Below are positions 1 through 29,630 of a stretch of 29,630 nucleotides of DNA, piece after piece. A program made the position numbers and the translations under genes. The notes beneath the pieces were generated by a model. That model was not told the DNA's origin. It worked only from the letters and a program-made list of their open reading frames with translations, and ran no database searches. Source of the stretch: a virus; the IMG/VR virus record IMGVR_UViG_3300047476_000404, positions 1-29,630 of that record; one strand, written 5' to 3'. Positions within the stretch are counted from its first letter, which is position 1. The number at the start of each line of letters is the position of its first letter.

Positions 1-333
1 CTGATTGCTGGCCGCACCAGTTTCAATGGCTACCTGTTGCTCGATATGTGCACGAGACAAAAAGCCAAAGATACCCATGCTTGTGATAAGCATAAGCACA
101 GCAATAGCAGACAGGAAGTATGTCTTCAGTTTCCAGTTAACATATTTCCAGTTGTGGTAAAGCCATGAGACAGCCACGAGTTTGCCAATCTCAAGGATTG
201 ATCCCATGATAATTACTGGCCAGAATGCACCAGCAAAGATTGCAGTTAGGCCGATGATGCTGTAGTAGGCAGCAACAGCCGAGAGGGCAAGCCCCGTGAC
301 AAACACGAGGTATGCGAGAAACTTGTTGTTCAT
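1..333 (-). CDS. Membrane protein, partial (C terminus beyond left edge)
   Basis: The first 111 codons are open from ATG at 333 to the window edge with no stop. The product begins MNNKFLAYLVFVTG and has at least three strongly hydrophobic stretches, around residues 5-20, 25-45 and 72-92, split by a short Lys/Trp-rich loop (HNWKYVNWK). It is therefore an integral membrane protein with an N-terminal multi-pass region. A GAAGGG motif lies just upstream of the ATG. It starts 18 bases after the DNA polymerase stop and is probably cotranscribed with it. I recall long membrane proteins with this kind of start in marine T4-like phages, but I assign no function. The domain after residue 111 is not visible. 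Confidence 0.75.
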   Translation of the reverse strand, partial: MNNKFLAYLVFVTGLALSAVAAYYSIIGLTAIFAGAFWPVIIMGSILEIGKLVAVSWLYHNWKYVNWKLKTYFLSAIAVLMLITSMGIFGFLSRAHIEQQVAIETGAASNQ

Positions 334-351
334 AACACCCTTCTATTTTTG

Positions 352-2913
352 TTAGCTAAAGAAATCTTCCAAAGATATAGTCTTTTCAGTTTTCCAGCCG
401 ATACATTTTAGAATAATACGAAGTGGTTCCAGAAAACTTTTCTCGAATTGTAGGTTATAATCGATATAACTCTCCAAGTCAAGTTCTTTCGGCAGGATCA
501 ATGGAAATGCAATCACATTGCTGTGGAATAGGTTAGGCTCTTTCAGATAGATGAATCGAATCTTTTCTCCATCCTTGATTGTCTGATACTTCTTAGTCAG
601 CCCACGTTTTTCCAAAGCCTGATTATAAACAATACTACCTCGAACATGGATAGGAATCTTTTCCTGTGTCCGAGTATACTTCTCTACATTATTCACACCA
701 CGGGGAAACGCAATGTCTGCCACGGGTAAGCCTGAGAACTCCTTACGAAAGTCCTCAATAAAGTCAATCATATCATCTTCTGTTTTATTCAGAATCACAT
801 CCACCGCTTCCCAAAGTTTAGATCGGCAAGCCGTTGGTGTTGATGACTTAATCATTTCCAAGCCCATGACCTTCACCTTGGGTTTGGCATAAGCAATACC
901 TTCATTGTTATAGACGTTCAGAATGTAGCGTTTCTTGGCCGTCCAGATTCCTCTGTCTGCCAAGGCTTCACGCTTCATAAACATCTTTTGATCTAACGCA
1001 TTAGTATATTCAGCAAGAGCTTGATAAGATTTATCAATAAACGATTGAATTTTAGTCTCACAGACCTTATCAAGGAAGGCGATGATAGATTCCGTTCCTG
1101 CATCTGGGCTTGTATCTTTAATCGTTTTATTAACCAGTCGCTCAAAGTTAATATAAATTGAGTCTGTATCTGATGCAATGATGTAGTCCTCATCTTTTGT
1201 CCCGAGTATATTATTTAGATACTGATTCAATTTCTTCTCAATCCAGCGAATAGCCAACTGGCCTGATGTGGTAATAGCACTGGCCTGTCGCACATCAAAA
1301 AACCGAAAGAACTCATTGCCTGTGGCACCATAGGCAGAGTTTAGACAGACCTTCTTTGCCAACTGAAGATTGTTGAATCTGGCAATACGAGCCTCAATCT
1401 CAATCCGCTTCTCTGCGTCTGTTTCGGCCTCAAGTTCTTTCTTGGCTTCCTGTGCCTTCTTCTTATACTTGGTGCGGTCATTATACATGTCCTGCATCAT
1501 CTTGGCAAGAAAGCCGGGAGAATCCACACGGAACAACTGACCGTTTGGAGTAAGAGTTACTCCCAACGATTTAAGAGCCGTTGTGTCTGTTGTCTGATAC
1601 AGCATGGTATCAACATTGATTGCCTGACTTACAACTCTCTGCATTTCAGGAGTATAGTCTCTCGGCTCCACGAACTTGTCGGGTGAGATATTGAACTCCA
1701 TGATGAGATGTGGATAAAGACTATTCAAGTCAAAGGACGCAACCCATTTATACATTCCGGGTTTTGGTTCCTTAACATATGCTCCAACAAATGCCTGATC
1801 TTTGGAATGGCTAACCATTGGAGGAACAACCTTGTTCTGTTTCCTCAATTCGTTATATGTCAAGGCATCCCACATACGAACCTGTGCGAATACGTCCTCA
1901 TAGTTTGTCTTGGAGTCATAGGCCAGAGTTAGAGCCAGATCGATCAGCTTCAGCTTCTCGTCCAGCTTCTCAACCAGTTCCACGTCTCGAATGTTATACT
2001 CAATGAATAACTGATGATTGTCTTTGTATAGGGTATGGAGACTGCCGTATTCATCATAGGACAATTTCTTTTCGCCCAATTCATCATGGCAGATTGCATT
2101 CAACTTGTAGCTGTCCTGTGGCTTGAGAACGAACTTCTTGTATAGTTCGATATAGTCAAGCACAGCCACACCCAGAGGAACGAATGACTTCTGTGGCTTA
2201 CCCATGATAATAACTTCACGTTCCCTGAGAACACTCCAAGGTGAAAGTCGCTTGGCGAACTCTTCACCAAGTATCTTTGTTATACGATTAACAAGATAAG
2301 GAATATCGAAAAACTTAATGTTCCAACCAGTAACAATATCAGGGTAGTCCAGCGACCAATCGGTGATGAAACTTTTGAGTAGATCAATCTCAGAATTGCA
2401 TCGTATATATTGTACGTCACTACGAGTATTATTAAACTCACCCAAGCCATAGACAAGAAACCTACTATTAGTATGTATTGTAATAGCAGTAATAGGTTCA
2501 GAAGCAGTTCCCGGCTCTGGGAAACCGTTTTCGCTACCAACCTCGATATCGATGTTTGCAACATTTATTAAATTCCTATCCCAATCTATATACGGGGATG
2601 CGTATAACTCTTGGTTATACGGGGATGCGTATAAATCTGAAATATACGCATACTCGTATTTTTGATTTCCATAGATTTTGAAGTTCTGTACTTCCTTATA
2701 CTTATTAACAAAATCACGGCAATCTCTGATGTTGCCCGGCTTGATTTCCGAGACATATTCACCAGAGATTGTCGTGTATGGTGTTGGTTCCTGTGATGGA
2801 ACAAACAGAGTCGGATGATAATCAATCTTGTTACGGACTTTTCTTCCGTTTTCTACTCCTCTGTACAGTATCCGTGAACCGTGTACCTGTACGTTGGTGT
2901 AGAAAGTCTTCAT
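352..2913 (-). CDS. 43: DNA polymerase, B family (T4 gp43-like)
   Basis: Replicative DNA polymerase with 3'-5' proofreading, 853 residues against 898 in T4 gp43. Visible exonuclease motifs are DIE (122-124), NIKFFD (198-203) and YNIRD (306-310). Polymerase motif A is DLNSLYP (395-401), motif B surrounds K520 with NSAYG (525-529), and motif C is DTDS (582-585). The C terminus ISLEDFFS resembles the clamp-binding tail of T4 gp43 (SLDFLFG), so it should dock on the gp45 encoded at 24020-24679. GGAGG precedes the ATG inside the end of the upstream gene. Oddities: a 9-residue in-frame tandem duplication near residues 94-108 that T4 lacks, and separation from the clamp/clamp-loader/RegA genes by about 18 kb, whereas in T4 gene 43 directly follows regA. 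Confidence 0.97.
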   Translation of the reverse strand: MKTFYTNVQVHGSRILYRGVENGRKVRNKIDYHPTLFVPSQEPTPYTTISGEYVSEIKPGNIRDCRDFVNKYKEVQNFKIYGNQKYEYAYISDLYASPYNQELYASPYIDWDRNLINVANIDIEVGSENGFPEPGTASEPITAITIHTNSRFLVYGLGEFNNTRSDVQYIRCNSEIDLLKSFITDWSLDYPDIVTGWNIKFFDIPYLVNRITKILGEEFAKRLSPWSVLREREVIIMGKPQKSFVPLGVAVLDYIELYKKFVLKPQDSYKLNAICHDELGEKKLSYDEYGSLHTLYKDNHQLFIEYNIRDVELVEKLDEKLKLIDLALTLAYDSKTNYEDVFAQVRMWDALTYNELRKQNKVVPPMVSHSKDQAFVGAYVKEPKPGMYKWVASFDLNSLYPHLIMEFNISPDKFVEPRDYTPEMQRVVSQAINVDTMLYQTTDTTALKSLGVTLTPNGQLFRVDSPGFLAKMMQDMYNDRTKYKKKAQEAKKELEAETDAEKRIEIEARIARFNNLQLAKKVCLNSAYGATGNEFFRFFDVRQASAITTSGQLAIRWIEKKLNQYLNNILGTKDEDYIIASDTDSIYINFERLVNKTIKDTSPDAGTESIIAFLDKVCETKIQSFIDKSYQALAEYTNALDQKMFMKREALADRGIWTAKKRYILNVYNNEGIAYAKPKVKVMGLEMIKSSTPTACRSKLWEAVDVILNKTEDDMIDFIEDFRKEFSGLPVADIAFPRGVNNVEKYTRTQEKIPIHVRGSIVYNQALEKRGLTKKYQTIKDGEKIRFIYLKEPNLFHSNVIAFPLILPKELDLESYIDYNLQFEKSFLEPLRIILKCIGWKTEKTISLEDFFS
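2589..2634. repeat. Tandem in-frame duplication inside gene 43
   Basis: A 19-bp sequence (TATACGGGGATGCGTATAA on the plus strand) occurs at 2589-2607 and again at 2616-2634, a period of 27 bp. In the protein this gives LYASPY twice, nine residues apart. Without one unit the segment matches T4 gp43 in length between AYISD and the DIE exonuclease motif, so this looks like a recent insertion of nine codons. Confidence 0.9.
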
Positions 2914-2916
2914 GAA

Positions 2917-3225
2917 TTATCCTCCGGGTAAAATCAGCTTTGGGGTATCAGCGGTTATCAAACCGCCAAACATTGAATTATATTGGTTTATAAAATCTTT
3001 GTGTGGGTTCATTATAGCAAGAATATGGGCCTTATCAAGTTCTATTTCCTTATCCTCAGAAAATTCTGCCCACGGTGCAAGACCAATTGACGGGTTCTTT
3101 GGATCAACCTTACTTGGAATTAGAACAAGTCGGACAGGATTCTTTAACTTTACAATATGTCCGTCCCTAGTCGTTTCAGCAATAAGTTCTTCACCATTCA
3201 ATAGTTTAATATACTTAACCTTCAT
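2917..3225 (-). CDS. Sm-like conserved phage protein
   Basis: 102 residues, no enzymatic motif. The pattern LNGEELIAE, then KNPVRLVLIP, GLAPWAEFSEDKEIEL and a C-terminal NPHKDFINQYNSMFGG matches what I recall of a small conserved protein in T4-like cyanophages whose N-terminal half resembles an Sm/Lsm (Hfq-like) beta barrel. An RNA-binding or mRNA-handling role is possible but inferred. The start overlaps the upstream stop by one base (TGATG) and has GAGGAAG just before it, so it is translationally coupled. Its last codons carry the Shine-Dalgarno of gene 43, which puts it immediately before the polymerase in one transcript. Confidence 0.75.
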   Translation of the reverse strand: MKVKYIKLLNGEELIAETTRDGHIVKLKNPVRLVLIPSKVDPKNPSIGLAPWAEFSEDKEIELDKAHILAIMNPHKDFINQYNSMFGGLITADTPKLILPGG

Positions 3226-3428
3226 CAGGCAGCTTCCTCCATAATAAAATCATAAACACCAACCGTGATCCACTTCTCAGGGATCAGAGTTACACTTGTG
3301 CCCGACTCATTGTGATAAGTGTAGGCATTCTCCTTATCCATGATCTTGACGATGCGTTCCCAGCATCCGTCAAAACTACGCTGAACGATCTGTTCTTCCA
3401 ATACTTCCAACTTATTTACAAACATCAT
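3225..3428 (-). CDS. Hypothetical small protein (67 aa)
   Basis: I do not recognise this 67-residue protein. It begins with two Met codons (start 3428 or 3425), has a Glu/Val-rich N terminus (NKLEVLEEQIVQRSF) and ends in an acidic IMEEAA tail. It has no signal peptide or membrane segment. It overlaps the upstream gene by 17 bases and the downstream gene by one, so it sits in a chain of coupled small genes leading to the polymerase. The coupling and coding context support expression. Confidence 0.7.
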   Translation of the reverse strand: MMFVNKLEVLEEQIVQRSFDGCWERIVKIMDKENAYTYHNESGTSVTLIPEKWITVGVYDFIMEEAA

Positions 3429-3624
3429 AAATCCCTTTCAATAGTTCTTTTACTTCTTCATATGGTTCTTCGACCTCATAGGCCGATCCATTATGCATAC
3501 GAATGATAGTTCTCTTTGTATAAAAACTTTTACTTACCGTAGAAATATGATATCTGTTTATGGTGACGGGGGAGACAGACTCACCCACATCTGCCTGTAT
3601 CAATTCAATGAAATTACTCATCAA
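3412..3624 (-). CDS. FlbD-like small protein, copy 2 (70 aa)
   Basis: A 70-residue protein whose spacing of FIEL, INRYHISTV, MHNGSAYEV and YEEVKELL matches the adjacent upstream gene (FVEL, IRRSEILSIV, LRNGTIQVV, YDQVKSEM). Both resemble the FlbD family of small beta-rich proteins (LNG...I..DLI..I......I.L.NG....V.E...EV). FlbD-family proteins affect flagellar gene expression in bacteria; no such role can be inferred here from similarity this weak. It overlaps both neighbours, by 17 bases downstream and 11 upstream. Confidence 0.7.
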   Translation of the reverse strand: MMSNFIELIQADVGESVSPVTINRYHISTVSKSFYTKRTIIRMHNGSAYEVEEPYEEVKELLKGIYDVCK

Positions 3625-3799
3625 TATTCATCTCTGATTTGACCTGATCGTAGGTCTGTTGCACGACTTGAATGGTGCCATTTCTCAATTTAAGCAAGGC
3701 ACCATCCGGCTCATCAACAATAGAAAGAATTTCTGATCGTCTGATTAATATCAGACTACCATCTTTTCTATTGAGTTCAACAAAAGGTTTAGCCGCCAT
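3614..3799 (-). CDS. FlbD-like small protein, copy 1 (61 aa)
   Basis: A 61-residue protein with the FlbD-like layout: FVELNRKDGS, then RRSEILSIV, LRNGTIQVV and a C-terminal YDQVKSEM helix. It is the closer match of the tandem pair to FlbD; the neighbouring 70-residue gene is an expanded version of the same pattern. The start is ATG at 3799, two bases after the stop of the upstream Lys-rich gene. The function is unknown, and the pair is most simply explained by tandem duplication and divergence. Confidence 0.72.
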   Translation of the reverse strand: MAAKPFVELNRKDGSLILIRRSEILSIVDEPDGALLKLRNGTIQVVQQTYDQVKSEMNIDE

Positions 3800-3801
3800 T
3801 A

Positions 3802-3975
3802 TTACTTCTTTGCAGTTGTTTTCTTGGCTGGCTTCTTTGCTGTGCTTTCTTTCTTAACAAATTCAGGCACAAGCGTCTGATCTTCTGTTGGCTTAACTTC
3901 AACATTCTTTAAGGTCTCCTTAGCATTGGTTAGGCCAATGCCGATGTAGTCCTTCACCTTATCCCAAAATGACAT
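3802..3975 (-). CDS. Small protein with Lys/Ala-rich tail (57 aa)
   Basis: A 57-residue reading frame from ATG 3975 (MSFWDKVKDYIG) to TAA at 3802-3804. The N-terminal half looks like a short amphipathic helix; the C terminus is a histone H1-like run of Lys, Ala, Pro and Thr (TAKKPAKKTTAKK). A tail like this could bind nucleic acid or membranes electrostatically, which is inference from composition only. It fills the space exactly between the upstream glycan gene (stop 3976-3978) and the FlbD-like pair (start 3799), which supports it being real. AAAGGAG lies in the end of the upstream gene before the ATG. Confidence 0.7.
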   Translation of the reverse strand: MSFWDKVKDYIGIGLTNAKETLKNVEVKPTEDQTLVPEFVKKESTAKKPAKKTTAKK

Positions 3976-4836
3976 TTAATTTTCTCCTTTTACTAAGTTT
4001 ACAAGAACGTCCTGTAAGATGTTGTTGTCAATATACTTATGAAACAAATATTTGGCTCTTACAGGCAACCCGTGATAGAAGCAATCAGTTTCTCTCTCAC
4101 CAAATGCTAAAAATGTCTTATCCTGATTATCTATGTTTTCGGCATGTGTCGAGAAACAATATGGTCCAGAATTACGACCGATTATGATATCACAGAATTT
4201 TGATAAGTATCCGATCTCATTTAGATCATTACCCTCAACCTTTGTAATATCGGACGTAAACTTAATGTTTTCAAGAGCATGATTGGAAAATCGTTGCGTT
4301 GCAATAAAAATCATATCTGGAAACATTGTGGCCAGATTGATTATGAACTGCTTCATGTCACCATTGTAATCACACTGACCTGAATGACAATTTCCGTTTG
4401 CAATAAGAATCATTTTCCTATTGTTTTTTCGTAAAGCAAACTCATCCACATTTGACACATCAAACTTGCTGAAATCAATACTTGGATAATATTGTTCGAT
4501 AGGACCAAGCTTTAGTCCAAGAGCTTTATAAACTTCTCGGTAAATGGAATAGTTAAATCTAAGCGTACACTCATTTGTATATTCCAACCCTCTATCAAAC
4601 CATGCACCGATCCATGTGTTGATGATGATATCATCACCAAGATTAAACATCGGGTTCCTCCCAATAGATTCCATCATACGACCTTGACTGATAGGAACAT
4701 CAGAAAGAACCTTTGTTGACATATGGTGTGTGAAAATGAAGTTCTCTTGTGGTAGCTGATTCATAATATCAGTAACGAACGACTTGCAATGAAACAAGTC
4801 GCCGTTATGATATTCGTTTACAAAAATTACCCTCAT
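3976..4836 (-). CDS. Putative GT-B fold glycosyltransferase (GT9-like pattern)
   Basis: 286 residues, last gene of the glycan cluster. The N terminus (MRVIFVNEYHNGDLFHCKSF) and the C-terminal LSKFCDIIIGRNSGPYCFST resemble the two halves of heptosyltransferase-like GT-B enzymes, where a conserved GDSGP-type segment contacts the nucleotide sugar. The match is by pattern only and the acceptor is unknown. The ATG at 4836 overlaps the upstream stop by four bases (ATGA), indicating translational coupling. Another possibility is a non-catalytic glycan-processing protein with the same fold. Confidence 0.55.
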   Translation of the reverse strand: MRVIFVNEYHNGDLFHCKSFVTDIMNQLPQENFIFTHHMSTKVLSDVPISQGRMMESIGRNPMFNLGDDIIINTWIGAWFDRGLEYTNECTLRFNYSIYREVYKALGLKLGPIEQYYPSIDFSKFDVSNVDEFALRKNNRKMILIANGNCHSGQCDYNGDMKQFIINLATMFPDMIFIATQRFSNHALENIKFTSDITKVEGNDLNEIGYLSKFCDIIIGRNSGPYCFSTHAENIDNQDKTFLAFGERETDCFYHGLPVRAKYLFHKYIDNNILQDVLVNLVKGEN

Positions 4837-5189
4837 GATTCTTTCACATGCTTATAACGCTTGACCGAATCTTCACGAAGGCTTCGGTTGTGGGCAATAG
4901 CATCATCCACGAGAAGATTGATCGCCTGAACCAGATTAGGTCGCTTGACCTTAAAGCAGATATCCAGCTTACGCTTAATGTCTGCCATTTCTGAATCTGT
5001 CTTGGCTTCCTGAATGGCATCTTCCAACATCCATGTACGGATATGGAGAATGATAAGCTTTTCTACAATCTCACCAAGGTTGTCAGTCTTGACAAGAGCA
5101 ATCTCATCAGGAATGCCACCCTTGCTCAAAACTTCATCAACAACCTTTTCAATTGCCTGATCAATTACATTACCAACAGCAGTTGACAT
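4833..5189 (-). CDS. DUF4254-like helical protein (118 aa)
   Basis: A helical, highly charged 118-residue protein. The segment LHIRTWMLEDAIQEA, then IKRKLDICFKVKRPNLVQAIN, resembles the DUF4254 pattern (LH..N...W..ED, KR.ID..NQ.RNDL...ID). As I recall, DUF4254 proteins occur beside glycosyltransferases in surface-polysaccharide loci, which fits the position between a ColD-like enzyme and a glycosyltransferase. No biochemical activity can be assigned. It starts one base after the stop of the ColD-like gene and overlaps the following gene by four bases. Confidence 0.6.
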   Translation of the reverse strand: MSTAVGNVIDQAIEKVVDEVLSKGGIPDEIALVKTDNLGEIVEKLIILHIRTWMLEDAIQEAKTDSEMADIKRKLDICFKVKRPNLVQAINLLVDDAIAHNRSLREDSVKRYKHVKES

Positions 5190-5190
5190 A

Positions 5191-6357
5191 TTATAGTTCT
5201 CCTAAAACTTTATCCAAAAGTTGTATATCACGAGAAGTGATAAACTGATTATTTCCAATGTAAATGCCGTTGTCGTGTAGAACGTCAACTGCATCGTTGC
5301 CAGTGCTTTGTGAAACATGATACCCTCGGTCTCTCAAATAAGGCTGTCGTAGAAGATTACCAGAAACTACTGGACGATACTCAATCTTATACTCTCTTAG
5401 TTTCTCTGTCAACCTATTTTTTACGGCTTTGTCTCTGGCAATAAGTGGGAAGCAAAAGCTACTGTTACCCGGATTCATTACAATAGGGTGAAACAGATGA
5501 ACGTAATTATTCATCATTACACAAAACTCTACAAATCGTCTACGTCTGATATCGATAAATTTATCCAGACGAGTCAACTGTGATAGCCCAAGAACTGCAC
5601 CAATTTCCGTGTTTCTAAAGTTATATCCGTCACTTACAAAAAGAAAAGATGGGTCAATGTCTGGATATTTCTTGGCATATTCTGTATAGTAACTTGATGT
5701 TCTTGCCATGCCATGAGATCGTTTCATTTTCATCAAATCATAAAGGTCTTCATCATTTGTTGAAATCATGCCGCCTTCAATAGTGGACATATGGTGTCCA
5801 AAGTAGAAGCTGAATGTGGCCCCTGTGCTTTTTGCACCAACCTTGACTCCATCAATCGTACATCCATGAGATTCACACACATCATCGATGATGATGGCAT
5901 TTGGAAAAAGTTCCTTGATCTTCTTTGTGGGGGCTGGAATACCAAGTAGATGTGTGACAAAGACCATACGAATAGTTTGCCATGCCGCAATCCTTTTGAG
6001 GCTTCTTTCACAGAAGCTAAAGTTATCAAGATTGATATCACAGAAGACAGGCTCCAACCCAAGCTGAATAATAGGATTAATATTCGTTACCCATGTACAG
6101 GCCGGAACCAACACTTTATCTCCCGGTCTCAATCCATACTTCTCAATGATTGCTGCCACCAGAAGAAAATTGGCTGTGCTGCCAGATGATACAAATAAAG
6201 AATGCTTGGCACCAAGCCAGTTAGACCATGCCGACTCAAATTCCTCAACTTTCGGACCTTGAGTAAACTTGTTACTCTTCATCACGAACTTGGCTAACTT
6301 CAGTCTATCACAGAGAGTTAGCGTGTCCTGCATCAACGGCCAATCATACTCGCTCAT
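5191..6357 (-). CDS. colD-like: ColD-like PLP-dependent sugar 3-dehydratase (DegT/DnrJ/EryC1 family)
   Basis: 388 residues, fold-type I PLP enzyme. SSGSTAN (57-63) and DVCESHG (159-165) match the cofactor-binding segments of the DegT family. The usual catalytic Lys of the SF...K motif is replaced by His: FSFYFGHHMST, His188-His189. Replacement of Lys by His marks the 3-dehydratases ColD (GDP-4-keto-6-deoxymannose 3-dehydratase) and E1/RfbH. The length, the HH(I/M)(A/S)T.EGG segment and C-terminal RPVVSGN and NGIYIGNNQ match what I recall of E. coli ColD. No Cys cluster for the iron-sulfur centre of E1 is visible, and the adjacent gmd supplies the ColD substrate. The expected product is GDP-4-keto-3,6-dideoxymannose. 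The gene overlaps its upstream neighbour by 14 bases. A 4-aminotransferase (perosamine synthase) is disfavoured by the missing Lys. Confidence 0.85.
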   Translation of the reverse strand: MSEYDWPLMQDTLTLCDRLKLAKFVMKSNKFTQGPKVEEFESAWSNWLGAKHSLFVSSGSTANFLLVAAIIEKYGLRPGDKVLVPACTWVTNINPIIQLGLEPVFCDINLDNFSFCERSLKRIAAWQTIRMVFVTHLLGIPAPTKKIKELFPNAIIIDDVCESHGCTIDGVKVGAKSTGATFSFYFGHHMSTIEGGMISTNDEDLYDLMKMKRSHGMARTSSYYTEYAKKYPDIDPSFLFVSDGYNFRNTEIGAVLGLSQLTRLDKFIDIRRRRFVEFCVMMNNYVHLFHPIVMNPGNSSFCFPLIARDKAVKNRLTEKLREYKIEYRPVVSGNLLRQPYLRDRGYHVSQSTGNDAVDVLHDNGIYIGNNQFITSRDIQLLDKVLGEL

Positions 6358-7288
6358 AATTTTTCCTATTCTTCATAAACCAATCAATCGTTGTCTTTAG
6401 TCCATCCTCCAAGGATGTCTGTGCTTTCCAGCCAAGAGCATCCATCTTTGATGTATCTAGGGCACGTCTTGGTGTTCCATTCGGCATCGATGTGTCCCAA
6501 ACAATCTCACCTGTATAACCAACAAGATCGGCAATCAGTGTTGCCAGTTCTTTGATCGAGATTTCACGATTAGGCCCCACATTGATATGACTTGGATCAT
6601 TATGATTTTTCATCAGAAAGATACAGGCATCAGCCATATCATCAGAGAAAAGAAACTCACGAGTCGGGGTTCCGTCACCAAAACAAACGACCTGTGTCAG
6701 ATTGTTTTCTTTGGCAGCGATGAATCGATTGATGAACGATGGAATTACATGACATTCAGAAGGACGGAAGTTGTCGTTGATGCCGTACAGATTATTTGGC
6801 ATGACACAGACTGATTCGAAGCCATATTGTTCCTTGTACTTCTTGCACATTGTCAGGCCGGTGATCTTGGCCAATGCATAACCAATATTTGTTTCTTCTA
6901 ACGGTCCTGTCATCAAGTATTCTTCCTTGATGGGAACAGGTGCGTGCTTTGGATAGATACAGGCAGTACCCAAATAACATAATTTCTTTACATTGTTGTT
7001 ATAGGCAGCATCAATTACATTAGTCTGAATCAGAATGTTTTCTCGAATGAAGTCAGCAGGGTAATCCTTATTATAACCAATACCCCCAACCTTGGCCGCA
7101 GCCAGAAAAACATATTCTGGTCTATTCAGATGAAACCAATCATTTACTTTCTTCTGATTAGTCAGATCAAGTTTTTTATGGGTTGCTGTCAGAATATTGT
7201 CATATCCCTGCTTTTTTAGCTGTCGGCATAGTGCCGAACCAACCAGTCCCCTATGACCGGCCACAAATATTTTAGCATTACTGTCCAT
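6344..7288 (-). CDS. fcl: GDP-L-fucose synthase / GDP-L-colitose synthase-type reductase
   Basis: 314 residues using ATG 7288, which removes a poorly conserved upstream extension and overlaps the end of gmd by 11 bases. Extended SDR with [10 protein letters not shown] (NADP-binding, 10-19), AAAKVGGI (63-70), YALAK (Tyr137, Lys141), Cys110 and His180, corresponding to the catalytic set of E. coli Fcl/WcaG. The catalytic Ser of Fcl's GSSC is Thr108 here (GTAC), keeping a hydroxyl. These enzymes carry out C3/C5 epimerization and C4 reduction of GDP-4-keto-6-deoxymannose to GDP-L-fucose. ColC performs the analogous C5 epimerization and reduction on the 3-deoxy substrate. The adjacent ColD-like gene leaves both products possible. 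Confidence 0.92.
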
Positions 7289-8285
7289 GAATAACCATGT
7301 CCTCCACAAGTTGCTTGAAGGTGTGCTTTGGTTTCCAGCCAAGAACTTTGTGAGCTTTGGACGCATCACCCAAAAGAGATTCTACTTCGGCTGGTCTAAA
7401 GTACTTGGGATCAACACGAACAATTTCTTTGCCTGTTCGCTTGTCCACACCAACCTCATTCAAGCCTTCACCCTGCCATTCAATGAACATTCCAAAGTAT
7501 GGGGATGCTTCCTCAACGAACTGACGAACAGAATATTGTTCTCCTGTGGCAATAACATAATCATCCGGCATGTCCTGTTGAAGCATCAACCACATTGCTT
7601 CCACGAAATCCTTGGCATGGCCCCAATCTCGCTTGGCATTTAGATTACCAAGATAAAGACAATTCTGTTTACCACTTGAAATCTGTGATAAGCCTCGAAT
7701 GATTTTGCGTGTCACAAAGGTTTCACCACGACGAGGGCTTTCGTGATTGAATAGAATGCCGGATGAGGCGTGCATATTATAGGCTTCACGATAGTTCTTC
7801 ACAATCCAGAAACCGTAAATCTTGGCAACACCATATGGTGATCGGGGATAGAAAGGTGTTGTTTCTTTCTGGGGTGTTTCCTGAACCAAGCCATAAAGTT
7901 CTGATGTGGATGCCTGATAGAATCGAGTATACTTTTCCAGACCAAGAAGCCGAATTGCTTCTAACATTCTCAATGTGCCGACCGCATCAACCTGTGCCGT
8001 GTACTCAGGCATTTCAAACGAGACCTTCACATGGGACTGTGCCCCAAGATTATACACTTCATCTGGACGAGTTTCTCTCATGATACGAATGAGATTTGAT
8101 GAGTCTGTAAGGTCCCCATAATGAAGTTTTAGTCTTGGATAGATATGATCGATACGGTCTGTGTTGATAGATGATGCTCGCCTGACAATACCATGAACCT
8201 CATATCCCTTGGATAGAAGAAGTTCGGCCAAGTATGATCCATCCTGTCCGGTGATGCCGGTAATCAGTGCTACTTTTGTTCTCAT
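7278..8285 (-). CDS. gmd: GDP-mannose 4,6-dehydratase
   Basis: 335 residues, close to the usual Gmd length. The N terminus [16 protein letters not shown] (9-24) and [15 protein letters not shown] are Gmd signatures. The catalytic Thr127/Glu129 in STSELYG and Tyr151/Lys155 in YGVAK are intact, and [17 protein letters not shown] is the GDP-mannose-binding stretch of the family. It makes GDP-4-keto-6-deoxymannose, the shared precursor for the Fcl and ColD-like enzymes encoded immediately downstream. The start is ATG 8285. No obvious GDP-mannose-making ManC/ManB gene is in the window, so GDP-mannose probably comes from the host. Confidence 0.97.
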
Positions 8286-8299
8286 TACAAATCAGCCCT

Positions 8300-9313
8300 T
8301 CAAATAATAATATAATTCTCTCTCATAGTCTCAACCATAAGGGACTCGATATCTCGATTAGGCTTCCATCCTAAAACATCTTCTGCCTTTTTGCAAGACC
8401 CTAACGAGTACTTATTTACTTCATTTTCAATGACATGTTGCAGAAGATGATTTTTACCTTGATGGATGCTATCATAGTTCTGCCAAAAGTTTTTTGGTTT
8501 GTTGAATATTACTTCTGGAATCTGACCAAAAGCCTTCTTTGCAAAACCAATAATATCATGGACTGATGTTAGTGTTTCAGAACAAACATTATAAACACCA
8601 CCCTTACTCTTATTTCCATCAAGACAAATATCAATCATTCTAACAACATCATCAACGTGAACATAGTCTCTTAGTTGTGTGCCATCTGAAAATAGATTTA
8701 TCGTTTCTCTATTTTTGATCTGCCTAACTATGTAGTTGACGAGTGGTGGAGACTTCCGGTGAATATCCTGTCTTGGTCCAAACACATTGAAGAATCTTAG
8801 AGTCGTTATGTCCATGCCATAGTTTGTTATATATGATGAGACCAACCCTTCCATGAACAGTTTTGAACTTGGATAGATTAGTCTCGGATATACCACCAAG
8901 TCTTCTCTAAATGGTGCCTGATCTTTAGTGTTGTTTTCATAGATGGCGGATGTACTTGCAACAATAACATGCTGCCCTGATTTTCTTGCGGCATCAAAAA
9001 CTGATGCGGTTCCACCAACATTGACGCTGATACAGTTACTTGGATTAGACTCACATTCTGGCAAGGCTGTGATTGCTGCCATATGGATGATGGTATCAAT
9101 ATTATTATCATCCAAAGTCTTACTCAGAAATGATGTGTCTCTGATATCACCCAGAACAAAACGACAAAAGAATGCACCGTTCTCTTTGAGGTTATTTTCA
9201 TAACCGTTATTGAGATTATCATACGCAATAACATTATGTCCACTTTTTACCAGATGTAAAGAAAGGGTTGATCCTATGCCACCAGCAGCACCAGTCACCA
9301 AAATGTTTCTCAT
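8300..9313 (-). CDS. NAD-dependent epimerase/dehydratase (extended SDR, GalE-like)
   Basis: 337 residues. Rossmann motif TGAAGGIGS (7-15), catalytic S-T-S (120-122) and YPSSK (Tyr147, Lys151) define an active extended SDR. The layout is that of UDP-hexose 4-epimerases and related nucleotide-sugar enzymes; the substrate is not determinable. I chose ATG 9313, just after the upstream stop at 9316-9318 and six bases behind GAAGGA, over an overlapping TTG at 9319. It lies between the nucleotidyltransferase-phosphatase fusion and gmd, so it may supply a second activated sugar for the glycan. Confidence 0.9.
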   Translation of the reverse strand: MRNILVTGAAGGIGSTLSLHLVKSGHNVIAYDNLNNGYENNLKENGAFFCRFVLGDIRDTSFLSKTLDDNNIDTIIHMAAITALPECESNPSNCISVNVGGTASVFDAARKSGQHVIVASTSAIYENNTKDQAPFREDLVVYPRLIYPSSKLFMEGLVSSYITNYGMDITTLRFFNVFGPRQDIHRKSPPLVNYIVRQIKNRETINLFSDGTQLRDYVHVDDVVRMIDICLDGNKSKGGVYNVCSETLTSVHDIIGFAKKAFGQIPEVIFNKPKNFWQNYDSIHQGKNHLLQHVIENEVNKYSLGSCKKAEDVLGWKPNRDIESLMVETMRENYIII

Positions 9314-9315
9314 AA

Positions 9316-10344
9316 TCAATCCTTCAATAATAAATTTAGCTTATCAGAGTTGCGTTCCAGATTAACTGCTTCGCAAGATGGATATGGATTTGATCCAGCG
9401 AAGTCATTGATAATGATTCGCTTGGCATGATTAATATCCATAATCAGTTCACACTCACCAAAACCAAGTTCGTTCAACATCTTTCGTGTCACATTTTTAA
9501 ATTCGTAAGGGCGTGCAGTCATGAATACGATCTTACATTCCCTACTCATATACTTATGTAACGTGTCCACGTTCTTTTGAATTGGTGTGTATTGCTTTCG
9601 GTCATATGAATTTGATCCCAAAGAACTCTGACTATAGCAGACAACACCATCAATATCACATACGATTGTTGGTCTATCATTAAAAGCAAGCCATTCTTTC
9701 AGGGTTCCAACATTGACATAATTCTTGACAGGAGCCGTATTGAAAATCTGACCCTGTGAGATCATGTAGCTAATAATGTTGGAGATGAATAGTTCCTTGC
9801 CGAAAGTCTTCAGGCTTGTATAAGCTGTCTTGTATTCATCAGCAGAGGCAAACTGATAGGCACCGACACAGAATGTATCGGACACAACCTGCTTTTCAAC
9901 AATGTTTGTGATTGTGCCCTGATCGTTCTGAATAACATAACTCAATGCAGCCGCACCAGCAAGATTCAGATTTTCTGAAAGAGTTGATGTGTGAACAGCA
10001 TTACCATCAACTGTCCGCATATCAAAGAAACTGTCACAGTCCCGAACCATGAACGGTCCAGAAAGATTAAGTCTCATCAATGCCTGATAGACTGTTTCAG
10101 CAGGACCTTGTGTTGGTGTTTCAAGAATGATGATGTTTACTACATCACCAAAACAATCCCGAATGATTGCCTCGGCATCATAGAGATTTACATGTTCTCT
10201 CAAAAGAACAATATGCTTCTTACCCGGAGTTTTCACCAGAGCACGCTCAACCATCAATTTTTTTGAGAAATCAGTCAGAAGATACTTCGGTCTCATGCCG
10301 GGAAATCTACTCGAAAGTCCTGCACACGGAACAATCACGTCCAT
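9316..10344 (-). CDS. Fused sugar-phosphate nucleotidyltransferase / HAD phosphatase
   Basis: 342 residues with two domains. Residues 1-222 look like a sugar-1-phosphate nucleotidyltransferase: IVPCAGLSSRFPGMRPKYLL (4-23) is the nucleotide-binding loop with the PK pair, and RDCDSFF (101-107) holds probable metal-binding Asp. Residues 226-342 are a HAD-type phosphatase: CDIDGVV (Asp230, Asp232), FMTARP (Thr276) and the INDFAG segment near 312-317. The domain pair plus the adjacent kinase suggests a short route that phosphorylates, dephosphorylates and activates a small sugar or polyol, comparable in logic to heptose (HddA-GmhB-HddC) or choline (LicA-LicC) activation. Which metabolite is unknown. 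It overlaps the kinase gene by 10 bases. Confidence 0.85.
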   Translation of the reverse strand: MDVIVPCAGLSSRFPGMRPKYLLTDFSKKLMVERALVKTPGKKHIVLLREHVNLYDAEAIIRDCFGDVVNIIILETPTQGPAETVYQALMRLNLSGPFMVRDCDSFFDMRTVDGNAVHTSTLSENLNLAGAAALSYVIQNDQGTITNIVEKQVVSDTFCVGAYQFASADEYKTAYTSLKTFGKELFISNIISYMISQGQIFNTAPVKNYVNVGTLKEWLAFNDRPTIVCDIDGVVCYSQSSLGSNSYDRKQYTPIQKNVDTLHKYMSRECKIVFMTARPYEFKNVTRKMLNELGFGECELIMDINHAKRIIINDFAGSNPYPSCEAVNLERNSDKLNLLLKD

Positions 10345-11069
10345 AGTTTTTTTACCTCATTAATAATATATTGTTTGTCGAAGTCATTCTTACAATATGG
10401 CAAGATTCGAAGCAACATTAATATTGTCAGTTGTTCGTATTCAGGAATATTCTTAGCCAGTATCTTTCTGATTGTCAAGAGTTTATCATCAAGATTTAGA
10501 TTGTTCTTTCGAATAAACCACTTACAGGTTAGGTCCTGATTAAGTTTTGCCAAATCAAATACAGTAGAATCATATTCGCTTGTGATTAAATCAATGAAAA
10601 CAAAGCGATCACCACTCACATCATAGATGATATTTTCCAGAGTCATATCACCAAGATATTCAGATCGTGGTAGGATTCTTGGTAATGATTTTATCAGCAT
10701 TTCTTTTGTAAATGGAAGAACACTGAAATCTATTGATTCAAGTTTTTTGTGATATGTTTCTGTATATTCCTTATCATAGGCATTATAGCCTAACGAGTCA
10801 ATTGTGTCAAGTAGAAACTTTATCAGCTTTCTTGGATTATTGTAGGACAAGTAAGTTGCCATGTCAAGCCCATGAATATATTCCATGTCTAATGTATCAT
10901 CTGATACAGAATAGATTTTTGGAACATTCACGAGACCTGATAACTTTTCCATTCGTTCGACATTTCTGACAACATTGCCTATCTTACGCACAAACAGCAT
11001 TTCACTGTTCCGCATAAGATAGACTTTGCTGCCAGAGTGACCTTGTAGTTCTTTTAGTACTTCTGCCAA
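10335..11069 (-). CDS. APH/choline kinase-like small-molecule kinase
   Basis: 244 residues. The C-terminal half carries a compact kinase core: YLGDMTLENIIYD (GD....N, the equivalent of the HxD....N catalytic loop, with Gly in the His position) followed by FVFIDLI (the metal-binding Asp). The N terminus has a Gly-rich turn (GHSGSKVYL) and VRKI as a likely ATP-binding Lys. This is the layout of aminoglycoside phosphotransferase/choline kinase-type enzymes found in polysaccharide loci. The start at 11069 is TTG, with AGGA nine bases upstream; no better ATG is in frame before the Gly-rich loop. Substrate unknown; the downstream fused nucleotidyltransferase-phosphatase is the likely partner. Confidence 0.7.
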   Translation of the reverse strand: MAEVLKELQGHSGSKVYLMRNSEMLFVRKIGNVVRNVERMEKLSGLVNVPKIYSVSDDTLDMEYIHGLDMATYLSYNNPRKLIKFLLDTIDSLGYNAYDKEYTETYHKKLESIDFSVLPFTKEMLIKSLPRILPRSEYLGDMTLENIIYDVSGDRFVFIDLITSEYDSTVFDLAKLNQDLTCKWFIRKNNLNLDDKLLTIRKILAKNIPEYEQLTILMLLRILPYCKNDFDKQYIINEVKKLWT

Positions 11070-11770
11070 TGCTCCATATCCTCTCTGATAAGGGAGTGGG
11101 GTGTCCCATTATATTTACCGGGAGGAAACGGGTGATTCATATCCACATACAATAGATTCTCACCAACAAGATTGTGCATCTTCCAGTTAGCACTCATCAT
11201 TTCTTCACCAATCATTACTGTACCAGCATCATAAAACTTATCGATATGCATGAAGGCTTCAGAATATTTGTCCATGTTTTCTGATGACGAGAATGCAAAC
11301 TGGTCGTTTCCAAAATCTCTTGATGGAGTCATTCTACAGTTTGGAATATAAAGTTTGCTGTTATCTAGGGCAGCATATGGAATACTTCCATTCAGTGCAA
11401 AATCGAATCGAGTTCTGATAACCCAATCAAACTTCATGTTATTATTTTTTTCATATCTCCGCTTTAGATCGTTAGCTTTCTTGATTGAGTAAAGCTGACA
11501 GTATGTTGCCAGAGCAGGATTTTTGATATTCCAATTTGGTTGTGGTGGTGGAACTCTTGTATATTTTGAAAGGTCTGGAGTAATAGGGCTTTCAATCAAC
11601 ATAGCCTTTGGTTTGTAAATGGAGATTTCTGGAAACTTTTCTGTTTCACTATTCCACCATGTATGACAGAACACATGTGCGTGTGCCACATCAAGAATGT
11701 TTTTCTTTATAAATGGATATGCAAGATCAACACATCTAGGCTGACCGGAAATACACACAGCAATCTTCAT
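11054..11770 (-). CDS. Putative glycosyltransferase, GT-A-like
   Basis: 238 residues. The start MKIAVCISGQPR and the central DWVIRTRFDFAL (115-126), followed by FGNDQFAFS, match what I recall of glycan-locus glycosyltransferases with an RTRFD segment in place of a classical DxD. It is a soluble protein with no membrane anchor. It overlaps the upstream fucosyltransferase stop by one base and the downstream kinase by 16, so expression is coupled. The family assignment rests on motif recognition only; donor and acceptor are unknown. Confidence 0.65.
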   Translation of the reverse strand: MKIAVCISGQPRCVDLAYPFIKKNILDVAHAHVFCHTWWNSETEKFPEISIYKPKAMLIESPITPDLSKYTRVPPPQPNWNIKNPALATYCQLYSIKKANDLKRRYEKNNNMKFDWVIRTRFDFALNGSIPYAALDNSKLYIPNCRMTPSRDFGNDQFAFSSSENMDKYSEAFMHIDKFYDAGTVMIGEEMMSANWKMHNLVGENLLYVDMNHPFPPGKYNGTPHSLIREDMEHWQKY

Positions 11771-12636
11771 TATCTAATACCTTTGTAAACATTATTAATG
11801 AACCACTTATTGAAATGATCCATATCAAACCGAGTATTTCTTGGGTTCAGAATAGGCTGCTGAACCATCTCATTATACTTAGTATCATCTGTATCCAGTT
11901 CAATGATTTTCTCTAACATATCTTCATCCGACGAAAAATCATGTCTTGAGATATATGCCTTTGGATTGAAATCCAATTCTACGGTTGGGCTTCCCCAATA
12001 GATCGGAATTGTGTTTGTGTATAGTGCCTGAAAAAGTTTTTCTGTAACATAGCCCGGATAGGAAGAATTTTCATAGCAAATGTTGAATTTACGAGAACCA
12101 ATAAAATTCAGCTTTGCTGTGTGCCAATGTCCTTTACTCAGTATGTCGCCCATGTTGTTGAATAGTGGCCCTGCCGAATCAACTATTTTATACTTGGAAA
12201 TAGTATGAAAGATGTTGTTTCTTTCGGCACAGCCACCATTTCTTACAACAAAAGAGCAGAACCCTGTTTTATCAGATGCAGTTGCCGTTCTCTTGACTTC
12301 TCTTATATCAGGCAATCCAAGTTTTTTGGTATAGACATTATTATCTAAGACATAAAGAGGCAACCGATAAAACTGTGGACCGTCCATATGATCGAAAGAT
12401 ATTGCATGATGACATTGATAGTTCCACGGTCTACGATTCTCTCCTGTAAAGAAAATCTTGATACAGTTCTTGTAGTTCAGATTATTTGATCCAAAGGTCT
12501 CATCCGCAAAAATAAGATAATCGGGGTTGGAATCATCACGGACAATTTCAAAAGACTTGGATAGAGTATCAAGAAAGAACTCGTCCATTGTTTGGAAGTA
12601 GTCTGTAAACCCCAGCCTTAGCAATGGTTTCGTCAT
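11770..12636 (-). CDS. GT10 family alpha-fucosyltransferase
   Basis: 288 residues. The stretch RKFNICYENSSYPGYVTEKL, continuing to IPIYWGSP and NPKAYI (182-229), is the GDP-fucose-binding signature of GT10 alpha-1,3/1,4-fucosyltransferases, with the conserved Glu189, Asn190 and Lys200. It transfers L-fucose from GDP-L-fucose to a glycan in known members such as H. pylori FutA. Colitose is 3-deoxy-L-fucose, so GDP-colitose is an alternative donor given the ColD-like gene in the operon. The acceptor is unknown. ATG at 12636 overlaps the upstream stop (ATGA). No membrane-binding C-terminal repeats like those of H. pylori are present, so the enzyme is probably cytoplasmic. Confidence 0.9.
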   Translation of the reverse strand: MTKPLLRLGFTDYFQTMDEFFLDTLSKSFEIVRDDSNPDYLIFADETFGSNNLNYKNCIKIFFTGENRRPWNYQCHHAISFDHMDGPQFYRLPLYVLDNNVYTKKLGLPDIREVKRTATASDKTGFCSFVVRNGGCAERNNIFHTISKYKIVDSAGPLFNNMGDILSKGHWHTAKLNFIGSRKFNICYENSSYPGYVTEKLFQALYTNTIPIYWGSPTVELDFNPKAYISRHDFSSDEDMLEKIIELDTDDTKYNEMVQQPILNPRNTRFDMDHFNKWFINNVYKGIR

Positions 12637-13250
12637 ACTGAATATATCGCATCCCTGCCATGTATTAATGCTTGAATTTTATAACCACGCACACCAAGAA
12701 ATTCATCAATCTCATTTGTGGGGTCCTCTACAGTTATCACTGGTTTGTACCAATCAATTGTGGCCGATGCACCTTTTAGCACCTCATACTCAAAACCTTC
12801 AGTGTCAAGAGCAATAAGATCACATGCGGTTAGACCTAAGTCATCAATTCGGTATGTTGGAATCGATGATGTTTCAGTTTGTCGCATAACATTCATTCCT
12901 CTATTATGCGTATTTGTCCGAACAACGCTTAGAAGCCCATAAGTATTACCAAGTGCTCCCTGAGTCTTAATAACATTATCAGTTTGGCAGTTGCGTGTCA
13001 AACAATAAAAATTGAGAGGGTCTGGTTCAAAGGTGTAGACAGAATCAAAGACCTGAGACAAAAGACGAGGAAAGACGCCACAATATCCCCCAGCCTGAAC
13101 CACAACCTTTTGATTTTTCACAAGTTTTTGCCAGACATACTCATAGGAAGAATATCCTTCCAAGATAGACTCGAATGCTTGGTCTCCAGAAATTTTCCAC
13201 CAATCCCGATCATCAATGTTGATGAGTTGAATTTGTTTATCGTAGATCAT
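12633..13250 (-). CDS. FkbM-type SAM-dependent methyltransferase
   Basis: 205 residues from ATG 13250, which forms an ATGA overlap with the upstream stop and is preferred to an in-frame TTG at 13262. VVQAGGYCGVFPRLL is the SAM-binding loop (E/VxGxxxG type), TFEPDP the acidic ribose-binding residue, and DLIALDTEGFEYEVLKGA the FkbM-family signature around the conserved D.EG. FkbM-type enzymes O-methylate sugars or polyketides; here a sugar hydroxyl in the encoded glycan is the likely target (inference from neighbours). Confidence 0.85.
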   Translation of the reverse strand: MIYDKQIQLINIDDRDWWKISGDQAFESILEGYSSYEYVWQKLVKNQKVVVQAGGYCGVFPRLLSQVFDSVYTFEPDPLNFYCLTRNCQTDNVIKTQGALGNTYGLLSVVRTNTHNRGMNVMRQTETSSIPTYRIDDLGLTACDLIALDTEGFEYEVLKGASATIDWYKPVITVEDPTNEIDEFLGVRGYKIQALIHGRDAIYSV

Positions 13251-13837
13251 GCTTTCACCCAAAACGAGATTTGATTTTTTGATCGCAGAAGAGGTGTACG
13301 GATTTTGTGATCATTTTTAAAATCTTTGACTGCCTGATAAACATGGAGGACATTAGTGTCATGGATGAAGATGTATCCACCCTTTTTAATCTTGGGATAC
13401 CATGCTTCCAGATCGTTCTTGATTCCAGTATGGGTATGATCCCCATCCAGAAGAACGAAGTCCAACCCTTCTTTATCAAACATCTTGGCAGCATTTACTG
13501 AATCTTCAAGCTTGAGAACATATCGTTCCCCACATGACTTCATATTGTCTTCAGCAATGCTCCGATACTTATCCATGTCTTCTTGACTTCTTACAGTCTC
13601 ATAGTCGGTGTGTGCCTTGTAAGAATCTATTCCATAAAGCTTCGTTATGTTCGGACATTCCTCCAGCAGAACATAGGATGTTTCTCCTTTGAGAACACCA
13701 ACTTCCACACCAGTAATATTTTCACCACGCATTCTTTTGATATATGGAATCATGGCATAGGCTGACAGGAACGTGAAAGGCCACATACCAGCAGCCTTAC
13801 ACTGTTCAATCGTAAAAAATTCAGGATCACCTAACAT
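13247..13837 (-). CDS. Class I SAM methyltransferase (Methyltransf_24-like)
   Basis: 196 residues from ATG 13837, with GGAG seven bases upstream; an upstream TTG is less likely. TGVEVGVLKGETS is the SAM-binding motif I, LDFVLLDGDHTHTGIKNDLEAW and KKGGYIFIHD are the characteristic later motifs of the Methyltransf_24 group. Members of this group are common in glycan and polyketide loci, including sugar O-methyltransferases. Together with the following FkbM-type gene it suggests methylation at two positions of the glycan. It overlaps that gene by four bases. Confidence 0.85.
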   Translation of the reverse strand: MLGDPEFFTIEQCKAAGMWPFTFLSAYAMIPYIKRMRGENITGVEVGVLKGETSYVLLEECPNITKLYGIDSYKAHTDYETVRSQEDMDKYRSIAEDNMKSCGERYVLKLEDSVNAAKMFDKEGLDFVLLDGDHTHTGIKNDLEAWYPKIKKGGYIFIHDTNVLHVYQAVKDFKNDHKIRTPLLRSKNQISFWVKA

Positions 13838-13839
13838 TA

Positions 13840-14745
13840 TCAATCTCCAAACTTTGTTTCAATAGTTTTTACAAGTTCGGGCACACGGTCCCACTGATGT
13901 ACAACAACAAACGGCTTATCATACTTATTAACAATTGTACCATCCTCTTTGAAGACTGGCTGGGTGTCCTCATAGAACATAAAATACTTCTTCCAGTTCT
14001 CTTGATCTTCCTTGACTCGTGTACCGAGATCACCAGAACCAGATTCCACTGCCTTGACCGTTGTTCCAAGTTGGACGGCCCAACCATCATCATTAGTAGT
14101 AAACCAAGTATCATTAAGGAATGGGTCTGTGTTGATAAGGAGATTATATACTGCCTGATCCACAATCTCGATTGGACGATTAATACTCATCTGGAAAATG
14201 AGAAGCATCAGTCCTCTGACATGCATGGCATCACCAGCAATCACACCAACATTGTTAATCATCTTGGTCTTTAGCTTGTCATGGAAGTATGGACCAAAGG
14301 TATCATAAAGATTCTTGTTTCCCCAAGGCTCAAACTGATACTGCATACCCTCGGACGAGGCCACAAGAGAATGGAACACCATGCCATTTTCCAGCCATTC
14401 TGAGGGGTTCGCCTGAAAAACAACGTCCCGAGTATCTGTTGTAATAACATAGCGATAATCGTTGCCATGATCTTTTAGATAGTTCCAGATGTAAAAAAAT
14501 CTTTCAACATGTGGAGCATTATTCTTTGGTGCTGTCACATCACCATTGCTTTGCTGCTTTCCATAAAGAACAAGCTGAATACCTGATTCTGTTAGCTTGT
14601 CAATTGTCGCCTTGGTTAGGTTTGTGCCAACCAGAGCCACATCGCCAGTAAAGCCAGACTTACGAATGGAATTTACCCAATATTTGAGTTTATCCCAATC
14701 ATAACCAACTGCCGCACCAATAATCAAATCTTTTACTTCTGCCAC
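13840..14745 (-). CDS. Glycosyltransferase-like protein with DxxD motif
   Basis: 301 residues. YVITTDTRDVVFQ (99-111) provides Asp104 and Asp107 in the place of a GT-A metal-binding DxD, followed by PSEWLE, an EPWGN segment and a DQAVYN segment, a layout I recall from uncharacterised GT-A-like proteins in bacteria, large viruses and plants. The start is GTG at 14745 with GGAG seven bases upstream, and overlaps the GT2 gene by 13 bases. No membrane segment. Donor and acceptor unknown. Confidence 0.7.
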   Translation of the reverse strand: MAEVKDLIIGAAVGYDWDKLKYWVNSIRKSGFTGDVALVGTNLTKATIDKLTESGIQLVLYGKQQSNGDVTAPKNNAPHVERFFYIWNYLKDHGNDYRYVITTDTRDVVFQANPSEWLENGMVFHSLVASSEGMQYQFEPWGNKNLYDTFGPYFHDKLKTKMINNVGVIAGDAMHVRGLMLLIFQMSINRPIEIVDQAVYNLLINTDPFLNDTWFTTNDDGWAVQLGTTVKAVESGSGDLGTRVKEDQENWKKYFMFYEDTQPVFKEDGTIVNKYDKPFVVVHQWDRVPELVKTIETKFGD

Positions 14746-15470
14746 GGGAAAACTCCATTATGTTTTTGTTTCATCAATTCATTACCTTTTTTAAAGATAT
14801 CATAATCTCCACCATACGCCTTATCCATGTCTGGTAGGATGTAGTTAAGAGTATGTAGGCCAGTCGTATCATAGTTAGATTGGTGTCTAACAAACATGAA
14901 GAACCGGCGATCACCACCCCAACCATAATGCCATATTTGGCATACATTTATAAGCCATTCTCTTTTAAAGCAATATGATGATGTGTCAACCAAATGCTGA
15001 GTACCATCAGACCATGCTATGGGCCACCTTCCAATAGCCTCACAGCAATCGTCGGCCAGATACTTGTCACCGACATAGACTTTTCTTAAGGAATATGCGA
15101 AGTCCAAGTTCTTTTCTTCACAAAGATCAACGAGTGATTGTACATGATTTTCATCCCACCAGTTGTCATCATCCAAAAAAAGAATATAGTCTGCATCAAC
15201 GAGATGTGGATATGCGGCATAGATTCTATGCCCGTACATACCACCCGCACCTGTGTTCTGGGGAGCAACCGTAAGAGAAATATTTCTTTCACTGAATTTG
15301 GCTGGCATATTTAACAGGACGCTCTGCAAATATTCATTGCCATCAGCCACCACAAGATGTTTGATGTTTTTGTAGGTCTGATTACTTACAGAATCAATCG
15401 CCTTGGTTAGGCCATCTTTACCAACAGAAGGTGTGATTACACACACCGACTTCTCAATTCGCAGTTTCAT
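14733..15470 (-). CDS. GT2 family glycosyltransferase
   Basis: 245 residues, first glycosyltransferase of the operon after the lysin gene. VCVITPSVGKDGLTKAIDSV (9-28) is the nucleotide-binding start of GT2 enzymes and YILFLDDDNWW (95-105) holds the DxD metal site. The C-terminal region contains WGGDRRFF, near where the catalytic base is expected. No membrane anchor, so it acts in the cytoplasm. ATG 15470 is preceded by AAGGA and follows the lysin stop at 15486 by 15 bases. Confidence 0.88.
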   Translation of the reverse strand: MKLRIEKSVCVITPSVGKDGLTKAIDSVSNQTYKNIKHLVVADGNEYLQSVLLNMPAKFSERNISLTVAPQNTGAGGMYGHRIYAAYPHLVDADYILFLDDDNWWDENHVQSLVDLCEEKNLDFAYSLRKVYVGDKYLADDCCEAIGRWPIAWSDGTQHLVDTSSYCFKREWLINVCQIWHYGWGGDRRFFMFVRHQSNYDTTGLHTLNYILPDMDKAYGGDYDIFKKGNELMKQKHNGVFPWQK

Positions 15471-15485
15471 AATATATCCTTTTGT

Positions 15486-16844
15486 TTAGAGTCTGGCGAA
15501 TTGCCAATGCATCCAGTCATAATTCCTTTCAATACCAAGGCTGATAGCACCTTCATCATATACAAATTCCCAGAACTTCTTATATTCAGGTCTGGCAAGA
15601 CTAGCACTTTTTGAAGTGGAACGCAAGGCATTTCTATCAGGATCGATATCAACAGCAATACCCCAAGAATGCATAGACCAAGATGATCCACCACGCATCT
15701 TACGAACATTCAATGTGCCACCCCAAAGATCAAGGCGAAGTCTCTTGATTTCTTCATAACCATAGTGTTCCAAAGTTCTTTGAAAGATTCTTCGCATAGG
15801 AACAGCCACCTTTTGGTGACACTGGAATGATGTGATTTTCTGATCCAAGTCCCATGCAATTCTCATCTGATATGGTAGATTTAATCTTACCTGATTTGTT
15901 CCGGGTCTACCATAGAATGACATACAGTCCTTTTGTCTTGGCCATACTAATTTTGATACCTTGACAGCTTCGACAACTGCTGGCGAACCAACAACCTTTT
16001 CTGCACCTTTATATTCTGGTAGTTCAATACCCTTACCAAGTTTTTGATAAATTTTCAGACAGTCTGGGCCATAAGAGGACCATGTAGAATACCCTGTCTT
16101 ACCCTGAATCTCAATAGCATCTTCAACAGTATTGGCATCAAAAATCTTTGCATATCGTTCGCCTTTGAGTAACACATCAACATAGTCGGCAGCGGCTTCT
16201 ACCCAATTATGATAGACCCGAAACTTGTCTGTGATTGTTACTTTCTTTCCATTAATTTCTTCAACAGTGGGGACTGTTGTTGATCCAGCAGGACCATTGC
16301 CTTTGATACCAAAGATATTGTTACCCTTGACTGACTTACCATATCCTGTCTCAAGTGAAGATTGTGTGGCACCAAGATGTGCAATAACTTCAGGATACTT
16401 AATTTTGGATGTAAGAAAGAATGTCATTCTTTTCTTGGCAGCAGCAAGAACCGCATCATAGACTTTCTTGTAGTAATCTACGGGTTCAAAATCTGTTTTG
16501 TTCTCATCAATTTCTTCATGAAGATCGTCCATCTTATCTCGCCAGTTAAGCGTTAGCTTGGCATTATATACCGCTCTGGCATTTCTTGTTGATGGACCTT
16601 CAAGACCATCGATAGAACCAACTTCAATGTCTTCTGATCTGTATAAAGCCTGTTCGGCTGCTCGTTTCAGTCTGGCATCGTTCCAACCAGAATGATTGAT
16701 CTTATATGATGTGAGTAATTTACGAATAGCCGCATATGTTTTAGGTCCAAGCGTGCCGTCAATAGGACCGTCATAGTGATTGTCTTTTTTTAAAAGTAAC
16801 TGAATTGCAACATCTATATCAGTTAAGTCCGGGGCACTTGCCAT
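15486..16844 (-). CDS. Modular lysin: PG-binding + GH73 glucosaminidase + M15 peptidase
   Basis: 452 residues in three parts. Residues 1-95 contain two peptidoglycan-binding-like halves (DGPIDGTLGPKTY, GSIDGLEGPSTRNA). Residues 130-270 match the FlgJ/GH73 N-acetylglucosaminidase fold with QSSLETGYGK (Glu165 as probable acid) and NNIFGIKG. Residues 300-452 match M15 (VanY/Ply-type) peptidases, with MHSWGIAVDID (His392, Asp399) and DWMHWQF (His446) as zinc/catalytic residues. It could cut both the glycan strand and the stem peptide. No signal peptide is visible, so release by a holin or a virion-associated role are both possible. GGAG lies nine bases before the ATG. It heads the glycan operon. 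Confidence 0.9.
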   Translation of the reverse strand: MASAPDLTDIDVAIQLLLKKDNHYDGPIDGTLGPKTYAAIRKLLTSYKINHSGWNDARLKRAAEQALYRSEDIEVGSIDGLEGPSTRNARAVYNAKLTLNWRDKMDDLHEEIDENKTDFEPVDYYKKVYDAVLAAAKKRMTFFLTSKIKYPEVIAHLGATQSSLETGYGKSVKGNNIFGIKGNGPAGSTTVPTVEEINGKKVTITDKFRVYHNWVEAAADYVDVLLKGERYAKIFDANTVEDAIEIQGKTGYSTWSSYGPDCLKIYQKLGKGIELPEYKGAEKVVGSPAVVEAVKVSKLVWPRQKDCMSFYGRPGTNQVRLNLPYQMRIAWDLDQKITSFQCHQKVAVPMRRIFQRTLEHYGYEEIKRLRLDLWGGTLNVRKMRGGSSWSMHSWGIAVDIDPDRNALRSTSKSASLARPEYKKFWEFVYDEGAISLGIERNYDWMHWQFARL

Positions 16845-16899
16845 TGATGATTTCTCCAGTACTAATAAAAATCCATTCTTCTATTGTATACGGCCACAT
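16819..16899 (-). CDS. Possible 26-aa leader peptide overlapping the lysin start
   Basis: A short frame with ATG at 16899, strong AAGGAG Shine-Dalgarno at six bases spacing, encoding MWPYTIEEWIFISTGEIING and six more residues, TGA at 16819-16821. It overlaps the first 26 bases of the lysin gene in another frame and contains the lysin Shine-Dalgarno. It could couple or meter lysin translation. Its Shine-Dalgarno is better than that of the lysin itself. No homologue is recognised. Confidence 0.4.
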   Translation of the reverse strand: MWPYTIEEWIFISTGEIINGKCPGLN

Positions 16900-16930
16900 G
16901 GGCTTTCTCCTTGTATATAGGTTTTCTGAA

Positions 16931-16960
16931 AAACAAACAGGGGGGATTTCTCCCCCCTGT
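16931..16960 (-). terminator. Rho-independent terminator after the hsp20-lipoprotein unit
   Basis: A perfect 10-bp stem (ACAGGGGGGA at 16937-16946 with TCCCCCCTGT at 16951-16960) around a 4-base loop. On the minus strand the stem is followed by TTGTTTTT, a T-rich run that sets the direction. It lies 20 bases after the lipoprotein stop and separates the Hsp20 unit from the lysin-glycan operon. Confidence 0.9.
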
Positions 16961-16979
16961 CTTAGAATATTTTAATGTC

Positions 16980-17147
16980 TTACTTAGCAGTAGTTGATTC
17001 AGCAGGAGCATCTGGTGCAACTGTCTGAGTTGCAGCAGGTTCTTCCTTCTTACCACCACCGTTATTAACATCGCCTGTCTGAACCTTGCAACCAGCAAGG
17101 CCAAGCCCAAGAGCAGCAACAGCAACAAGTGTAAAAGTCTTCATCAT
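16980..17147 (-). CDS. Small lipoprotein (55 aa)
   Basis: A 55-residue frame, ATG 17147 or 17144, TAA at 16980-16982. The N terminus MMKTFTLVAVAALGLGLAGC is a signal peptide with a lipobox (LAGC, Cys20 as the lipidated residue). The mature part is 36 residues, Gly-Lys-Glu rich then Ala/Pro/Thr rich, without predicted structure. It would be an envelope lipoprotein. Possibilities include an outer-membrane spanin-type lysis protein or a superinfection-exclusion protein, but no inner-membrane spanin partner is visible. GGAG precedes the start by nine bases, and a terminator follows the stop. Confidence 0.85.
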   Translation of the reverse strand: MMKTFTLVAVAALGLGLAGCKVQTGDVNNGGGKKEEPAATQTVAPDAPAESTTAK

Positions 17148-17162
17148 GATGTATTACTCCAA

Positions 17163-17372
17163 TTATAGTGTTGATCCGTAACTTCCGAATGAAGCCACGT
17201 TACCGTTTGGAAGCTTGCAATGCCAGCCATTATTGACAGGCATAAGACTTCCCTTCATACTCAAACATTTGCCCTTGAAGGCAGCAATTCGAGTAACCTT
17301 TGTTTCTTCGGCATGAGCAGAAGAAAACATAGATGTGATAGCGACGAATGCCGCAAGATATCCGATTTTCAT
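17163..17372 (-). CDS. Small secreted protein with signal peptide (69 aa)
   Basis: 69 residues. MKIGYLAAFVAITSMFSSAHA is a classic Sec signal peptide with an AHA cleavage site before EETK. The mature 48 residues contain two Cys (positions 36 and 52) that could form a disulfide in the periplasm, and a Gly/Ser-rich C terminus. I recognise no family. It lies between hsp20 (17389) and the lipoprotein gene (17147), so three short-spaced genes share one promoter and terminator. AAGGG precedes the ATG. Confidence 0.8.
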   Translation of the reverse strand: MKIGYLAAFVAITSMFSSAHAEETKVTRIAAFKGKCLSMKGSLMPVNNGWHCKLPNGNVASFGSYGSTL

Positions 17373-17388
17373 TGTTTAACCCTTTTGA

Positions 17389-17901
17389 TTAAGCCACGGA
17401 CTTTTTCGATAAAAAACTTTTAGCCTCGTTAGCTTCTGTTGCAATGTCAGAGCCTTCATTAGTATTGATATCAATCTTTCTTGGCTTTTTAGATTCAGGG
17501 ATGAATCGTTCAAGCCAAATCTTTAACATACCATTAATAAGGTCGGCGTTCTTGACTTCAACAGTGTCGGCAAGGGTAAACTTGCGTGTAAACGCTCGGT
17601 CTGCGATGCCTTTGTAAAGATAAGAATTAGCATCGTCTGACGTGATTGATCCCTTGATTGTGAGAACATTGTCTTCAAGAACGAGTTCAATGTCCTGCTT
17701 ACCAAAGCCAGCGACAGCGATCTCAATCGTGTATGTGTTCTCACCTGTCTTACGAATGTTGTAGGGTGGATAAGCCACGGCCTTGGGAAGAGTTTCCGCA
17801 AAGTCAGCCAAACGCTTGAAAGCGTCATCAAATCCTACAGCAGATTTTGTGAGGGTGTTGAATGAAGAGGGATCAAAGAGTGAAAATAGATTAGATGTCA
17901 T
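17389..17901 (-). CDS. hsp20: Hsp20 small heat-shock protein (IbpA-like)
   Basis: 170 residues. The alpha-crystallin domain runs roughly 45-145: YPPYNIRKTGENTYTIEIAV is the start of the IbpA-type domain, then AGFGKQDIEL, VLTIKG, and a later NGMLKIWLERFIPE with the IPE motif used in oligomer assembly (I-x-I/V-like). It is an ATP-independent chaperone that holds unfolding proteins; phages of the T4-like cyanophage group often carry one, possibly for virion assembly. The leader upstream contains a sigma70-type promoter and a hairpin that buries the Shine-Dalgarno, see 17909-17927. Confidence 0.96.
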   Translation of the reverse strand: MTSNLFSLFDPSSFNTLTKSAVGFDDAFKRLADFAETLPKAVAYPPYNIRKTGENTYTIEIAVAGFGKQDIELVLEDNVLTIKGSITSDDANSYLYKGIADRAFTRKFTLADTVEVKNADLINGMLKIWLERFIPESKKPRKIDINTNEGSDIATEANEAKSFLSKKSVA

Positions 17902-17908
17902 ATTGTTT

Positions 17909-17996
17909 TCTCCTTAAATAAGCGAGATTTCATTTAGTCCCCTTTCCTTTTCGGCAAAGGGGTTGTCGGGTACGCAAAACCTTTTTAACCCCGACA
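17909..17996 (-). promoter_or_regulatory. ROSE-like RNA thermometer in the hsp20 5' leader
   Basis: In the minus-strand RNA, CUCGCUU (17920-17926) pairs with the Shine-Dalgarno AAGGAG (17910-17915) across a 4-base AUUU loop, leaving a single G bulged. One more U-A pair (17927 with 17909) closes the stem. The UCGCU segment fits the UYGCU core of ROSE elements, which repress small heat-shock genes below heat-shock temperature through this bulged-G pairing. Two further hairpins lie upstream: CCCCUUU/AAAGGGG (17939-17945 with 17956-17962, plus two inner pairs) and a 7-bp UGUCGGG/CCCGACA stem (17964-17970 with 17990-17996). The leader of about 95 bases matches ROSE architecture. Neither upstream hairpin has a U-run, so they are not ordinary terminators. 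Confidence 0.7.
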
Positions 17997-18002
17997 CCAC
18001 TA

Positions 18003-18031
18003 TATATACAACTTCATGGTCCCCACGTCAA
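18003..18031 (-). promoter_or_regulatory. Sigma70-type promoter for hsp20
   Basis: TTGACG (18026-18031) and TATATA (18003-18008) are separated by exactly 17 bases on the minus strand. Transcription would begin near 17996, just at the first leader hairpin. It lies at the end of the PAAR gene region upstream of hsp20. Confidence 0.7.
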
Positions 18032-18045
18032 GGGGATTCGTGCGG

Positions 18046-18342
18046 CTAATCGTAACAAAAAGTATCGCCGCTTCCTTGAGCAGTCTGATTTTCACTTGGT
18101 GCAAGGTGTTTTGGGCTTGCACAATCACCAGTAGTTTTGTCCGGCCCATTTACAATAATGTTTTTATTTTCGATGAATACAGCATCACCTGTCGTATTGA
18201 TCAAAGGGCCTCCACCGTGTGTATTTCTATCCCCAACAACCGCCCACAGTTCATTGTTTACGTACACTGATGACTGTCCGGTCACAACTGTGGTTGCTCC
18301 ACAGGCACGGAGATGCCCATGAATATGTACCCCTTTTGCCAT
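18046..18342 (-). CDS. 5.4: PAAR-domain spike tip protein (T4 gp5.4-like)
   Basis: 98 residues, the same size as T4 gp5.4 (97). It starts MAKGVHIHGHLRACGATTVV, with Gly/His-rich short beta segments typical of PAAR, and contains GPLINTTGDAVFIENK and a His/Cys set (His6, His8, Cys14, Cys near 74 and 96) that may bind the single metal seen in PAAR tips. The protein caps the central spike of contractile tails and pierces the outer membrane. It follows the small spike-like gene (18342-18566), overlapping its stop by one base, which fits a spike module. Confidence 0.85.
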   Translation of the reverse strand: MAKGVHIHGHLRACGATTVVTGQSSVYVNNELWAVVGDRNTHGGGPLINTTGDAVFIENKNIIVNGPDKTTGDCASPKHLAPSENQTAQGSGDTFCYD

Positions 18343-18566
18343 TATTCTTTATCCTTTGGATTCAGATCAATTCGCTTTGACTTGAGCACCATATGCTTCT
18401 CGGCTTCCATATTGATATTCTGGGCCTTAAAGTCCATGTCCTCGGCTTCGAATCGCATCTGTTTTGCACCAGTAACGTCTACTGATCCATCTGGATGAAT
18501 ATGAACAGTTACACCATAGGCACTAATAACTTCTTCTGGTGGAGATAGATAAAGTAGTTTAGCCAT
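18342..18566 (-). CDS. Small spike-like beta-helix protein (gp5 C-terminal type)
   Basis: 74 residues. From residue 17 on, the sequence has short alternating polar/hydrophobic repeats: VTVHIHPDGSVDVTGAK, MRFEAEDMDF, INMEAEKHMVLKSK. This periodicity resembles the intertwined beta-helix of VgrG and T4 gp5 needle domains, where it trimerises. It directly precedes PAAR, so it may be a short separate spike that PAAR caps. An alternative is a small baseplate accessory protein. It overlaps the dUTPase end by eight bases. Confidence 0.6.
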   Translation of the reverse strand: MAKLLYLSPPEEVISAYGVTVHIHPDGSVDVTGAKQMRFEAEDMDFKAQNINMEAEKHMVLKSKRIDLNPKDKE

Positions 18567-19080
18567 TCTTACTTACTCCTGTTGAACCCATACCACCCTT
18601 ACGATCAGTTCTTTGAGTTGGTTGTGTCTTAGTTTCAGTAATCTTATAGACCTCTGACTTCACAAGTTCAGCTTGAGCCACACGATCACCATTACGAATT
18701 ACAACTTTGATTTCGGATGTGTTATGAAGAAGAACCATTGTTTCGTGATAGTAATCAGAATCGATTACACCCTCAAGGTTAGCAAGGATAAGTCCCTGCT
18801 TATATGATAGACCAGACCGAGGATGAACCCGAATAGAATAGCCTTTTGGAATATCAAAGATAAGGCCGGTTGGAACCATTGCTCGCTCACCGGGCATCAG
18901 AATGATTGTGTTGTTATACATTTCAAATGTCCGAGTGAACTCGGCATTTTCTTTTGTATATCCCTGATACGATGACTTACCAGAAAACTGTGCTGCCAGA
19001 TCAAAACAGGCAGCTTCCTTGGTAGCAAAGGAAGGAATAGTCACATCAACATGTGTCTTAAAAACTTTTAGTGCTGTCAT
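18559..19080 (-). CDS. dut: dUTPase (trimeric type)
   Basis: 173 residues from ATG 19080, with GGAG eight bases upstream and the upstream gene ending at 19104. All five motifs of trimeric dUTPases are visible: ACFDLAA (24-30), PRSGLS (87-92), GVIDSDY (104-110), RVAQAEL (133-139) and RKGGMGSTG (160-168). It hydrolyses dUTP to dUMP, keeping uracil out of phage DNA and feeding dTMP synthesis. Motif V has Met where Phe usually stacks on the uracil (GGFGSTG). An insertion of about 25 residues after motif I (33-57) is longer than in E. coli Dut. Confidence 0.95.
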   Translation of the reverse strand: MTALKVFKTHVDVTIPSFATKEAACFDLAAQFSGKSSYQGYTKENAEFTRTFEMYNNTIILMPGERAMVPTGLIFDIPKGYSIRVHPRSGLSYKQGLILANLEGVIDSDYYHETMVLLHNTSEIKVVIRNGDRVAQAELVKSEVYKITETKTQPTQRTDRKGGMGSTGVSKNG

Positions 19081-19103
19081 AATATAAACTCCAGAATAAA
19101 ATA

Positions 19104-20453
19104 TTATCTTGAGATTTCTTCCCAATCTATTGTAGCCAGACCATCATCACTGGCAAAAGCAGTTGCCATCGTTACTGTAATAGGAAAGGCTGTTCCTGTC
19201 AAGCCATTTCTTTCAAGCTGGAACTTGAACAAGGCTTCTTTTAGAATGTCTGTAGAAATAGATGCTTGTGTTGTGGCAGTGGCAAATCCAGAAGCAAGAG
19301 TTGTTCCACCAGTTATCGTATTTGCAGTAAGATCATATTCAACAGACGAGTCTGCTGATGCTGAAGTCCAAGTTGTATTAGCCAAGGTTCCATTTTTTAT
19401 CACTTTCCATTTTACACGGGCGTTGTTACCAACACACAATAGAGACAGAGCAGTAACAATAACGATTGCATCAAGCCTGTCACTTTTCAGACGAATGGAG
19501 ACAATGGGAATGTCTGCACCAAGTGTGGTGCCTAAATCTTTTGGTCCTTCTACAGGAGTACCAACCGCCTGTTGAGAACCACGAAGTTCGTAGCCGCCCT
19601 CAGATACAATAGATGAACAGACTTGTTTGAGCGTGCTTGAGTTTGCCGTAACTCCAATATTTTTTATCTCATATCTCAAAGGCAAAGAGGCTGTTGTGAT
19701 ATATGTTGATGTGATATAGTTAGCATGATGGAATGTGTGGCAGGGAATAAGCTGCCCGTCAATAATAAAGCCACATCTAACAGACCCAAGACCAAGCCAT
19801 TCAACATCAATATAGCTGATCTGTGCTTTAGAAATATCAAGCGTTCTTCCAGAAGGGTTTCTGTTCGCTGTTGGTGGATTTTCCGTCCATGCACCTGTAT
19901 TGGTGCCATCCATTGTATCAATATTCCAGTTCGATTGGGCCACACGAGTTTCTGTGACATTACCGGTTACATAAGACCTCTCGACCAGATACAGGGTGTT
20001 GTTAGCCAGTTCGAGATAGATACCATTGTTGGCACCATAGTAACCAACTCTTTGCCGTAAGTTTGTTTGGGCTGGAGCCATAACAAAGGTATTCAGGATT
20101 TGTAGAGACTTACCGGGCTGATACGAAAAGACCTTGGTAGTTTCACGAATGACTTCTGCATTTGCAGCGGTCGTCACGGCCATATTGATAAGACCTTCGT
20201 TGGCTGAGAAGGTGACAGTAGAGTTGCCTGATGTATTTGATGTTACCCATAACCCATTGTCTCTATATCGGTGAGACGAATCAAACATGGTAAGTGGGGT
20301 AGACATTCTTGCTCTACCGAAAGCATCAACAGCAGTACCGGATGGGTTAGCACCACCAATAACATTGCCATACCTATCAGCAATCATCACTGTCTCAAAC
20401 AGTGTTTTCTCTTGTGGTAGGAATTGATTTAGGTCTTTACGATACTGTGCCAT
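19104..20453 (-). CDS. Virion structural protein, conserved in marine T4-like phages
   Basis: 449 residues. The N-terminal region contains DAFGRARMSTPLTMFDSSHRY and RDNGLW, then VFSYQPGKSL, a pattern I recall from virion structural proteins of T4-like cyanophages. Beyond about residue 130 it is rich in Thr, Ser, Asn and Gly with beta-type alternation, as expected of tail-fibre, baseplate or decoration proteins. No enzymatic motif. It lies between a HAD phosphatase and dUTPase, with TAATG coupling to the upstream gene. Confidence 0.75.
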   Translation of the reverse strand: MAQYRKDLNQFLPQEKTLFETVMIADRYGNVIGGANPSGTAVDAFGRARMSTPLTMFDSSHRYRDNGLWVTSNTSGNSTVTFSANEGLINMAVTTAANAEVIRETTKVFSYQPGKSLQILNTFVMAPAQTNLRQRVGYYGANNGIYLELANNTLYLVERSYVTGNVTETRVAQSNWNIDTMDGTNTGAWTENPPTANRNPSGRTLDISKAQISYIDVEWLGLGSVRCGFIIDGQLIPCHTFHHANYITSTYITTASLPLRYEIKNIGVTANSSTLKQVCSSIVSEGGYELRGSQQAVGTPVEGPKDLGTTLGADIPIVSIRLKSDRLDAIVIVTALSLLCVGNNARVKWKVIKNGTLANTTWTSASADSSVEYDLTANTITGGTTLASGFATATTQASISTDILKEALFKFQLERNGLTGTAFPITVTMATAFASDDGLATIDWEEISR

Positions 20454-21169
20454 TATTCAGCCACCTTTTTAACTGACACTTGCTGCCCTTTATGTGATAC
20501 TTGTATTCCACCGAAATCAATGTTGGGGTGGATTTGTTTTAATGTCTGACCAGCAGGATTTGCTCCAACATCATGAATAGATGTAACATTGGCAGGGTGA
20601 TCATCATATCCGGTCACTTTACGAATGTTGTGTCCCTGTGTCTTAAGTTTGCGAATAACTCTATTTAGTGTTATAGCCTTATTAACATGTGTAGGATTTT
20701 TGCCTTCATTACCGGCCCTATGAAGATGAATCTTATCCATATCAAGACCCATCTGCTTTAGAGCACCGAGAAGAATATGCGGATGCTCCATGTCTGCTCT
20801 GGCAGTAATGATATGAACGTGATGACCGGCATCAACCAACCTTTGGGCATGACGGACCATTTTATGAATAGGTGAGGCAGAATCAGCAAACTTTTTTGAA
20901 CTCGCAAACTCAGAATAGTCATAGGAGTGACCGGGTTCAAGTTTATATCTGTTATAGTCGGAAGTAGAAAGGGTCTTAACATGGTTGCCAGCAGAATCTT
21001 TTACACGAATCTTGGCACCCTTTTCTGGATCATGCTTTACCAGAGTGTCGTCCATATCAAACCAGTGAAGATGTTCTTCTGGTTTTACGCCACCTTCAGG
21101 CTCATAGATAGCCCGTTTAAGTTTTTGAAGCAATTTTTCTTCTTCCAGAAATTCTTTAAACCCTAGCAT
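20453..21169 (-). CDS. HAD phosphatase with capsid-targeting-like N terminus
   Basis: 238 residues. The HAD core is intact: FDMDDTLVKHD (Asp38 and Asp40), IITARAD (Thr122), and VTGYDDHPAN near 190 as the acidic motif. An insertion between them (45-95) may form the cap. Residues 1-25 are separate from the core: MLGFKEFLEEEKLLQ resembles T4 capsid-targeting sequences (MKTYQEFIAEA of the internal proteins), and IYE (21-23) fits the gp21 protease site (L/I-x-E). The protein may be packaged in the head or acts on nucleotides or polynucleotide ends, as T4 Pnkp-type HAD domains do. Substrate unknown. Confidence 0.8.
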   Translation of the reverse strand: MLGFKEFLEEEKLLQKLKRAIYEPEGGVKPEEHLHWFDMDDTLVKHDPEKGAKIRVKDSAGNHVKTLSTSDYNRYKLEPGHSYDYSEFASSKKFADSASPIHKMVRHAQRLVDAGHHVHIITARADMEHPHILLGALKQMGLDMDKIHLHRAGNEGKNPTHVNKAITLNRVIRKLKTQGHNIRKVTGYDDHPANVTSIHDVGANPAGQTLKQIHPNIDFGGIQVSHKGQQVSVKKVAE

Positions 21170-21576
21170 TACTCTTCCCTGCGTTTTCCCTTACCGATGG
21201 TATATTTAGTAATCAACTGCCACTCATTCTTTTCCTTATGGGAAATGATCTTGATCTGACTTAGGGGTGTTATGGGGTCCTTGCTCTTTTCTTCGTCCAC
21301 AAGATCAACCAAACCCCATTCATGGAGAAGATTTGAAATTGTGTTTCTACGGCCTTTATCGTCTTCGGTAAAGTCTGACCGCTTACCATCCAGAAGAAAT
21401 AGTTCCTTAAAATGCACGATGTAGTACTTACTCTGCTTATGTAGAATATGGCAGGACTGATAAAGAATCTTGTCCTTGCGTGATGCGACACCGATACGTG
21501 AAAGGGTTTCTCTTACTTTGAGAAAGTCATCTGGTTCTGGTAGCCTCACTTCTATTAGATCGTTTAGGTCTAGCAT
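21169..21576 (-). CDS. regA: RegA translational repressor
   Basis: 135 residues. EPDDFLKVRETLSRIGVAS, KDKILYQSCHILHKQSKYYIVHFKELF and KYTIGKG closely match T4 RegA (PEDFLKVKETLTRMGIA, KDKVLYQSCHILQKKGLYYIVHFKEM, KYTIGN). RegA binds mRNA near early-gene start codons, blocking translation of its own and clamp-loader messages in T4. The start at 21576 lies 50 bases inside gene 62, with GGTGG upstream. Gene 62 followed by regA is the T4 order, but gene 43 does not come next here. Confidence 0.95.
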   Translation of the reverse strand: MLDLNDLIEVRLPEPDDFLKVRETLSRIGVASRKDKILYQSCHILHKQSKYYIVHFKELFLLDGKRSDFTEDDKGRRNTISNLLHEWGLVDLVDEEKSKDPITPLSQIKIISHKEKNEWQLITKYTIGKGKRREE

Positions 21577-21952
21577 TATTCATTCCACCCTTGTTTATTC
21601 TCTGCTTAAGTTCGTCCAATTGAGCGGGGGAGAGGATAGTAAGAACCTGCTTGGCTTTCTCATTTGAATACCCATAATATTCCTTCACAACATCCAAATC
21701 CTCAATCGTCTCTCGTTTGAGCCATTTTTGATATGGTCTCTTATATGGACGTATACTATTTAGATAATAGTGATATTGCAGATATGCATCAGTATTGGGC
21801 AGAAGATTCATCTGATTGGCATTCATTACACAATCGTAATGAAAGGACAATGCCTTGTTGACAACAAACGGTGTGTAGTCTTTGTCATCCTCCAGAACAT
21901 TCTTCTTAGTTTGAAGGATGGACGGAATGATTTCTTTGAACAGATCAGCCAT
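21527..21952 (-). CDS. 62: Clamp-loader small subunit (gp62-like)
   Basis: 141 residues, shorter than T4 gp62 (187). KDYTPFVVNKALSFHYDCVMNANQMN and LNSIRPYKRPYQKWLK match the core of phage gp62 proteins (T4: KDYSKFMVENALS, GKRYGKWAK), and VVKEYYGYSNEKAKQVLTILS the C-terminal helix region. It forms the clamp-loader with gp44 to place gp45 on DNA. Its last 17 residues are basic and come from DNA that also encodes the start of RegA. A 58-residue gene ends eight bases inside its start. Confidence 0.9.
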   Translation of the reverse strand: MADLFKEIIPSILQTKKNVLEDDKDYTPFVVNKALSFHYDCVMNANQMNLLPNTDAYLQYHYYLNSIRPYKRPYQKWLKRETIEDLDVVKEYYGYSNEKAKQVLTILSPAQLDELKQRINKGGMNNARPKRSNRSEATRTR

Positions 21953-22121
21953 TATTATCTTTCTCTTTCAAGTATTCTTCGACAGGAATACGTCTAACTT
22001 CGCTGGCAGGACCAAATGTTTGTTTCTGTCTGAAAGACCTAGTAACAACTCGTTCTTCTCGACGCATCTGTCGTAACTTCTCCTTTTCCCCAAAGGATAG
22101 TTCTTTTTTATCTTTTGCCAT
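21945..22121 (-). CDS. Hypothetical charged small protein (58 aa)
   Basis: A frame from ATG 22121 to TGA at 21945-21947. It encodes a highly basic, Arg/Lys/Glu-rich protein starting MAKDKKELSFGEKEKLRQMR and ending in an acidic EEYLKEKDNNG. It overlaps the C-terminal end of the homing-endonuclease remnant by one base (TGATG) and gene 62 by eight. The neat fit suggests it was directly behind gene 44 before the endonuclease inserted. Function unknown. Confidence 0.7.
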   Translation of the reverse strand: MAKDKKELSFGEKEKLRQMRREERVVTRSFRQKQTFGPASEVRRIPVEEYLKEKDNNG

Positions 22122-22660
22122 CAAGATATATCCACTAGGTTTGATTTTTTACGGTTAGTTTGCCAAGGCAACATTTGCAGATTTTCTTTTTTAGAAAGTT
22201 CTTCAATCGTCATTTTATTTTTCCAGCCATAATCAATAGGTATAATATGATCTAGTTGATAGCCGTCTTCAACACCACATAATGTTCGTGAATAATTATT
22301 TGGGTTTATCTCACTCTTATATTCTTTATAAGTTTTTTCTGTCTGCCAAATAACCTTGTTGTAAAAATCCCAATATTCTCTTTCGTGTCTATGGTCTACC
22401 CATCTTGGACTAGATTATCCCTTTCTTGATTTACCAAACCAAGGATTACCTTCACCTTGCCAATGATATTGTGGACTCCAGTTTCCTGATCTTTTTTGTC
22501 CTTTTTGTTTTTCTGCATATGAGGCAACTCTTTCGTCAGTTTCAGCACACAACCCCTTATTCCAAGGAATCTTACCTTTATTGTTTGGTAAGATTCCTTT
22601 TGCTGCCCTACGTTTGGCAGATTCAGACATTTTTTTACGGGTTTCTTCTGATATTGCCAT
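22121..22660 (-). pseudogene. NUMOD3-HNH homing endonuclease split by in-frame TAA
   Basis: One frame of 180 codons with a single internal stop TAA at 22415-22417. The first 81 residues (ATG 22660) carry NUMOD3 DNA-binding motifs: EETRKKMSESAKRR near the start, NKGKIPWNKG, and GNPWFGKSRKG just before the stop. After it the same frame continues SSPRWVDHRHEREYW, then YQLDHIIPIDYG, ENLQMLPWQTNRKKSN, an HNH nuclease core, to TGA at 22121-22123. A CAA-to-TAA change would explain it. The upstream stop of gene 44 abuts its ATG, so the element sits precisely between genes 44 and 62. Only the DNA-binding half is translated unless there is readthrough. Confidence 0.85.
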
Positions 22661-23599
22661 TTACTTGAACTCCGCATCAACCATAAGTTCTGTTAAACAG
22701 GCTACCAGTGCTATTTCTTTATCAGAAACAAAAGCCATTTGATAGTCATATTTAGCCAGAATAATAACAACCTGTGGTATACTAGCAGGTTTTAGGTATT
22801 CTGTCAAGCCGTCATAAATCTTACGAAAGATTCGGGCAGGGTCAAGGTCAGAGTTGGTAACAACCCATTTACGCATGGTTCCCCAATCCTTTTCCTTCAG
22901 AGCCTTGATAAGGTCATCCAGATTACGAATTGATTCAACCTGTGCCAGCACACCAGCATCTAGAGAACCACCGGACGAAAACCTCTGGAGTTCGTTCAGA
23001 GTTCGTCTAAAGTCTGGAAAGAACTTCTGTACGATCTTGGCCAGAACGTCCTTGTCTGTCGTAACCTTTTCGGTCTTGAGGACTTCACCCAATCTCTTAT
23101 AGAATGCAGCAGCCATCTTTGGCTTTTCGGCAGCTTGTAGTGTGAAGTCTACCACGGCACAGCGAGAATGAATGGCCTCGATCAATCGCCCCTTGAAGTT
23201 ACAGGTTAGAATGAAGGAGCAGTTAACCGAAAACTCTTCAATGGCACCACGAAGAGCGGCCTGTGCGTCTGGTGTAATATAGTCGGCCTCGTCCAGAATG
23301 ATGACCTTGCGATCACCAGTCAGAGACACCGTAGAAGCAAAGCCCTTGATCTTGGTTCTTAGAGTATCAATGCCTCGCTCGTCTGATGAGTTGATGAAAA
23401 GATAGTTCAGACCGAGTTCTTCACACATTGCCAGAGCGACGGTTGTCTTACCGACACCCGCCGTTCCGGTTAGCATAAGGTTTGGAATTTCCTTGCTATC
23501 AACATAGGACTGGAATACTTTCTTCAACCGATCAGGCAAAATACAATCGGCCACTTTTCGTGGCCGATATTTTTCTACCCATAAAAATTCGTCTCGCAT
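22661..23599 (-). CDS. 44: Clamp-loader large subunit (gp44, AAA+ ATPase)
   Basis: 312 residues, T4 gp44 is 319. LWVEKYRPRKVADCILP is the clamp-loader N terminus. Walker A GTAGVGKTT (45-53), Walker B VIILDEAD (99-106) and the SRC motif HSRC (144-147) with its arginine finger are all present. Four copies with one gp62 form the loader that opens gp45. Its ATG overlaps the stop of the 28-residue membrane peptide (TAATG), so expression follows dsbA through that peptide. Confidence 0.97.
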   Translation of the reverse strand: MRDEFLWVEKYRPRKVADCILPDRLKKVFQSYVDSKEIPNLMLTGTAGVGKTTVALAMCEELGLNYLFINSSDERGIDTLRTKIKGFASTVSLTGDRKVIILDEADYITPDAQAALRGAIEEFSVNCSFILTCNFKGRLIEAIHSRCAVVDFTLQAAEKPKMAAAFYKRLGEVLKTEKVTTDKDVLAKIVQKFFPDFRRTLNELQRFSSGGSLDAGVLAQVESIRNLDDLIKALKEKDWGTMRKWVVTNSDLDPARIFRKIYDGLTEYLKPASIPQVVIILAKYDYQMAFVSDKEIALVACLTELMVDAEFK

Positions 23600-23685
23600 T
23601 AGTCACCACCTTCAAGATAGTAGAAAAAGAGTATGATACACGCCACAATGACCATAGTCAAGCCTAAGAAGAACCCAACTATCAC
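23599..23685 (-). CDS. Single-pass membrane micropeptide (28 aa)
   Basis: A short frame with GTG start at 23685 (GTGA overlap with the upstream stop), GGAG six bases upstream, and TAA overlapping the gene 44 ATG (TAATG). It encodes a hydrophobic helix from residue 2 to 23 (VGFFLGLTMVIVACIILFFYY) followed by LEGGD. Start, stop and Shine-Dalgarno line up with both neighbours, which supports translation. Likely a single transmembrane peptide; function unknown. Confidence 0.6.
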   Translation of the reverse strand: MIVGFFLGLTMVIVACIILFFYYLEGGD

Positions 23686-24005
23686 TTGTTGCTCCAGCCG
23701 TCTGTTCTCAGGACATTCTCATCTTCCTTGACAGAAAAGGCTGTGGCCGAAGTCAGGACATTTGTATAGAGTTCTTCAAACGAGTTGTTTTCTTCTACTT
23801 CCTGCGAGAAGTTTGACTTGTAATAGACCTTGGCCATCCGCCGAATGACCTTCTTTTCGACACCAAGTTCTTCGTTCATCTTATTGATGATTTCCTTCTG
23901 AAGATCACGTTCAGCGGCAGCACGAACCATGCTGTCATTGATTTCACTGATTGCATTACGTAGCTTCTGCTTGTCGGCATTCGACAAGGCACTAATACTT
24001 ACCAT
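23682..24005 (-). CDS. dsbA: DsbA-like double-stranded DNA-binding protein
   Basis: 107 residues. KEIINKMNEELGVEKKVIRRMAKVYYKSN, then SFEELYTNVL, matches T4 DsbA (KDIRIRAKDELGVDGKMFNRLLALYHKDN, VELYDTVF). T4 DsbA binds double-stranded DNA near late promoters and helps late transcription in vitro. Here the gene sits between gene 45 and gene 44, and gp45 itself activates T4 late transcription, so the position may be functional. AAGGAG precedes the ATG. Confidence 0.85.
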   Translation of the reverse strand: MVSISALSNADKQKLRNAISEINDSMVRAAAERDLQKEIINKMNEELGVEKKVIRRMAKVYYKSNFSQEVEENNSFEELYTNVLTSATAFSVKEDENVLRTDGWSNK

Positions 24006-24019
24006 GATATATGTCTCCT

Positions 24020-24679
24020 TTACTTAATGCTTTCGAACGAAATGAAGTACTTCAGCTTCTTGGTCTTGGATGTAAAGCGAGCAAACAGAGGCAGCTTTAC
24101 ATCCACCGTGTAGTCATCGGCAATCATCTTCAGATTGTCAGTATTCCATGTGGCAATGAAGTCCTTGCCGGAATAGTCGCTGATCTTATTCGAAGCCTGA
24201 TTGGCTGTGTCGTTCTTACGATCATGCACGACCGCTCGCAGTTCACCGTTCTTACCAATGATGGAAAGATGCGTCAACGAGTTCATGGATGCCAGTCGTA
24301 GCAGCTTTGTCAGTACCATGTTGGGCAGATCAAAGGTCACATCTGGATTGTCAATGGTAAGACTCTTTCCTTCCGGGGGAGTCTTGACCAGTTCAGGACT
24401 GACAGAATAGTATGTCAGTTCAAACATTCCATCCTTGGCCACCACCTTCTTGTCATCGAATGCCAGATCAGGTGTGGCCAGTGTCGAGATGTTTCCGATA
24501 AACTGGTTCAAGTCATAAATGCCAAACTTGTTTGGGAAAGATTCTTCAAGTTCGGCCTCGGCCATTACAGACTTTTCTTCAGAGATTGTTCTCTGAACAT
24601 TACCCGGAACAAACACCACACCATCATTGATTGTGGAGAAATTCTTTAGAACAGCCATTGTATAGTCAGATAATTTCAT
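24020..24679 (-). CDS. 45: Sliding clamp (gp45-like)
   Basis: 219 residues from ATG 24679, whose MKLSDYTMAVLKNFSTINDG matches the T4 gp45 N terminus (MKLSKDTTALLKNFATINSG); a GTG six bases upstream is also in frame. FGIYDLNQFIGNISTL corresponds to T4 AIYDLNGFLGILSL. It is the trimeric ring that gives gp43 processivity and, in T4, activates late transcription. T4 length is 228. GGAG lies ten bases before the start. Confidence 0.95.
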   Translation of the reverse strand: MKLSDYTMAVLKNFSTINDGVVFVPGNVQRTISEEKSVMAEAELEESFPNKFGIYDLNQFIGNISTLATPDLAFDDKKVVAKDGMFELTYYSVSPELVKTPPEGKSLTIDNPDVTFDLPNMVLTKLLRLASMNSLTHLSIIGKNGELRAVVHDRKNDTANQASNKISDYSGKDFIATWNTDNLKMIADDYTVDVKLPLFARFTSKTKKLKYFISFESIK

Positions 24680-24699
24680 AATCACTTGTCTCCATAATA

Positions 24700-25371
24700 T
24701 TAGGCTATCTTTTGTACTCTACCCGGTCCTTGGAAGGTTGTCAACATGTAACTTACATTGGCTTCCAGTTCACCCTTGTTTCCATTATTCCAGAGCATAT
24801 AATCCATCGGATGCCCGATCCACTTCCATTCAGAGGGATGGATATTAGGGAACTTGTTTTCCATCAGTTCCCCACGATCATAATAAATCCATTCCCTATC
24901 TTCAGGGACTGTGTTTGTGAGAACAGCAGTATCATACCATTCTGGTTCAGGACCACGAATCACACGAATAACAAAGCCGCCCATCTTCTGAATGAACTTG
25001 ATTTCATTTGGAAAGCGAACATCAGTAACTACTACATTATCAAGTTCAATCATTCGCCGTTCTGTCGATGTGATCCATAGGTTATCACCGAAAACATCAC
25101 GACCAGCCTCCGTTCCTACTTTCTGTAGAGCCAGCCGGGGCGTCAGATCATAACCCAGCTTGGCACTCCAGAACTCATCCTTCTTTTCACGAAAGGCACG
25201 GGACTCATCCGTGTCACCTTCAAGTAGATGACGGGGCCATCCGAAGATAGCCGCCGTTGCATCCTTGACTGAATCAGCAAAGGCCAGTTTATAGAACTTG
25301 TATTTGTCAACAAGCAAGTCCCCAACTGTGCCCTTACCAGAACCAGCAAATCCCACCAGACCAATTATCAT
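24700..25371 (-). CDS. 1: Deoxynucleoside monophosphate kinase (T4 gp1-like)
   Basis: 223 residues from ATG 25371, with AGAGG upstream. P-loop GFAGSGKGT (7-15) follows the first strand; LQKVGTEAGRDVFGDNLWI and VVVTDVRFPNEIKFIQKMGGFVIRVIR match the T4 gp1 fold (LMQALGTDLIVNNFDRMYWV, IVPDTRQDHEMDAARAMGATVIHVVR). It phosphorylates dNMPs to dNDPs, supplying precursors. It is in the gene 45 unit and would be made with the replisome. Confidence 0.85.
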   Translation of the reverse strand: MIIGLVGFAGSGKGTVGDLLVDKYKFYKLAFADSVKDATAAIFGWPRHLLEGDTDESRAFREKKDEFWSAKLGYDLTPRLALQKVGTEAGRDVFGDNLWITSTERRMIELDNVVVTDVRFPNEIKFIQKMGGFVIRVIRGPEPEWYDTAVLTNTVPEDREWIYYDRGELMENKFPNIHPSEWKWIGHPMDYMLWNNGNKGELEANVSYMLTTFQGPGRVQKIA

Positions 25372-25390
25372 GATATAAACCTCTTTATGT

Positions 25391-26209
25391 TTAGAGAGCA
25401 CCAGTCAAAGCAGCAATCTTAGCCATATCACCTGTGAAGGCATATGTTCCGATATGCTGAGTCTTCATCCAAGGACATAGCCAAATCTGTCCACCAATGG
25501 CTCTCCAATATTGGCAGAACATATAATCTTCACTAAGGTAGCGGTGCGAATCAGGATCGATAACAGTGTCGAAATATGCGTGAATATACCTTGAACCATC
25601 GAAGTTTGCCTGTCCAATATGATCTGGTTTGTAGTTTAGATGTGGATATTCTTCCTTAAACTTATCGAACACAGCCCGCTTCACCATCATAAAGCCTGTG
25701 CCAATTTCCATAACTTCCAGAGGCTCTGTAACTTTGAATTGCTTGGTGCCGGGAACAGGATTAAAGACATAATCACCAATCACACCTTCAAGTTCAGAAG
25801 GATTGAATTTTGATTCATCAAATTCTGGTTGGGCCAGAACTTTCTTGGAAGCATTCCAGATTGATCTCCAGTTAATAGACTTCTTTGGGTATGGAGCACC
25901 AATAACATCCTTATCAAGGGCAAGGAGAGCCAGAACATCTTCTGGATTGAAATGAATATCCGAGTCAATGAAAAGAAGATGTGTGAAGCCAGACCGAAGA
26001 AACTCATCAACAATGTAATTGCGAGCACGAGTAATAAGAGACTCATTAAAAAGAAGGGAGAACCTAACCTCAATACCATATCTAACACAAATTGCCTGAA
26101 GATCAAGGCAAGCCTTCATATAAAGGCCATGATTAAATCCACCGTACATGGGTGTGCCAACAAATAGCTTCGCCTTGCGAAGATCATCGGTCTTAATTGA
26201 TAATTCCAT
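25391..26209 (-). CDS. Conserved T4-like phage glycosyltransferase (GT-A)
   Basis: 272 residues from ATG 26209; GGAG lies nine bases upstream and the frame before it runs through the promoter. LLFIDSDIHFNPEDV (78-92) contains the DSD metal site; SLITRARNYIVDEF before it is typical of GT-A proteins of marine T4-like phages. YHLSEDY-type residues follow (RYLSEDYMFCQYWR), a place for the catalytic base. It is distant from the glycan operon and lies in the replication unit under its own promoter, so it may have a separate target such as DNA, capsid or host protein. Confidence 0.75.
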   Translation of the reverse strand: MELSIKTDDLRKAKLFVGTPMYGGFNHGLYMKACLDLQAICVRYGIEVRFSLLFNESLITRARNYIVDEFLRSGFTHLLFIDSDIHFNPEDVLALLALDKDVIGAPYPKKSINWRSIWNASKKVLAQPEFDESKFNPSELEGVIGDYVFNPVPGTKQFKVTEPLEVMEIGTGFMMVKRAVFDKFKEEYPHLNYKPDHIGQANFDGSRYIHAYFDTVIDPDSHRYLSEDYMFCQYWRAIGGQIWLCPWMKTQHIGTYAFTGDMAKIAALTGAL

Positions 26210-26230
26210 TATGAATGTCTCCATTACTAA

Positions 26231-26304
26231 AAAATAGTCATCACGGGCACTCCCGCACATGAGTATATAGTGACGATTGTAGCTGAAACTGGCACTCCCG
26301 TCAA
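26231..26304 (-). promoter_or_regulatory. Sigma70-type promoter with second tandem promoter-like copy
   Basis: Distal copy: TTGACG (26299-26304), 17-base spacer, TACAAT (26276-26281). Proximal copy, 45 bp downstream: TGTGCG (26254-26259), 17-base spacer, TATTTT (26231-26236). Both carry the same 10-bp sequence CGGGAGTGCC running from the end of the -35 into the spacer. The first looks like a good promoter for the glycosyltransferase-dNMP kinase-gp45 unit; the second is a weak promoter or an operator. Confidence 0.65.
26246..26300. repeat. 10-bp direct repeat in the promoter region
   Basis: GGCACTCCCG (plus strand) at 26246-26255 and 26291-26300, centre to centre 45 bp, about four helical turns. 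Each lies in the same register relative to a -35/-10-like pair. The proximal copy is also part of a palindrome, CGGG-CACT-CCCG at 26244-26255. Confidence 0.85.
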
Positions 26305-26341
26305 ATAAAAAAATAGGGCCGACCCGAAGGCCGACCCTATT
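26305..26341 (-). terminator. Rho-independent terminator after cobS-like gene
   Basis: A 13-bp stem (26312-26324 with 26329-26341, two G-U pairs on the minus-strand RNA) closed by a stable UUCG tetraloop (26325-26328) and followed by a run of T at 26307-26313 on the minus strand. It ends the CobT/CobS unit just before the next promoter. Confidence 0.93.
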
Positions 26342-26357
26342 CTTCGCCTGATTAAGA

Positions 26358-27542
26358 TCAGAATGCAACCTCATCTGTTGAAGTCTGAGGCACTACAGTC
26401 TGATCAGCAGGAGCTACACTGTCATCAAGCTTCTTGTAAAGATCAAGAAAGGCCGTCTTTGTGTCCACGTCAAAGCGGTTAAGACAGAGTTCAATGGACT
26501 TGCTACGATTGCCATTGAAAATCGCAAAGGCTTCGCAAATGTGGACGAGTCGGCGTGTTGAAATTAGATCAGACACGGCACCTTCCATAAAGGACTTGCG
26601 AATAACATCAGCCCATGCAACCAGCTTATCCACGTACTGCGTATCAGGCATACCAGCCTTGGCCAGAACGTTGTTGAGAATCTTAGCCTCAACCTTCGCA
26701 GCGGGATATTCCTGCTCAAGGGTAACAGAGAAACGTTCAAGGAACGCCTCGTTCATAACGTTGGTGCCGATAAAGCGACCATCATCTGAACCTTTACCCT
26801 TGGTGTTGGCCGTTGCAATAATGTTGAAGCCCTTTGCCGGTGTGATCACCTTATTAATTTTCTTAAGGTAGATCGGCTTGCCTTCAAGAATAGGCTGGAG
26901 ACACATCAACTTGTTAGAACCAAGGTCAACTTCATCGAGAAGAAGAATTGCACCCCGTTCCATTGCAACAACCACTGGACCGTTCTGCCAGACAGTCTTA
27001 CCATCAACAAGACGGAAGCCGCCAAGCAAATCGTCCTCGTCCGTTTCAATCGTAATGTTGGTACGGATGCACTCCCGTTTTTCGGCAGCACAAACCTGTT
27101 CCACCATCATCGTCTTACCGTTACCAGAAAGACCAGTGATGTACAGCGGATAAAACCGCTGAGACTTTACGATTGATCGAACATCAGAGAAGTGACCGAA
27201 CGGAACATAGCCGTCAGCCTTCTCAGGCACAAACGAAACGGGAGCATTGCCAATCTGAACGGCGGCAAGAGCCATTTCGATATGTGCATCCGATCCCATG
27301 TCAACCGTAGGAATGACACTTGCGGGGATCGACGCCTTAGTAGCCTTGGGGGCTACCGTGGCCGGATCAATAGTGAGCGAATATACACCACGACCGATAC
27401 GACACTTATTCAGCCAAGCAGGAAACGCAATATCCATTTCAGAACAAATGTCCGAAGCCTGTTGACGAGTAATGGTTTCAATATCCCCGAGCTTTACCTT
27501 GACGGCATTGAGGAATGATTCTCGGTTAGAAGCCTTGGCCAT
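26358..27542 (-). CDS. cobS: CobS-like AAA+ ATPase
   Basis: 394 residues from ATG 27542 (MAKASNRESF), with AAGGA seven bases upstream; the longer frame from farther upstream would cross the promoter. MoxR/CobS-type AAA+ protein: Walker A GLSGNGKT (137-144), Walker B ILLLDEVD (199-206), ANTKGKG sensor segment (245-251) and LERF (268-271) with the arginine finger. Cellular CobS works with CobT and CobN in aerobic cobalt insertion into the B12 corrin ring. Phage CobS-like proteins are common in marine T4-like phages, but no cobN is seen here, so it may join a host chelatase or act as a MoxR-type chaperone with the adjacent CobT-like VWA protein. Confidence 0.9.
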   Translation of the reverse strand: MAKASNRESFLNAVKVKLGDIETITRQQASDICSEMDIAFPAWLNKCRIGRGVYSLTIDPATVAPKATKASIPASVIPTVDMGSDAHIEMALAAVQIGNAPVSFVPEKADGYVPFGHFSDVRSIVKSQRFYPLYITGLSGNGKTMMVEQVCAAEKRECIRTNITIETDEDDLLGGFRLVDGKTVWQNGPVVVAMERGAILLLDEVDLGSNKLMCLQPILEGKPIYLKKINKVITPAKGFNIIATANTKGKGSDDGRFIGTNVMNEAFLERFSVTLEQEYPAAKVEAKILNNVLAKAGMPDTQYVDKLVAWADVIRKSFMEGAVSDLISTRRLVHICEAFAIFNGNRSKSIELCLNRFDVDTKTAFLDLYKKLDDSVAPADQTVVPQTSTDEVAF

Positions 27543-27577
27543 TTTGCTATCCTTTGCTGTATCTCGATTATGGAAGT

Positions 27578-27606
27578 ATATTAGCACATTGATTCGGTCT
27601 TGTCAA
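27578..27606 (-). promoter_or_regulatory. Consensus sigma70-type promoter before cobS-like gene
   Basis: TTGACA (27601-27606) and TAATAT (27578-27583) with an exactly 17-base spacer on the minus strand. Start near 27571, giving a leader of about 30 bases. It is the best match to the sigma70 consensus in the window and allows the CobS-like gene to be made independently of CobT. Confidence 0.8.
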
Positions 27607-27609
27607 GCA

Positions 27610-27643
27610 CCGGGGAGATAGGTTGTAGAGGCTATCTCCCCGG
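27610..27643. other. Perfect 12-bp hairpin between cobT-like and cobS-like genes
   Basis: CCGGGGAGATAG (27610-27621) pairs with its complement at 27632-27643 around a 10-base loop. It begins eight bases after the CobT-like stop and overlaps none of the -35. Neither strand has a following T-run, so an intrinsic terminator is unlikely; it may protect the 3' end of the CobT-like message or be a weak or factor-assisted terminator. Confidence 0.75.
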
Positions 27644-27651
27644 TTAGTTCC

Positions 27652-29630
27652 TTATGCAACCTTGGCACTCACACGGGCCATGAACTTTGAAAGCAACACT
27701 CGATTTGTAGTTTTCTTTTCAGAATACTTGATAAATGCCTTTGCGATCTTTGCCTTTGTCATTTTTGCATTGACATCCAGCACATCGGCACCGGCAGTCT
27801 TACCACCACACTTTACGATGTAATATTCATCATAGCCCTTGGCAGTAGTCGAGAGATAACCTTCATCGTTCCACAGCTTCTTTGTCTTATCGTTATTCAG
27901 AATAGTGTAATCAATAATCCAATTCAGACTTTTGATTCCACCATTGTGGAGATAGAAGCCGATAAGATTAGTGTTAGTGCGAGACTTCAGAACTTTCAGC
28001 AGAAGGTCAGTCATGTCATAAAGGCTTCTACCAATAACATGTGTTGCCTTTGTAACATCATCCTTCAGGATATAACGAGTTCCGTTTTTCTTCGGGGGCA
28101 GTATTGCCGGATTATGTATGCTCATACAGGGGTCCGAACAACCGTCCGTCAGAATAATAGTATTCACGATCTCAAGCTTATACTTCTTACGGAAATCGTT
28201 AATCAACTTATCAGACACGACGATAGCCTGATTAAGCGGCGTTCCATCCATAGAATCGGTTGGATAATAAACTGCCCGAGAAGCCTGTGCCCACAGAAGT
28301 TCAAAGGCAGTATTCAAAGTGGCAGCATTCATTCGTGAAGAAAGAATGTTACGCATCTTGAAATTATCAAACCGAAGATCGTTGGTCTTATACTCAAAAG
28401 AACCCTTCTGCGTAAAACCACGATCATCTTTGAATGAGTATACTTCGAACGGAATCTGAACACGCTTACAGAACAAAGTAAGTGCGATCAACTGTTTCAT
28501 CGTATACTTGAAGTTTGTCAGCATAGAACCAGACCAATCAAGAATCATGAAGAAACCATGATTCTTGGAATTGGGCACTACCGACAACTTGCGGAAAATG
28601 TCATCGTTGTACTTGTAACTGTGAAGTTTGTTCGTATCGATAACACCCGTCTTTGCAACCGATGCCCGAGCATAGGAATCGGCAGCTTTCCGCATTTCAA
28701 ACTCTTTCACCATGAAAGAGATTGAGTCGTTTTCCGACTGACGAAACTTTTTCAAGTCTTCTCGAACGGTCTTACGAGTATAATCACCATATGTATTGTA
28801 GGTTGCCAACATCTGAGGAATAACCACAGAGAAGTCATCTACAATATTCTCATACTTTGCCTTGGGAAGCGTGACATACACATAGTTTATGTCATTGTCA
28901 GCCACGATGGTTGACATTGCTTCCTGTGCGGCCCGTTCGGTTGCAGCTTCAAGGGTTTCGTCGTCTGATTCATCAGCACCGGCACCAAGCTTGTCGGTCT
29001 CGGCCTGATCTTCGCCAGACTCTTCATCCTCGAATGTTTCGTCGTTGGCATACTTTGACTGATTAGATTCATCCTCGTCGGAGTCATCTGATTCAGCATC
29101 AGCATCAGCATCAGCATCAGCATCGCTGTCTGAATCTTCATTATCAAGGTAATCATAAGAATCTGAGTCTACAGAATCATTGTCATCGGAATCCTCTGCG
29201 GAATCCTGATTCTGTTCCTGCTGCTTCTTTTCTTCATTCAGCTTCTTACAGAACGCATATACTTCTTCTGTAAGAGCCACAACTTCTTCGAAGGTTTCAG
29301 CATCAGCAATCTTATCTACCAGAGCCTTTTCGGCCTTGGTGAAGATAATGCCAAGCATGGCACCGCCCTTGAAGTAAAGATTGATACGGTCGATAAACAT
29401 CATACCGTTTACATCTTTACCCTGCGTGCCGAAGAAGTTACGTTCAAAGAGTTCCTTATACCCCTTGACGTAGTTACGGCGAGAACCGGGATAACGACGC
29501 TTCTGTCGCTTGTCAATACGAGCATCCTCAATAACGTTGAGAAAACTCTTGTTGCCGGTCTTCTTTTCCGTCATAGTCTTGACAGCCTGTTCCCATGCAT
29601 CAGCAGGGGTATCCAGAGCATGTCCGACTT
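27652..29630 (-). CDS. cobT: CobT-like VWA-domain protein, N terminus beyond right edge
   Basis: An open frame to the window edge; there is an ATG at 29574, but the 18 codons before it (HALDTPADAWEQAVKT) are in frame without stop and look like coding sequence, so the start is probably outside. From that Met: NVIEDARIDKRQKRRYPG (13-30) is the CobT-type N-terminal segment. Residues 120-215 are an Asp/Glu/Ser linker. A VWA domain follows with MIDAS DWSGSM (346-351), LTDGCSD and a Thr-containing segment in between. CobT pairs with CobS in cobaltochelatase; together with the neighbouring ATPase it forms a MoxR-VWA type complex. Confidence 0.9.
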   Translation of the reverse strand, partial: VGHALDTPADAWEQAVKTMTEKKTGNKSFLNVIEDARIDKRQKRRYPGSRRNYVKGYKELFERNFFGTQGKDVNGMMFIDRINLYFKGGAMLGIIFTKAEKALVDKIADAETFEEVVALTEEVYAFCKKLNEEKKQQEQNQDSAEDSDDNDSVDSDSYDYLDNEDSDSDADADADADAESDDSDEDESNQSKYANDETFEDEESGEDQAETDKLGAGADESDDETLEAATERAAQEAMSTIVADNDINYVYVTLPKAKYENIVDDFSVVIPQMLATYNTYGDYTRKTVREDLKKFRQSENDSISFMVKEFEMRKAADSYARASVAKTGVIDTNKLHSYKYNDDIFRKLSVVPNSKNHGFFMILDWSGSMLTNFKYTMKQLIALTLFCKRVQIPFEVYSFKDDRGFTQKGSFEYKTNDLRFDNFKMRNILSSRMNAATLNTAFELLWAQASRAVYYPTDSMDGTPLNQAIVVSDKLINDFRKKYKLEIVNTIILTDGCSDPCMSIHNPAILPPKKNGTRYILKDDVTKATHVIGRSLYDMTDLLLKVLKSRTNTNLIGFYLHNGGIKSLNWIIDYTILNNDKTKKLWNDEGYLSTTAKGYDEYYIVKCGGKTAGADVLDVNAKMTKAKIAKAFIKYSEKKTTNRVLLSKFMARVSAKVA
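29093..29124. repeat. Hexamer microsatellite in the CobT-like linker
   Basis: Five perfect TCAGCA units plus two bases on the plus strand, encoding an alternating Asp-Ala run (DADADADADA) in the acidic linker. Being six bases long, changes in copy number keep the frame and would vary linker length only. Confidence 0.9.

Follow-up and report, generated by a model that had tools for sequence, protein, structure and literature searches.

The leader of an hsp20 gene carried by a viral DNA fragment is quite probably a ROSE-type RNA thermometer, and on homology and anatomy this is the best reading of the leader. Judging by sequence, the same element precedes a chaperone gene in hundreds of water-dwelling phages and phage contigs. 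RNAs of this kind are known; their wide occurrence in phages is apparently undescribed within the open-access library searched, in which no ROSE element or other thermometer for a phage hsp20 was found. A leader of this kind, covarying and sensing either temperature or aggregates, suggests that hsp20 responds to protein stress during infection.

Architecture of the hsp20 leader

The record is a fragment carrying T4-type genes. In the window, by which we mean the whole stretch of 29,630 bases analysed, these encode a family-B DNA polymerase (phrog_262), a dUTPase, a virion structural protein and an AAA ATPase. The features of the hsp20 gene and its leader are collected in Table 1. Two promoter-like hexamers with 17 nt between them (TTGACG-17-TATATA, 18031-18003) give a predicted leader of ~95 nt, and the TATATA overlaps a T4 late box-like TATAAAT(A). 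Many relatives have TTGACA-17/18-TATATA or TATAAA in the matching position. A strict sigma70 scan did not pick up this promoter in the window, but it had been read correctly, together with a leader of ~95 bases, in an earlier note on this DNA.

Three hairpins are predicted in the window's leader, with the Shine-Dalgarno (SD) hairpin last, whereas most relatives have two; ROSE elements have two to four. Both additional hairpins mentioned in the earlier note were located (hairpins I and II in Table 1). Hairpin III covers the SD of hsp20, in the 5' UTR of a small heat shock gene as in ROSE elements, eight bases from the start. Read on the minus strand from 17927 to 17909, it is UCUCGCUUAUUUAAGGAGA, in the order UCUCGCUU-AUUU-AAGGAGA. 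Seven pairs are formed (U17927-A17909, C17926-G17910, U17925-A17911, C17924-G17912, C17922-G17913, U17921-A17914 and U17920-A17915) around the bulged G17923 and an AUUU loop, and RNAfold agrees. UCGCU opposite AGGA(G), with this bulged G, is the U(U/C)GCU motif of ROSE elements. The geometry is thus as first described, but the SD had also been said to pair "completely" with CUCGCUU, and that word does not hold, imperfect pairing being the ROSE hallmark. The leader folds with a minimum free energy of -31.4 kcal/mol (z -2.85; RNAfold), and equal stability was reached by one of 200 shuffles. The bare anti-SD motif occurs once in the window, both strands counted. Hairpin II matches the design of the SD hairpin, with a pyrimidine and a bulged G followed by CC...GG.

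Table 1 Features of the hsp20 leader, other genes of the window, and loci with a small-ORF operon.
Feature	Position	Strand	Description or basis
hsp20 gene	17389..17901	minus	170 aa; Pfam HSP20 7.5e-17, phrog_432 8.3e-40
Two-hairpin ROSE-type element	17906..17962	minus	matched by covariance models R1 and R2
Hairpin III	17909..17927	minus	anti-SD CUCGCU opposite AGGAG, bulged G17923, AUUU loop; fold, conservation, covariation
Shine-Dalgarno AAGGAG	17910..17915	minus	sequence; eight bases ahead of ATG
Hairpin II	17939..17962	minus	7 pairs, bulged G17955, CC/GG (7 + 2 pairs), loop GAAAA; RNAfold, covariation on A2
Hairpin I	17964..17996	minus	7 pairs, 19-nt loop; RNAfold, pattern scan
-10-like hexamer TATATA	18003..18008	minus	sequence; relatives show TATATA or TATAAA there
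-35-like hexamer TTGACG	18026..18031	minus	sequence; many relatives have TTGACA at equal distance
Aminotransferase gene	5191..6357	minus	phrog_3139
Lysin-like protein gene	15486..16844	minus	glucosaminidase, M15 peptidase and peptidoglycan-binding domains
CobS-like AAA ATPase gene	26358..27587	minus	phrog_249
Small-ORF hsp20 operon loci			L052, L057, L058, L060-L064, L066-L068, L070-L072; also L143, L144, L163, L199

The loop of hairpin I is unusually conserved in the window's subgroup, being of the type GGAUAA-GGU-N-UUGCGUACC, and its text AAGGUUUUGCGUA is conserved solely there. In a pattern scan, hairpin I in promoter context was found exclusively at hsp20 leaders. It was considered and rejected as a general phage element, its text in promoter context being confined to these leaders, and, on inspection, as the start of an upstream ORF (AAGG followed by TTG or GTG), the spacing being too short and the frame not conserved. 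Either of its two GG/AG steps could pair with a single CC/CU, which might let the helix shift from one register to another.

Conservation, covariation and relation to known thermometers

An Hsp20 protein search yielded 80 viral loci, with relatives 52-75% identical. The motif T[U/C]GC..GGAG lies directly ahead of hsp20 in 63 leaders, the window included, and is absent there in 17; in 14 of these 17, covariance model R1 located the element ~250-350 nt further upstream, ahead of a small ORF of 72-98 aa that directly precedes hsp20. Leaving aside three loci that are too short and one that starts inside hsp20, the element is present in 76 of 76 assessable loci, a count that holds partly by construction, about half of the leaders having been used to build R1. 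Because of this circularity, an exact 18-mer, degenerate patterns and a held-out model were also used. The 18-mer TCTCGCTTATTTAAGGAG has 27 matches in 2.9 million viral contigs, and all 27 lie directly before an hsp20 gene, even though the encoded proteins are 28-37% identical to that of the window. Two degenerate two-hairpin patterns gave at least 240 sites; among the matches listed, 215 precede hsp20, 10 a small ORF followed by hsp20 and one a DnaK gene, six are cut by a contig end and eight are unrelated. The held-out model R2, built only from leaders more distant than the window's closer relatives, recovers the window with 31.0 bits (E 3e-6 in 99 kb; E-values of both models are rough). R1 gives it 45.9 bits, with the window in the training set. 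At the DNA level the whole region matched none of the named phages searched, the sequences being too divergent, and a loose local pattern with three mismatches gave matches not above chance, leaving the exact site as the informative one.

Covariation was assessed in a set of 55 trimmed leaders (A2); from the untrimmed alignment (A1), RNAalifold recovers the middle hairpin only, with MAFFT misplacing the SD in several rows. Standard pairs fill 92.5% of the pair cells in A2, compared with 72.5% after shuffling and 40-57% with slid partners, and the covariation score is 0.523, compared with 0.162 for shuffled alignments (reached by 0 of 500) and 0.05-0.16 for slid ones; the shuffle figures are indicative, since shuffling ignores relatedness, and the slid controls, which preserve it, agree. 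Hairpin II covaries strongly, with two-sided changes at six of eight pairs. With the ribosome fixing the SD sequence, little covariation is possible in the core of the SD hairpin: among 75 distinct leaders a single core cell is unpaired, and these invariant pairs are uninformative on covariation. The bulged G is kept in all 75, which were selected for the motif. The foot of the hairpin does covary. The pair under the SD core varies between A-U, U-A, C-G and G-U and is paired in 59 of 75 leaders, against a shuffle mean of 32.8 (0 of 10,000 shuffles reach 59), and in one leader (L030) a double change, TTGCA..TGGAG, swaps the top U-A pair for A-U. One refuting condition set in the earlier note, an anti-SD pairing that fails to covary among related phages, thus did not come true.

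At gathering scores, Rfam gives no match in the window. Comparison with the ROSE models, as the earlier note had suggested, gave a divided result. ROSE_3 (RF02523) aligns over its full length, at the right place and on the right strand, but with 18.2 bits against a cut-off of 43; ROSE_2 (RF01832) gives 13.9 bits against 65, and the window reaches the gathering score of none of ROSE, ROSE_2 and ROSE_3. On ROSE_3, the leaders of Methylophilales phage Melnitz-3 and Phage C48C1 score 34.1 (E 0.0022) and 26.8 bits. An accepted E. coli-type ibpA ROSE element itself scores only 20.8 bits on ROSE_3, and 19 of 20 sampled bacterial relatives also fall below every ROSE cut-off, which indicates that the Rfam models are narrow. 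The cut-off is a library threshold, not a biological feature. As far as can be read from sequence, the window fits the descriptive definition of ROSE (PMC3669281) and, the Rfam score excepted, has every ROSE property that a sequence can reveal.

Among cellular proteins, the nearest Hsp20s belong to alpha-, gamma- and betaproteobacteria; a ROSE-type anti-SD is present in 58 of 80. A run of R1 over 12 whole genomes behind the cellular loci gave a single site in nine of them, a pair in another and nothing in the remaining two. The gene was probably acquired with its leader from some proteobacterium and passed on among phages, those of cyanobacteria included. The identity of the gene, the placement and motif of the element and the nearest cellular relatives all match ROSE elements, in support of the original reading; the hallmark ascribed to alpha- and gammaproteobacteria is there, but its restriction to them is not, given its presence in cyanobacterial phages and in betaproteobacterial hsp20 leaders.

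In Pseudomonas, a ROSE element with two hairpins arranged in this way has been proven to act as a thermometer (PMC3669281). With this ibpA ROSE_3 the phage element shares two hairpins, a U(U/C)GCU anti-SD with a bulged G in the 3' hairpin, a position directly before a small heat shock protein gene (PMC3669281), and an adjoining stable GC-rich hairpin with a UGCC...GGG tip. It differs in being phage-borne, in having a phage-type sigma70/T4-late-like promoter instead of sigma32, in the third hairpin of the window's subgroup and in its sub-threshold ROSE_3 score. The SD hairpin of the window fits 17 positions of the E. coli/Salmonella ibpA ROSE_2 model, and the E. coli-type hairpin tip CGCCUGAUGGG resembles the phage CGCCUAAUGGG, but the enteric element, which scores 100 bits on its own model, is the larger of the two, and the window matches its SD hairpin only. 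Rhizobial ROSE (RF00435) has the same gene type and anti-SD motif in the nearest alphaproteobacterial relatives, but three to four hairpins, and the window gives no RF00435 match.

In cyanobacteria, the thermometers of Synechocystis hsp17 and of Anabaena likewise block the ribosome-binding site or start codon of a small heat shock protein gene with a hairpin (PMC4166951). These are structurally diverse, hsp17 having a single short hairpin, whereas the cyanophages bear the proteobacterial two-hairpin form. Just three phage RNA thermometers are named in the papers found, none of them ROSE-type (PMC11182007), and the few listed in the Robo-Therm paper are all of other types. Lambda cIII, the SPbeta blyA fourU and the gut Caudoviricetes sigma70 fourU resemble the present element in being temperature-changing leader structures of phage genes (PMC11182007, PMC10586365), but they are not ROSE-type, the genes they control are not chaperone genes, and each has been reported in one or a few phages only.

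Proposed control of hsp20 translation

If the leader is a thermometer, transcription from the sigma70-like promoter would yield an RNA in which hairpin III holds the hsp20 SD in an imperfect stem (CUCGCU/AGGAG, bulged G), so that ribosomes bind weakly, with hairpin II as a stable adjoining scaffold. Warming would loosen the weak stem and Hsp20 would be made, the phage thereby providing its own aggregation-preventing chaperone as the infected cell warms. Occlusion in vivo, opening by heat and a benefit to the phage are what we infer from this anatomy. Nearest-neighbour folding gives a probability of an open SD of at most 0.9% up to 50 °C for the window and 1.3-1.7% for two bacterial ibpA controls; melting by such energies was set aside as uninformative, the bacterial controls behaving similarly.

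Hairpins complementary to an SD are not rare in leaders, and several other SDs in the window are partly paired, as would be seen if the complementarity arose by chance. Conservation and covariation in divergent phages exclude chance as the sole explanation, and the bare motif appears in just 25 of 20,000 dinucleotide shuffles of the leader; the probability left to it is vanishingly small. The partial pairing of many other SDs in the window would also be compatible with a fixed damper, in which the hairpin lowers or times hsp20 translation and senses nothing, perhaps together with a repressor such as RegA, whose gene adjoins hsp20 in two cyanophages. Such a damper would not require an invariant bulged G and UYGCU text across very divergent phages, nor would it be so strictly tied to chaperone genes, and we regard it as very unlikely.

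Heat may not be the main signal, since many hosts are open-water bacteria that experience small temperature changes. The leader might chiefly be an operator of autoregulation, to which free Hsp20 binds, repressing translation of its own mRNA until it is drawn onto misfolded protein, for example during massive synthesis of virion proteins; the signal would then be proteotoxic load and not temperature as such. In E. coli, IbpA acts through the ROSE-bearing leader to repress its own translation, for which R93 and an aromatic residue at position 34 are needed (PMC10474464). Y44, R102, R106 and K107 of the window's Hsp20 align with Y34, R93, R97 and K98 of IbpA, R102 and Y44 thus supplying the RNA-binding arginine and the aromatic residue. 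Among 267 phage Hsp20s, the R93 position is R in 260 and K in 7, and the Y34 position is Y in 231 and F in 36. These residues may, however, persist by descent or for chaperone function, and the K98 position is not conserved among phages. As the chief role of the leader, autoregulation appears unlikely, but it may work jointly with a thermometer, as reported for E. coli ibpA, and aggregate-sensing autorepression is, on the sequence evidence, a serious companion mechanism to the thermometer. Beyond the thermometer itself, we tentatively raise the possibility that the ROSE leader and an IbpA-type Hsp20 with its RNA-binding arginine and aromatic residue form a self-contained proteostasis sensor widespread in T4-type phages. 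Either heat or unfolded virion protein would then free the chaperone mRNA from RNA structure and Hsp20 repression, in some cases with extension to a small partner gene or DnaK.

Named isolates and variant placements

The element is found before hsp20 in Pelagibacter phages Mosig, HTVC008M and HTVC115P, in Melnitz-3 and C48C1, and in cyanophages S-CREM1, Syn33, S-CRM01, syn9, P-RSM1 and S-WAM1, so that the isolates concerned infect Synechococcus, Prochlorococcus, Pelagibacter and Methylophilales. R1 scores are low for HTVC115P (14.7 bits) and HTVC008M (18.5 bits); the anti-SD hairpin is nonetheless plain in both sequences. It is not recognisable before hsp20 of cyanophage DSL-LC02 (L122, ~520-553), where the UYGCU motif is absent and the SD lies inside another inverted repeat, UUAGAU...AUCUAA. 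In 16 of 16 marine cyanomyoviruses compared, hsp20 is a core gene, with a role only guessed, in capsid scaffolding (PMC3037559). The authors of S-CREM1 ran Rfam on this cyanophage, and a thermometer is not among their annotations (PMC9964418); since its hsp20 leader scores 47.5 bits with R1 (the leader being in the training set), Rfam annotation misses such elements.

Where hsp20 lies in an operon with a small ORF, the element stands ahead of the first gene, a helical-looking ORF of 69-98 aa of no known family; its identification as a phasin was rejected for want of Pfam support. Locus L074 carries the element twice, ahead of a rubredoxin-like ORF and again ahead of hsp20. In L352 (minus strand, ~870 down to 1), a two-hairpin element after a TATAAATA box precedes a phage-borne DnaK (Hsp70) gene, on a contig that also has QueC-like and radical-SAM genes. 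In L025 (987-1112), the ROSE hairpins start a few bases past the CCA end of a tRNA confirmed by Rfam, and a similar arrangement was seen by eye in L022, L026, L029, L034, L035, L039, L041-L044 and L047; these leaders look as if freed by tRNA processing. Two UNVERIFIED records, Pseudomonas phage Y7 (L113) and Campylobacter phage A11a (L124), hold bacterial ibpA loci with full Rfam ROSE elements and look like host DNA.
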